Origin: Porphyra umbilicalis
Lineage: Eukaryota > Rhodophyta > Bangiophyceae > Bangiales > Bangiaceae
Assembly (NCBI GenBank): GCA_002049455.2
Contig: KV918801.1
Span: 124,001 to 188,000 of the forward strand
DNA length: 64,000 nucleotides
Direction of reading: 5' to 3'
Part shown: positions 1-64,000 of the stretch, one piece after another
Position numbering within the stretch: the first letter of the stretch is position 1
Layout: every line of letters starts with the position of its first letter
Position numbers and translations under genes: made by a program
The notes under the pieces: model-generated
Told to the model about the DNA's origin: nothing
The model's input: the letters and a program-made list of their open reading frames with translations, nothing else
Database searches by the model: none

Positions 1-1750
1 CTATCAGGGCCCTCCCTAGACCTGCCACGTGCGCACACAGTGGCGCACACTAACACAGGACATACGCTAGGCAGTACGATCGCAACAGCCAGCACCCCGC
101 GCTGTCTACATACCTGGGCGTCCCATCCACTCCAACAACCCGGCCACACCGGCCCCCGACAATCTCCTCCACACAGTCAGCCCCAGAGCCATGGGCGCGG
201 CGGGCGCCGCCGAACAGCGTGCACCTGTGTTCTTGTGTTGAACGCAATCCGACGGCGCCGCCGCCGCCCCACACCCCGACCTTATCCGGCAAGGGGCGCT
301 CACTGGTGGGGTCAGAAAACGTCACTGACGACGGGCATGCACCGATAAAAACGCAGAACACGGATGCAGCGAAAAAACGGCCAATGGCACAGCAACACGC
401 AGCGAGTCAGTACATGTCCATATTGCATGAAGTGTACAGCGGCATTGGCGCTCGTGCAACTGTACCGTCCCACCGTGCGGACTACGGCTATCAAGGCCCT
501 CCCTAGACCTGCCACGTCCGCACACAGTGGCGCACACTAACACAGGACGTACGAAAGACAATACGATCGCAACAGCCAGCCCCCCGCGCTGTCTACATAC
601 CTGGTCGTCCCATCGACTCCAACAACCCGGCCACACCGGCCCCCACAATCTCCTCCACACAGTCAGCCCCAGAGCCATGGGCGCGGCGGGCGCCGCCGAA
701 CAGCGTGCACCTGTGCTCTCGTGTTGAACGCAATCCGACGGCGCCGCCGCCGCCCCACACCCCGACCTTATCCGGCGAGGGGCGCTCACTGGTGGGGTCA
801 GAAAACGTCACAGACTACGGGCATGCACCGACAAAAACGCAGAACACGGGCAGCAGCGAATATTCGGCCATTGGCACAGCAACACGCAGCGAGTCAGTAT
901 TGCTGATCCTCCAATTTTGTCCTCATCGGCCAAGACCGGGACTGCTTTGTAAAACAGGCCAACCATTGGTCTAGAACAGCATCAAACAGCTGTTGAGTGC
1001 GTATCTTCGACGCGCCATTGGCTCTCCAACCGCTAGGTCCGTGCAGAATCGAGATTCTCCGTTTTCTTGAGATATTCTTCCTTTCTCAGTCGTCTCATGT
1101 GGTAAAGTAGCCCAGAGCCGTGAGTTATCGAGATTTTCTTCAGGATTCTCAGATAATCTCAGAAGAACGAGTGCGCCGATTGTGCGTTTGCGGGCCGTAC
1201 GGGCACATTCTGTAAAGATGGGACCCGACATGCACTGCTGTTGCTCCTCTTGGCCAATCACAAACGTCCCTGCATTGCTGTTGCACTCCCGTTCTCTGGC
1301 GATGAGGACAAAATTGGGGGATCAGCAATACATGTCCATATTGCATGAAGTGTACAGCGGCATTGGCGCTCGTGCAACTGTACCGTCCCACCGTGCGGAC
1401 TAAGGCTATCAAGGCCCTCCCTAGACATGCCCCGTCCGCACACAGTGGCGCACACTAACACAGGACGTACGCAAGGCAATACGATCGCAACAGCCAGCAC
1501 CCCGCGCTGTCTACATACCTGGGCGTCCCATCGACTCCAACGACCCGGCCACACCGGCCCCCACAATCTCCTCCACACAGTCAGCCCCAGAGCCAGGGGC
1601 GCGGCGGGCGCCGCCGAACAGCGTGCGCCTGTGCTCTCGTGTTGAACGCAATCCGACGGCGCCGCCGCCTCCCCAAACTTCGACCTGTTCTGGCCGGGGG
1701 ATTTGACTGATGGGGTCAGAGAATGTCACAGGTTTCGGGAATGCCAAGAT
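1..1750. repeat. Three tandem copies of a ~487-bp unit
   Basis: The unit that begins 'ctatca' and 'ccctccctagac' at base 1 starts again near 488 and near 1402. Copies are nearly identical at the start and diverge near 1690-1740 in the third. The second copy is split by a MITE at 900-1328. No convincing coding sequence: open frames on both strands follow the repeat composition. The array may extend beyond the left edge of the window. Confidence 0.9.
900..1328. mobile_element. 429-bp Tc1/mariner-type MITE with TA target duplication
   Basis: The ends are inverted copies of TTGCTGATCC followed by YCCAATTTTGTCCTCATCG, and TA lies on both sides (898-899 and 1329-1330). The first tandem unit shows the empty site, with a single TA at 411-412 in the sequence GAGTCAG-TA-CATGTCC, so this insertion is directly visible. 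No coding capacity. Related single ends occur near 3551, 38052 and 57421, and a longer relative at 7493-10855. Confidence 0.92.
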
Positions 1751-2016
1751 AGTAGAGCATTTGATGGGCAGCCGTACACAATGCAGATCGCCGAGCGAGT
1801 ACCAAAGTGTCAGTTATTCCGCGCGTTGTTCGTCCTACGGTATGGTGGCTGTGGAAGTGTGCTTACTCGCTCGTGCGGGCTGCGTGGGCGCCAGAACAAG
1901 GCCCGTCCGGCCGCCACGTCAGCCTTTTTTACTCAAGCGGTGACTCACCGAAGACCGGTGCAGATGCATCCCTCCCTCTTCCGTACAGACCGCACCCGAC
2001 GTACCTCGACATGCGG

Positions 2017-3030
2017 TCATATGTACAGGCAGTAGTTCTTAACCGCTGCACATACAAAGCCGGTGCACATGGCAGGCGTGATCCGGGAGAGCATCGCCGC
2101 CACGCTTGAAAATGGCCAATCGTTGAACTGCTCCGGGGAGACGTTTCGGCCCAGCCAACTGCTTCCCACAGAGAAGACGTCCTCAATTGTATTGGAGTCA
2201 GGACTGTACGAAGGCAGGCGACAAACCAACACGCCCGCAGCCTCAATCACGGCCAAAGCGAGCTCATTATGGACACGAGCGTTGTCCAAAATCAAGACAC
2301 AGCGCTCCGGCTGCTCAGACCACGGCAAGGCTGGGTCATAAGGATTCATGTAAGGAAAAAGATGGGCCAAGGCAAAGAGAAGAAAATCTACAGACGACTG
2401 ACCGGGGGGTGGTTGGGTGATCAACCAGTCCAAAACCTGGTCGTGGCCCATAGCCACGAAGAAGCTAGTGCTCAATCTCTTGTTGTTCGTAACGTAGGAC
2501 TCGGCACGCTGTCCCCGTAGCTTCCAGGCCCACTTGCGTTCGGCAGACCGACCGCAGCGGTGGGCCTCGTCCACGTAAACACGCGCGCGCAGAGGGATGT
2601 CCCACTGAGAGTGGACCCACTGCGCCCGGCTGAGCTCATTGCGTGAAATAAAGCAAGTCTCAATCACCTTGCGTGTGATGCCATTCGCAGCCAAAATGCG
2701 TGACACCGAGGAGGGAGAGATAGAGAAGTCAGTCCCAAGCAACGCCTGCACGCGTCCGATAAAATCCGATATTTTATCAAGATATACCTCGGGGTACTGC
2801 TCCACGGCAAACAAAACGGCGGCACGCAAGTCAGGGCACCGGGTGCGGGCATCTTCGTGCTTGTTCCACTTCTCCAGGTCATAGTGCACATCTCCCGTCT
2901 CCTCCACGTATGATAGAAAGCACGTGGGTGTGCGACGCGACATGTGCGCATTGGCCGCAGCACGCCGCACACTCTGCCCATTGTCAACGTGCAGGGCCAC
3001 AGCCAGCCGCCGGACTTCGGGCTTCTTCAT
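2017..3030 (-). CDS. Tc1/mariner-superfamily transposase (DDE_3 type)
   Basis: A 337-residue protein starting at the ATG at 3030. The open frame runs 16 codons further upstream, but only to a GTG. The N-terminal ~120 residues look like helix-turn-helix DNA-binding modules. The catalytic core shows VYVDEAH (D154), CVLILDNARVH (D249) and LPSYSPDSNTIE (E283), with 33 residues between the second Asp and the Glu. These are the three metal-binding acids that cut and join transposon ends in the nucleus. VYVDEAH with GRSAERKWAWK is typical of the protist/fungal DDE_3 branch rather than classical Tc1. The frame is intact, but I found no convincing terminal repeats around it, so the element is probably decayed or its ends are unrecognised. 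Confidence 0.88.
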   Translation of the reverse strand: MKKPEVRRLAVALHVDNGQSVRRAAANAHMSRRTPTCFLSYVEETGDVHYDLEKWNKHEDARTRCPDLRAAVLFAVEQYPEVYLDKISDFIGRVQALLGTDFSISPSSVSRILAANGITRKVIETCFISRNELSRAQWVHSQWDIPLRARVYVDEAHRCGRSAERKWAWKLRGQRAESYVTNNKRLSTSFFVAMGHDQVLDWLITQPPPGQSSVDFLLFALAHLFPYMNPYDPALPWSEQPERCVLILDNARVHNELALAVIEAAGVLVCRLPSYSPDSNTIEDVFSVGSSWLGRNVSPEQFNDWPFSSVAAMLSRITPAMCTGFVCAAVKNYCLYI

Positions 3031-3504
3031 CGCGAGCGAGTCCACGACCGGGCAGGGGGTGCGCTGGTAGGTGGTCACGCGTGGATACTCTCACCGCGCA
3101 AGTCGCTTGCAAAAGCTCAAGACCTCGGAGCGCTCGTGGCATGCATCACTGTACATTGCTCGATGCATCGATGCAGAAGGAAGAAAAGAAAAAAAAAAGG
3201 AAAAAAAAGAAGGAAACGAGCAGTCTCGGAGGATTGCAGGCAGGCCGGAGAACAGCTGCGGGAAGAACGGAGATTACAGTGAAGAAAAATATAATTATCA
3301 GGAGAAACGGGTCGACACAAGGCGAGTCGCTGCCCCGACATCCATGGCGGGCCAATCTCGTCGTCTGACAGAGCTTGATAGAGACGGCCCAAGGAATGAT
3401 GCGAGCTTGGAATGAACTTATGCACGAAAATAACTTCACTATATGAAAGCTTAGACCTTGGCAGAGCTTTCGAGGGCTTCATTAGCAAATTATTTGAGTG
3501 TACA
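3031..3504. other. Non-coding stretch with a long purine tract
   Basis: No gene seen. A nearly pure A/G tract occupies about 3176-3220, downstream of ATGCATCGATGCA-type self-complementary sequence at 3162-3175. It lies on the 5' side of the transposase gene at 2017-3030. Confidence 0.5.
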
Positions 3505-3551
3505 AGCAGTCCCGGTCTCGGTCGATGAGGACAAAATTGGGGGATCAGAAA
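3505..3551. mobile_element. Solo end of the TTGCTGATCC MITE family
   Basis: GATGAGGACAAAATTGGGGG then ATCAGAA-TA matches the end of the 900-1328 MITE. The inner sequence CAGTCCCGGTCT is shared with that MITE's other end. No partner end is visible to the left within the window. Confidence 0.7.
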
Positions 3552-3555
3552 TACT

Positions 3556-4188
3556 GCGGTTGCCTTCGTCGTGGTTGTGTGTCGTGCGTGAGGCTGTTTG
3601 AATTGCCTGCCCATCGTGTGTGACATGTCAGGTATATCTTTGTGTCGCTTTTCGGGGGGGGGGAGGGTGAGGCACGGATCCTTGCGGCGGTCGGTGGCCG
3701 CGCCTCGAGTGCCGCGCCCTCCTCGTGCAGGTCCCGTCTCCACCCGCACCTCACCCCCGTCCATTCCTTTATTCACCTTATGAGCTCGGCTGCTTCTTCT
3801 TTTCCATGTTAATTTGCCCACCTGTGTCTGACTGTTGACTTCCTTCGGGGGTGCGGGATGTGGGGGGGGAGGTGGCGTCCCTTTGTACGCGGATGGGGGG
3901 GCGGTTGCTTGAAACATCTTGTGTTGCTCGGGTAGCTTGCAGTGGACTCGAGGGTGTGACGCAGGCCGTCATATGTGGCGCAGGGTCTTGCCATGATTTC
4001 TTGCCTCCAACGGGACGTCTTCAGACCGTTTTCCTTTTGCTCTGTTGTTCCACGTTGCTGTTTCCTTCTTTCTTTTCTTCTTTCTTTCTTGTTCTCGACT
4101 GGGCTTGTCCGCTCAGTACGGGGGTGGGGGGGGGAGAGATGAGGATTTCGCTTTCCTGTGAGGGGGGGAGGGGGGATGTGGTGGCTCA
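3556..4188. repeat. Dispersed ~0.63-kb repeat, copy 1 (direct with 62640-63276)
   Basis: It starts at GCGGTTGCCTTCGTCGTGG and ends in a G-rich stretch before 'ggctca'. The copy at 62640-63276 has the same order, differing by point changes and G-run lengths. No open frame is conserved convincingly between copies. Confidence 0.88.
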
Positions 4189-5450
4189 TAGTCAGTGTGT
4201 CCGGGCCAAGTGCTTGTTGGTTGGCGCCCCAGTGGTGCTGGGTGACGGGCTTGGCTCTGTCTCCGCCTTTATGACGGTGCATATGGGGGTGGTAGTGGCG
4301 GTGGGTGACCGTGGCGTTGGCCGTGGTCGCCGTCTTCCGCCCTCGCGGCCTTTGCGTATGGTTCCAATAAATAAAACCACGGTACTGAATATGGTCACAG
4401 AACGGCTGTAATGATGAGAATAATGGCGAGGCACCATGCTGCTGTCGGCTGTCCGCGAGGGCGATTGTGAGCCAATCAAACTGCAATGGATCCGGGTTTT
4501 ATCCCGGTTCCGTTCGCGGCCCAGCGGGTCTGTGTCCGTGCCGTTGATCCCGGTTTTATCCTGCATCTGTTCCCGTAGGGCAGATATACGAGTCCATGTA
4601 CACGGGGTTGTCAGAGGGTCGCAAGTGCTCCGATGCTCGTTCTGACGACGGATTCTGACCCAGAGTACTCCAGTTACCCTAGCTATCATAGGGTGAGCTT
4701 CTGGTTGTGCCTTGTGGCACCGACAGACCCCCCCGACCGATTTGGCATGCGGGCATGCCGGGCCGAGTCAAGAGATCTGGTGGGAAAACGGGCATAACTC
4801 CGGCTGTGTGTATGCATTTTGAATGTTTTTTGGCTCATTCTGCTGCGCTGTATGGTGTGCTGCATAATCCAGCACCGCCAGAGCACGTGCGCTTCCCACA
4901 AAAAAGATCACAATCAGATACACCTGTGTCATTGTACACGGGGCTGTCAGAGGGTTGCAAGTGCTCCGATGTTCATTCTGACCACAGATTCTGGCGTGTG
5001 ACAAGGATGGCCGGCGAAGAAAACGTAGCGACGGAGGATGAGTGAGTCTCTCGCTTTTACTCACTTGGCGCGTAAAACTCCATGTACGTCCGCCCCCCCC
5101 CCCCTTCAACGGGAGCTTGCTGCCCTCGCCAAGCAATGAATGCACGTACTTTTGCTCTTCGTCGTCATCCGCCATATTGCGCCCCACCTCGAAAGCACGG
5201 CGACCAGGCAGCGTCGACAGGGAAAAGCAAGTATAAAATCGCCTGCAAGACGAGGCGCGGGCAAGACGTGATCCGCCCCGGATCACGTCGGACCGCTGCT
5301 GATCCGGTCACGCCAGAGCGGCCATGAGCCGGGGTCCGTAATGGGGTCGCGACCCAATTTTGTATCGACCACTAGAATTTTAGCACGTTGCAGCGCAGCT
5401 TTCACTGACAGAGTGTAATGCCCAGACCCAGAAGAGCAGCCTTGACTATA
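4189..5450. other. No gene recognised; contains a ~75-bp direct repeat
   Basis: Sequence at about 4590-4660 (GTACACGGGGTTGTCAGAGG onward) recurs at about 4937-5010. A segment near 4540-4565 reading TTTTATCCTGCATCTG occurs in inverse orientation near 62366-62385. C-runs at 5089-5103. No coding signal. Confidence 0.5.
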
Positions 5451-5454
5451 GTTT

Positions 5455-5830
5455 TTTTTTTAGGCGTGCTGGGGCGTGCAATCTCACTTGTTTTGGGCGT
5501 CTCACGACCTGCACGCCCAGAATTTTAGGGGCGTGATTGGGGCGTGCTTGGCAAAAAAACGTACAAAGTATCGCATGCAGCTGCTTCCTCCTTTTTATTT
5601 GGCATCTTTGTGGTCCTGTGAACCATCCAAATTGCAAGAATATAGAGTAATTTGAATTGCCTATCAAGTAAGTGGTAAAACATGGGGGCTACATTAGGGT
5701 CGTGAAGAGGGGCGTGCTATTGTTGGGGGCGTGCAGAAGGGCGTGATTAGGCGTGCATCGCCCACCCCGCCACCCAAAAAGGGGCGTGATGCCCAACCCT
5801 AGCCACGAGCGCAGAGACTCTGCTGGACTC
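5455..5830. repeat. GGGCGTG-rich non-coding element
   Basis: The motif GGGCGTG(C/A) recurs about ten times, clustered at both sides of an AT-rich centre (5550-5690). This resembles subterminal transposase-binding motifs of a non-autonomous element, but clean terminal repeats and a target duplication are not evident. Confidence 0.45.
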
Positions 5831-5898
5831 TACGGCGGAGTCCAGGATCGGACCCCGCACGAGGGCGGGGCCCCGCCCGGCATTTAGCCGCGGGGCGT

Positions 5899-5951
5899 CG
5901 CCAGGCAGCCATCCATCATGGATGTCATCCATCATGGATGGTTGCCTGGCG
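5899..5951. repeat. 53-bp near-perfect palindrome
   Basis: Arms CGCCAGGCAGCCATCCATC... and its complement ...GGTTGCCTGGCG meet at a single central base. Only about three positions fail to pair. It abuts the left end of the inverted repeat at 5952. Confidence 0.85.
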
Positions 5952-7492
5952 TCGAGAGTTTCCCTTGTTGTCTACGTCAGCTTCCGCTAAGATGCCCATC
6001 GAACACCCGATCCGATGGGAGCCGATGGCCCATCGAACAGGGTGCCCGATTGGAACTGATGGGCGCCCGATGGGGATTCTTGCCCGATTGCATCGAGCCC
6101 CATCGGGCACAATCGGTGGAAGTCACGAGACTTTCTTGACTGACAGCTCGTCTCTGACCAACCAAAAGCGTGAGATACTGGAGTTGCTGCAGGATGCTTG
6201 AGGGCCGTACTGATGTGTGCAAGCGCCAAGTCGCCATTGCACAAAGAATTGGTTGACGACGGCGGGCTACGTACCAGCTTCGGAGAGGACACAGATACAG
6301 GACGCGTGTCCTTTTCCCTGGTTCTTCCCATGCGTTCCCAGTTACCAGACAGAAAACGCGTCGATGGACGGTACCAGTCACGCGTCGCGCACTCCACGGG
6401 GACGCAGGACAGATGCAGAACAATGTGCTCCTTCCTCGCAGCCCGGCAAGAGAACCAAATGCAGAAAGGGAAGATGCAAGACCATACATAACAAGGACGG
6501 GGCCTCAAAGTACCAGTCATAAGGAGACGAAAAGAACAAGAGCACTATCGCCTCAGGTATCTTCCCGACGGACAGACAGCTCACCAGCCCAGACAATCCT
6601 CTCACCATCACTCATGCCAAAGGCCCGCTCATCGTACAGAGTAAGGAACTGATGTCAAGGGAGACTACAACGCTGCTCTCGGTACCGAAGGTTGTGACAC
6701 ATGCGAAGACGGGTGCAGAAGAGATACGAAAGAGGCAGAGAGGCCAAGAAAGAGCAAGACAATCGACACAAGAATGACGGCGATGGATGATGACCATCTC
6801 TCAAGATAAAGAGGGAAGAAGACAGGGCGGTTGGAAGGGTGCGGCATGCAATTAAAGAGCCAGCGTGAAAAAAAGTGAGATGACGGAAGCCAAACGCGTG
6901 GCACGACGAAAGAGGGCTGGCCGACGACGAGACGGTAAGAATGGAACAGTGCGAGAACAAACGGATCTAGCGTACCCCGCAACCAACCGCCCCCAGAGAA
7001 AGGAAAGAACGGCCACAAACCTGCTACGTGCGCATGAAGGCCAATCGCGCAAGCGTACGTGTGAGCGGACTCATGTGGTGCGCGGGTGGGGCCGTCGGGG
7101 GGGATGTTGGGGAAGGTGCACAGGGCGGTGGCGCGTGGTCGGATCGCGGCGCGGCCCAAGGAAGGCCGCGCAACCCAGCCCTCAGACTCGCCGTGATGCG
7201 AGGTCGTGCAGGACTGCGTCGCCTCCCAGATGATCCTCGTACTTTCTCTTGTCCTTATGCAGAAACGTGGCGTGCTTTACATCTAGTCCCTTGCAGCACT
7301 AGCGTCCGTCGAGGAAAGAAACGGCTTGAACTCGGTCAAAATCACGAGAGCGGCCCCATCGGCGCCCCTATTCGATGGGCGCCCGATGCGAGTCCGATGG
7401 GGGTCATCGGGCCCCATCGGGCCCCATCGAACAGCCGATCCGATGGGCTTTTGTGCCCGATGCGAGCCGATGCGGCCCGATGCACGATTCTA
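5952..7492. repeat. ~1.5-kb inverted repeat, copy 1
   Basis: This is the reverse complement of 12731-15147 once later insertions are removed. Both ends carry GTCAGCTT-C/G-CGCTA followed by clusters of CGATGGGC-like motifs, giving fold-back ends (5990-6110 and 7350-7490). Its right end continues at 10856-10870 after the 3363-bp insertion. Compared with copy 2 it lacks about 80 bp near 6350. Several frames stay open in both copies, but none looks like a known protein. Confidence 0.9.
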
Positions 7493-7714
7493 TTGCTGTT
7501 TGCCCAATTTTGGCCGATGCCAAGCGCTACGCAGGCAACAGAGGGACTTTACATTTCAACAATATCTTTTCTGATTTTCGTGTAACTCCCATGACTGCGT
7601 CAAATATTGTGTGTGGACGATTTGCTCTCAAAATTGAGATAGACAGGTCGGAAGCCCCTGGCTGACGGCGTCGTCGCCGTCGTCACCATCCATGGGCTGT
7701 TGATGCGGTCCCCG

Positions 7715-9400
7715 GCGGGGGGGGGGGGGGTTCGGGCGGCGGCGGCGGCGGGGCGGGTGCTATGAAAGCCCGCCCCGCCGCCGCACCCAACGTGCGGCGG
7801 CTACCGCGGCGGTGGCGGCGGCGCGATCGCTGCCGCGCCGCCGCCACCGCAGATCAGGTCGGCGTCGCGGCGGCGGTGCGTCGGCGCGGCGGCGGCGGCA
7901 GGGTGGCGGCGGCAAGGCGGCGGCGGCGAGGCGGCGGCGCGGCGGCGCGGCGAGGCCGTTGGTGCGTGAGGGCTGTTGGTGCGGTCGTCGCCGGGGGGGG
8001 GGGGGTTCCGGTCGGCGGCGGTGGCGCGGCGGGTGCTGTGAAAGCCCGCCCCGCCGCCGCACCGGACGTGTGGTGGCCGCCGCGGCGTTGGCGGCGGCGC
8101 GATCGCCGCGCCGCCGCCGCAGTTTAGGGCGGCGGCGCGGCGGCGGTGCGGCGGCGGTGCGGCGGCGGCAAGGCGGCGGCAGCAAGGCAGCGGCTCGGCG
8201 GCGCGGGGGTGAATGTGGTGCGTGGGGCCTGTCGTTGCGGTCGTCGGCGTGGGGGCGGGGATTTCCGGGCGGCAATGGCGGCGGGGTGGGTGCTGAAAAA
8301 GCCCGCCCCGCCGCCGCACCCAAATGCGGTGGCCCCCACCGCCGCGGCGGCGGCACGATCGTTGCCGCGCCGCTACCGCCGCACGCCAGGTCGGCGGCGC
8401 GGCGGCGGTGCGGCGGCGTGGCGGCGGCGGCAAGACGGCGACAGCAAGGTGGCGGCGCGGCGGCGAGGGGGTGAAATCGGTGCCGGAAGGCTGTTGGTGC
8501 GGTCGTCGGCGTGGGGGCGGGGGTTTCCGGGCGGCGTCGGCGGCGGGGTGGGTGCTGAAGAAGCCCGCCTCGCCGCAGCCCCCAAGATGCGGCGGCTGTC
8601 GTCGCGATGGCGGTGGCGCGATCGTTGCCACACCGTCGTCGCCGCATGCCTGGTCGGCGGCGCGGTGGCGGTGCGGCGGCGCGGCGGCGGCGGCAAGACG
8701 GCGCCAGAAAGGCGGCGGCGCGGCGGCGCGGGGGTGAATTTGATGCGTGAGGGCTATTGGTACGATCGTCGGCGAGGGGGGGGGAGGGCTTCGGGTGGCG
8801 GCGGCGGTGGAGCGGGGGCCGAAAAAGCCCGCCCCGCCGCCGCACCCGCATGCGGCGGCCCCCACGGCCGCGGCGGCGGCACGATCGTTGCCGCGCCGCC
8901 GCCGCCGCACGCCAGGTCGGCGGCGCGGCGGCGGTGCGGCGGCGCGGCGGCGGCGGCGGCAAGGCGGTGGCGCGGCGGCGCGGGGGGGCTGTTTGTGTGC
9001 GTGGGCTGTTGGTGCGGTCGTCGGCGGGGGGGGGGGTGCTTCCGAGCGGCGGCGGCGGCGGAGCTGGTGCTGTGAAAGCCCGCCCCGCCGCCGCACCCGC
9101 ATGCGGCGGCCGCCGCCGCTGCGGCGGCGTTGCTATCGTCTTCGCGCCGCCGCCGCCCCGCACCAGGTCGGCGTCGCCGCGGCGGTGCGGCCGCGCAGCG
9201 GCAGCGGCGCAGCGGCGGTGGCAAGGTGGCGGCACGGCCGCGCGGGGGGGGCTGTGTATTTTTGGCGGCTGATGGTGCTGTCGTCGGCAGGGCGAGGCCG
9301 TTGCTGCACGCGGGCTGTAGCGGCGCTGCCGTCGGTGCCGCCGCCGAGGTGGTTGGCGACGCAGCCGCGCGGCGGCGCGAGGGGTTGTCAAGCATGCTGG
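7715..9400. repeat. Six-copy ~260-bp GC-rich tandem array
   Basis: Landmarks such as CGCGATCGNTGCCGCGCC recur near 7823, 8098, 8355, 8617, 8879 and, degenerate, 9132, giving a period of about 253-275 bp. Units are nearly all G and C with GCCGCC/GGCGGC triplet stretches. A 560-codon open frame on the minus strand (9442 to 7760, ATG start) crosses all units. It is Pro/Arg/Ala only and is probably open because the sequence contains almost no A/T for stops. Confidence 0.88.
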
Positions 9401-9737
9401 GTTATGGTTCTCTTTGTCCGGAAGCTTACAAATGAGGACCATCTTTGTTGTGACGGGATATAGAGGTCGTAAAAACGCACAACCATCTCCACGAGGCGCC
9501 GACGTGTCTCCAGGGACTTATGGAACCACGACGCTGCAGGGGTTGGGCTCAAAAGATGGCGGTGGGTGGATTGGGAGCGGATACTGAGGGGGTGGTGGCG
9601 GGGTCGACGAGAAGTGGTGCATCATGCAAGGCAGCGTTGGCAAGACGCAGCGGCCAAGCCGTTGACGACAGCGATCACTGGCAGGACGCCGAGCTGTGCT
9701 CAGGCTGTCCCGCACATTCAGGCGCCTGCCGTCAGAT

Positions 9738-10446
9738 TTCCCTGGCCTTTAGGACAGGGTGCTCTCAAAGTGTCGTGATGCACACAGATACTTAGATAAA
9801 GGGACTTGCTCTCCGTTTCAGAGATGGCAGTCTGCATTCGTGTCCTCAGGGATCTGAGGGCGTTTCAGTGCTGGAAGGGTCGCGATGACGCTGAAAACAA
9901 ATGGAGTTACGTGGCTGAGAAGGACTGTCCTGCCACAGGGGTCACTGAACCCGGACGGCGCCTGCCCCCGTGCCCCCTCTACCGCCCCGAGTTTCGCGCG
10001 GTGACCACGTGCAGCGACTTCCGGGGCTTGGTGCGCCCACGATGATCCGCGGGTGATCATGCCTGTGCGCCGTCTTCTGTTGCGGCGGCGCGTCGGCAGT
10101 TGCTGACGCCATCTAGCGGCGCGGTTACAGGCGCCTCGTCGCGCGGCGATCAGTCCCACCCGCCCTCCCGTGCGCCGTGTCGGCCGCCCCCCCCGCCGTG
10201 CGGAGGTGCGCTGCGCGGCGAAGTGACGGCCTCGCCCTTGGGCGTCGCGCGACGCCGGCGGGCCGCCACCGTGCGGTGGCGGCGGCGGTACCCCTTTCCC
10301 GGCCCCACGCGCCCCCCGCCACGGCAACGTGGCTGTACGTGCCCCCGTGCGCACTTGTGGCTATGGAGTCGGGCGGCGTGCCCGGCGTCGATGCGTCGCC
10401 GAGCGCGCCACCGCCCTGAAGGCCAGGGTATTGCACGCACGTGCCT
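9738..10446. repeat. 0.7-kb dispersed repeat, copy 1
   Basis: It begins TCCCTGGCCTTTAGGACAGGG and ends CCCTGAAGGCCAGGG then TATTGCACGCACGTGCCT. Copies lie at 36640-37349 and 58468-59165, all in the same orientation. The outermost ends have an imperfect inverted CCCTGGCCTT, and the right end forms a small GCACG/CGTGC hairpin followed by CTAG. A 79-codon frame near 9806 stays open in all three copies but lacks an ATG start. Nested inside the 3363-bp element. Confidence 0.9.
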
Positions 10447-10873
10447 AGATCAATCTCTGCACTCCGAGTCGCTTCGAAGCCGCAGTCACTCAATTTGTTG
10501 CAACCCGGGCCAGTGCTGGCTCCGTTTGGGTGCGAGGTCCAAGAAGCTTGCGCATCTCACAGCTGAGCCCGTTCGTGACACCCTCATTGGGAATGACATT
10601 GACCACTTCAAGGAATGCATCCCAGACAAATGCGCACCAAGCAGGACAGCTGTGGTAATGACGTGCCAGCGGCCGCTGGTGCTCATGAAAATATTCTGAA
10701 AAATACGGCCAATCCTGACTTTGAACCAATCAGACGAGCCTGATACTGGCTTGCACGAGCATCTTGAACAGAAACGCTCATGCAATTTTGAACTGTACAA
10801 TTGGTCGACGCGCCGACGAAGCGCTTGGCATCGGCCAAAATTGGGCAAACAGCAATAGCGAAAGCTGACGTAC

Positions 10874-12730
10874 GCGACAAGGCCCGCTGCGCCAGCGGGG
10901 GATATCCACAGCGCGTTGATGAAATCTCGTGTCAGGTTCCAAGGTATCTGCAACAAGGCCGAACCGTATTGCTGCTCGACCCCTTTGCGTTCAGAGAGAG
11001 ATCGAAAATGAGTACATAACTCCTCTTTGCCCAATCTTTAAGGAGAAGTTCACATCCTTCGAGACATATGTTGCGAGACTCGCCGCAATGATCCCTCGGA
11101 GGTCTCGGGGAAGAAGTGGAGCAAGACCCTGACGGAGGAAAGGATGTGACACCGGCCAGCATTGAGGATACATGCCAAAGATGCATTGAAAGACACGGTC
11201 GCTTTATTGTTGCTCGGCGCGGGCACGGGTGGCAGAGCAGACACGAAATCGATAAGAAAGCCACGGTGTGCTACAGAGTCACGCAGACATGTAGCTAACT
11301 GCACACAGCCGCAAACTCTGACAGAGCTACAGGCCACCGGACAACAGCAAGCTCACCATGTCAGCGACTCGCGGACACCACGCATGCATGTGCGTATGAC
11401 ACAAGTTACTCGACTTCGATGTCAGCAACACCCATTGGTTTGCAAAGAAACAGAAGCCAAGAAAGAGGAAGCCATCGCACATATGCATGGTAAGGATACA
11501 TGGGGGACGGGCGAGCGAACACGAAAAAGAAGTACGTGGTCAGTTCATCCAACCCATCCACCACCCACCCACCGCGCGCGTCACACTATCCACACTGCGC
11601 CAGTGTGGATCCCCACCCAATCGCCACCACCACTAGTCCAGCGACTGCAAACGTCGTCCGGCCCGTCGTAGAGTGACTCCCCCCCGCCCCCGTGCGAGCT
11701 GGAGAGAATGCGTGGGATGGAGGGGATGCAGATAAGAATACGACAGGAACGAGGGCGGTCGGCAGGAGGGTGGGCGGGGCGATCGAACAGAGGGTGGCCG
11801 GGGCTTCCGGCCAGGAGGGTGGGTGGGGCGGTCGACCAGAGGGTGGGCGGGGCGGTCCGCCAGGAGGGTGGGCCGAGCGGTCGGCCAGGAGAGCGAGCGG
11901 GGATGTTGGCAGCACTTGTGCACTTGGGCGGCAGCCACGAGCGGGGCTGGGGGCAGCATGGCAGTCACCTGCACACATGCCGAGGGCGCGCATTGGCGCC
12001 GCCCAGCACTTCGAATTATTACTAATCGCCCCGCTATCCCCAAGCACAAGGCTTGACGTTTTCCAGCCCGCTGGTTGGCTGCCCGGTTGACCGGGGGCGC
12101 ATCCTGGGTCCCCATTGGTAGCAGACTATCATGCCAACAGGTACTGAACAAAGTCTGGCTGACACAAGCTACGACGGTGAGGCGTCCGAGCAGAGGTCTC
12201 CATGTGCCCGCAAGAATGCATACTGTGTACGCCAAGTCTGCCTTGAACTGGGTGTGAAGGGTGCCGTTTGATCGCGCAAGGAGGACCTGCCCCATGACCC
12301 TGCCAGAGCTCTGCACGGCAATGCCAGCAGCCGTCCCACTCTAGCGACACCGTTTGCGCCCCCATCCTCCCCGACCCCCTCGGCATGTATGTGCAGCCCC
12401 CCTCGCCCCCCCCCCCCTGCCAGCAGGAGAAAGGAGTGGGAGAGGACAGGAAAGGAGGCAAGCACAAGTGTCCGTGGTTGGGCGGTGCCCGCAGCTATTG
12501 GGAGTAGACGAGTACGCACATGGGTAGGGGTGACCAGGTGGGTGGGGTAAGAAGGTCTCTGGGGGTGTCAGAAAGCCTTCTCAGACAGAGCCTTTTAGAG
12601 ATCGACACAGCGACATTTGCGAGGATGGTGTCACGAGGTTTGCTGCATGGAAAAACATTTCTCTCACGACCTCTCACGGTTCGCATATATTTTAAGTTCT
12701 CCGTGACCCAATTTGACAACGTGCTGTGTC
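10874..12730. other. No gene recognised; contains a 24-bp minisatellite
   Basis: About 5.5 copies of a 24-25-bp unit of the form CGGTCGRCCAGAGGGTGGGCGGGG occupy 11756-11890. A 17-bp palindrome CCCGCTGCGCCAGCGGG lies near 10880-10896 and recurs, reverse-complemented, near 15094-15111. Open frames here show no protein-like composition. Confidence 0.55.
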
Positions 12731-15147
12731 GTCAGCTTGCGCTAGAATCGTGCATCGGGCCGCATCGGCTCGCATCGGGCACAAAAGCCCATCGGATCGG
12801 CTATCCGATGGGGCCCAATGGGGCCCGATAACCCCCATCGGACTTGCATCGGGCGCCCATCGAACAGGGGCGCCGATGGGGCCGCTCTCGTGATTTTGAC
12901 CGAGTTCAAGCCGTTTCTTCCTCGACGGACGCTAGTGCTGCAAGGGACTAGATGTAAAGCACGCCACGTTTCTGAATAAGGACAAGAGAAAGTACGAGGA
13001 TCATCTGGGAGGTGACGCAGTCCTGCACGACTTCGCATCACGGCGAGTCTGAGGGCTGGGTTCGCGGCCTTCATTGGGCCGCGCCGCGATCCGACCACGC
13101 GCCACCGCCCTGCGCACCTTCCCCAACGTCCCCCCCGACGGCCCCGCCCGCGCACCACATGAGTCCGCTCACACGTACGCTTGCGCGATTGGCCTTCATG
13201 GGCCCGTAGCAGGTTTGTGGCCGTTCCTTCATTTCTTTGGGGGCGGTCGGGTGCGAGGTATGCTAGATCCGTTTGTTCACGCACTGTTCCATTCTTACCG
13301 TCTCGTCGTCGGCCAGCACTCTTTTGGTCGTGCCACGCGTTTGGCTTGCGTCATCTTACTTTTTATCACGCTGCCTCTGTAATTGCATGCCGCACCCTTC
13401 CAACCGCCCTGTCTTCTTCCCTCTTTATCTTGAGAGATGGTCATCATCCATCGCCGTCATTCTTGTGTCGATTGTCTTGCTCTTTCTTGGCCTCTCTGCC
13501 TCTTTCGTATCTCTTCTGCACCCGTCTTCGCATGTGTCACAACCTTCGGTACCGAGAGCAGCGTTGTAGTCTCCCTTGACATCAGTTCCTTACTCTGTAC
13601 GATGAGCGGGCCTTTGGCATGAGTGATGGTGAGAGGATTGTCTGGGCTGGTGAGCTGTCTGTCCGTCGGGAAGATACCTGAGGCGATAGTGCTCTTGATC
13701 TTTTCGTCTCCTTATGACTGGTACGTTGAGGCCCCGTCCTTGATATGTATGGTCTTGCATCTGCCCTTTCTGCATTTGGTTCTCTTGCCGGGCTGCGAGG
13801 AAGGGGCATGTTGTTCTGCATCTGTCTTGCGTCCCCGTGGAGTGTGCGACGCGTGACTGGTACCGTTCATCGACGCGTTTTCTGTCTCAGGCATTCTCTG
13901 GATGTTTCCACAGGTGCTGTGCCTTGCCATGCCATCGAACATGCGCAGGGTCGTCGATACAATCGTGGTAACTGGGAACGCATGGGAAGAACCAGGGAAA
14001 AGGACACGCGTCCTGTATCTGTGTCCTCTCCGAAGCTGGTACGTAGCCCACCGTCGTCAACCAATTCTTTGTGCAATGGCGACTTGGCGCTTGCACACAT
14101 CAGTACGGGCACAAAGCATCCTGCAGCAACTCCAGTATCCCACGCTTTTGGTTGGTCAGAGACGAGCTGTCAGTCACTCAAGTCTCGTTACTCTCACCGA
14201 TTGTGCCCGATGGGGCTTGATGCAATCGGGCAAGAATCCCCATCGGGCGCCCATCAGTTCCAATCGGGCACCCTGTTCGATGGGCCATCGGCTCCCATCG
14301 GATCGGGTGTTCGAAGGGCATCTTAGAGCATTGTTAACAATGAGATGCTATCCCCATCCTCAAGCCACGTTGCACAACGTGTCCCATTAAGCACCTGAAG
14401 TCCGCTGTAACACCACTTTTTAGACTAAGAAGCCCTTTTTTTGTTCGGGCCATGGAAATCGAACTACCTACTTGATTCTGGCTTCCGCTGACCAAGAATA
14501 GCTGTGCGGCTATCGCTTTTCTATTTCGAGTCAGAATAGCTTTTAGGATAGCAGAGGCTATCTCACGGGGGCCTCTGATTGGCCCATGTGATGGATCAAC
14601 GACCCGTTTCACAGCAAATAGTAGCACGTGGCTGCAACGTGTGCGCCACGTCTGCAAGATTGACTGTCAGTTTCTTCTGGGCAGAGGTGGTGGGAACTTC
14701 CGCAAGAGCTGTCGTGCATGGCAATGGTCCTACAGTGACGTCCTTCTAGGCGTGGTCGTCATCAAGTGCTGCACATTTTGACCTGTTTCTTTGTCCGTCT
14801 GCCGACGAGCGTTCTCTGCGCCTTCGTAATGGTTGATACGGCTGCTCACCACAGTTGTCATCTGCCGCTGCAGTGAATCAAGTCCTGGCAGAAAATATCG
14901 TCCTCATCGGGCCCAGACAAGGCCTGGTGTAAGGAAACCTGCGGGTACTTAGGCTCATGACAGCACAGCAGCGAACCGCTGACGTACATGTGGCTGTCTA
15001 AGGACGCGGACTTGGTTCTAGAATGGAATAGCCGATAGCGATAGCCTGAGTTGTTGGCAATGCTCTTAGCGGAAGCTAACGATCATTTCCTATCCCCCGC
15101 TGGCGCAGCGGGCCTCGTCGCGTAGACAACTTGGGAAACTCTCGACG
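12731..15147. repeat. ~1.5-kb inverted repeat, copy 2, with nested insertions
   Basis: Reverse complement of 5952-7492. Homology runs 12731-14325, is interrupted by a MITE at 14326-15065, resumes at 15066 (TTAGCGGAAGCT), and ends near 15147 at the sequence matching GTAGACAAC..GGGAAACTCTCGACG. A further ~40-bp insertion containing a CCCGCTGG/CAGCGGG palindrome sits at about 15078-15118. About 80 bp near 13895-13970 are absent from copy 1. Confidence 0.9.
14326..15065. mobile_element. 740-bp PIF/Harbinger-type MITE with TTA duplication
   Basis: The ends are inverted: GAGCATTGTTAACAATGAG on the left, GAGCATTGCCAACAACTCAG on the right read inward. TTA flanks both sides (14323-14325 and 15066-15068), and 3-bp TWA targets are the hallmark of PIF/Harbinger. 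The other inverted-repeat copy shows the empty site GGGCATC-TTA-GCGGAAG. GCTATC/GATAGC motifs repeat near both ends. The TIR is close to that of the large element at 17738-31220, whose transposase could mobilise it. Confidence 0.9.
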
Positions 15148-15527
15148 GATTCTCCATCGTGCCGGTGCCAACGTAGCCGTACGAGCGCGCTGCGTGCGGC
15201 GGGACCTGGACAGTCCACCGCACCGGCCGTGTTGTTGACACTCCGCCGCAGAGTGTCTACACACTGGCTGGAGACGTTTCCAGCGGCGCACGTGGCGGAC
15301 TGGGTGGCAGGCTCAGCAGGGACGAGGCGCTGCCATGTGCGCACAGCTAGTGGTAGGGCTGCCGTGCCAAACGTCTGCACTGTACCATGCCGAGCGACAT
15401 CTTCGCCAGTATCCAATTCTTTGCTGGTCATATTGCCTGTGAGACAGATTGAGTACGCCGTGCGCTGTTGCCACTTGTCCCCCTCCACCGTCCTGCATGC
15501 TCTTCACCCTGTCTTCCTTACTTGGAG

Positions 15528-16970
15528 ATGCTGACGCAATTGAACACGCTCGGCCGCCCGTGCGGCGCTCGGCGCAGACGATATGCCGTCGCCGACACCG
15601 CTGTCTTTGTCGCTGCCATACTTGCGGCCTTGACGGCGGTCGCTGCCAGTGCCAGTGCGCTGTCCCCTGAGGTGCATCCAGCGCTGTCCCCACAAGAGCC
15701 GCGACGAGCAGAGTCCTCTCCGGAGCGCCCGACGATCAACGACGTGCCCGCTGAGTACCATTTGATGACCGTCGGCGCCACCGCAGCGCGCTGTCCCCGG
15801 GTCGTCAACATTTCCTACTCTGACCGCCTCGTCCCCGACCAGCCCCCGCCATGGAGCGCCGCCACAAAGATGGCCATGCCGGTGGTCGGGAAAGATTGTT
15901 CGACTCGCGTGTAGTACGTTGTCCCAAGCGGCGCGTCAAAGACCCCCTACAAGCTGGACAGCAAGCCTACCTTGAACGCCCTCTTCATGCAGTCGAAATC
16001 ACTTGAAGATGTCATGCGGATCGTGGAGGACGCGACGATGGGCTTACTGCCGCTGCTCGGATGGACGGACGGGCCGTCGGAGCACTTATCGTCCGAGTGC
16101 AGTGCGTGGCTGACGCCGGGGTGGACATTTTGGGCGTTTTTCACGGCTGGCTCGGCGTCAATGCCGCTGCTGCATTCAAGAATCTCTTACGGCACGCTGC
16201 CGGCGGGTGCCAAGGGGGCGCTGCTCTCAACCGGCACCGGCAACGTGTGTGCGTATGCCGAGGCCGGCGCCACGCTATCAACGCCGCCGCCGGTCTCCCG
16301 CGGCGAGGCAGAGCGCATGTGGACGCCCCTGCCCACTGCCGCGGGGACGGGCAAGGAGGGATCCTTGTCATGGCCCGTACGGCGGCGGGTGACCCTTGGG
16401 ATTGGCATAGGCTCGTCGCTGGTCGCGGCGCTCGCTGTGACGGCGGGTGTCGCGGTTGTCCGACGGCGACTGGCTGCCACCGTCGCGGCACGAGATATCT
16501 CGGACGGAGACGGCGTGGACCGCAGCGGCTGTTCCAACTGCGTGGGCGGGTACTGTACGAACATTGGTGTCAGCTGCCTTGTCCACGCAGGCAGCGTCGA
16601 CGACAGCGACGGCGACGTCAGCCCCACCGCCACTGGCACATGTTCCCGGAGCGGCATGGCGGGGGTGGGGGAGGTGGTCACCGACGCAGCGGGCGGCGGC
16701 GCGGACAGTGGCGCAGCCGGTGCCGTGGCGCACGAGCGGGCGCTCAACGGCACCATGGTCGGCAGCATCGGCGACGACTTGACGGTCGACGGCTTGATCT
16801 ACACGTATCCGCCACGACCCATCCCCGTCGCCCGTAGACCGAGAGACACCACGCAGAGCATTGGGGGCTCAGATGGTAGCGCATGCGTCTCGTCCTTGTC
16901 GGACCACATGGACATAGACGGCCTGGTGCGCGAGGCGTTGCAACTGCCCCCGCTGCCGCCGCCGACTTGA
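15528..16970 (+). pseudogene. Single-pass membrane protein gene interrupted by one in-frame TAG
   Basis: The frame runs from ATG 15528 to TGA 16970 (480 codons) with a single TAG at 15912-15914. Residues ~22-43 form a signal-peptide-like hydrophobic stretch (TAVFVAAILAALTAVAA). A luminal/extracellular region follows, and a membrane segment near residues 288-312 (VTLGIGIGSSLVAALAVTAG) is followed by basic VVRRRLAA. The tail is Gly/Asp/Ser-rich and probably cytoplasmic. The sequence on both sides of the TAG is protein-like (CSTRV, stop, YVVPSGASKTPYKLD), so this looks like one gene with a nonsense change, not two genes. I recognise no domain family. An open frame runs 20 codons upstream of the ATG but lacks a better start. 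Confidence 0.55.
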
Positions 16971-17737
16971 CAGGCGGCTGGTTCCACCCACGACGCCAGT
17001 CTCAGCGGCGGTCGGCTGCGACGCCGGTCCCGGCTGCGGCCAACTCGAACGAGCGGCTGGCGTTCCGTAGCCGCAACGACGGGGCTCCACCGTGGCCGCC
17101 ACACCGGGGGCCAGCGGACCGATGCCGACCCTTCCGCGCTGCCGCTGCCGCCGCCGCCGCCGCGCCGCCGTGGCTGTCTCTGGGGCTGCCGCGCGTCTTC
17201 TCGGGCCCCTTGGCGTGGACACGATGACGCGTCTCAGAGTTTCGCGGCGTGGACAAGCGGCGGATGTGAGGCGCCTGCCACCTGGCGCGCACGGCTGTAT
17301 TGCCTGTACGATTCATGCGGTGCGGTGGGGTAGGGGGAGGGCAGAGCTTGACGAAGAGAGATTGGAGTGCGGCACAAAGATGTCTGACCAGCGCTACAGC
17401 TCTGTGCGTGCGGCGGCTGTGGGCGCCGGCGGCGGGGGTTGGTGAGATGGGCGCTGCTTGGGCGACGTGGAGGGGGGGCTGTTGACTGGTGGCTTTTTTC
17501 ACGGCCATGTCTTGGTGTGAGCCGGGAGAGAGTGGATGGGAAAGGATGCCATTGTGGCGTGGTACATGTAGGACCACGGCGTGGGTGCTGCTGGCAATTT
17601 TTTTGTCGCGGCTGTCATGCCTCATTTTTCATAGCAACGCTCCGGGGTTGTTCTCTGCGCTCTACACTCTGCTTAGCGACGAAGGGCAAACAGGCGGGAT
17701 GGAGCAAGTAAAACAACTCGCTCCCACGACATACTAA
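16971..17737. other. Downstream region without a recognised gene
   Basis: GC-rich DNA following the membrane-protein gene. Short frames only. Ends at the TAA (17735-17737) that flanks the large Harbinger element. Confidence 0.5.
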
Positions 17738-18665
17738 GAGCAACGCCAACAATGTCCGCATCGAGCCGCTTCCGAACTATTTAAGAGCGCCACGTAAGCA
17801 AACGTGTAGTTGTTTGATTGGGTGTCGAACTGGCGTCGAGCCTTTCCGAACTGATGCTGACAGCGGCCATGTACTTGTCAAAAAAAGGGTAGGCTACATC
17901 ATTTTTATATGCGGAAATGAGAACGCGTGCTGATGGTTGTGGCCTTCCGAACTCAACCGTCCCAGACGCCCCAGTTGACTCTGCCGCGCCCGTCGCGTGT
18001 CGATGGCCAATCGCAGCTGTGTGCATGGGCGATCGTAGCCCGATCGTTGCGAAAAACTGTGACACGAAGCCTATTGGGAACAGAATCTGGCCTAAATTTG
18101 CGGTCATGGAGGCGATCGTCACTTGAATAGATGCCAGTTTCATGATCACCACGTGTCTCAGTGCCAATCCTGTGCAACGCGGTGGTCAGAACGGTGACAC
18201 GTTTGACCTGATTTGATCTCGGAAGCGCAGGCACGGACTACGTTGTCAGGCGGAGCACGAAGCTCGGCCGGAGCGACGTACCACGGCTTGAAAAGCCACT
18301 CAGGGCAGGGCACGTGCAGCGCCGATGACGGTGTCGGCGGCCCCACAGCCGAGGTGATTTGGAACCAGGTCCCGGCCGTGACGTCCCTCCCCGCCAAAAG
18401 CGAACGTGGGGGCCTGTGGCACGCACTCACACTGGGTGCACTCGCACTGGGGTGGTGGCAACCGCGGTCGCTCCGACGCTTGGAACGCAGCGAGCACAAC
18501 CTGAGGGATGCTGACGGAGTCCCGGAGCTCGGGACGAGCGACATTGGGTGTATCTATCACCGCGGCCTTATCAGGGCCGAGCATCGGTGCATGCACTGGC
18601 ACGCCCTGCAAGTCGTCCGCCCAGGTGAGGATCCCTCCCACGCTCACCGCTTCTCTGTAATCGCC

Positions 18666-19235
18666 ATGGACGAAGCGGCCTCGGCCGCCCGCGCGGCCGC
18701 GCTCGAGCGTGCCCGGGCCGCGGCACGCGAGGGGGCCCGTCGTCTCCCGGCCATCCTGGCCCAGCAGGCCAAGGCGGCAAAGCACCGTCGCCGATTGGCG
18801 GAGGCGATTCGTATGGGCATGGCGGCGGCCTCGGAAGAGGCCGACTATGACGCGCCGAACGAGGCCTCGGGCAGCAGCTCCATGACGGAACCGACGGCCT
18901 CCGACCAGGCCCAAAGCTTCTCTGACATCAAGTGCAAGCACGGCTTGCCGACGGTGGAGGAGGTCTTCCTCTACGCTCCAGGAACGCCAGAAGTGAGCAG
19001 CGTCGGGGCGGCCAACGACAACGTCGCGCTAGGGTCCAAGTGCAAGGAGTTTGACGGCCTTTCAAGTGCCGACCTGGAGTTTTGGGACGGCGCCTCGCCG
19101 GAGAGTCCTGGTGTGAGCGGCGGCATGGCCTCGAACCAGGCCAGCGGTGCCGTCAAGCGCAGTGCCGACGGTGACGCCGCCGCTCCCAAGCGCAAAGCTC
19201 ACAAGACGGTCAAGGTTGAGAAGAACGTGGCCTAG
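18666..19235 (+). CDS. Ala-rich coiled-coil nuclear-protein-like gene, unknown function
   Basis: A 189-residue protein from an ATG in good Kozak context (GCCATGG). Residues 1-60 are Ala/Arg/Glu-rich (ERARAAAREGARR, KHRRRLAEAIRMG) and predicted to form a long helix or coiled coil. A Ser/Glu/Asp-rich linker follows. The C-terminus contains a nuclear-localisation-like stretch (APKRKAHKTVKVEK). The frame stays open upstream to about 18213 but without an ATG near its beginning, and CAG-GTGAGG at 18623-18631 could be a splice donor for a 5' exon. The 3' flank shares GAGGG..CCCATGCC.GGCCGC with the gene at 20708-22027, suggesting a common origin. It lies inside the Harbinger element. No known family recognised. 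Confidence 0.55.
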   Translation: MDEAASAARAAALERARAAAREGARRLPAILAQQAKAAKHRRRLAEAIRMGMAAASEEADYDAPNEASGSSSMTEPTASDQAQSFSDIKCKHGLPTVEEVFLYAPGTPEVSSVGAANDNVALGSKCKEFDGLSSADLEFWDGASPESPGVSGGMASNQASGAVKRSADGDAAAPKRKAHKTVKVEKNVA

Positions 19236-20707
19236 GACAAAGCCGAAAGCGACCCCCAAGCTGCTCTGCGCCAAGATACGGGCCTTTTCCAGGCCTGTGG
19301 AGGGTGCCCATGCCGGGCCGCATGCCTCACATTGTGTTCCTTTTATTCGTTCGTGCTGGGTGCGGAAGAGGCGGTAGGTGGGTGAGAAACGAGCGGTGGG
19401 GCGAGTGACGTGTCTGTAGTGAATGTGATCTTCCACCCTACAGTTTTTTGTGTTCCGAAGAGGTTGCAATACGATTGTCGCAGTGCGCGCGCATGAGCTG
19501 AGCAAAACACACTGCGCTCTCTCGTATCTCATGGGGTGAAGGGAAAGAAGACAGAGGGCCCCGAGTGAGGGGGAGCAAATAGGTATTTGATGCGGCTATA
19601 GCTGTACCAGACACAGCACGGAGAGGCGAGAGACGACGTAGCCCCGATGGAGTTGTCTGGATGGACACAGGCACTTTGCTGTGACTGGAGGGGGCATTGA
19701 AGGAAGGCGGCCGACGGCGTGAGAACACCCGAAGACGGCGCACGGCCCAGTAATCGAGGTGCCATCACTGTGTCGTCGGTGGTGGGGCCATATGGACCGC
19801 TGCGATCGGTTGACGAGATCACACACCATCAAGAGAGAGACGTATCGCGGCTGCGGTCCGTCGCAAAGCACAACTGAGAGCACATGTCTATGGTTGGAGG
19901 CGGACTGCAGAGCGTGGCGACATTGACGAGAGATCAGTGTAGCGTTTCAAAACTCGGGACCAGTTGTGAGCAGCCAATCAGACTCGAACATCACAGAACC
20001 TACCTGGACACAAAATCTTTGATCCGTGTCATGCGTTATTTTTTCAAATCAAGTCGTGGGCGTTTGGGGAGTGCCATCCTGTGGACTGGATTCCAACTAG
20101 CCAGCCGCCCGACTCTTTTATTGAGGTGCCATCACCGAGTACGATGCTGGGCGGCCCTGTAGCGTTGCGTGAGCCGCAGCGCACGGCCACCAATGATACG
20201 TTGCGGGGCGACTGGAGAGGTACCTCACTAGCCTCTCCATAAAGAAGGGGGAATCCACTGAGGGCTCGGCACGTGTGACACAATTGACGGTGGCAACGTC
20301 CCGCTGGGCAGACGGTTTGATTGTTGGAAACCTTGTGCGACCTGCATTGGAGGAGGGTCCTGGCGCGGTGCGAAAGTCGTCAAAGGGCCTGTGTTGGACT
20401 GACATGGCCAAAAGGCAGGCTCAGGTGAACGTCTCTATGCAAGACCGTCGGGCCACTGTATTCCTGGCTCGCGCGGCGTTGCTGTCTGCCAACGCGCCAC
20501 AGCGCGTCCAGTGGGGAGCGGGCACTGTGACACTGGGCGTTTCCACTGGGTCGCTGACGAGGGGGGCGGTCGGCCGGCGGTTGCTTTTAGCACGGCCGAC
20601 GCCCACCGTCTGGGCAAGCTCTCGAGCTGCGTCGTCGTCCTGTGCTCTCAACCTTTTGCAGCGTGCACTCCCCAGCCCTTCGAGCGCACGTCACCTGAAG
20701 ATCAGAG

Positions 20708-22027
20708 ATGGATTCACCCTCTGAGGCTGGTGACGCTCCCCTCACTGCTCTCCGCGCTACACTTGTGGCCGCGCACGCGGCCACGCTGAGGCGCGCCGGC
20801 GCAGACGGCGGCAACGACGCTCGCTCATCCTGCGCTGTCGACGCGGCACCTTGGCGGCCTGGCGACATGGCCGATGCCGGCACTGAGCGTGAACTGGCAA
20901 ACGACGGTGGCGGCGACCTCGGAGCCGTGGAGGCTGTTTCCGTAGCAGCCGCCGTAGCAGCCGCCCACGACGTCCTCGTTCAAGAGGAGGCTACTAGTGG
21001 CGGACAGGCCTCTAACAAGCCTAGCCAAGTCGATGGTCGCGAAGCGCGCGACACGGCGCACGATGAAGAGCGTTTGGCCTTCAACGAGGCCACTGAGGTC
21101 AAGGGCGGCGCCTCGACAGGCTGCCGCCCTGTCAGCGGCTCGAGCCTCAAGAAGAGAGGCGCGGCGGCCTCCGACGAGGCCGGCACCGGAATCAAGAACC
21201 AGGCCGCCCCTGCAGTCTCGAGCCCTGTGTGTGAGGGTGACACGAAGAGTAAGGGGGGGAGCGCGGCGGCCTCGGATGAGGCCGGCACCGGGACCAAGCG
21301 CAAGGCCGCCGACGGCCTGTCGAACGGCGACGACGTGCACGGCAAGAAGGTCAAGGTAAAGCGCGAAGCGGCCGCAGGCGCGGCCGTCGGAGCCACTGCC
21401 GCTGACAATGACGACGACGCGGGTTACATGACGGCCCAGCAGATTGAGGCGGCCGAGCTGGCGTTGAACAAGGGATACACAGTCGCCCAGTTTGAGGCGG
21501 CCATGAAGGCCGTGAACGACATTGGCACCGTCGGGGCGCCTCTTGAGGCTCAGTTGGCCCACCTCCAGGCCGTCACCATCGACGATCGCACGCGCGAAAT
21601 CCTCATGACGAGCAAGTTTCATTTTGTGCTCAAGCACCTGTGGCGGACAGGCAAGACCTACCGGGGTGCGCTTCGCTGGGCCGCGGCGTGTGACACGGCC
21701 TTGGACGCCATTAATAGCGACCAAGTGACAGCTCTCACATCTACGGCGGTGGCCTCGACGCGCAAGGCCGTTCCTTCTTTGTGCAAGCTCTGCTCGTCCT
21801 CTCTCACGACTGAGTGGCGGGCTGTTTCTGCCCCAGTTGGTGATACGCACAAGGCCGGCGCGGCCTCAAGCGTAGCGGCATCTGACGGGGACGATGACGA
21901 CGACATTGTCGTTGTCGGCGTGACGATGGCCGGCGACCGTGCCAAACTCAACCTGGCCCAGAACAAGGCCGAGAGTGTGGAAGAGCCTTCCGAGGAAAAG
22001 CTGGGTCACGCGGGTGAGGCTGTGTAG
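20708..22027 (+). CDS. Nuclear-type protein with TFIIS/LEDGF-like helical segment and SUMO-interaction-like motif
   Basis: A 439-residue intact frame. Residues 1-240 are low-complexity, with a duplicated unit AAASDEAGTG-x-K at ~152 and ~187 and basic clusters TKRKAADG and GKKVKVKRE (likely nuclear import). Residues ~240-335 are helical: MTAQQIEAAELALNKGYTVA, then PLEAQLAHLQAVTIDDRTRE, then an ILMTSKFHFVLKHLWRTGK stretch. The pattern resembles the TFIIS N-terminal/LEDGF integrase-binding-type fold, which binds disordered transcription-elongation or chromatin proteins. This is pattern resemblance only. Near the C-terminus DDDDDIVVVGV (395-405) looks like a SUMO-interacting motif. It lies inside the Harbinger element, and its 3' flank shares a motif with the 18666 gene. 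A role in nuclear targeting of the element is speculation. Confidence 0.6.
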   Translation: MDSPSEAGDAPLTALRATLVAAHAATLRRAGADGGNDARSSCAVDAAPWRPGDMADAGTERELANDGGGDLGAVEAVSVAAAVAAAHDVLVQEEATSGGQASNKPSQVDGREARDTAHDEERLAFNEATEVKGGASTGCRPVSGSSLKKRGAAASDEAGTGIKNQAAPAVSSPVCEGDTKSKGGSAAASDEAGTGTKRKAADGLSNGDDVHGKKVKVKREAAAGAAVGATAADNDDDAGYMTAQQIEAAELALNKGYTVAQFEAAMKAVNDIGTVGAPLEAQLAHLQAVTIDDRTREILMTSKFHFVLKHLWRTGKTYRGALRWAAACDTALDAINSDQVTALTSTAVASTRKAVPSLCKLCSSSLTTEWRAVSAPVGDTHKAGAASSVAASDGDDDDDIVVVGVTMAGDRAKLNLAQNKAESVEEPSEEKLGHAGEAV

Positions 22028-24289
22028 GGCAGAGGGGCTCTATGCACCGGAGTACTTTGCCGTGAAGACGGCTTGCTGACGTTCAAGAGATGGAGGCCCT
22101 CGCCGGGCCGCCCACGAGGGCCCATGCCAGGCCGCCATCTTAATCGTTTTGTTTATCTGCATTTCATGTCGGACGATGAGTAGGTTTGTGAGAGGAGCGA
22201 AAGGGCCCGTACAGGCTCCACGAGCTCGGTCGTCCATATCGTCTCAGATTGAATGCTATTGTGCGTATTGACGTCAAGTGGTAGTGACAAAGCCGCTGCT
22301 CCAACAAGCAGCTTGCGTCTGTCAATGTTTCTCAGTCCCACTTTGTCCCGTATGCACCAAATCCGACGGCTGAGAGGGGGGCGCAGATAGCAAGCATCAC
22401 GACAAGGTACAGAGCGTGAACAATATATATGATTGACGCAGCTGGCGGCGCGCCGCTCCCTCCCGCACGTTGCAATGTTAGGGCCAAAGCAGGCTTTGCG
22501 CAGCTGAGGGGGGCGGGCGGACGCATGCCACTGCTTTATTCCAGACGTATCCCTCTTTCCAGGCCCAATGTGCTCTTTCAGCTCCCATTTCTGACCCGGG
22601 TGGCCCAGGGAACCATCAAAGGCGGCCCTGGTCATGTAGAAGAAGACCAGAAAGCGTGACGTGCGTAGGAGTGCGCGAGTTGGAGCTCGACGCATCGGCC
22701 TGGCACGACTCTGTAGCAGCTTTCGGCGCGGCCGTGACGCTTCGAGAGGCTCATGGGAGAAAGACAGCAGAAAGCCAGGAGTAGCCAAGTCAACGGGTGG
22801 CTATGAGGTCGCTTGGGTCGACGTGTTGACCAAGATTGCAGGAGATCGCATTACACTGAGAAATTGTCCCCGGATCCAGTGGTGCAATTAACCAATCAGT
22901 AATCAGCATCATGTGATCTAAACCACAAATCTGCCTGTGGACGCGCGAAGCTCATCTATTGGAGACGAGGTCTCGTGCACGGCCAGAGGATGCATCGCAC
23001 CAGATTCCACTCTGGGGCGTCGCCATGGCGACATATGGAAAATGCTCGCGGTGCCGTGGCCCCGGCCGAGAGGGGGAACTGCGTTACGACCAGCCCCTGG
23101 CACGGACACGTATACTTTTCCGTACCCAATCAGTGGGCGGCAATGCAGTGGCCGACGTGGCTTCCGTATCTTTGCTGTCGTCCCGCCGCCTGATCGACAG
23201 CCACGTCGCCAGGATGTGTGCGTCATGAGAGCACTTTGCAACGCGCGGCAGTGTCACTGTCACCTTCCACGAATCGTCCGTCGTTTTCCTGTGGCAAGTG
23301 CCCATCTCATATATCTCGTCGAAAGCGAGGTGTGTTGAGGTGCGGCGCTCCTCATACAGGACCGCAGCTGATTGGTCCTGATCGTCTCTGCCCGATCGGG
23401 GAGAGGGCGAGCCAAATGCAGGCGTGCTACTTTATTGGGCGTCCTCGCACTCAATACGTAGACATACGCGCGGCGCGAGGGGCTCGGTGCGCGAGGCCGG
23501 GAACCATGTGGATAGTGCCGCGTCTCTCCCGTGCCTGCGACTGGTTGACAGGTGGCGCATGCGCAGGGCTGCACCCCGAGACACTCTTGCTGCGCCAGCG
23601 AGCGTCTCATGCCAGCCGATTTTCGATTGGTTAGAAGACTGACCCGCACACGGCTGACCCTCGGCGACGCCTGCACAAGCTCTAGGCGGCGTTTTTTGCA
23701 GTGCCCTTGGTCTCCACAATCCAACAGTCAGACGTCATGGCTCTCATGGCCCTGGTGCTGGCCTCTCTTTGAGTGCCTGCTTCCGGGCCACACGTAAAAC
23801 CTCGTGATTGGGGGCGCGCCTGGGCTCTCTCGCAGGGTACTGTGCGAGGGGGTGTGGTGTCAGCTGGGCTGGTGGCCTTTTTGTGCGCCCCTTCGCCATC
23901 CGCGCCCCGTTGGCCATCGACGCCCCTCCCCTCCCCCCGCTCGCCAACGCAAAGAGCGCGTGACGGATCGCGCATGCCTGGGGACTCGTTCCGTTTGCGC
24001 TGCCGCCGCCGTACCCACCCTCTCGTGCAATCACGCGCACGCATGCCGTGCACACCCTCACCCCTGCGCGACGTTCCCACTCCTGACGCATTGACCTGGT
24101 TTGAGTTGGGTGGGGGCAGTGTCTACGGCGGCTTGCCACCGACTAGTTTCTACAAGGCTTCTCGACCAACTACGTCTTCTTCGCTCGTGTCGGATAGCGC
24201 GCGATCTGGGCGTCCGTCGGTGCCCGGCACAAGGTGACGCTTTGTCTCGCGTTGCTGCGCTGCTACGTTGCGCTCGCTGCGGCGCTACC
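22028..24289. other. 2.3 kb inside the Harbinger element with no recognised gene
   Basis: Moderate GC, with short overlapping frames on both strands and none protein-like over more than about 80 codons. It may hold the promoter and 5' exon of the Cys-rich gene at 24290. Confidence 0.5.
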
Positions 24290-25513
24290 ATGCCGGACTC
24301 GCCTGCCGCGCCAGCTGAGACGCCCGACTTGTCTTCGACACCCCCAGCCGACTCTGCACCCCTCTGCGGCTCCTCATCACACGCCAACTCGTCGCCTACG
24401 GCCCCCGCCTGCTCGATGCCCTCCGCGTCGCCGCCATCGGGCTCGGGCTGTCGCGCGGGGCCGCCTGAGCCTGCTGAGAAGGACACCCTCGCCTACACGC
24501 CGCGGCCGGCCCATGGGCCTCCGGCGCGTGGCATCACCAAGGCCCAGCTCCAACGCGGCCTCAGGAGCATCTGCACTGAGTGCAAGCGCGCGCAGAGCGT
24601 GAGCTCCAACGTCTCCATCTGCCCTGAGGAGTGCCCGTGCCCGTGGGCGCGCAGGCCTTCTGCTCATCCAGGCTGGGGATGGCGCTGGGTTGGCAGCACG
24701 GGCGGCTACTTGAGCCGCACGGCGGAGCGGCGCGCTCATCGTCGCCTTTGCTACGTGTGCCGACTTGCCATGACGGTCGGACCGGACCACCCTACCTGTC
24801 CCCCGTGGTGTCCTTGCCCGTGGGCGTCACCGCCTATCGTCGAGACGCCCCCGGACGAGATTGGCTGGGTGCATCACGTTAAGTGGGAGGCGTACGTGCG
24901 CGTCGAGGCGAACAAGCGCGCGGCCGCCGAGGCCAAGGTGCCACCGCGTTGGGTGCAAGTGGAGACGTGGCCGGACGCGAACGGCGTGCGCGGCCTGCGC
25001 TGGATTGACGCCAACAAGACGCAGCCGCCCGAGTGGTGGGAGCCGCAGCAGTTGGGACCGCTCCCCCCCGCCGCCGACTGTAACGCTTTCTCGGCCGTCT
25101 CGCGCTCGGCCGTGGCAGTGTGGACGGCGCCGCTTTGCCACACAAGGGTCAAGCGCAAGGACACGACTACGTTTGGGACCTCCGCCAAGACCAAGACCCC
25201 GACCAAGATCCACTTCAAGACGGCCAAGACATGGCCGACACCGACGCCAACCCCTCCCCTCTCCCAAACACCGACGCCAACCCCTCCCCCCTACCAATCC
25301 ATTGCGGCCAAAGCATGGCCGGCTCCGACGCCACCCCCCCCCTATCTTCTGGCCTTGACGATGACAACATTGATGAGATATCCCCTGTACGCCCTTCGAC
25401 ACCAACGCCCCCCCGTGTGCGCCCGTCTACAACAACCCCCCCCCCTGTGCGCCTGTCTTCATCAACTACCCCCCCTATTTCTGCCGACGCACGTGCCGGC
25501 CCCGTCGGTGTGA
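24290..25513 (+). CDS. Cys-rich protein with a duplicated C-x2-C-x12-C-x3-C-x-C-P-W motif
   Basis: ATG at 24290. The N-terminal ~90 residues are Pro/Ser/Ala-rich and disordered. Two identical-spacing Cys modules follow: C95, C98, C111, C115, C117 with P-W119, and C154, C157, C170, C174, C176 with P-W178, placed 59 residues apart. Five Cys at fixed spacing, twice, suggest a structural zinc-binding module, perhaps for DNA or protein contacts; I do not recognise it as a named family. The region to ~residue 260 is Trp-rich (WVQVETWPDANGVRGLRWID). After about codon 285 the frame becomes Pro/Thr-rich and the neighbouring frame (from 25231) looks more protein-like. This is therefore probably the N-terminus of one longer protein whose rest is annotated at 25231-27333, with a frame change near 25080-25200. 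Convergent with the Harbinger transposase. Confidence 0.6.
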   Translation: MPDSPAAPAETPDLSSTPPADSAPLCGSSSHANSSPTAPACSMPSASPPSGSGCRAGPPEPAEKDTLAYTPRPAHGPPARGITKAQLQRGLRSICTECKRAQSVSSNVSICPEECPCPWARRPSAHPGWGWRWVGSTGGYLSRTAERRAHRRLCYVCRLAMTVGPDHPTCPPWCPCPWASPPIVETPPDEIGWVHHVKWEAYVRVEANKRAAAEAKVPPRWVQVETWPDANGVRGLRWIDANKTQPPEWWEPQQLGPLPPAADCNAFSAVSRSAVAVWTAPLCHTRVKRKDTTTFGTSAKTKTPTKIHFKTAKTWPTPTPTPPLSQTPTPTPPPYQSIAAKAWPAPTPPPPYLLALTMTTLMRYPLYALRHQRPPVCARLQQPPPLCACLHQLPPLFLPTHVPAPSV

Positions 25514-27333
25514 ACATGGAGCACGGCGCCGGGCCGGAGCAGGCGGCAGAGGAGGAGCCAGTTCGTCAAGACCCTGTCGGCAACCATGCTCGCGTCCCAG
25601 CGACGGGAGGCTCGCGCCCTACTCGTGGTGTGGGGTGGATTCGTGACGAGCGCGAGGTGCTTTGCGGGGTCTACGTGGAGGCAACTCTCAACTCCGAGGT
25701 TGGAACGGACCAGCGCATGGAGACCTTCAAGAGCGACTACTGCGGTCGGTTCCGCGCTCAGCTGCCTGACTCTCTGCCGCAAGTGGACCGGCGCCGCGCG
25801 CGCTCAACGCCGGCCATTGACAAGGAGCTCAAGTACAACATCTTCCCCATGGTGGAAAGCTTTAAGAACATGTACATGTCTGTTCTCAACGCCAAGCTCA
25901 CGGGCAACCCGACGCCTGCGACCTGATCAACGCCACCGTGGCCAAGTGGAACGGCCTCAGCCCCTACGAGGGCTTCAAGGCCGAGGTCGTCGCAACGCTC
26001 AAGTGCCCTCCGCTTCCCTACTGGAGGATCTTGCGACGCTGGACCGCTTTAGTGGCGCGGCTACCGTGGCGGCCATGCGAGGGTCGCACCGCGCTTCAGG
26101 CGTGCACGGTGCATCCGGTGCAGAGCTGTGTGACGAGGACCCGCTGGACGGCCTGACGGACGAGGACGAGGACCTGAGCATGGGGCCAAGTAGCTCTACG
26201 TACGCGCGGGGCCGGCAACAACGCAAGAGGAGCGTGTTTCAAGAACGGCCTGTCGGAAACAAGGCCGCCAAGGCAGCTTCCCGCATGGAGGCTACCCTGC
26301 AACGTGAGTCCATCTCCAACACTGTGGCGCTAAACGCGTTGGCCCGGTCGGCTGCTGATCGCGCCGACATTGCCTTCTGGCTTCCCCTGCCGCTGCCAAC
26401 TCGGTCGAGGGGCGTCAGTGGTGGGAGCGCGAGATGACACGTCGGTTGCATGATGCTGATGGCCGTGCCCCCCCCGCGGCCAATGCCAACGCACCCGACC
26501 ATGGTGAGGAGGAGGTATTGCAACGACGTATTGACGCGGCCACGGCTGCGGCCGAAGCCGTCGCCCCAAGGGGCAGCCGCGGAGGGCGTGGCCGAGGGCG
26601 TGGGGCCTTTGTTGGACGCGAGCGCGGAGCTCGGCGTGGCGGTCGATGCGCTGAGGTACCTGCCAATGGCGGCCGAGATTACCGTGGTCGCGGCGGTGGT
26701 CGCCGCGGTGGAGTTCAACTTGGGCGTAGAGGACGCCACAGTGGGCGTGTTTCATCCACCGACGAGGAGGAGGAGACGGTCTCCGAGTCTGACAACGACA
26801 CAGACGACGCCCCCCCCCTTCATCGCAGGCATCGTACCTGCGTCGCAGACCGCGCTGCAGACCACGGCACGTCCCCGCCGCCTCCGCCGACGGCGTCGCC
26901 GCCGAGCACAACTATTGAGGCCGCACGCGTGGCCGCGGAGCTGATCTCGTCGCAAGCCATGACTACCGGCAACGATAGAAACGTCGGGAGCGTGGTGCAT
27001 GGCACGGCAGGCGACGATGGTGAGCCCCAAGCAGGGGAGGGAGCCGAGGATGGTGAGACCCCAGCAGGGGAGGGAGGAGCCGATGCACAAGACCCCAGCC
27101 GTGTCGACTTGAGCGCCAGCGTCTCTAGTGCCCGCCCCCCGCTGCCGCCTCGACGCCGTGTGGCACTGGCTCGAGGCCGCGCTGCGCAGACAACCAAGCG
27201 GCGGCGCTTTGAGGAGATGGCCAACGCCGCCGGCGTTGATGTCGACACACGCATCTTGGACACTATGGACTGGGACAACTGGGCAGACGGTGGAGACTCT
27301 AGCAGCGGCGGTGACGACGAGGAGGGGCCCTAG
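25231..27333 (+). pseudogene. Harbinger ORF2-type Myb/SANT-like DNA-binding protein, frame broken
   Basis: Autonomous Harbingers encode, besides the nuclease, a Myb/trihelix-like protein that binds the transposon ends and brings the nuclease into the nucleus. Here a Pro/Thr-rich leader is followed by GVGWIRDEREVLCGVYVEAT, then FKSDYCGRFRAQLPD and YNIFPMVESFKNMYMSVLNA, the usual helix pattern. The reading then changes frame near 25920 (to INATVAKWNGLSPYEGFKAE), near 26025 (to EDLATLDRFSG ... RPVGNKAAKAASRMEATLQ), and near 26385 (to ANSVEGRQWWEREMTRRL). The RPVG..AAK and EGRQWWEREM parts match the conserved C-terminal half of this family. From 26434 to TAG 27333 the frame is intact: RGG-type repeats (RGGRGRGRGAFVGR), an acidic stretch, and a D/W-rich end. 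Either a decayed gene or indel errors; the nuclease gene is intact. Confidence 0.7.
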
Positions 27334-27419
27334 GCGGACGGCCGCTGGTTTCTGGGCCGCTGGTTTCTGTGCCAAGAACATGGACCTGCAACTGGCATCA
27401 TGGACCGACTGATTGCGTG

Positions 27420-27612
27420 CGTATCCTGTTGCTATGTTTTCTTGAACTGTGCTTTGATGGCCATGGACATGGCCAACCTTGATGATGGACTGTGTATGTG
27501 TGCTCTCTTTTTGCTCAGTTGCTCTGTTTGCTTGACTTGTGTCTTGATGGCCATCGACTTGGCCAAGCTTGATGATCGGCGATGTAGCTGTGCTTATCTT
27601 TTTGCTTGGTGA
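27420..27612 (+). repeat. Two imperfect ~100-bp direct repeats downstream of the Myb-like gene
   Basis: TTGATGGCCATGGACATGGC-CAACCTTGATGATGG and TTGATGGCCATCGACTTGGC-CAAGCTTGATGATCGG head two adjacent units. They could form a 70-codon frame (CALMAMDMANLDD, CVLMAIDLAKLDD), but position in the 3' flank suggests UTR repeats. Confidence 0.55.
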
Positions 27613-27656
27613 TTGCTTTGTACGGCACATGACATGCACGCTTCCATGAGAAAAGG

Positions 27657-27684
27657 TTTTTTTTTCCCGTCACGGGTTTTTTTT
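27657..27684 (+). terminator. T9-hairpin-T8 3' element of the Myb-like gene
   Basis: Nine T, the palindrome CCCGTCACGGG, then eight T, about 320 bp after the stop of the Myb-like gene. An almost identical layout follows the convergent transposase gene (28475-28505 on the minus strand). Likely a shared 3'-end or termination signal of the element; inference from position and symmetry. Confidence 0.5.
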
Positions 27685-28474
27685 CCTTATCAGCTGTGAC
27701 ATTGATGCTTGGCTTGCCTCGACGTGACCAGCTCCATGGTGTGCACATCGGTCGCAAGACGCACGACAAGATGAACAAGAGCACCGCGAATATTCAGGTC
27801 CTTGAGAGCAGAGCTGGCTCCAGCTCCAGCTGCTCGGCCAAGTCAACAAAAATCACCTTGGTGCTGGCGTCCGATGTAGCTTGCTGATGCAAACATGCCT
27901 AGTTCGGGGTTAGGGACTATTTTGATGGACCTTGCGGTACTTCTAGAGATAAAATATGCAGTTCCATTCTTGCACGCCATGCGGTCTGCCCACGCGTGCA
28001 GATTTCGCTGTGTAAGCAGCAAATACACGTACGGGACAGGATGGCACATCTGGAATCCACCTTTGTTTTTTATCGAATGTGCTGAATCGCCTTATCATCA
28101 ACATCGCGCAAGTGGTGGCTCGTACAACAACAGCCATGGCCGTCACTGTGATGCGCTCTGACCAAGACCCCGGTGTGAATGTTGTGAGAGCGAGGCTTAG
28201 CATCGTTGGTTCACAGTCGCCAGGACATGAAGGGTGCACATTGAGGCCCCAGGAGCGCGGTAGTAAATGAAAGGGTGGGTGCTAGCTTTCAATGACTACC
28301 GCGCAGTACACGGTTCACGGGCGCACAGGCTCGCAACACAGTCAACAAGAGATAATCAATGCATTATCTGTACGCAAACAATCCATAGTCAACAAATATA
28401 CGTGCTACCCGCCCATGGTCAGCTGATAGACCGATCACGCGCATAATGTAACCGTAGGGCAAGTGCTTCTAAAG

Positions 28475-28505
28475 AAAAAAAACCCTGTCCAGCGGGAAAA
28501 AAAAA
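28475..28505 (-). terminator. T9-hairpin-T8 3' element of the transposase gene
   Basis: Read on the minus strand: nine T, CCCGCTGGACAGGG (CCC/GGG stem), eight T. It begins 24 bp after the transposase stop codon. Same architecture as 27657-27684 after the opposing gene. Confidence 0.5.
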
Positions 28506-28528
28506 CTTTGATCCACGGCGCCTTCCCC

Positions 28529-30037
28529 TCAACGAAGCACGTCCTCAGCCCGACTTGATCCCTCGCTCAACCCACCTACATCTGGCAGTCGCAAGTACGG
28601 GGCTAAGAGGCTGCCGCGGTCGGCCCACACGTGCTCTGCCAAGTCATGGAGCAAGGAGAAGTGCTCTTGCGTGTCCTTGGCCTCTTTCTCGGCCATTTGC
28701 ATGTACCTCGCCGTTCCCATCGGGGCGCCTTCACAGCCACGACGGTCATTGCCTCGACCGTCAAAATCAGGCACAGGTGCGCCCCATACAGAGCCACAGG
28801 TTGGCCCATCGTCCTTGACAAAGGCCGTCCCATCGCCACTGGCGCCTTGATAGTCACCGTCGTGACGTCCGCTCCTCGCGCCGCGTACCGCCGCCGCCGC
28901 CGCCATGCGCGTTGATGCAATAAAGCCGTGACGCCGGTGTTCCACGGCCATGTTGTGGAGGATGGCCACGGCTTTGGCCGTGTTGATGAGGCGCGGCAGC
29001 GTCATGTAGCGCGCCGGGTACTTGGTGATGAACCATCGCGACCACCACACCGCGTACAGGCGCTCCGCGTCCTTGCGCACCGCCTCCTGCAGGCGGTTGT
29101 ACACCTGTCGTCGAGGCGTGTCGGGCTTGGAGTAGGGCTGAGCAAATATAGCGTATCGGGGGTATCCTTGATCGGCCGCGTAGAAAAGCAATCGACGAGA
29201 GCGGCCGTTCAGTGTGTAGTTGTAGATCCTCGGTGGCCACGTTCCATCGTTAACGTCCAGCATCAGCGGCGACGCGGCTAGCACGTTCTTGTCGTTGTAG
29301 GCGCCCGGGCACCCCACAAACATGTGCCAGATGTACAGGTCCTCGTCACACACCGTCTCAATCACTACCGAGATCTTGCCGTTGCGGTCCTTGTACTGCC
29401 CGGCGAGGGCCTTTGGGCACTTGGCCCACGTCCAGTGGGTGCAGTCGATAGAGCCCATGCAGCCCGGCATGCCGCGGGCCGCGTTGCGCGTGAGGATGTG
29501 CTCCAGCTCCTCGGCATTGGGACGCCGCAGGTACGTAGGTTCCCACTTGTCAATAATAAAGTGCGTCAGGCGGCGAGTGTACATATCAATGGTGGAGCGG
29601 GAAAGGCGACAGTACTCGTCAGCGCGGTCAAAGGGCTCTCCATACCCAAGCACCCTCAACGCGGCAGACACCTTCTGAATGGCATGGGCCTGCGGGCGAC
29701 CGGTGGCGTTGACAGTGCGCCTCCACATGGGCTCGTTGCAAATAGCCCGAAACAGACGGTTGAAAACCGGCCGTGGCAGGCGGAAACGCTCCTCAAACGC
29801 GTCCTCGCCGTAGACCGGTGGCGCCCCGTCCACACCAAAGTAATCTCGCAGAATGGCATGCGCACCTAGGTCAAAATCGCGAGGCCGGTTCGGGCGACGG
29901 CCTGGACGGGAGCCTCCAACGCGCTTGCGCAAGCGTCCGGCTCGCACCGAGAGAAGCGCACGGCGCACAGAGAGGGTGGCTCGAGCCCCAAGCACGACGG
30001 CCATCTGCAGCTCATCCTCAGCTACATCGTCGTCCAT
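28529..30037 (-). CDS. PIF/Harbinger DDE transposase (Plant_tran-type nuclease)
   Basis: A 502-residue intact single-exon protein from ATG 30037 to TGA 28529. Residues ~1-55 are basic. Residues 75-170 form the usual helical DNA-binding region with FRLPRPVFNRL and ALRVLGYGEPFDRADEYCRL-type motifs. The nuclease core shows GSIDCTHW (D198), GCPGAYNDKNVL, FYAADQGYPRYAIF (D289) and QEAVRKDAERLYAVW (E325). The second Asp and Glu are 35 residues apart, all as in the plant/protist Harbinger nuclease family. It cuts at element ends and inserts into TWA targets, acting in the nucleus with a Myb-like partner. That partner gene is convergent at 24290-27333. The C-terminal ~130 residues are Gly/Asp-rich. 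An intact frame in an otherwise error-prone region suggests recent activity. Confidence 0.93.
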   Translation of the reverse strand: MDDDVAEDELQMAVVLGARATLSVRRALLSVRAGRLRKRVGGSRPGRRPNRPRDFDLGAHAILRDYFGVDGAPPVYGEDAFEERFRLPRPVFNRLFRAICNEPMWRRTVNATGRPQAHAIQKVSAALRVLGYGEPFDRADEYCRLSRSTIDMYTRRLTHFIIDKWEPTYLRRPNAEELEHILTRNAARGMPGCMGSIDCTHWTWAKCPKALAGQYKDRNGKISVVIETVCDEDLYIWHMFVGCPGAYNDKNVLAASPLMLDVNDGTWPPRIYNYTLNGRSRRLLFYAADQGYPRYAIFAQPYSKPDTPRRQVYNRLQEAVRKDAERLYAVWWSRWFITKYPARYMTLPRLINTAKAVAILHNMAVEHRRHGFIASTRMAAAAAVRGARSGRHDGDYQGASGDGTAFVKDDGPTCGSVWGAPVPDFDGRGNDRRGCEGAPMGTARYMQMAEKEAKDTQEHFSLLHDLAEHVWADRGSLLAPYLRLPDVGGLSEGSSRAEDVLR

Positions 30038-31220
30038 GATCCACGGGCCCGGCGCGGGCCGGAAAACTCAAAGCGGGATGATGACGGGAAAATGAGAGAG
30101 GGAAGAAGACGGTGCCCACGACGGGAGCATGTCGTCGAGCACACGACGTCGGCGTGCGTCGTGCGGTGCGCGTCGCGCTCCCGGTACCAGCCGGCTGACG
30201 GTGCATATACCGTGCCCAGGCGTCCTGGACAGGTGGTGCCCCCTGTCACCGCCACCCCCACAATTTGGACACTGTGATGGGGGTGCGTCGAGCGCGACCC
30301 GCCCTCCACCTGGCCAATGAGGCCTGTTCAGTGGGGTACAGCGGGAGCACCCCCTCCTGCGCGCCCTCCTGCGCGCCCTGGTGGCCAGGAAGCGAGGCTC
30401 TCGACCCGATCGGCCACCCAGAGGCGATCAGCCACTACAAGCAGAAACAGGTCCGCCAGCCGCATGGCACAACGTGGCGACGCGTTGGGAGCGACCGGCC
30501 TTCACGGGGCCGTCATGCAGTGCATGCGAATCTCGTCAGTTGACAGCACGCGGCACGCTTGCAAGAGTGGTCCTGCTGGTGTTTCTCCGGCTCGTTATGC
30601 GGCCTCGAACGAGGCTGTGTCGGATGGTGGTCTGGAGTGAGAGCTCCTGTCCGGCCCCTACGTCCAACATTTTGGTTGCACAGATCGATACTCGGCAGCG
30701 AAACGTACGCCACTCGCCTGCGATGTCACACGATGACTAGTTTTAGGTTGGCTGATATTTGACCGGGGTCGGTCGCGTGATGGGCACGAATCACCACCGC
30801 GTGATGGGCACGAATCACCCGGGCCGCCGACGGCCCAGCGCCAAAACCAGACGGTGCGATCAAGAGTGTCACACGTGGTGACCATCACGATCGTCTCGGA
30901 GCTCTCCTGAGCCAGTGACAGCGCTCCATTTCGCCTAAAACGGGCCGGCCCCGTTCGGACCGGTCGGTAATCGGCCTCTGACGTCCCCAAATCTGGCTTC
31001 TATGAGGACGCCCACCCTTGATTCGCGACTGCCTCCGAACTCACCTCTGGGTTATCCGGTTGGACTTATCTCGGCGCTGTAAATCGTTTCTGGCCCGTTT
31101 GCGGAAGTTCTGCATACGGGACGTTGTCGGTGGTGCTAGTTTCCGCATATGGTGCCACGTTAGACACGTGGGGACACGTGGTCCATATTTTTACGATAAT
31201 CGACATTGTTGGGATTGCTC
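30038..31220. other. Right end region of the Harbinger element, no gene
   Basis: Contains the transposase promoter region and two tandem copies of CGCGTGATGGGCACGAATC-ACC at about 30776-30820. A TCCGAACT motif at 31033-31041 also occurs three times near the left end (17770, 17844, 17945). Confidence 0.5.
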
Positions 31221-31253
31221 TAACCCCTGTGCTTACTGCACTCGGTCACGTGG

Positions 31254-31736
31254 TCAGCGCTCCATCGTGCGCGCGCCCGGTTTGAGGATTGTCCCGAGCT
31301 CCAGCCACTTCCTCAAACACCCCCTCGCCATGAAGTTCCAATGTCTCAGCTCGTGTACGGGGCGGTCCATCAACCAACGTGACAAATCGTACGCATAATA
31401 ACAGGTGTTCCTGCAGTTCGAGCAGTACCGCAACTTGCGCACAACCGCCATCCTGGGCGCCGCTGTCTTGCATTGCGCATTGAGTTTGTTGCACGCGCTC
31501 ACGGCTTTGGTCCAATCTGCGGCGGTGTAGACGGGCTCGTCTTCGCGCAACATTGAAACCAGTGCGACACCTTCGTTGGCCGTTGCGTCGGACCCGCCAG
31601 AGGCCATCGGCCGTGCAACCGACGCAGTGATGGAGAGGGCCGGCATGGCTGTGGCGGCGCGAGCGGCGGACAGCACAGCGACGGCCACAAAGGAGGCCGC
31701 AAAGAGGATGAGAGTGGAGGCCTTGCGCAGCGTCAT
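31254..31736 (-). CDS. Small secreted Cys-containing protein
   Basis: A 160-residue protein from ATG 31736; a longer frame upstream starts only at non-ATG codons. The N-terminus MTLRKASTLILFAASFVAVA followed by VLSAARAATA is a clear signal peptide with a likely cleavage site near residue 29-31. The mature part carries six Cys, four of them clustered in RYCSNCRNTCYYAYDL preceded by CNKLNAQC, consistent with disulphides in an extracellular protein. A basic tail follows. No family recognised. It ends 33 bp outside the right end of the Harbinger element, which therefore sits in its 3' flank. No introns needed. Confidence 0.6.
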   Translation of the reverse strand: MTLRKASTLILFAASFVAVAVLSAARAATAMPALSITASVARPMASGGSDATANEGVALVSMLREDEPVYTAADWTKAVSACNKLNAQCKTAAPRMAVVRKLRYCSNCRNTCYYAYDLSRWLMDRPVHELRHWNFMARGCLRKWLELGTILKPGARTMER

Positions 31737-31949
31737 GTTGAAGGGAGAGCGATGGAAAGTTGGGGGGCGATGGCAGACGCACAATGCCAGCGATACGAAG
31801 CAGTTGGATTGGTACGGCTAGTGGGGGCGAGGAGGGTGAGACTGCGCACCGTGCGCTGTTCGGCCTGGGGAACGGGCCTGGACGTCCTCTCCATTGCTGC
31901 CCTCTCCACCTCTTGTACATTCCGCCTGCAGCGTCGCCAGTGATCGCTC

Positions 31950-33869
31950 GCATGGGAGCACACCGTGGCCCCGTACCTCAATGAAGCGTGTAGCTGGGGC
32001 CGTTGGGGCCACCAGCTCGGATGACTTCCGTGAGGAGGGCCATTGCATGCTGCCGTCACTGAAAAGGACGGACCCGTCAAAGGGGACTCCAACGTGCCCC
32101 GCTGCGTTCCCAGCACCGTCCGTCTTAACAGCAACAGGCGACGAAAACACAGGAAGCGATGAGCCGGTGGCTACCGCCTGAGCCGGGGCGTCCCCGGACG
32201 ACCCCCCGCGCCGTGACCACCTGCTGAGACGACAGATGGCACCGCGGCGCGGTTCTTGACCGGCGTGAGGCCGTCTATGAATTGGGTCAGATCTACCTCG
32301 ATCCGTGGATCAGAGGTAGGTCGCGCTTTGGGCCGCGGTCATGATCTATCGCGACGCCAGTGATTGGCCTATTCCCTTTCAGACAGCGTGTGTCAGAAAT
32401 CTCTCAACAACCTGGGCGCGACGTCCTTTTTCTGGGGCGCGTTGTGCTTGCCATACGTTGCTGCCGAGGCAGACCGCGGTCCCCGCCCGCGGCGACGGGC
32501 TGGCGGACCCGCAAGCACCCTCTACTACGAGCACCTCCGTCGGTCGGCACCCTCTGCGTCAGCCGACCCCGCACAGTTGATCTTGAAACCAGGTTGCTTG
32601 GCCGACATGATCTTTAGTCGACTTGTGATCACATCGCGACAGAGATGTCTCTTGCAACTGAAAACAGAATGGTCACAGAGCACGGCGAACAGCCTCGGAG
32701 CGTGCCACCCTAGCTAGAGAGTGGGCCAAGGCGAGCGCCACGGAGAAACTCAAGACAAAACGAGCAACAGCACAAACCACCCCGTGCCGGTGCACGACTG
32801 CCTTCCCCGCGCAGAGCATCCCCCACGCCAGAAGCACCAGGACGCCCCCCCTGCCAAACTCGCCAACCCCCCCCCCCCCCCCCCCACTTGGCCGCCACTG
32901 CCGTCGTCGGTCGCGCCGCACCGCTTGGAGGGATCTCGGCTCCCCCACCCGCTCCGTCGCCTTGGTGCGCGCGCCCCTCTTCGACGCGCGCACCCTCTCC
33001 CGCGACGCCCGAGCCGCGTGCGCCAGAATATCCAGCGGCGGCGGCGGTTGAGGCACCGCCACCGTCGCGGCGCATGGGGTCCCTTTACGTGGGCGGTCCA
33101 CCCGCCAGGGAACCTCTGCCAGTCCGCCACGTCCTCCGCGAGCGCAATCCACAGTCCGCGCGCCGACGGGGGCCGCACAATGCAGCAGCTGGAGCGACGA
33201 CCGGAGCGACTGCAAACGCAGCCTCCCGCCGCCCTTCACCCGCTCGCAGGCGGCACAGAGGCGTGCCGCCCGCCCGCCCGCCCGCCAGCCCGCCCGCGCT
33301 CCACACGCAGCCGATTGATCGGTCGGGCAGGGCACGGCCACCGCCAATACTGGTAGCGCCCGCAAACGACCGCCGCAGTGGCGGAGCGCCCCCCGCACCC
33401 GACCCCCCCACCCCCCCGCACCTCACCGCGCTGACAATGCCGCTGGCAGGTGGGCGCCGGAAATCGCTGGCGCCCGCTATCCACAGCCCGTCGACGCGGC
33501 AGCGATGCGGCCAAAGATCGTTGTGCGCCCGCCGAGGCGCCGCCGTCTGTGGGCGGCGGCCCAGCAGTCGCGGCCGTGGCGGCGGCGGCACCGGCGGTGG
33601 CGCCGGCGCGGTGGGGTCGGCATCGACCCACCTCTCCCACTCGCTGCGGCACGGGAGGAGGGCCAGCGCCGCCGCCGTGGCGCGCCAGCCGCTGGAGCGC
33701 GCGCCGCGTCGCGGGCGCACGCGTCGGCGGCAGCCGCTCCCGCCGCCGCTGCGGCCGCCGCGGTCGCTTTCGCCGCCGCCGTCGCCGGCGCGACTGCAAC
33801 CACCGCCAGCACGGTTGCCGCTGCTGGCGCTGTGGTAACCGCTCCCGCCGGGTGCCGCCGCCGCCGTCT

Positions 33870-33900
<31 letters not shown>

Positions 33901-34690
33901 CCGTCGCCTCGCCGCAGTGCGGTGGCGACGGCGGCACCGCCGCCACCACTGCGGCAGCGGCAGCGCGGCGGCAGCGGCAGCGCCGCCGCTGCAGCACCTG
34001 CCGCCCCCACTATACCTTCCGCCGACGGCCGACGATCGTGGGCGGCCGGCCGGCCGTCACCGCCACCGTTGCTGGCAGCAGCGGCGGCCACTTTCGATGC
34101 CTGATGCCAGGCGACACCAGGCGACGACGGGGGACTCTCGATTGGACGCAAACCCGCTCACCCCCCCCCCCCCCCCCGCGCGCGCGCCTCCACGTGGGGG
34201 TCCCCGCGGCATTCGGCAGCACGCCCGCGTGCGTGTGGCAAGCGCGCCGACGCAGCGTCGGCGGGGCATGACGGCGGCGACGCAGCCGACGCGCGCGGCG
34301 CCCACCCACCTGCGGCACTCCGCCCTCGAGCCCGGTTGCGGTGCGAGGCGTTGTGTCTGCCGCCCCGTGACAGTTGCTGGAGGGGCCCCGCGGTCGCGAC
34401 CACCGCCGCCGCCGCGGTCGGGCGCGGCGACGCGGCCGCCCCGGCCGAGGCCGCGGTGTCTGCGATGTAATTTCATCGCTGGGGAGACGGTTTGCACTGA
34501 CGCCCCACCGGCCGTGGAAGGGCGGCCGGCCCGCGTCTGCCGTGTGGCGACGGGCTCATTGGCCGCCGCCCCCTCTGCAACCAGCCGCAAACAGGCGACC
34601 TCCTTTCCACTGTTTCCGAGACCGCCGCCCCCGCTGCCCTCGCCGCGGCTTGCTGCGGGTGGCATCACCGCTTCACCCACCGCCGCCGTC
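31950..34690. other. GC-rich stretch without a supported gene
   Basis: 31.95-32.7 kb is of ordinary composition, with an inverted repeat CTACCTCGATCC..GGATCAGAGGTAG near 32292-32322. From 32.87 kb the DNA becomes CCG/CGC-repetitive with C-runs, and long frames are open on both strands only because stops are rare. Part may belong to the 5' side of the acetyltransferase gene. Confidence 0.45.
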
Positions 34691-35955
34691 ATGGCGGTCC
34701 CCCCCCCCCCCCCCCCCCACCGCCCGACGACGACGGCTTCTCCCCCCGCACCATCCCCCCCTCCGTCTTCCTCGCCTCCTACCTCGCGCGCATCCGCTTT
34801 TACGCGGGGAAGGGGACCCCCCCCCCCCCCCCCCACGGTGTACCCCCCCCCCCCACGGCGGCGACGCTCGCGCGCCTGCAGGGCGCCCACGTGACGGCCA
34901 TTCCCTTTGAAAATTTGTCCGTGTGGGGCACCCCACGCATGGCCACGACGCTGGAGGCGGCGTGGGCCAAGCTCGTCGCCACCCCCCGCGGCGGCTGGTG
35001 CCTCGAACACAACGCGCTCGTCGTGGCGGTCGCGCGCGCGCTCGGCTTTGCGGCCGCCACGCCGCGCGTCGGGTGGGTGCTCCGCGACGGGTCGGGGGCG
35101 GGGCTCGCCGCGACTTTTGGGCTGCCGCCGGGGGGGGGGGGAACAGCGGCCGCCGCGGCACCTGCTCGTCGAGGTCGGCCTCGCCGACGGGCGGGCGTAT
35201 CTCGTCGACACGGGGAATGGGCGGCCGGTGGCGTGGCCGCTGTTGCTGCGGGGCCGGGGGGGGGGGGGGGGGGGGGGAAGAGGTGGACGTGCGCCCGGGG
35301 GACGAGGGCGTCGGTATGCCCGTGCGCATGCCAGATGGGGTGTGGTGGCGCGTCGCGCCGCTGGCCGACGTCGCGGGGGGGACACCGCTGCCGGCGCTGC
35401 CGGGACCCGTGCGCAACTACACGGTCGTGCAGTGGGCGCCGCCAGCTGCGGAACGTCGTGAACCGGCTGGGGGTGCGCCAGATGCTGCGGGCGCTGCTGG
35501 CGCGCGGGGCGCCAGTGGACACGGCGCCGCCGGCGCAACGCCATCCCTGCCCCACACCCCCCCCCCACCCCCTCGACTGGCACACCTTTTACGTCTTTGA
35601 CGCGACGCGCGCGGTGCCGACCATGGCGTCGACCGCCCCCTTTGTCGAGCACCTGCAAACTGACGCCGGCAGCCCGTTTCGGGAGCGACGCCTCGTTACC
35701 CGCCTCTCCGACGGCGGGCGGGCGGTGGTGCTGCTCAAGGACCGCGCCCTGGCGCGCGTGACGAGTGCGGGCACCCCGCCGGGCGCGCCCGTGACCGACG
35801 CTGGGGCGGGCGGGGAGGGCGCCTGGCGGGCCGCCCTCGCGTCCGAGTTTGGGGCGGTGCTCGCGCCGGCCGAGGCGGCGCGCCTCGCCGCCGAGATGCC
35901 CCTGCCGCCCGCACCGCCGACGGCGGCGAGGGGGGCGGCCGGCACGGCGGGGTGA
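34691..35955 (+). pseudogene. Arylamine N-acetyltransferase, frame broken at homopolymers
   Basis: Cytosolic NATs transfer acetyl from acetyl-CoA to aryl amines and hydrazines through a Cys-His-Asp triad. Here SVFLASYLARIRFYAGKG, LARLQGAHVTAIPFENLSVW and the signature RGGWCLEHNALVVAVARALG (catalytic Cys) are in one frame from ~34762. The next blocks HLLVEVGLADGRAYLVDTGN (His and Asp of the triad), EEVDVRPGDEGVGMPVRMPD and FYVFDATRAVPTMASTAPF lie in other frames. Frame changes fall at the C-run after the ATG (34697-34720), the G-run at ~35130-35140, the G-run at ~35255-35278, and near 35445. Stop is TGA 35955. Length without breaks would be ~420 residues, longer than typical (270-300) because of Pro-rich inserts. 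Either a pseudogene or a good gene with miscalled homopolymers; all triad residues are present. Confidence 0.85.
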
Positions 35956-36639
35956 CGGCCTCGGATGCGCCCGCGTGTGGTCGGGCTGCCGCCGCGTGTG
36001 CGTTTTGTTGCGTCGGGAGTGTGGATGGCGGTAGCGAGGGCGACGGCGCGCTGCGCTGCACCGCGCCGCCGCCGCCGCCCGTGGTGCCGCTGCGTGGCAG
36101 CGTGCACCGTGAAAGCTGCCCATCGCCGCGGTGGCGGCGGCGGCCTCCGCTCGGCACGCGCCGGCCGCCGCCGCGACGGGCGGCTGGCGGCCGGTCGCGT
36201 CGGTCATCGCCGCTGCGCCGTCGCGCCGTCGGCTGCGTTGCCCGCCGCCGCCACGGCAGCCGCGCTCGCCGGCGGTAGGGGTGGTGACGGCTCCCGCGTC
36301 GGGGGCGCGGGCAAGGCTATGTGGTGGCCGGTGAGCGAGGCGCTTGTGCGGTGACCGCGTCCGGCGTCGGCCGATATCGCGTCGGCCGACGGTGGCGCGG
36401 GGGCGCGACGCGGCTCGTAGGAAAATGGCAAGGCGGCGGTGGAGCGGCGCGGGTGACAGGCCGCCGGTCACTGCCGGTGGTCGGGACAAGCAGGCGACGC
36501 GGCGCCGTCGTTCGACTCGGCGTCGGGTTGGGAGGCCAATGGCGTGGTCGGGGTGCCAGCGGGCGAGTCGGAGGACGAGGAGGGCGCGGCTGAGGAGCTC
36601 CGCCCGTTTCGGGTCGATTCGGGAAAACGGGTGGCTTTG
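35956..36639. other. GC-rich spacer, no gene seen
   Basis: GCC/GGC-rich DNA between the acetyltransferase and the second copy of the 0.7-kb repeat. Open frames are compositional. Confidence 0.45.
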
Positions 36640-37349
36640 TTCCCTGGCCTTTAGGACAGGGTGCTCTCAAAGTGTAGTGATGCACACATATACTTAGATC
36701 AAGAGACTTGCTCTCCGTTTCAGAGGTGACAGTCTGCATTCGTGTCCTCAGGGATCTGAGGGCGCGTCAGTGCTGGAAGGGTCGCGATGACGCTAAAAGC
36801 GAATGGAGTTACATGGCTGAGATGGACTGTCCTGCCACAAAGGTCACAGGGCCCGGACGGCGCCTGCCCCCCTGCCCCCCCCACCGCCCCGAACTGCGCG
36901 CGGCGAACGCGAGCCGTCACTTCCGGGGTTCGACGCGGCCGCGATGACGCGCGGGTCATCGTGCCTGCGCGCCTGCTTCTGTTGCGGCGGCGCGTCGGCG
37001 ATTGCTGACGTCATCTAGCGGCGCGGTTAGGGGCGCCCCGTCGCGCGGCGGTCAATCCCACCCGCCCGCCCGTGCGCCGTGTCGGCCGCCCCGCCCGCCG
37101 TGCGCAGGTGCGCCACGCGACGGAGTGACAGCCCCGCCCGTGGGCATCGCGCGACGCTGGCGGGCCGCCGCTGCTGCGGTGGTGGAAGCGGCACCCCTTT
37201 CCCCGCCCAACGCCCCCCCCACCACGGCAACGTGGCTGTACGTGCCCCCGCGCACGCTCGCGGCCATGGAGCCGGCCGGCGTGCCCGGTATCGATGCGTC
37301 GCCGAGCGCGCCACCGCCCTGAAGGCCAGGGTATTGCACGCACGTGCCT
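36640..37349. repeat. 0.7-kb dispersed repeat, copy 2
   Basis: Same ends and internal order as 9738-10446 and 58468-59165. The right end is GCACGCACGTGC followed by CTGG, and the left starts TCCCTGGCCTTTAGGACAGGG. Confidence 0.9.
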
Positions 37350-38049
37350 GGAATTTCGGCAAACAGGTGGCTCGTGCGAGGTTTTTGTGAACTGAGAGCG
37401 TCTCCACCAATGGCTCCAACCGTCCAAACAGCCAAACGTGGCACCGTTTGGCCGTTTGGACGGTTGGAGCACTGGTGGCTGGGATCCGCTCCAAAACTAG
37501 GGTGTGACGGGGCTGTGACGGCCCATAAATAGACCGGTTCACATTTTCTAATCCGTTAATGCATCTCGTGGTGGCCTCGCGGGATCGCCCTTCTTTTGGA
37601 GCTTGAACGGCAGCGCCACTCCAAACAGGCCTGTTTGGAGACGCCCCGAGTCGTTTGGCCAACCCCTGGTTCCCTGTTCGAACCACGAAAGCCAATGGAA
37701 AGCGTGACCCGTGGCTTGCAGACAGTTGCGAGACGATCTGGCAGTCATGGAGATTCTCTGTAGTGCATCTGTGGGAATACTGGCGTGCCACAAAAGAGGC
37801 CCACCGCCAGAGACGTCGAGACGAGCCCAAGCTTGAGACGTGATCAGCTTAGTTTTAGCTCTGCGTTTGGAGAGCCAGTGACAGCACCACACGTTGTGCA
37901 CACGTGGCCGTTGGGTTGGACGGTTGGCTCCATTGGTGGAGATGCTCTCAGAGCGTGTTTGCGGAAACACCCTTGACTTGCGAAACGACAAAACCGTTTT
38001 CACACGACCAAAGAGTGAGGCCTGTTCGCAGTTGCAAACCGTGTGACGG
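37350..38049. other. No gene recognised
   Basis: Contains local inverted repeats of CCAAACGGNCAAACG type near 37410-37470 (GTCCAAACAGCCAAACGTGG against CCGTTTGGACGGTTGGAGC). Otherwise featureless. Confidence 0.4.
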
Positions 38050-38760
38050 TATTGCTGATCCCCGAATTTTGTCCTTGGGGACAGAGACAGAGACTGACTG
38101 TGAATACAACCACTCTATTGGTCTAAAATGACAGTAAGAAGGCATCGAAGCCAATAGAAATTCTGCATTCTCTGGCAGGACCTTGCATCTATCATAACTC
38201 ACTGTTTGTTGCCGCTGGATCCGCTTTTCTTGGCACGGGGCAAGCTGCCCACGCGAGATCTTGAGATTTTCCACTGTCTCCTGCCCAGAAGTGCAGAAAA
38301 AAAGAGGAGCTGATATTGATTTCCAGGCTGTATGGGCACAAGTAAGCAGTACCCACTCGGGCTCAGGGGATCGACAGGTGCTCCAGATGGCCCAAAATCG
38401 CACACCCTCCAGTCCCCTGGATCCGATTAGCTAAGAGTGAGGGGACCGGCTAATATTTGCCGATTGACTCGGCTAGTTGACCGTACATCGGCACAAAGCC
38501 CTCCAACCCAATTTGCTCGAGATCAAGTTGGCACTTGAGTACCGAGGATGACAGCTACGGTGAGTTGACAGGCATCGGCCACGTCCACCGCATGACCGCC
38601 TCTTGGGTGCACTGTACAGTACGTATCCAATATTACTTGTCCACCGCGGAATGCCAATTGCAGGCGACATTCGATCACCGCCACGATCAGAAAAACGGCC
38701 TTGGCGACCCTGATCTCCCGCATTCTGAGGACTTTGGCGCGGAGCCTTCACGTGGAGGCC

Positions 38761-38767
38761 TATAAAG
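38761..38767 (+). promoter_or_regulatory. TATA box of the Tc1 transposase
   Basis: TATAAAG, 55 bp before the ATG at 38816 and inside the element, as expected for a self-contained transposase promoter. Confidence 0.65.
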
Positions 38768-38815
38768 AAGCGCTCCCAGCTCGCCACCAACGGCGTGAAA
38801 CACACCAGAACCACC

Positions 38816-39874
38816 ATGGCGGGAAAGGGAAGGACCCCCCTCACCCCCCAGCAGGTGGATGCCATCAAAATTATGGTCGCCAACAAGAAGTCCAACGGCG
38901 CCATCGCCACCTCCCTCGGGCTCAAGAAAAGCACGGTGGCCGACGTCGCCGCCATTGCTCGACGCCCGGACGGGCCGGCTCGAAAGGACAACAGGGGCCG
39001 GCCGAAGGCCCTGAGCGAGCGCGAGCTGCGGGGACTCCGACGGCTGGTGCAGGATGCCCCCTTCGCCTCAGTGGCAGAAATTGCTGAAAAGCTCAACGCT
39101 GAGCGTACCAGCGCTGCTGCGGGGCCCTCCCTCCGCCCAGTGTCTGTCTACACGGTGCGTAGGGCCGTCAAGGGCCTCGGGTTGTCATCCTGTGCTCCAG
39201 CCAAGAAGCCCTTCGTCTCGCCAGCCAACATGGTGAAACGCTTTCAGTGGGGCAAGGACCACGAGTCGTGGACCTACCACTGGGCGTTCGTCTTCTTTTC
39301 AGACGAGAGCTCCTTTTTGGTGCGGCAGCCGCAAGCGCGGCGGGTGTGGCGACAGTCTAGGCAGCGGTACACCTCGGCAAACCTGCGGCCGACCTTCAAG
39401 AGCGGCCGCGAAAGCGTCATGGTCTGGGGGGGGTTCTCGTCGATGGGGCGCACGCCGCTGATGCGGATGGAGGGGTCCATGAACGCGTCCTCCTACTCTG
39501 AGCTGCTCCAGAACGAGGTGGTGCACTACTTGTGTGCCGACTTTGGTGCCCCGGATGGGGCTTGGTTCCAAGAGGACCTGGCCCCGTGCCACACCGCCAA
39601 GGCGTGCAAGGCGGTCAAGTTGGAGCTGGGTCTCAAGGTGCTACCCTGGGTGGGGCAAAGCCCTGATTTGAACCCCATCGAGAACGCGTGGGCGGAGCTG
39701 GAGCGCCGACTGCGCACACGCTCCACAGCTCGAAAGACCAAGGACGAACTGTTTTCTGCGCTGCAACAGGAGTGGGCAGCCATTCCTAGCTCCTACTTCA
39801 AGAAGCTCGTGGAGAGTATGCCCCGCCGTGTGCAGTCGGTCATGGCGGCTCGCGGTGCCAGCACCAAGTATTAA
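38816..39874 (+). CDS. Tc1 transposase, DD34E, intact
   Basis: A 352-residue protein. The ATG at 38816 sits in a perfect Kozak context (CCACCATGG); an in-frame GTG seven codons earlier is not needed. Residues 1-120 form paired helix-turn-helix domains (LTPQQVDAIKIMVANKKSNG and VSVYTVRRAVKGLGL) that bind the TIRs. An RPK/NRGRPKALSE linker provides a basic hook. The DDE core is FFSDESSF (D163), WFQEDLAPCHTAK (D254) and QSPDLNPIENAW (E289), with 34 residues between the last two, the Tc1 signature. VMVWGGFSSMG is also typical. It excises and inserts the surrounding element at TA. No frameshift or stop, so it may be active. Flanked by matching TIRs. Confidence 0.96.
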   Translation: MAGKGRTPLTPQQVDAIKIMVANKKSNGAIATSLGLKKSTVADVAAIARRPDGPARKDNRGRPKALSERELRGLRRLVQDAPFASVAEIAEKLNAERTSAAAGPSLRPVSVYTVRRAVKGLGLSSCAPAKKPFVSPANMVKRFQWGKDHESWTYHWAFVFFSDESSFLVRQPQARRVWRQSRQRYTSANLRPTFKSGRESVMVWGGFSSMGRTPLMRMEGSMNASSYSELLQNEVVHYLCADFGAPDGAWFQEDLAPCHTAKACKAVKLELGLKVLPWVGQSPDLNPIENAWAELERRLRTRSTARKTKDELFSALQQEWAAIPSSYFKKLVESMPRRVQSVMAARGASTKY

Positions 39875-39974
39875 TGCGTCTCTTGCAGCGCCGCAGGACG
39901 ATGTGATCTGATCAAAATAATTGTTGAGATCCGTTGATTTGAGGTGGACAAGTAATATTGTATACGTACTGTAC

Positions 39975-40876
39975 ACCCCACCCACTGTCCCACCCGCTGC
40001 CCCACTCAGCCCCGCGCCCAGGCTGCCGCCGGTGGTTGCGCCCACCTCCGACGGTATGGAAAATGCGCTGACTACCTTCTCTCCCCCGGTAGCCCCGCGC
40101 ATCAATCGATGCTTCTTTCTTCGGCGGCGCATTCTCCCCCGCCCTGCCGCTCTGCAGCTTCCTCTTTGGCCTCCGTCGACGCGCCCACTTACCCTACACG
40201 TCGCCATGCGCTTTGGGTCTTTTCTCACCACTCTCATTGTCACCCCCACCCCCGCGCTTCTATTGTGGATCTCGCGGCAGCCCTGGCCACCGCCAGCGCG
40301 CTCGCCTCCCGTGAAGACACGGCTAGGACCCGGACGGGCTCGTGTGGGCGACCCATCGGCGGCCGCGGTGACGGGCCCAGCGAGGGCACGGCGCGGAGCG
40401 TTTGTCGGGGGCGGCTCCATGCCGCGAGGCAGGCGCAGCTGCCTCTTGGCGGCGGGGGTGGGGGTGATGGCGGCTGCGACGGCGGCGGCGGCGGCGGTGC
40501 CCCCCCCCGCAGGTATTCCAAGTGGACTTGCTGGCGTTCCGCCACCATCACCAGCCATGGAGGGGCCGCCCTTGCAGGTGTTTCACATAGGTGATACTGG
40601 TGGAGATGGACGAAGAACCAGTCAACGTGGAGGAGAGGTTCGGACCGGGTGTCATACAGGGGAGGTGGGAGATGTGCGGATGTGCGGAGCGGGTCGCACA
40701 GTGGGGTGGGGAGTCGCATGCTTCACTCAGCATCGAGTCCAGGGTGGTCATCTAGCTGATGACGCACCCCCCACCACAAAGCCAGCGACCTCTAACTGTG
40801 TCGGCCGCCTCACTGATACTTCTGTAATCCCCCACCTACACAACCTGACAGTGCACTGTATCCGGCGTGGTAGCCG
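39975..40876. other. No supported gene
   Basis: Pro/Ala/Arg-type frames are open on the plus strand (for example ASIVDLAAALATASALASRE near 40257) but lack a clear start, domain or continuation. Possibly a relic. Confidence 0.4.
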
Positions 40877-41345
40877 CCGAGCGCAAGCAGTGCACATCAC
40901 CGCCGGGCCGTTTCGAACATGGCATTGCGCAGAGAGATGCGCCCACAGAAAAACAAAGTATGCAGTACCAGCAGAAAACTACGCTCAGCCACTTTTTCTT
41001 AGCCGTTTTTTGCATGCCGCACCGCTGCGGCTAGGAATCTCGTTTGTCTCTCCATCGAGACGAACATACGCTGTTCTCTTTCTCTCTCACAGCGGCCCAA
41101 TCAAATTGGCCCAATCAAATTGCAACGTGCAATCGCCGGCCAGGCTGACAGTACGGGGTTTGATCAGGCGCTGGTCGCCCCGCCCTGCTTCGCCCGCCCT
41201 GCCCCGCCGGCCCCGCACGCTCACTTGCCTCGGACGTCGGGGCACCCTCTCACCCCGGCGATGCGCGCCCACCCGCGCCGAGGGTCCACCCCCCCCCGTT
41301 CGCCCACCCGCCAACGGGCGCTGACCGGGTGCTGGACACGCCCCC
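40877..41345. repeat. 0.47-kb repeat, copy A (inverted with 55595-56070)
   Basis: CCGAGCGCAAGCAGTG through CCAACGGGCGCTGACCGGGT matches the reverse complement of 55595-56070 with few changes. It includes a tandem GGCCCAATCAAATT pair. A GC-rich CCTGCCGCC-type tail follows in both copies (to ~41810 here, to ~55130 there). Confidence 0.9.
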
Positions 41346-42476
41346 CAGCCGGCCGGCCCCCTGCCGCCGGGCGGTGAGCCGCCGCCTTTCACCTGCCGCC
41401 GCCCCGCGCCCGCAGCCGCCGCCCACCCGCGGCTCTCGGCTACCTGCCACCTCCGCCTACAGGCAGCCGCCTTCGCCTACGTGCCGCTGCCTCCGTCTAC
41501 CTGTCGCCGCCGATCACCGCTGCCGCCCATCTCCTGCCGTCGCCGACCAGCCGCCGGCTGCCCTGAGTCGCCCCCGCCCACCTGCCGCCTCTTACGAAAT
41601 TGCGCTGCCGCCCTGCCGCTGCGGGTCGCGCATGCGCCGCCGCCGGCGACGTGCCGTGGATAGCGGCCGCGTCCCGACTGTCCCCCGCCGACCGCCGCCG
41701 CCATATGCCCACCTGCCGCCCCAGCCCTCCCGGGGTCACCCCTCTCCTGCCTCTGGCCGCGTCCCGCCGGCCAGACGCCTATCACCGCCGTTCTGTCAGC
41801 CTTTGACGCCGCCCCGTATAGGGGGGTGGATGGGTGGGATCAGCATGACACGGGGCCGGGTGATGATGCAACGGCTGCTGCCCCGAGCGCCGGTGCGCAT
41901 CAATTGCCTGTGCGCCCCGAGCGCCCCGCGTGGCTAAGTGCCCGGGGGCCCGCGTGCGCCGGTCACACCTAGTCAAGAGGGCTAAAAAGCGGACATCTGG
42001 GTATTTCGCGTACAAGCACCTCTTGATTGGCTGCTTCCAAAAAAGCGACTTTTTATTGGCACGTGCTCCAACTGTCGGAGCCCACCTGCTCGTGCTCAAT
42101 CCGAATCGCTGTCTCGATACGTGGCGGTCCCTCACCCTCCCACATCGGCCCGTGCGGCTCGCTTGGGTTCGCTAGCTTCGGGACAGTGCCTCATTCTTCT
42201 CAGAAAACCCATCGCATTTCCAGGCTGTTTCCACAGTCCAACGCCACCCACCCTCCCGTGCTGGAGCCACATTAGACCATGACTTGGCCGTGACAGCCTG
42301 TTCTGCCCTTGTCTGCCCCGTCCGGGCTTCCCCGCCGCGCCCTTCCATGCCATGCTATCAACACCTGCTGTCGTACTAGCGAGATTAAGTTGGCTCTCTG
42401 AGTCACGTTTCATGTGTACGCTGTGGGCGTTTCACACCTGTCCCCCTTGTCCTCGTGTAGGCGCTTAGCAAGTCAT
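41346..42476. other. CCTGCCGCC-type simple repeat, then gene-free DNA
   Basis: 41370-41810 is built of degenerate CCACCTGCCGCC units. 41811-42476 shows no coding signal and is the 3' flank of the gene at 42477. Confidence 0.5.
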
Positions 42477-45400
42477 TTATTCCTGCAACAAGTTCATAAA
42501 ACACGCGGTCTCCGCCTCCAACAGCTCGTCCCAATCCGCACCAAGTGCAAACGACTCCTCATCATAGTTATCTTCCCCTTGCTCAGAAAGCGGCAACTTG
42601 GCACGCCTGCGATAGGCGTCGATTTTGTGCATCGTAACCGTAAGGTTGTCACTCGCCCACTTGCGGCACTCGGCAGCTTGTTTGTCCCAACAGACCTGCG
42701 ACGTGAAAGACGGGCCGTTGGCCAAAGCCTTCCCGTACCGCGTGCGCTTGTCATCCAATCGCGTGGCATTGTGCCTGCCTGGGCCCACCTTGGCAGGCGA
42801 GCGCCTCTTGCCTCGGTTGTGGGCCGCGTTCCCGGGCGCCCACGCCATGGCGGACCTCTTGACGTACGACAGGCAGCTCTCCAAGAAGTGTCAGCTGTGT
42901 ACAGTCGTGAGTTTTGGTTGTAGTGGCCGTGCCACGCCTCTAAGCCTTGCTCACTGTACCGCCCAAAGCTGCCAAACATCTCCAAGAAATCTGCAGCATG
43001 ACAGCACAGAGTGTGGAGCTTGGCGGTGACGCTTGTCCACTCAAATGCTGCTATCAATCGGTCGACAAACGCGGCAGAGTCCCGCCGGAAGGCCGCCATT
43101 TCGATTGTGGTCACATCACCAGCGCGGGTAAGGATTGGTAGGATCCGCCGCCAGGTAGCGCACGCCTCCTTGTAGTCTGCGGTCACCTTGTCAGGTACGT
43201 AGGCGGCCAACAGGTGACACACCATCAACAGCCGCTCACCAATGCGCTGACACTGGCGTCCCTCAAACGCGCCGTTGAAGTACGGCGTTGGTGACACGCC
43301 GACCGAGTGCCGCAGCGTGTCAGCCAGGTTCTGAGCGTACGTAGCGGCTGCCGCCTTGCCGCGCCAAAAATAAACCGCCTCGATGCCCAATCTGAGGAGG
43401 TAGACAGTGATCCCCAGGGTCAAATGGAGAGGCATGGGAGCAATGTGTAACGGGTCGATGATCAACAGAGGCCGATTCTCAATGGAGAGATGGTCCTCCA
43501 ACTGTAGGGGGGTTGTCAACGTATCATTCCCCCCTTCAGCGTACGCATCTGCCATCCTCTTAAAGTGATTGACAGTGCGGGGCAGGCCCCAAGCTCGACT
43601 GCCCGCCTGCATATTGCCGTAGGTTGCCACCAGCTTCCCATTTGTCTTGGTCAGCCGTCGCATTGCGGTGCAGTGCTGGCATGGCATTTTGCTGGAAGCC
43701 CCGAGGTGGCCGCACCACGTCGTGGTGAACTGATAGTCACCCGTCAATATCAGGAGCACCGCCCGTCGTTCGTCGGCCACCTTCAGCCCGCCTGTGCGCA
43801 GGGCGTCGAGATCGGGTACGTAGACGTCAGCCATCGCCGACAGTGCCGCGTGGTCGTCCTTTGCCGCTGGAAAGACACCAAATAGAATGGTTTTGCCACG
43901 ACTGCACGGGTGCTGCTGGTTGGCACAGGAGAGTACTGCTTTAGTTGAGCTAAGAACTCCCCCCTTGTCTAGCCCGAAACATATTTGTACGCTCCGCACG
44001 TCGGCCTCGTGGGTCTCGGTGGGAGAAGCTTGACCGAGAAAGGGAGACGTAGCAACAATTTCGGAACCGTCAGCGTCCCGCATGAACCGCTCAATGAACT
44101 GCTCGCTCTCAGACAGGTCATCAATCATGCCTTGGAGAGCCACACGTGGGGCTACAAGGAACGCACCCGACCCGTTGGTTGCAGCGGCATTGCGCAGCTC
44201 GTCCTCGGCGGTACGTAGATCTGCCCGCAGAGCTTGGGTGGTGGCAAGGCCGCTCGATGGTCCGAGAAGCAAGCGAAAACGCCGCCAGAGCGAGCCGCTC
44301 ACTCCGTTGTCCAGCAAGAATTGGTTTTGCAGACGTACGGGTAGTGCTGCGAGCACGGCTGCAGGAGCCACGCCGACACCCCCGCTCGCTGCAGCCCGGC
44401 GGGCCGAGTCGGCCATCGTGGCAGCGACGAGCCCTGGGTCGACCGCAAACAGTCGACCCATGGCTGTGGTAGCCAGCGCCGCGCGTCGGCGGGCCTGGCG
44501 CGACCCGACCTCGTCTTTGGTTGGCCGCGACACGCGCGCGTAGATACGCCGCTTCTTATTGGGGAACTTGATGAAGATCTCTTCAGGCCGCGCTGCAGCA
44601 AGATGCTGCAGCGCGAGCTGGCCCACCTCCTCAAGTTGTGGAGCCTCCAGGGAAGAATAGGCCCTCCGAACGAAGCGTATGGCAGAGGCGACGGCTGACA
44701 CGCCCCCTGTGCCAGGCACAACGTCCAGGGATGTCAAGGCCTCCACCCGCCAGGTACTGCCCTGCACTGGAGCCGCGTCCACGCCGCGCACACCAACAGT
44801 AGAAAAGCCATTGGTGTGCGGCGAGTCCGGACACTGCGTGAGGGGGGGTGGGGGTGACGGAGGCTGCGCACGCGCTCTTGGGGATGCTGAGCGGTAGCAA
44901 GTCCGACACAGACCCCAAGAGACCCCCCAGGCGTCCACGAAGGCCTTCTTGCTGCACCGCCGTACGTGGGTAACCAGCCAGTGGGTGTCGTCGTTGGTAG
45001 ATACCACCCCCGCATTCACGGCAGAAATCCAGGCCTCGGCCGGCGCACTCGGCCGCAAACACGCCATGCTGCAGCAGTAGCACACGAAATCAAGCGGTTT
45101 TATTTCAAACACGCGCTGTATCTGCTGAGAGGACGCCTCACTGTGACACGGGGCAGACAGGAGGCACATCCACGACCAACCAAGAAGGCCATATAGCGCA
45201 AAAAGTAGCAAGGGTCCCAAGGGTCCCGAGAGCATGACGTGAGTCAGCAAGCCATGGAGAACACATTGAGATATCAAGATGCGAAAAACAATGAACCTGG
45301 CCGTCGTCAGAGGGAGAAAGAGGAGGGCACGGACATACCATGCTGCGTAATCAACCACGCCATGAATATCAGCCGCGTCCGAAATGCAGAGTGCTGCAAC

Positions 45401-45481
45401 ACTCGGGGGAGGTATGAGTTGGGGTACCAGAGAGGTGAGCAACTGCACTGGTCGCGCTGCAGGAACGGAATGCTCCAGCAT
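42477..45481 (-). pseudogene. Large transposase-like protein with one frameshift
   Basis: ATG at 45481 (a TTG-initiated frame extends six codons further). About 865 codons are open to ~42890. The last ~135 residues continue in another frame to TAA 42477 (HFLESCLSYVKRSAMAWAPG onward), so a single-base indel near 42888 breaks an ~1000-residue protein. Features: hydrophobic N-terminal ~110 residues that may be wrongly included; Cys clusters DFVCYCCSMAC and GLCRTCY; then CFGLDKGGVLSSTKAVLSC, LILTGDYQFTTTWCGHLG with CQHC, LLIIDPLHIAPMPLHLTLG, and RYSEQGLEAWHGHYNQNSRL. This order recalls uncharacterised protist and cnidarian transposon-encoded proteins, loosely like the KDZ group. D505 and D582 are candidate metal ligands. 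I cannot fix the superfamily. Regulation: GGTGTATTTAGAATA on the minus strand lies ~120 bp upstream. Confidence 0.62.
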
Positions 45482-45629
45482 AGAGCGCTCTGTGAGCAAG
45501 AGGTCGGCCGTACGTCTCCCCGGCAGATCGACGGTTCTTCAGTCGAATGCCTTGTCTTTTTTGTCAAGCTAGTCCAAGATCTTTCACGTGGCACTGTTAT
45601 TCTAAATACACCATGTCCGCCCTTGACGA

Positions 45630-46165
45630 GGCGTGCGGTGCGCCCCGTGCGCCCCGCGCGCGCGCGCGCCCGGGGGCCCGAGTGCACCGGTGCGCCGGTG
45701 CATCCCGAGCACCCCGGGTGCCCACGCTTTCGGGGGCCCGCGTGCGCCGGTGCGCCTCAATCATCCCTCGCGTCCGCACGCGGGGAGGCCCGCGTGTGCC
45801 GGGGCGCCGGTGCGCCCCGAGCGCCCCGCGTGCCCGCGCGCCCGGGGGCCAGTGTGCGCCTGTGCGTTCGTGCGCCAGTGCGCAGTGCGCCGCGAGCTCC
45901 CATGCACATCCCCACTCGCGCCGGCGCACCCCGTGCACTGCTGCGCCCCCGCGCCCCGAGTTGGGTTGGGCCCTCGCGCTCCGTGTGCGGGTGCGTCCAA
46001 GCTCTCACGCGTGCTCCCGCGCACCCCCCGGCGCCCGCCCTCGCATGCCTGTTCGCCCGTGCGCCCCGTGCAACCGCGCACCCCGTGCGCCAGTGTGTCC
46101 AAGCGCCCGGTGCACCGGTGCGCCCGTGCGCGTTCTGCATCGGTGCGCCCGTGCGCTCCGTGGGC
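45630..46165. repeat. Degenerate GTGCGCC minisatellite
   Basis: Repeated GTGCGCCGGTGCGCC, CCCCGTGCGCC and GCGCCCGGGGGCC blocks with 12-40-bp spacing. Overlapping Pro/Ala/Arg frames on both strands are compositional. Confidence 0.7.
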
Positions 46166-46199
46166 GGAAAGGGGGGGGGGAATACGGCTCCCACTCCAA

Positions 46200-48430
46200 C
46201 CGTTTTCGCAGTTTGAGCCACCTCTCCCCCTTTGCTGTGGCATTTCCGCTGTAGGCATTTTGCTCCCTGTTCTACCCCCCCCCCCTCCCATCCATCCAAC
46301 CTATGCTGTCCCTCCGACCCCCCCTTGGTGTATGGGCGTCGACGCCGCGTCGGCCGTGGCGCCCACCTCCCCCCGCCGCTCCGCACGCACGCGCTGCCCC
46401 AGCCGGGAGCGCCTCTCCATCCACCCCACTACCCCGACCGGCGGTGGCGTCACGGAAAACCCACAGGATGCAAGGGGCGCCGGAGACGTGCCACCCCCCC
46501 CTCTCCCTCGGTGCCTCGACCGCCGTGACGGCCACCGCTGGGGGCCCTTTCTTCCTTCACACCGGGCGTGCGGCCCGCATATCTGTCGCGGGCGGGTGGG
46601 ACGGCGACTCCCATCGCCGCCAGATGCGCCCCCGACGCACAGAGCTTGCCGTCGGGACGGTGCGGGGGATCCCGGCGGATCGAAACGGTACACTGCTTGT
46701 GTCCACGGAAGGTGGGCGACGACGCGGCGGGAGGGGGGGAGGCGTGATTGTCGAAGCTGCGGACTTTCGCACGCACGTGCAGATCATCGCCCAACGCGGC
46801 GGCGGCAGTACCAGCGGCTGGACGGGGGTTGCAACGGCGGCTTTCCAGTCGGTGTTACCGCCGCGTCCTCATATATACTGCCGGCGACGGCGGTAACGAT
46901 GGCGGGACAAGGCGGGGGGGGGCGAGCGGGCGGCGAGGTCGGCGGGGGGCGGGGTGCATGTGCCGCAACCGGTCGGGCGTCCGCCCCGGACAAGGTGCTG
47001 CCGGGGGGCCGGGAATCGTCTTGCCGACTGGGGTTGGGGCGTCGGGTCTCCGCCCCACGGCACCGAGCTTCGGCGCCGTTCTCGTTGCCGGCCCGTCGGG
47101 CGGTCGGCCGGCGAGGCTCCAGATAGGCGCGGTGAGCGACGTGGCGGCGGTCGTGCGATGGTGTTTTCTCCTGCTGACGGCGGAGATGACGCCGGTGGCG
47201 GAGTTGCCACGGTGGCCGTGCCACCGCCGCCGCCCTGTCCGCCGCCGGTGGGTCCCTCTTTCATTGTTCCCCCCGCTACCCCGTCTTCCTCTCAGCCCCC
47301 ACCCCCCAGCCCGGCATCAGCACACAGTCACGCTCTCCACCCCGCTCTATTCCGCCTTTTCCCATACTCGTGGTGCGGCCGCAGACCCCCGCCGCGGCCG
47401 AATACCACCTGTGCGGCGTCCTCATTGGGCAGTATACTCGACCTCGGGTCCCAGGCGGCCGTAAGTGCCATTGCCTGCGCCCACCACCATGCCGCCGCCA
47501 GCCGCCGCGAGCGCGACCTCCCACGCGGTCCTGGTAGCGTATATGACTATGGTCACAGCGCGGCGCCGCCGCCCGACGCCGCCTCCGCCGCATGCGGGGG
47601 TGGGGGTGGACGCGGGCGTGGGGGACGGGAGCTCCCCCCGCTCCCTGCATCGGTGGAGCGCCTCCTCGTCGGCGCTGGGAGCGGCGCGTATCAGTGCAAG
47701 TATCAGCGGCAAGGTAACCCGACAAGCGCTCCGGTATGCGAGTGTTCGCGGCGGTGGCTGCAGTGGCAACGCAGCCACCGCGGCCACTGTCGTCAGCGCA
47801 CCGGCCCTCCACGACGCTCCCTGCACCCCTGCTGTCTATATGCAGGTCGCGGGCGCGTGGGGGGCGAAGGGCAGTGTCGGCGGCGGCTGTGTCGTTGCCG
47901 TCAGCGCTGCTTTGCGGTTGGGCGCGGCCGCGGCGGTAGCCGTTGGTGGAACAGTTGAGCCGGACATTCAGCCCCACAGGGAGGTGAAAGTGGATACTCT
48001 CATGCAGAAGCGGCGCGGCCGCTGTCCCGTAGGGCGGAGGGGCAGGAATATCGACTGGGTACGCTCCCCAAATGGCGCGTGCGCAGTGCCACTCATGTCT
48101 CCCCCCCCCCACCCACATCCGCGCTGCCCGCTCTTTGCCGCTGATGTGATGGCTTTGTATTGGATCCCAGAGGCTTCTACTGCATTTGCTCTCCCCAAGC
48201 CTCACTCGCATGCGTGCGTTTTTCCTGGAGGCTCCGACGGCGGCTCGGTCATTTTTTGTTCGCTTTCCGGTCGCGCGGGGCGTCAACGCAGCCGTCTATC
48301 AGCGGCATGGAGAGTCTTTGTTTTTTGTGGAGGTGAACGGTGGGGGCTGATGGGACTCTGTCGCGGCGGTGGTACCGCAATGAGGAAAAGCTTGGAAAAA
48401 ATGATTGCGAGAACCATACAATGATACAAC
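46200..48430. other. GC-rich region with protein-like fragments, unresolved
   Basis: On the plus strand, protein-like stretches occur in different frames: TELAVGTVRGIPADRNGTLL (~46640-46700), VIVEAADFRTHVQIIAQRGG (~46745), SLGSILDLGSQAAVSAIACA (~47410) and VDTLMQKRRGRCPVGRRGRN (~47990). Long C/G runs separate some of them. This could be a disordered-protein gene with indels or a relic. No domain recognised and the strand is not certain. Confidence 0.25.
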
Positions 48431-48859
48431 CGAGCACAAAAAAGAAAGGAAGGACAAGCACACTCATAGAATCACACATTAGACCATGCTTGCGGCTTGC
48501 AAAAAGGATGGCGCATCTCCAACCGGTTGCACAGTGCCTTGTAGTTGACGAACGCGGACGCGCTGTCCAAACCGCCCTTGTCCATCACCCACGCATCAGT
48601 CATCCAAAGGGCGTCGTACAGCTGCACGCCCGTCCGCTTGCCTGAGTGAGTGGCAACCTTGTTGACGTCTAGCATGCCGCAGTCGGCCAGCGCCTCCCGA
48701 ACGAGTGTCGTGAGCGCCTCGCACCCGAGTTTCTGGTTCGTGTCCCAGACCGTTGTGTCTTTACCTTTCGCCTTTCGCAGCAGTGGTCTGCATAAGATGG
48801 GCCCGGGCCTCCCCCCGCGCACCTACAACCACAGCGGGAGAACGCGTCCAGTATCCAGC

Positions 48860-49135
48860 CTGCGCAGGTGAGCGAAGAGAGCACAGCAGTGAGTTTTTGC
48901 TCCCATCCCCCCATGCTTCACCCGCACCCGCCACCGCGGCTCCGGCCACGAGACCTGGTCGGCATACACTCTGCGAGTTCATGGTGTGGTATGCCACCGC
49001 AGACCGGCCGTTCTCTGTCGGTTGTCTCGAAGCCAATGGCAATGACCAAAGTGTCTGCTGGTGACCGAGCTAAATTGTAGCACAAACCCAAGAGACAAGA
49101 AAAAAAAAAAAGATAACCCGAAACCATCAACGTAC
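48860..49135 (-). other. Intron 2 of the recombinase gene (276 nt)
   Basis: Begins GTACGTTGATGG and ends CTCACCTGCGCAG. Carries a T-rich run on the minus strand. Removing it keeps frame (phase 2). Confidence 0.7.
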
Positions 49136-49261
49136 CTTGGGTCGGACCCAAGGGGGCCTGGCCACGGCTGGCAGACGTAGACACGGCGCTTAAGTGAGTT
49201 CTTCGTCGCGTTATTGATACTCATCTTAATGCCATTCGTGGTCATACCCATGTGCTCCATA

Positions 49262-49424
49262 CTGGTAGAGAAGGGAACCAAGTCAAGCATCAACAAAGTA
49301 CAAAGAAAATCAAGTCAATGGCGCTGCTCACCGAGACCAAGGCGTCCCGACAGTGTACTGCCGAGTGGAGACACCTTCCAAATGCGATTGCAGAACAGCG
49401 ATGAACGACAGTAAACAAACGTAC
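49262..49424 (-). other. Intron 1 of the recombinase gene (163 nt)
   Basis: Begins GTACGTTTGTTTAC and ends CCCTTCTCTACCAG. Splicing joins VMLR to MEHMGMTTNG in frame (phase 2), restoring a continuous recombinase core. Confidence 0.8.
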
Positions 49425-50538
49425 CGTAACATCACGAGCTCATCATAGCGGAGCAGGAGGTTGGCACACAGCAGAGTTGAGGAGTACGCCATCAGCATCC
49501 GAGGGTCAATGCCATCAACAGTGCGCCCGGCAAAGTGCTTCGACCAGCAGCGCAACAGGTGACACGGTTCAATAGGGTCGACGCGACGCACCTCCAGCTC
49601 TCCCCGCCTCGCCCTGGTGATTGCATGCCCTTTATACATGGCGGTCATGTCGTCGGAGAGGGCAGGGTTACCAGAAAAAGTCGGAGGAATCGTCTCGACG
49701 TTTGAAGTGATCACAGACCAGCTGGACAGGCCACGCGTCGGCGCAAAGTGAGCCCGCATCGCCGCACGGAGCTGCTCCCCCATCGACTTGCCCTTCAACA
49801 GGGAGTCGGTTCTCCAATAGAAGAACCGGGCCACGTCCTTCCCCGTCTCCGCGGTCACGGCAAGCGGGTCTAAGTCGCGCGCCTCGCAAAACTCCACCCA
49901 CCCTCGCTTCCCAGTGATATAGGCATCATACTTAGTGTTGGTCGCGCTGGAAAGGAGCCCGCTAGAGATTACGCTGAGGTCATTGTCAGCGTCTGCGGGC
50001 AGGCGGCCCTCGGGGAGCGGCGGCGCCATGATGAGAGGGGGACGGGGGGGCGGCAGCTCAATGGAAGCAGACAAAAAGTGGTACGGAGAGGGAAGAGGCG
50101 GTTGTGGCCAGATCTCTTGTGAAGTGGCATCAGCCGAGCAATGAAAAGCCCTGTCCATGTTGACGGCAGAAGGCGGGACTGCTTGACAGGAGCGCAGCCG
50201 TTGGTCAGACAGGCCCTCTGAGCATGCAATCGCCAGAGCTTGTGGTCGGTCCTCGCAGTCAGCTGACAGGGGATCTCCCGTTCAGCAGCAGCTGGGGGTG
50301 ACTACGGCTGCCGAGGGGCCGCGGCGCGCGGATGATGTGCCATTCCTGATCCATTTGACAACCTAAAGGGGGGCTACGTGCGAAAGTTTCAACGTGGCGT
50401 CTCTGAATTGACTGGCCCGCCTTTTTTGTCCACCTGCCAGCTCATCTGCCCAAGTGTAGCAGGAGCTAGCTCTGCTCGCCCCAGCAGCGGTACTCTCCGT
50501 CTGCGCCGGCCTCTTTCACCCCGAGCACCTGTCCCATC

Positions 50539-51330
50539 ATGTCGCTGTTTGACGACTGCGTCGAGCAGCACGTCGGCATTCACCCTGCCGCACAACTACA
50601 AGCGGCCTTTTTTGTGCCCACCCCACCTACCGACAACGACCTACTTCTCTTTTCATCCGCTTCCAGTTTCTCCCCAGCAGATGCCGTGCCGCTCGAGCCG
50701 TGGCTCAACGAACTGGCGGCGCTGGTGCTCGGCAACGCCGTCTCGGCCGGGGAGAAGCTGCGGCGCGCGGTTTCGCAATCTGCTCGCGCCCGCGACGCAC
50801 ATCCCCCGCGCTTGTCCGCCCCTCCCACCTCCGATGACCAGGCTACTGGCCAGTCGCAGGTGACGTCTGGCACTCCGGTGGTCCTGGACGACCAAACCGC
50901 CATGGGTCGCAGCGGTCACGCGCCGACACGGGCGACGGGCAGGGCCTCGGGTAAGGGCGCCGACCTCGGCGAGGCCTTGCGTGGTGCTCCCCGGCAGCCC
51001 AACCAGGTCGTCGCCCGTGGGCTCAAGTCGGTTGACGACCTCATTCTGGCGTGGGAAGATGGGTGGAAGGGGTACGCGCCCATGAAGGGCTTCCTGCGGG
51101 GGGCGGGCGGCAAGCTGGACAAGGCGCAGGTGAACCTGCTCTTCAAGGGCAACACTGTCATGAAGAAGATACGGGAGATGGGACGGGGGAGTTTAGGAGG
51201 GCCTATGAGGTTACCACTGATGAGAAGGCTCCCACCCTGTTTAGCATCAGAACTAGAATTGAGCGGGAGAATGGGCGGGAGAGTGTGCGAGGTACTAAGA
51301 GAGGGCACGGACATATGTCAACGGCCTAGT
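50539..51330 (+). pseudogene. GCR1_C-like DNA-binding protein, divergent partner of the recombinase
   Basis: ATG 50539. Residues 1-150 are low-complexity. Residues ~158-215 read RGLKSVDDLILAWEDGWKGY, then APMKGFLRGAGGKLDKAQVN and VMKKIREM. This matches the pattern of the GCR1_C-type DNA-binding domain (basic-L-x-S-V-x-D-L ... W-x-x-G ... K-x-I). That domain accompanies tyrosine recombinases in fungal Cryptons, usually fused; here it is a separate gene. After about 51180 (GGGACGGGGGAG) the protein-like continuation shifts frame to EFRRAYEVTTDEKAPTLFSI, ending TAG at 51327-51329. The original frame runs on to 51405 with less natural sequence. So one indel probably lies in the G-run. Shares a 380-bp divergent intergenic region with the recombinase gene. 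Confidence 0.55.
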
Positions 51331-51421
51331 AGTATGTTTGTGCGTCACCAGTGCAACGGTCCCTGGCTAACACTCTTTTCTTCGCCCCTGGTCACGCCCG
51401 GTTGATACCCCCCTTTCCGCG

Positions 51422-54400
51422 CTACAGCGCATCTGCGTCCCCGGTGCCGACGCTGCCAGATGCGGCCGCCCCTTTCTCTGGTAGTTGGTCCGGACGGTGG
51501 CGGCGGGCCCCGTGATGTTGAATAGCGAGGGAGTTGATGGTGTGGACCACCCCGTGCTGAAAAGCCGGCGACGAAACGTGAAGCCCTGTCGTGGCGGTCG
51601 GCGGGGGGGTCGCCTCCAGTGAAGGGATGGCGGTGAGCTCGTCAGGAAGAGCGACGCTGACGCCAGAAACGGAAGTGACAGTGATTACGGTCGTGTCGGC
51701 TGCAGTGGCCAGCGTGGCGGCCAACGCCACTGCCGACACCCGGTCGCACCGTTGAGCGGCCGGGATGGCGCGGGCCGGAGCACGGGGCGGAGACGGGGTC
51801 AACTGCCCAATTGCGCGCGAGTTTATTGTCGGAGGGCCGGCTGGAGTGTTGCATGTTCCTCGCCCCGCGATAGTGGCGGCCGTTTCCAGCGGCGGGGACA
51901 CCACGGCCGGCCACCGCAATCGCGACAATGAGCCGGAGTCGGCGCCTGTGTCGACGCCGCGGCGCGCCCACCTCCCCCAAACAGCGTGCCTGAAAATGGG
52001 GTGGCCTCGCGGCGAGCCCGCGGGTGACGGCGGGAAACAGCGATGGAGGGGGTTCAGGGCCGCGCGCCCGGCGCCGCGGCGGTCCGTGAGCGCTGCGGCG
52101 GCGAGAAGGCAAAGGCGGCCGACTCCCCGTCGGGCAGTGGGGTTCTGGCTCCCACTGCAGTCAGCGCCCGCGGGGCGGCCAGGAGGACGAGGGACCGGCG
52201 AGTCCGCGGCGGCACGGTACCCCCGGATGCTTTGGGGAGGTGGGGGTACGATGGCCGTCTCAAAAAGGAGAGTGAAAGTCCAAGACCGCCCCGACCGCTC
52301 AAGGCAACGGCGGTCGGCACAGCGGGCGCCTGCGCCGGCGCCAAAACGGTCATTTCGGAGCCACTCAACGAAGCCGAATCCCCCGCGTCACCCATCACCG
52401 TGGGGTTATTACGGGAGGGCGGGAGAGGTGGCGTAGGCGGGCCCTGCCCGAGGTTTTCAGCCCCCTCGCCCGCCGTATACGGGGCTGCTGGGCGCCGCGA
52501 GGCCACCCCCGCTGCGCGCCGCTTTCGCTTGAGGCCGCAAGCGGTACCCCCCGCTGCCGTGCGGCGGCCGTAGTGACGGGTCGGGGTTGGGAGCGGACCT
52601 CGGCCGCATCTGCTGCCACGAGCCGCTTGGACGACGGCGCGGGCGACGTGCGGGATGTGGGGGCTCGCCGCGGAGCAGGCGGCGGCACGGTGTACGTCGG
52701 TAAGGGGGGGGGAGGGACGGCCGCAGGGTTCGACCCCTTGGCCGCAGGCGGCGGCGGTGCCCCACCAGGAACCAGCTTTATGGGAGCGGCCGAGCGCCGT
52801 CGGAGAGAGCGCACCCTCCAGCGTGGCGGTTGGCGCGCGGTCCCCGCCCCCTTTCCGGCCTGCCCCGCACGATGGCCCAACGGCCGACCCCCGCCCTGGT
52901 CAGCATGTGGTTCCCGCGCCACCCCGGCGACGGCCTCAGACGGCATCTCGGTGGCAGCGGGGGGCGGCGTGGGTAGCAGCATACCGCCGGCGGGGGTCCT
53001 GGCGTCTGCGGCCGCATCTGCCGCCATCATCAGCGCTGGAGCCGGCAACGGCGCGACGAGTGACCTGGGCGGCGGCCGCGTGAGCCACGGCTTGGGGGGC
53101 GACGTTTTCGTGTCGGCGGGCGGGTTGGTTCTGTGCGGCAGCGGCCGCGCTGGTGGCGTGCCGGTGCTGGGCGCCCCCGCAGACGCGGCGACGGACGGCG
53201 CGCCCACAGAGGCGGGCGTTGACGCCGCCCGCGTTAACGATGGGGGCGGTGGTAACGAAGAAAAGAAGTTCATCGTTTGCGGGGGCCGCAGTATGGGGGA
53301 AATCCGGCAGGGATGGGGTGGAGATGGGGAGCAGCGCCGACAGGAGCCCCCTGCACTGCCGGCTGAAAGGCGTCCCCGCTGCCCCCGGCCGCCGAGGGCG
53401 AGGTGCGTGTGCCCCCCCCCGACGGCGACGCCAACACCGGCAGCCGGCCGGCACCTACTCCCTCCTTCGCCAGCAGCGGGGAGCGCCGCGCCCCACCCCC
53501 CATCTGAGAACCACGTGGCGGGGGCGCCGACGCGGCGGCAAGCGGCCCGTGCAGTGGCATGGCGGCGCAAGAGCGCAGTGTCCACGCGGCCAGCGGCGGC
53601 GCGTCGAGCGTGGCGCACATCGTCGGACGCCCGGTTGAATGCGCCTCAGACAACGAAAGCGACAAGGCGTCTGGAGATGGTGCGGCCGACGTTGTCGGCG
53701 GCGAGCCACGGGGGTGTTTCGCCGGCAACGACCCATAACACCTGTGGGAGACCGATGTTACCCCCCCTTTCCGGAAGGCAACGGCGCTTTGTGTTCCACA
53801 CTCTACTTTGGAGACGCGGGCGGCGCGGGTCGTCGCACGGCGGCGGCCGCAGACGCCCCCGCCTCTGTAGGCCCCGGTAGCGAGAGGGCGCCCTCGGGGG
53901 GCGGGCACGAGGTCAATGGCGACCCCCACCCCCGACGGGCAATTACCGTCCCCCCCCCCCCCCTCCCGACGACAAGGCCGAGACACGCTCGCCCCCCGCA
54001 GGAGTCGGCGCCACGATCGGCGATGCAGCGACGCTGCTGCCCTCCGAAGGCGACAAGTCCATGCGGCGCCTTCTCCCTCACGTCGACAACGTGAGAGGCT
54101 GGAACGGCGGCCCGACGGCGACCGTCTTGACAGAGCCACCGCCAGCTCCGCGGCCTGCGGCGACCGACGTGGTGTCGGGCTGGGCCTGGGCCGCGATGCA
54201 CGTGGCGGTGCAGATGGGGGCGGTCGACACCGGCGCGCCCGCCGCTGCAGGCGCCTCTCAGGCGACGACCGGGTGGTCGACGCTGCCGTACGCGTGGCTG
54301 TAGATGGGTAGTCGGTCTGGGTGCGCGTCAACGCCCAGCGCCCCAGCCTCCCTGGCGGCGGCGGTGACGACACGGTGGTGGGCGACGATGGGGTGGCATT

Positions 54401-54430
54401 ACCGGCGGCGAGCAGGCGGGGGGGCGGGGG
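51422..54430. other. 3-kb GC-rich region, coding status unresolved
   Basis: Both strands have long open frames. Most protein-like on the plus strand is SMRRLLPHVDNVRGWNGGPT through TDVVSGWAWAAMHVAVQMGA to TAG 54303, preceded by a C-run at 53951-53964 that breaks its frame. On the minus strand, the segment ending at 51422 (VVHTINSLAIQHHGARRHRP) is also plausible. No domain is recognised on either strand; at most one can be real. Confidence 0.25.
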
Positions 54431-55594
54431 TGTAGGCCCGTTATCCGACCATGCAATTGATTGGACCAGTGAGAGAGAATAAAGGCTCAGAGCTTCTCTG
54501 TCGTAAAAGAGAGGAAGGAAAAAACAGAGGTCGCTCCGATGCGATGAACACAAAATTGAGACGCCATGGAGAGGGAGGCACCTTGGCTGTATGCCATGCA
54601 CCTGGCCGTTTTCTGGAAGATGACTCCGACGCCGGATGCCTTTTGAAACGACCCGACAGGCATGCTCACTGTGTGCAGTTTGCGGCTACAACACCTACAC
54701 CTTGGTGTGGTAGGTCGTGGTGGGGAGCTTCCAGCGCCCCTCCCAATGCGACGACAGACGGCGTGGTGTGTGGGAGACGACGGGGGGCTCCGAGGACCGG
54801 CCCCCCAATAGCGACGTCCGTCGCCGTGGTGTGGTGGGCGAAAGTAGGAGTCCCCGCGGACCCCCCAAAAAAACGATGACCGACGGCGTGGTGGTGCGGC
54901 CGACGGTGAATGGCGTCGAGCCCCCGACACAGCAATGTCTCTGCCAGGGACAAATCACACCGACCCGCGTCCCCAGCGCTCTTGACTGTGTCGGAAGCGC
55001 CTCCCCCCCCCCCGCGCAGACCGTAGGCGCCGGCGGCAGCGATGGTCCTAGCCGAAAGCACGGGTGCCATGCCGCGGCCGTGCGCCAGCGAGACACGCAA
55101 GTGTGGACGAGCACCCGAGGCAGGTCGGTAGTGCGTGCGGGTTATTGCAGTAGGCGATACGAGCCGCGGCAACAGGTGGGAGGGCAGCGCCTCGTGGTGG
55201 CCGGCGGAAGACAGGAGGAGGCAGGTGGGCGTCAGGGACAGACGAGCGGCTGCGGCAGACGCCCGACCGCGGAAGGTTGGTGGTGGCTGCAGGCGGACTG
55301 CAGTGGTAGTTAAACGCCAGAAACTTGTGGGCCAACGGCGCCTGGTGGGTGGCAGCAGCAAGTGAGCGCCAGCGGCGGGCAGGCGGGCGGGCAGGGGCGG
55401 GTCCGAACCAGCGGCAATAGGGCGGCGGTGGCAATTGGGCGGCCACGGCATACGGGAGATTGAGGCAGATGGGCAGAGGCAGCAGAAGGAAGGCCGACGG
55501 GAGGCAGGCGGCGCCCGCGGGTGGGCGACTGCAGCAGATGGGCAGCAGGGGCAGGTTGCTGGCGGCGGCTGGTCGCCGGCTGTCACGCGGACGG
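54431..55594. other. No supported gene; GC-rich tail of repeat copy B from ~55130
   Basis: 54.43-55.1 kb has short frames only. From ~55130 the sequence is GGCGGCAGG-type, the counterpart of the tail of copy A. Confidence 0.45.
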
Positions 55595-56070
55595 CCGGCT
55601 GGGCAGGGCGTCCAGCACCCGGTCAGCGCCCGTTGGCGAGTGGGCGAACGGGGGGGGTGGACCCTCGGCGCGGGTGGGCGCGCATCGCCGGGGTGAGAGG
55701 GTGCCCCGACGTCCGAGGCAAGTGAGCGTGCGGGGCTGGCGGGGCAGGGCGGGCGAAGCAGGGCGGGGCGACCAGCGCCTGATCAAACCCCGTACTGTCA
55801 GCCTGGCCGGCGATTGCACGTTGCAATTTGATTGGGCCAATTTGATTGGGCCGCTGTGAGAGAGAAAGAGAACAGCGTATGTTCGTCTCGATGGAGAGAC
55901 AAACGAGATTCCTAGCCGCAGCGGTGCGGCATGCAAAAAACGGCTAAGAAAAAGTGGCTGAGCGTAGTTTTCTGCTGGTACTGCATACTTTGTTATTCTG
56001 TGGGCGCATCTCTCTGCGCAATGCCATGTTCGAAACGGCCCGGCTGTGATTTCCACTGCTTGCGCTCGGG
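55595..56070. repeat. 0.47-kb repeat, copy B
   Basis: Reverse complement of 40877-41345, including the AATTTGATTGGGCC pair at 55826-55851. A 170-codon minus-strand frame is shared with copy A but starts outside the repeat, so it is not considered a gene. Confidence 0.9.
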
Positions 56071-57398
56071 GACAACCCCGCTCCATGTAATTCATGGCTG
56101 AAGAGCAGCAAAGGGTGTCTCAGTGGCAGTGTTGGTCCTGTTAACGGGGAGGGCGCTGAGGTGGGGCCGCCTCGGAGACCGACGCTGGGCGGGGCAGCCG
56201 AGGCGCCGGACGTCCACAGATGCAGTGGGCAGTATGAGGTCGCGCAGGCCACTCAGTGCTTGGGTAACGCGGCAGGTACCACTTTTTGACCAGAGCTCCA
56301 GCTGTCGGCAGGGTGCGCCCGCGGTGGCCTACGTCCTTTCCAGCGTGATGGTGTGGCCTTTGCGATGACGTGGTGGTGGTCAGCACGAGTTCCTCCGTAC
56401 CGCTCGGCGCGCATGCTTGCAAGGGGCTGGCCCCGCGGCCGTGGCGGCGGCGGCGGTGGCGGCGGAGGCGGCGGCGGCGGCAGCAGCTGAGGAGCCATGG
56501 GCTCTTGGAAAAGCCGCCGGCGCCCGGTACCACTTCTGACTGAGAGCCAGCGGTGAGTTGTGGTCGTGATAGAGGCTGCCGCCACCGCGGTCGCCGCAGC
56601 GGCACATACGGTTGGAAGGAGGCAGCACGCAGGCGCGCCTGTCACCTGGGACGCGACTGCATGCGACAGCGCAGTGGTGGATGACACGAGCGAGGGTGGC
56701 GGCGGCGGCAGTGTGCGCGTGTGCGGCAGTTACCCACTCGTCGCCGGTCGCCGCCGGCAGACGCGACGGGCGCGACAGGGGGAGGCCGACCGACCACCGC
56801 GTGGGGCCGGCCACCGTGCCGAGCAGCGCCAAGAGGAAAGCATTGATCGGCCTTGCCGCTGCGGTCCACACGACAATGCCAGCGGCGGCGCTTGGGCTAA
56901 AAGCTCCAATGCCGACGACACCGCCAGGCATGGGCGGGCGATGCGAGTGCCGGTCGACACAGGGGTCGAAGTCGATCGATGCGGTGGAAGAGGAGAGGGG
57001 CGCTATACACAGTGAAGGCGCCCAGGACGTATTCTGGCAGGGTTGCGATGCGGTCCCCTGCCTGCAGAGTACGCTTTGACTACTCCTTACCTTCTGACAG
57101 GGGATCACACGTGGCAGCGAGGGGACCGCCAGGGGACCGACGTGTCCCAAGCACCCCTCCACAGTGACCTGAGAGAGAGGCTCTGTGAACGGCTTGAGTC
57201 CCCTCCCGATAGTACGACGATGGAGGCCTCACGGAATTACTCTATTAGCCAGATCATCCCTGTCCCAATGTACCGTCCTACCGTCCCACTGAGCGTTGGT
57301 CCCCTGGCTGCGGTAAGCAATCAGGAGCACTAAGACAGTCCCAGGGGCGCATCTGATTGGTGGACAGAGTCGGTCCGCAAGTCAGTCTCTGTCCACCA
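56071..57398. other. No clear gene
   Basis: A plus-strand frame at about 56700-57079 has some protein-like sequence (KALIGLAAAVHTTMPAAALG, SIDAVEEERGAIHSEGAQDV) but no ATG start or domain. A GGCGGC tract lies at 56440-56485. Confidence 0.35.
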
Positions 57399-57421
57399 GG
57401 ACAAAATTCGGGGATCAGCAA
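57399..57421. mobile_element. Right-hand TTGCTGATCCCCG-type transposon end
   Basis: GGACAAAATTCGGGGATCAG-CAA followed by TA. Matches the end at 38052 in inverted orientation. Confidence 0.7.
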
Positions 57422-57423
57422 TA

Positions 57424-58467
57424 TACCGACGAGACGTTGATTTGATTGGCCGAGCCCGTCACGCGATGGTATACCGGTACAGACATACGCGGGATCCCCG
57501 CGTATGTTTATACCGCGGTATACCGTCTGAGAGCGTGGAATTCCACGTCTTGTGTGTTTAAATTTCCTCTTTTGCAAGAACTGTCAAACGAATTGTCGAT
57601 AATCCGTAAGCTCCTCGCGACACACGCCGCTGCGAGCGGGCCTGAGAAGTCGACCCGCGCACCTCAGCCCACTCGAAACGCACCACGCTGCATGACACTG
57701 TTCGCTGCAACCCTCCCCACCCGCCGCCCTTTTAAACTGCACACCGTTTTCCCCCGCCCCCCCTCCGTTGGGAACACCGATCGCGGCGCGCGACACGGTA
57801 GCTGACCGCCATGGCGGTAGACACTTGGCGACAGACCAGGGCGAGGCAAGCGAGGACGCAAAATGCCCTCCAAGGCATGAAACGCGCCGTCAGACATGCG
57901 CTCTGCGCGCTCAAAGTGGGAACCGTAACGAGCCCACACATGGGAAAAAGAAACGCGAGTTGTTGTGTATTGAGTAGGTGATAAAAATGTATTCGGGCTA
58001 GAGTGCACTACCCCCGCCAGCGACGTCACGAAGGCGCCCACGCGTAGGGTGGGGAAAGGGTCCATGTTGGCGGTCGCCGTGCGTTGACAAGCTGCATGGC
58101 GGTCGGTAGCGCAGTGGATGGTCCGATGGTCGGTCTTGTCCGCGCCTGATGGCGCAGAAATCCTACCTCTCTGACGAATACAATTGTGTACTTGATTTTA
58201 TGTGCGAGACGGTACGCCAAAGTTCTTTCGCAGATATTTACCGCCGTCACGCCGGTATATCGTCACACGGTTTGCAACTGCGAACGGGCCTGACAAGAGC
58301 GTCCCATGCATCTTCTGAAGGTGCTGTGACAAGTAGCACCGCTGGTCAGGCTGTGTCTCGACGGCGCGTGCACGTGCACGTCATTGGGTCCGAATATGGA
58401 TACAAGTCCGTCGCGCGCGCGTGATTCGACCACCGCTGTCTTGACGGGCCACCAAAACTGTCGTGAT
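57424..58467. other. No gene recognised
   Basis: Contains an inverted GTATACCG/CGGTATAC set around 57470-57525 (GGTATACCGGTACAGACATA ... TATACCGCGGTATACCG). Otherwise short frames only. Confidence 0.4.
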
Positions 58468-59165
58468 TTCCCTGGCCTTTAGGACAAGGTGCTCTCAAAG
58501 TGTAGTGATGCACGCATATACTTAGATCAAGGGACTTGCTCTCTGTTTCAGAGGTGGCAGTCTGCATTCGTGTCCTCAGGGATCTGAGGGCGTGTCAGTG
58601 TTGGAAGGGTCGCGATGACGCTAAAATCAAATGGAGTTACGTGGCTGAGAAGGACTGTCCTGCCACAGGGGTCACTGGCCCCGGACGGCGCCTGCCCCCG
58701 TGCCCCCTCTACCGCCCCGAGCTGCGCGCGGTGACCGCCCGCAGCGACTACCGGGGCTTGACGTGCCCATGATGACCCGCGGGTGATCGTGCCTGCGCGC
58801 CGTCTTCTGTTGCGGCGGCGCTTCGGCGGTTGCTGACGCCATCTAGCGGCGCGGTTACAGGCGCCTCTTCGCGCGGCGGTCGGTCCCACCCGCGCGCCCG
58901 TGCGCCGGGTCGGCCGCTCTGCCCGCCGTGCGCAGGTGCGCTGCGCGGCGGAGTGACGACCTCGCCCGTGGGCGCCGCGCGACGCTGGCGTGCCACCGCC
59001 GCTGCGGTGGCGGAGGCGGCACCCCTTTCTCCGTTCGACGCCCCCCCCACCACGGCAACGTGGCTGTACGTGCCCCTGTGCGCGCTCGCGGCCATTGAGC
59101 CGACCGGCGTGCCCGCTGTCAATGCGCCACCGCCCTGAAGGCCAGGGTATTGCACGCACGTGCCT
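58468..59165. repeat. 0.7-kb dispersed repeat, copy 3
   Basis: Same ends as copies at 9738 and 36640. It lacks about 12 bp of a CGTCGCCGAGCG segment near the right end. Confidence 0.9.
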
Positions 59166-60730
59166 GGAATACATTGCTTGAAACGCGGCATCTGGAGTGG
59201 GAAGATCGCATCTCACAGCGATCGCAATCAAGTTTCGGGCGCAGCGCGCCTGCTACGTTGCTGCAACAACACAAGCTGGTCCCGCCGATCGTCGAAAATC
59301 GGGTGCCCTCGAACGAACGCTCTTTTTTGTCCGCTTCTTGTTCGGATTGCATCCACCGGACGAATCGACTTTCGTCAGTCGCAGCGATCGGCAGTCGTCC
59401 GGTGAGACGAGCGGCCGAACGAAAGGCCTTTCATCCGGACAAAGGTTGGCGCCCAAAACACAGTTCGGTACCCTCCCGACAGTACTATTTCCGGTGCTAC
59501 AAATTCTCTATTGATGATGACGACTAAGATTGCTAAGCTAAGGACACCGGTCCTCAGCCTCTTCACCGTCCCTCTTCCCGCCGCCCCCCTCCCCGCCGCC
59601 CCCCTCCCCGCCGCCCCCCTCCCCGCCGTCCCCCTCCCCGCCGCCCCCCTCCCCGCCGTCCCCCTCCTCGCCGTCTCCCTCCCCGCCGTCCCCCTCCCCG
59701 CCATCCCCCACCCCACCTTGCCCCTCCCTCCCCACGCCTCAACTCTCCACACTTTCCTGCACCTGCCCCTTCTTGCTCACGTCCAGACCTCGTCCCTTCC
59801 GACCTCCCGCCCCCCGCGCACCGCTGCCCCCCCCCTCACCGACGCTGCTGTCCTCCTCCACGTCTACCGCTGTCGACGTCCGCTGCCAATGCCGCTCCCC
59901 TGCCTCGTAAAACTTGCGCCTCCACAGTATGCTCCATCTCTTGTCCGCTGCTGCCGCCCCAGATGCAGAAAGGCTCTTTCGGCATCATGGCAACCAGAGT
60001 GCATGAGTGTCGACCAAGGGAGGATGGCGGACATGGGAGAGTCAGCCAAGGCAAGGACTACCCTGTCAGTAAGATGTGTCGGTTGCTCGCCCCTCTCCTG
60101 TAGCTTCCACTCCATACCGGCACACCTCTCCTTGCCCCGGCAAGACCGTACGACAGGCACGGTTGGGTGCGCATGTTTGAAAATCCAAACACCTGACGTC
60201 TTCATCAATACAATAGTTCGTCTGCGATCGATTGCAGGACGCTCTCATGATGCTCCAGGAGCGCCTTCTCATTCGGACTTGGAGTTGCACCAGCCCTCGA
60301 GGCTTGACTTGTCTCAATAGACTTGGTGATCTCGCCGCCAGAGGGACTCTGATCGGCCCATATTTGTATTGTCAAGATCTGGGACTGTCATGGAAATCGA
60401 CTTCGAGCCGGGCTGGCTGTGTGTATGCCTCTTACAGAGGCCTGGAAATGCACCTCTCTGACAGATCTCTGTGGGCGGATTGTCCCTCTGTCGGACGAAA
60501 ACCGCAGAACATCGGGCGTTCGTTCGCCGGAGGAACACTCGAACAAAAGCCGAACGTCTTCGTGCCGTTTGGGCTCGTCCTATACCGTTCGGGTTTCTTC
60601 AGGCGGCACCGGGTTTCGACGATGAGGATTCGCCTCATTGCAGTCACGTGGCCGCACGACATGATCCGAAGAGAGCTCTCATCCAATCGTGCGTGCCCGA
60701 TGCAGGGCGGCCCAACAGGATATTTCATTT
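59166..60730. other. No supported gene; 15-bp minisatellite at 59571-59705
   Basis: About nine copies of CCCCTCCCCGCCGCC/GTC give a PLPAAPLPAVP-type frame within a 269-codon open frame (first ATG 59514). The frame lacks other protein-like features and I do not call it a gene. Confidence 0.6.
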
Positions 60731-60789
60731 CCGAGCACGTTCACGTGTGCGAGATGTTTGAAAAGTCTCGCACACGTGAATGTGCTCGG
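60731..60789. repeat. 59-bp hairpin with 24-bp arms
   Basis: Arms CCGAGCACGTTCACGTGTGC-GAGA (60731-60754) and its complement (60766-60789) pair with one mismatch around an 11-base loop. Confidence 0.88.
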
Positions 60790-60825
60790 CCCGGATCGGC
60801 CCAAACATGCCCGTTTCGGACTGTA

Positions 60826-60940
60826 CAGCCGTTCTCGCAAAAACCTCGCACGCCAACTGTTGCACCACTCTTACAATTCGGCCTCTGCGACTGCCGGCAG
60901 GCCGATTTGTAAGAGTGCGAGGTTTTTGAGAGATCGGCTG
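60826..60940. mobile_element. 115-bp fold-back MITE
   Basis: TA, then CAGCCGTTCTCGCAAAAACC at the left; the complement of an almost identical sequence, then TA, at the right. Nearly the whole length is self-complementary. Related to 61100-61231. Confidence 0.8.
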
Positions 60941-61099
60941 TAAGTCCATTCGTGCGCGGGTCACCCGATCACTTCAATATTGTCAAAACTGGTCGACCTG
61001 ATTGGGGCGTGATTGGAACGTCGCCTTCCCATTGGCTAGCACGCTCAAATGCACCGTGCATGCGTCGTTAAGACAGAGCCTCAGACACAATGCCACCTA

Positions 61100-61231
61100 C
61101 AGCCGTTCTCCCAAAAATCCCGCACTTCAACTGTTGCAAAAAAGTTCCAAATCGGCCACTGCGGTGTCGTAGAGGCCGAACTGGAACTCTTTTGCAATTG
61201 TTGGAGTGCGGGAGTTATGGGAGGACTGCTG
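61100..61231. mobile_element. 132-bp fold-back MITE
   Basis: TA-CAGCCGTTCTCCCAAAAATC at the left and its near complement before TA at the right, with about 55-bp arms. Same family as 60826-60940. Confidence 0.8.
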
Positions 61232-61399
61232 TACACCTGCGCCACTGTCTCGCCACACCAAAACAGCTTTTTTGTCATTTTCTCACCCCTTTCTCACCCA
61301 CACCACAGGGCGGCCACCACGGGATCCCAGTAAAATCGCCCTTGCGCAGATTCCGCCACGCAGACCACGCGAGTGGACGGCGGACCAGCGGGACGACCT

Positions 61400-62639
61400 C
61401 GCGGGGCTTTGAACCCCCCCCCATCCTGTCCTCACTCGCTCCCACGTTCTGTGCACCAGAGGAAGGCCCAGCATCCCCATCGTCGGAGTGGCTCTCGGCG
61501 CCGGCGCCTGCCGCCTCGCCGTGCCCCCACCGAGCCGCCGTCGGCGTCGCGGCCGCGGGTGCGCGGCGGCGGCGGCGCGCCGCTTCCGCTGCACCCGCGC
61601 GCACACGCGCGACGTCTCGGTACAGGAGGCGGCTCGGGGTGCGCCCGACCGGGGGCCCCCGCCGCATAGGCCGGCGGGGCGGCCGCTGCGTGCCCGGTGG
61701 GTCGGGGAGGTGCCGACGCTGCGGCGGTGACGGCCGTCGGGGAGGCCGCCACAGGCCGCCCCCACGCGCGCACACGCGCAGCGTCGACAGGGCGCACCCG
61801 CCAGCGGGGGTGAGAACCACTGGCAGCGAGGGGCAGGGTCGGGAGTGACCCAACCCCGATTCAGCGCCACACCGTCGGGAGGGAAGGGCGAAGCCAGCGG
61901 CAGCCCCGCCATGGGCGGGCCGACGGCGCCCCACCAAGGGCGGCCGTGGCGGCGCCCGCCGCCGGGCCTCCACCACGGCAGTCGCACGCCACCGCCGACG
62001 CCACGGCGGCAGGGCATAAGCGCAGTCGTGGCTTCGGCCACCGCCCTCATGGACACGCCAGTGGACGCCGCGGCGACGGCGGTGGCGGCAGTGGCGGCAG
62101 GGCGCGGTGGCTGGAGCGCTACCAGCCCGTCGGGAGGGCGCGCCGCCCCCCGCGCCAAACCGCCCCGGTGGCCGTTGCGCGACGAGCGATGGCGGCTACC
62201 ACGCCGCCGCCGCCGCCGCGCCCGGGCCCTGCCACCGCGGGGGATACGAACGCCGCGGCCGCCGCGGCCACCGCGGCCACCACCGCGGCGGCCGTGGCCG
62301 CGGCCGCCGCTCGCTGCCGCGTGAGGGTGCGCGTCGCGCGCGCGGTTGTCGACCGCCCCTATGGAAGCAGATGCAGGATAAAATCCGGATGTTCCCGGAT
62401 CTGGGGACTCCTGCCGCAAGAAAGGAGCAGTCATATCGGGTGCTGTGCGCTTACAGAATTGCGATTTTTCGCCACAGGTGCTTTTGGGCACTTTCCAGCA
62501 CAGAATGACAGCGTGGTCTTTTCTTAGACATCTGATTGGTCGGTCGGCTCACGTTTTTTGACCCTTAGAGCGCACAAGTTGGCGAAGGCACGTCTTGGCC
62601 GCGGCGTCCCGTCCACGAAGAACTGATCGGCTCCGTAAC
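61400..62639. other. GC-rich region, coding status unresolved
   Basis: Plus-strand fragments such as GISAVVASATALMDTPVDAA (62000-62060) and APVAVARRAMAATTPP (62160-62210) are protein-like but in different frames and without a domain or start. 62360-62639 has normal composition and no gene. Confidence 0.3.
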
Positions 62640-63276
62640 GCGGTTGCCTTCGTCGTGGTTTTGTGTCGTGCGTCAGGCTGTTTTAATTTCCTGCCCACCG
62701 TGTGTGACATGTCAGGTATATCTTTGTTTCGCTTTTCGGGGGAAGGGGGGTGAGGCGCGGCTCCTTGCGGCGGGCGGTGGCCGCGCCTCGAGTGCCGCGC
62801 CCTCCTCGTGCAGGTCCTGTCTCCACCCGCACCTCACCCCCGTCCGTTCCCTTTATTCACCTTATGCGCTTGGCTGCTTCCTCTTTTCCAAGTTTACTTG
62901 CCCACCTGTGTCTGACTGTTGACTTCCTTTGGGGGTGCAGGATGTGGTGGGGGAGGTGGCGTCCCTGTGTACGAGGGTGGGGGGGCGGTTGCTTAGAGCA
63001 TCTTGCGTTGCACGAGTAGCTTGCAGTGGACTCGAGGGTGTGACGCAGGCCATCATACGTGGCGCAGGGTCGTTCCATGATTTCTCGCCTCCAACGGGAC
63101 GTCTTCTGACCGTTTTCCTTTTGCTCTGTTGTTCCACGTTGCTGTTCCCTTCTTTCTGTTCTTTCTTTGTCTCTTGAGCTCGACTGGGCTTATCCTCTCA
63201 GTACGGGGGGGGGGGGGGGGGAGAGATGAGGATGGCGCTTTTGTGTGAGGGGGGGAGGGGGGGATGTGATGGCTCA
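62640..63276. repeat. Dispersed ~0.63-kb repeat, copy 2
   Basis: Direct copy of 3556-4188 with the same start (GCGGTTGCCTTCGTCGTGG) and G-run ends. Confidence 0.88.
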
Positions 63277-64000
63277 TCCGTGTGGCTGCGGCCCCCGCGC
63301 TCCACCTCCTCCCCTCCCACCTCTCAGTCGATACGGCCGCGGGGTGCTCTGCCGCAGTGCACCCACGGTCCTGCGGCCGAGGCGGCGGCGACGCCGGCGG
63401 GTGCGGGGTGCGGGGGCGCCGCCAGCGCCGCCGCCGCGCCGCCGCCGCGCCGCTGCCGCCGCGGGTGCCCGTCGCCCCCCCCCTTGCCCCTCGCTCCCTC
63501 CCCCTTCCGTGCCCTACCGGCCACACCCCCGTCGTCGACGTGGGCGCCGGGTATGCCTGCGGGCACGGTATGGTGGCTACGGTGGCGAGGACGCCGCCGG
63601 GTGCACGGCGGGGGGGCGCCGGCAGCTCCGCCGCCTGGGCGCCGCCGCCGCGGCTCCTCGTCGCCAGGTGGTCGCCCCCTATCTCCCCCCTTTCTCCCCC
63701 CTCTCTCCCCCCTCCCTCCCCACTGCCTCCCTCCCCCTGCCGTCCACCGCCGGCCACACCGCTCTCGTCGTCGTGGCCACCGGGCTTGCCCACGGGCACG
63801 GTCTGGCGGCTACGGCGGCGGCGACGCCGGCGAGCGCGGGGTGGGGGGGGCCGGCAGCGCCGCCGCCACGCCGCCACCGCCACGCCGCCGCCGCCACGCC
63901 GCCGCCACTACATGCCAGCGGGGAATGCGGCGGTGAGCAGACCATACCGATCTCCACCAAAGTTGAAAACAATGGGGGCATGGTACTGTAGGAGACATAA
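63277..64000. other. GC-rich direct repeat region at the window edge
   Basis: Two related blocks: about 63540-63600 (GGCACGGTATGGTGGCTACGG) and about 63790-63830 (GGCACGGTCTGGCGGCTACGG), each followed by GCC-rich DNA. This indicates a ~245-bp tandem unit, GC-rich like the array at 7715-9400. No gene supported. Confidence 0.5.

Follow-up and report, generated by a model that had tools for sequence, protein, structure and literature searches.

Transposons of the PIF/Harbinger superfamily are commonly regarded as two-protein systems. Canonical members combine a Plant_tran/DDE_Tnp_4 nuclease and a Myb/SANT-like protein with 3-bp TWA target duplications and short inverted ends; the cited parts of the literature describe the second gene (PMC9179366), the tail-to-tail arrangement of the two genes in Ectocarpus (PMC12477816) and the sufficiency of two element proteins in the superfamily members tested (PMC2836001). 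For mPing, a yeast excision assay based on ORF1 and transposase is reported in PMC2836001. The premise of the initial annotation that Harbingers contain these two genes only is nevertheless too strong, since third genes have been reported in the relevant section of PMC12730594. That section describes HarbingerS, with a SET histone methyltransferase, and PHISTA, with a TET/JBP dioxygenase, as elements for whose added gene a chromatin-related role is suspected. Brown algae have giant KDZ and EnSpm elements of more than 10 kb, with nested insertions and accessory genes mostly of unknown function (PMC12477816).

The element analyzed here spans 13,483 bp (about 13.5 kb; 17738..31220) of a 64-kb stretch of Porphyra umbilicalis DNA, referred to as the window. 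It shares with canonical PIF/Harbinger elements the kind of DDE nuclease, the 3-bp TWA duplication, short terminal inverted repeats common to its copies, and a second gene placed tail-to-tail with the nuclease gene. In contrast to them, it and its relatives reach 11–15 kb, have one or two further genes, and encode a second protein with a duplicated Cys motif and no Pfam Myb match. A restriction to two genes, which is not a strict criterion of the superfamily, does not hold here, as genes B and A lie inside the unit. Like HarbingerS and PHISTA, it is a Harbinger-type element with an added gene, but no SET or TET/JBP match was found by Pfam in A, B or M (window ORFs scanned and the M version of the related element C34). 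PHISTA, some members of which contain the TET/JBP gene, generates TA duplications and Pangu/Harbinger2 ANT duplications, whereas TAA or TTA, equal on both sides, flanked all eight end pairs checked here. The giant KDZ and EnSpm elements resemble our unit in size, accessory genes and nested insertions, but they belong to other superfamilies, and the present families have in common, besides the nuclease, one conserved extra gene. The element moved as a single PIF/Harbinger unit with two extra genes, of which one (B) is common to many relatives in the genome, and both of which match neither SET nor TET.

Boundaries and copies of the transposed unit

The 13,483-bp interval was shown to be one transposed unit that inserted at a TAA. 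Its terminal inverted repeats agree at 17 of 19 bases and are bordered by TAA on both sides, as initially annotated, and a pattern covering both ends with up to three mismatches matched the 64-kb window only twice, at the two element ends (0.06 matches expected from shuffles). Genome-wide, 451 end matches with at most two mismatches were obtained, compared to seven for the reversed-pattern control. A search with flanking sequences, in which the best 40 of 438 candidates were scored, revealed four empty sites with a single TWA, which correspond to the insertions in the window, C5, C1 and C34 (a related 11.4-kb element). The empty site of the window insertion is a locus elsewhere in the genome that is 97% identical (833/860 bases), contains a single TAA and lacks exactly the 13,483-bp interval. 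Because this site exists, a chance pairing of the ends is ruled out, and because the empty sites fix the unit boundaries, the extra genes are not explained by a mis-drawn element. Ten ORFs in the flanking DNA were compared with Pfam; two had Tc1/mariner-type matches and eight had no match.

The same unit, with its ends and the gene order N-M-B-A, is present elsewhere in the genome (unit-DNA search, best 25 of 378 candidates scored). A second full copy, C5, comprises 13,703 bp with approximately 95% identity and has the ends, gene order and TAA flanks of the window element within different flanking DNA; C1 pairs the same two ends and is collinear with the window element except for a nested insertion. 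The C5 copy and the empty site bear out the earlier proposal of a giant Harbinger that carries accessory genes as one unit. One mapped case of such ends pairing over a short distance was encountered: in C243 they lie about 4 kb apart, and this copy represents an internal deletion, because the middle is absent. The genome end search also detected matching ends 3.4 kb apart at C203:70405-73784.

The features of the element are compiled in Table 1. The conservation of the distal subterminal region between families is unusually high. Further copies of the subterminal repeat TTCCGAACT are located at 17844–17852 and 17945–17953, with a one-mismatch copy at 31033–31041; none of the four matches with up to one mismatch is more than 1.2 kb away from an element end, and the repeat is a putative binding site.

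Table 1. Features of the PIF/Harbinger element and its target site (window positions).
Feature	Positions	Strand	Characteristics and evidence
TAA, left target-site duplication copy	17735..17737		Also single TAA in empty site
Distal terminal inverted repeat GAGCAACGCCAACAATGTC	17738..17756	+	Window pattern match and genome end search
Distal subterminal region	17738..18510		88% with C34, C97, C108 over ~770 bp
Subterminal repeat TTCCGAACT	17770..17778	+	Pattern search; further copies in text
Gene A, 189 aa, open	18666..19235	+	Ala/Arg-rich N-terminus, basic C-terminal signal
Gene B, 439 aa, open	20708..22027	+	Basic bipartite signal, conserved region at residues ~249–339, C-terminal motif DDDDDIVVVGVTMA
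Partner gene M	24095..27333	+	Cys-rich part, then region called Myb-like, then basic/acidic C-terminal part
Nuclease N, 502 aa, Plant_tran/DDE_Tnp_4	28529..30037	-	Open frame; Pfam; alignment
Proximal terminal inverted repeat GAGCAATCCCAACAATGTC	31202..31220	-	Window pattern match and genome end search
TAA, right target-site duplication copy	31221..31223		Also single TAA in empty site

Gene content

The open nuclease gene N was rightly annotated as an intact Harbinger nuclease, with Pfam matches to Plant_tran (E 5.6e-52) and DDE_Tnp_4 (E 1e-10) that both pass the cut-off. D198, D249 and E325, which we take to be the catalytic triad, are invariant across five aligned sequences. The PDB search with N returned no match at E ≤0.01, and no pattern match to nuclease relatives was obtained in viral contigs by a search that reaches close relatives only.

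Partner gene M departs from its first description in two respects. The label Myb-like is not borne out by Pfam, as the open, 780-aa version in C34 matched no family at E ≤10 and a window piece gave one weak NAM-associated match (E 0.28). Furthermore, the window gene is not intact, but differs from C34 by three frame changes near 25.91, 26.03 and 26.38 kb; an intron near 25.05–25.2 kb is probable. With N, B and A open but M frame-broken, the window copy would need M supplied by a different copy. The Cys-rich region (24461–25078, with duplicated Cys motifs) is indeed part of M, but it is not peculiar to the window copy, since it has 117 matches in the genome. Among viral contigs, five pattern matches to this part were found, none of which was confirmed as a relative by a search reaching close relatives only. 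PDB matches were taken as chance or composition, both for the Cys-rich part (seven weak matches to ribosomal proteins, best E 0.86) and for M (six matches, the best to ribosomal S10 with E 0.0023 in the C-terminal half).

The two additional genes are both open, and the basic signals ascribed to them are recognizable by eye, as are their other short motifs; these signals suggest that A and B are nuclear proteins. In Pfam, neither gene product passes the cut-off of any family, and the PDB search with B yielded nothing at E ≤1. The C-terminal motif DDDDDIVVVGVTMA of B is acidic-hydrophobic and resembles SUMO-interacting motifs, to whose consensus we liken it; the combination of an acidic stretch and a short hydrophobic core is common to the tails of all sequences of B and of its diverged homolog B2 that were read.

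Signs of constraint on A and B depend on the copies compared. Against C58 and C237, dN/dS is 0.38 for A and 0.59–0.61 for B, although one antisense frame is nearly as low as the real frame (0.58–0.61 for A, 0.59 for B), and the synonymous excess is significant for A (p 7e-5 and 4e-5) and B (p 0.003 and 0.001). No constraint was seen between C41 and C5 (A 0.96–1.04, B 0.77) or, for B, between C58 and C237 (0.94). Identity to C58 amounts to 85.5% for A and 86.9% for B, compared to 87.5 and 91.6% in adjoining noncoding DNA, so that both genes are more conserved only relative to the B–M spacer (75.9%).

Association of genes B and A with the nuclease

Co-location counts rest on the best 85 of 1,063 candidates from the nuclease genome search; as this search and those with the unit DNA and the flanks score top candidates only, absences carry little weight. 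M is present and convergent to N at 63 of these (95 of the 117 Cys-domain matches were used, leaving out weaker or second pieces). B or B2 lies downstream on the opposite strand at 42 of the 50 scored nucleases with at least 58% identity, or at 40 without two doubtful cases, namely C149, whose B match consists of a displaced 315-bp fragment close to a contig end, and C37, where the B2 match is 22.5 kb away. B itself occurs at 16/21 scored nucleases of at least 70% identity and B2 at 25/29 of 58–70% identity, in 24 of these 25 at a distance of 5.0–7.5 kb; below 58% identity, a B2 match was found at 3/35 nucleases, twice about 20 kb away. A single B place would fall in this downstream, opposite-strand position beside a scored nuclease by chance with a probability of approximately 0.013. 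Homology of B and B2 was assessed by profile comparison (score 42.2, E 9.2e-5; best of 100 column shuffles 21.2). An apparent limitation of B to one branch (0/29 at 58–70% identity) was overturned once the diverged B2 of the C71 element was used as query. In total, the B matches represent 29 places after merging, of which 13 lie out of reach of any scored nuclease (four of the 13 have M), and 46 B2 matches were entered as 42 places by merging second pieces.

Gene A (22 matches merged to 19 places, 12 without a scored nuclease in reach) is found near 7 of the 21 closest nucleases and 7/85 of all scored. Given this low number and its absence from the C34, C97 and C108 units, A is not essential. 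B follows 1.2–2.2 kb further on at 16/19 A places. Thus, the question raised initially, whether both genes travel with the nuclease, has a divided answer: gene B or its homolog accompanies many nucleases, gene A a subset only.

Possible roles of the additional genes

The unit is a PIF/Harbinger DNA transposon of expanded, multi-gene design; as an explanation of the whole, helper functions included, we consider this model moderately probable. By analogy with the superfamily, N would cut and join DNA at TWA and M would bind the element ends, so that both together could perform cut-and-paste transposition. B, together with A, may be a nuclear helper that acts on host chromatin or on transposition, most likely as an adaptor linking the element or transposition complex to host chromatin, silencing or SUMO-dependent machinery via the acidic-hydrophobic motif. 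This helper or adaptor function is the least certain step and is proposed tentatively.

Other explanations were weighed against this model. If the two ends stemmed from different elements, the 13.5 kb would be a composite of neighbors or nested insertions. Nested insertions do occur (C1 and C86), and a derivative in C27 has the same ends but little common interior (551 and 854 bp shared). However, neither the empty site, with its single TAA, nor the full collinear C5 copy with other flanks is compatible with such an origin, and related units of 11.4–15.0 kb each have their own equal flanks; we regard it as highly improbable. Alternatively, B and A could be host genes or fragments that became enclosed by the two ends and are carried as passive cargo, playing no part in the life of the element. 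The lack of known domains in both, the weak or missing constraint between recent copies, the absence of A from the 11.4-kb family and the acquired genes of Harbinger-like elements elsewhere (cited section of PMC12730594) would all fit this scenario. Random cargo is unlikely in the case of B, because B or its homolog keeps the same place and strand at the large majority of scored nucleases down to 58% identity, at a rather uniform distance for B2 and far above the chance level. Moreover, A and B matches occur mostly inside such units, with B regularly following A, and overall we deem passive cargo unlikely.

A further possibility is that B and A form part of the transposition machinery itself, for instance in end binding or synapsis of a long element, and are not directed at the host. 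Consistent with this, B has remained associated with N and M even between deeply diverged elements, and the basic signals point to nuclear proteins. Yet no DNA-binding domain was found in B by Pfam, B evolves much faster than N (36–40% versus 74–80% identity for C34 and C3 or C127), and two element proteins suffice in the superfamily members treated in the cited part of PMC2836001, which makes this option doubtful. The adaptor model could be extended to a Harbinger lineage in which B is a standing part of the machinery and, in one branch, A a fourth component; as a nuclear adaptor that evolves fast and engages host SUMO or chromatin pathways, B might then let elements reach 11–15 kb, a picture that we offer with reserve. 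The finding that a third gene evolves fast while accompanying the nuclease in many families suggests an additional step, perhaps directed at the host, and the families of this genome form a natural series for testing the role of the added gene.

A transposed unit with empty insertion sites

The 13,483-bp interval is one transposed unit, with an empty site as the decisive test. The genome (83.8 Mb in 665 contigs, the window lying within contig C41) was queried with the two flanks of each of seven insertions joined together, and among the best 40 of 438 candidates both flanks of the window insertion were found in one run on C276 (833/860 bases), with one TAA at the junction and nothing further between them. 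The initial annotation had proposed to look for syntenic empty sites; we call this one an empty relative of the site rather than an allele, since the assembly may not be phased. Empty sites were also found for the insertions on C5 (345/360), C1 (342/360), and C34 (290/300), and none among these 40 candidates for C27, C127, and the second C1 pair (615168–628312). The empty sites of the C1 and C34 insertions occur in many copies genome-wide (they account for most of the 41 matches in the flank search), so these elements inserted into other repeats. C276 also bears, 12 kb from the empty relative, a partial copy in which the first 4,664 bases of the window unit are matched at 99% identity.

Mapping of the unit onto the genome (25 of 378 candidates scored) revealed collinear copies elsewhere, and the further copies with the same two ends that had been called for do exist: the C5 copy matches end to end at approximately 95% within different flanks, and the C1 copy keeps the unit order, interrupted by a nested insert of approximately 8.8 kb.

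Coordinates of the unit, its genes and related features (C handles denote contigs of the same genome; other positions refer to the window)
Feature	Location	Strand	Length	Flanks
Window unit	17738–31220		13,483 bp	TAA/TAA
Conserved outer stretch, A side	17738–18510		0.77 kb	
Gene A	18666–19235	+	189 aa	
Gene B	20708–22027	+	439 aa	
Partner gene M	24095–27333	+		
Nuclease gene N	28529–30037	-	502 aa	
Full-length copy	C5:419845–433547		13,703 bp	TAA/TAA
Copy with nested insertion	C1:249857–272419			
Empty relative of window site	C276:67862–68722			
Partial copy	C276:51424–56086			
C34 element, ends and flanks checked			11,368 bp	TTA/TTA
C127 element, ends and flanks checked			14,977 bp	TAA/TAA
C71 element, ends and flanks checked			11,359 bp	TAA/TAA
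C27 element	C27:121820–134639		12,820 bp between ends	TAA/TAA
Additional piece of B	C1:255438–255752		315 bp	
Additional piece of B	C149:177027–177341		315 bp	
Nuclease in long frame	C2:74214–75425			
Nuclease in long frame	C159:108601–109815			
Other transposon ORF	38729–39871	+		
Other transposon ORF	2020–3090	-		

The matching ends with TAA on either side, as originally claimed, were recovered: 17 of 19 bases are identical between 17738–17756 and 31202–31220, TAA borders both, and a pattern spanning the two ends has just 2 matches in the window at up to three mismatches (0.06 expected). Genome-wide, the end pattern yielded 451 matches at up to two mismatches, compared with 7 for the reversed control. 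Repeats of TTCCGAACT near the ends are candidate binding sites: 4/4 matches in the window copy, 4/6 in C5, 6/7 in C34, and 1/1 in C127 lie no more than 1.2 kb from an end, in stretches that make up 16–21% of unit length. In the outer stretch on the A side, conservation across families exceeds that of the coding regions (88% with C34; 91.6% with C58 across 894 aligned bases), which could reflect a function in cis or exchange among families.

The nuclease and its accompanying genes

The nuclease frame is open and matches Plant_tran and DDE_Tnp_4, consistent with the intact Harbinger nuclease described initially, and its dN/dS is 0.35 (window copy vs. C5). It has at least 84 relatives in the genome besides the window copy (85 places; 85 of 1,063 candidates scored). 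Many nucleases of about 56% identity to it lie within open frames of approximately 950–1,445 codons, which, set against 502 aa, suggests a fused or extended protein.

Whether A and B always travel with the nuclease, as had been asked, is answered differently for the two genes. In a first count of B downstream of the 85 nucleases and on the opposite strand, it accompanied 16/21 nucleases of at least 70% identity (on C149 as a displaced fragment only) and 0/64 below 70%. The C71 element (66% nuclease) carries at the position of B an open gene of 413 aa from the first Met, and the C-terminal 242 residues of this diverged homolog, B2, gave 46 genome matches. B2 accompanies 25/29 nucleases of 58–70% identity, 24 of the 25 at 5.0–7.5 kb on the downstream side and the remaining one, C37, at a distance of 22.5 kb, and is also present on C341 of the group of at least 70%. 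B or B2 thus occurs with 42/50 nucleases of at least 58% (40 excluding C149 and C37). Below 58%, B2 matches were found for 3/35, two of them about 20 kb distant, of which one (C42) is probably part of a neighboring element; otherwise, B may be absent or too diverged to be recognized. Gene A lies near 7/21 nucleases of at least 70% and 0/64 below 70%, its region being missing in the C34, C97, and C108 units; at 16/19 A places, B follows 1.2–2.2 kb further on.

Profiles of B (5 sequences) and B2 (3 sequences) aligned with a score of 42.2 (E 9.2e-5, 90 columns; best of 100 column shuffles 21.2), and a second collinear piece spans the acidic-hydrophobic tail. Against C71 alone the B profile scored 30.5 (best of 100 shuffles 23.6; best of 45 window ORFs 19.9). 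HHalign probabilities were modest, 59% for the three-sequence B2 profile and 10% for C71 alone.

Comparing the window copy with C58 or C237, dN/dS was 0.38 for A and 0.59–0.61 for B, with a significant synonymous excess by an approximate Fisher test (A, p 7e-5 and 4e-5; B, 0.003 and 0.001). Four of the five other frames of A gave 1.01–1.54 and one 0.58–0.61; for B codons 1–380 against C58, the own frame gave 0.55, four others 1.14–1.51, and one antisense frame 0.59. Against constraint, however, stand the window copy vs. C5 (A 0.96–1.04, none; B 0.77, little) and B in C58 vs. C237 (0.94). DNA identity with C58 is 85.5% for A and 86.9% for B, and 91.6% and 87.5% for the DNA adjoining A, so that A and B exceed only the B–M intergenic region (75.9%).

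Partner gene and related elements

M and N are convergent. The proposed fusion of a Myb-like partner to a Cys-rich region held for the latter, as the first part of M has two CxxC..CxxxCxCPW motifs (117 genome matches with this part); for the second part, the open 780-aa C34 ORF had no Pfam match up to an E value of 10, and likeness to PIF ORF1/Myb proteins is seen only by eye. The second part has three frame changes in the window copy relative to C34, and a single frame with one in-frame stop in C5, whose Cys part contains a TGA. In the window copy, C5, C34, and C127, the reading frame changes from the first part to the second, which suggests an intron between them.

The C34, C127, and C71 elements are of the same design as the window unit. 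The C27 element has the same ends and shares by blastn only the terminal 551 and 854 bases, its interior of approximately 11.4 kb being unrelated; captured cargo is a possible reading of this interior, and the element is probably a deletion derivative carrying a nested insertion. C243 (about 4 kb) lacks the middle of the unit. An additional copy of the 5' part of B at unit position ~7905, present on both C1 and C149, points to a common ancestor differing from the window copy. Two window ORFs outside the unit match DDE_3 and Tc1-type helix-turn-helix families, indicating further DNA transposons.

Known systems and proposed working

Third genes are already known in Harbingers, namely SET in HarbingerS and TET/JBP in PHISTA (PMC12730594), but unlike in these elements, A, B, and M yielded no match to either domain. 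In Ectocarpus, autonomous Harbingers are reported to have two genes, placed tail-to-tail (PMC12477816), and the word Harbinger does not occur in a review of giant eukaryotic transposons (PMC6431247). Among the papers listed on Harbingers with a SUMO motif, with cargo, accessory or added genes, with third or extra ORFs, or of large size, judged largely by titles and abstract openings, no element like the window unit came up, with subscription papers and Repbase Reports mostly outside this scope.

According to reports on the superfamily, its members need two element-encoded proteins (PMC2836001), and the Myb-like protein binds the element ends and aids nuclear import (PMC9179366); by analogy, N and M would be expected to perform cut-and-paste at TWA. 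A and B contain basic stretches resembling, by eye, bipartite nuclear-import signals. B and B2 share a C-terminal tail in which V/I-rich residues come after a conserved acidic stretch; going by the consensus, this tail resembles a SUMO-interacting motif. From the import-like signals and this tail we tentatively favor, at low confidence, a reading in which B might act as a putative nuclear adaptor; a direct action of B in transposition is nearly as likely.
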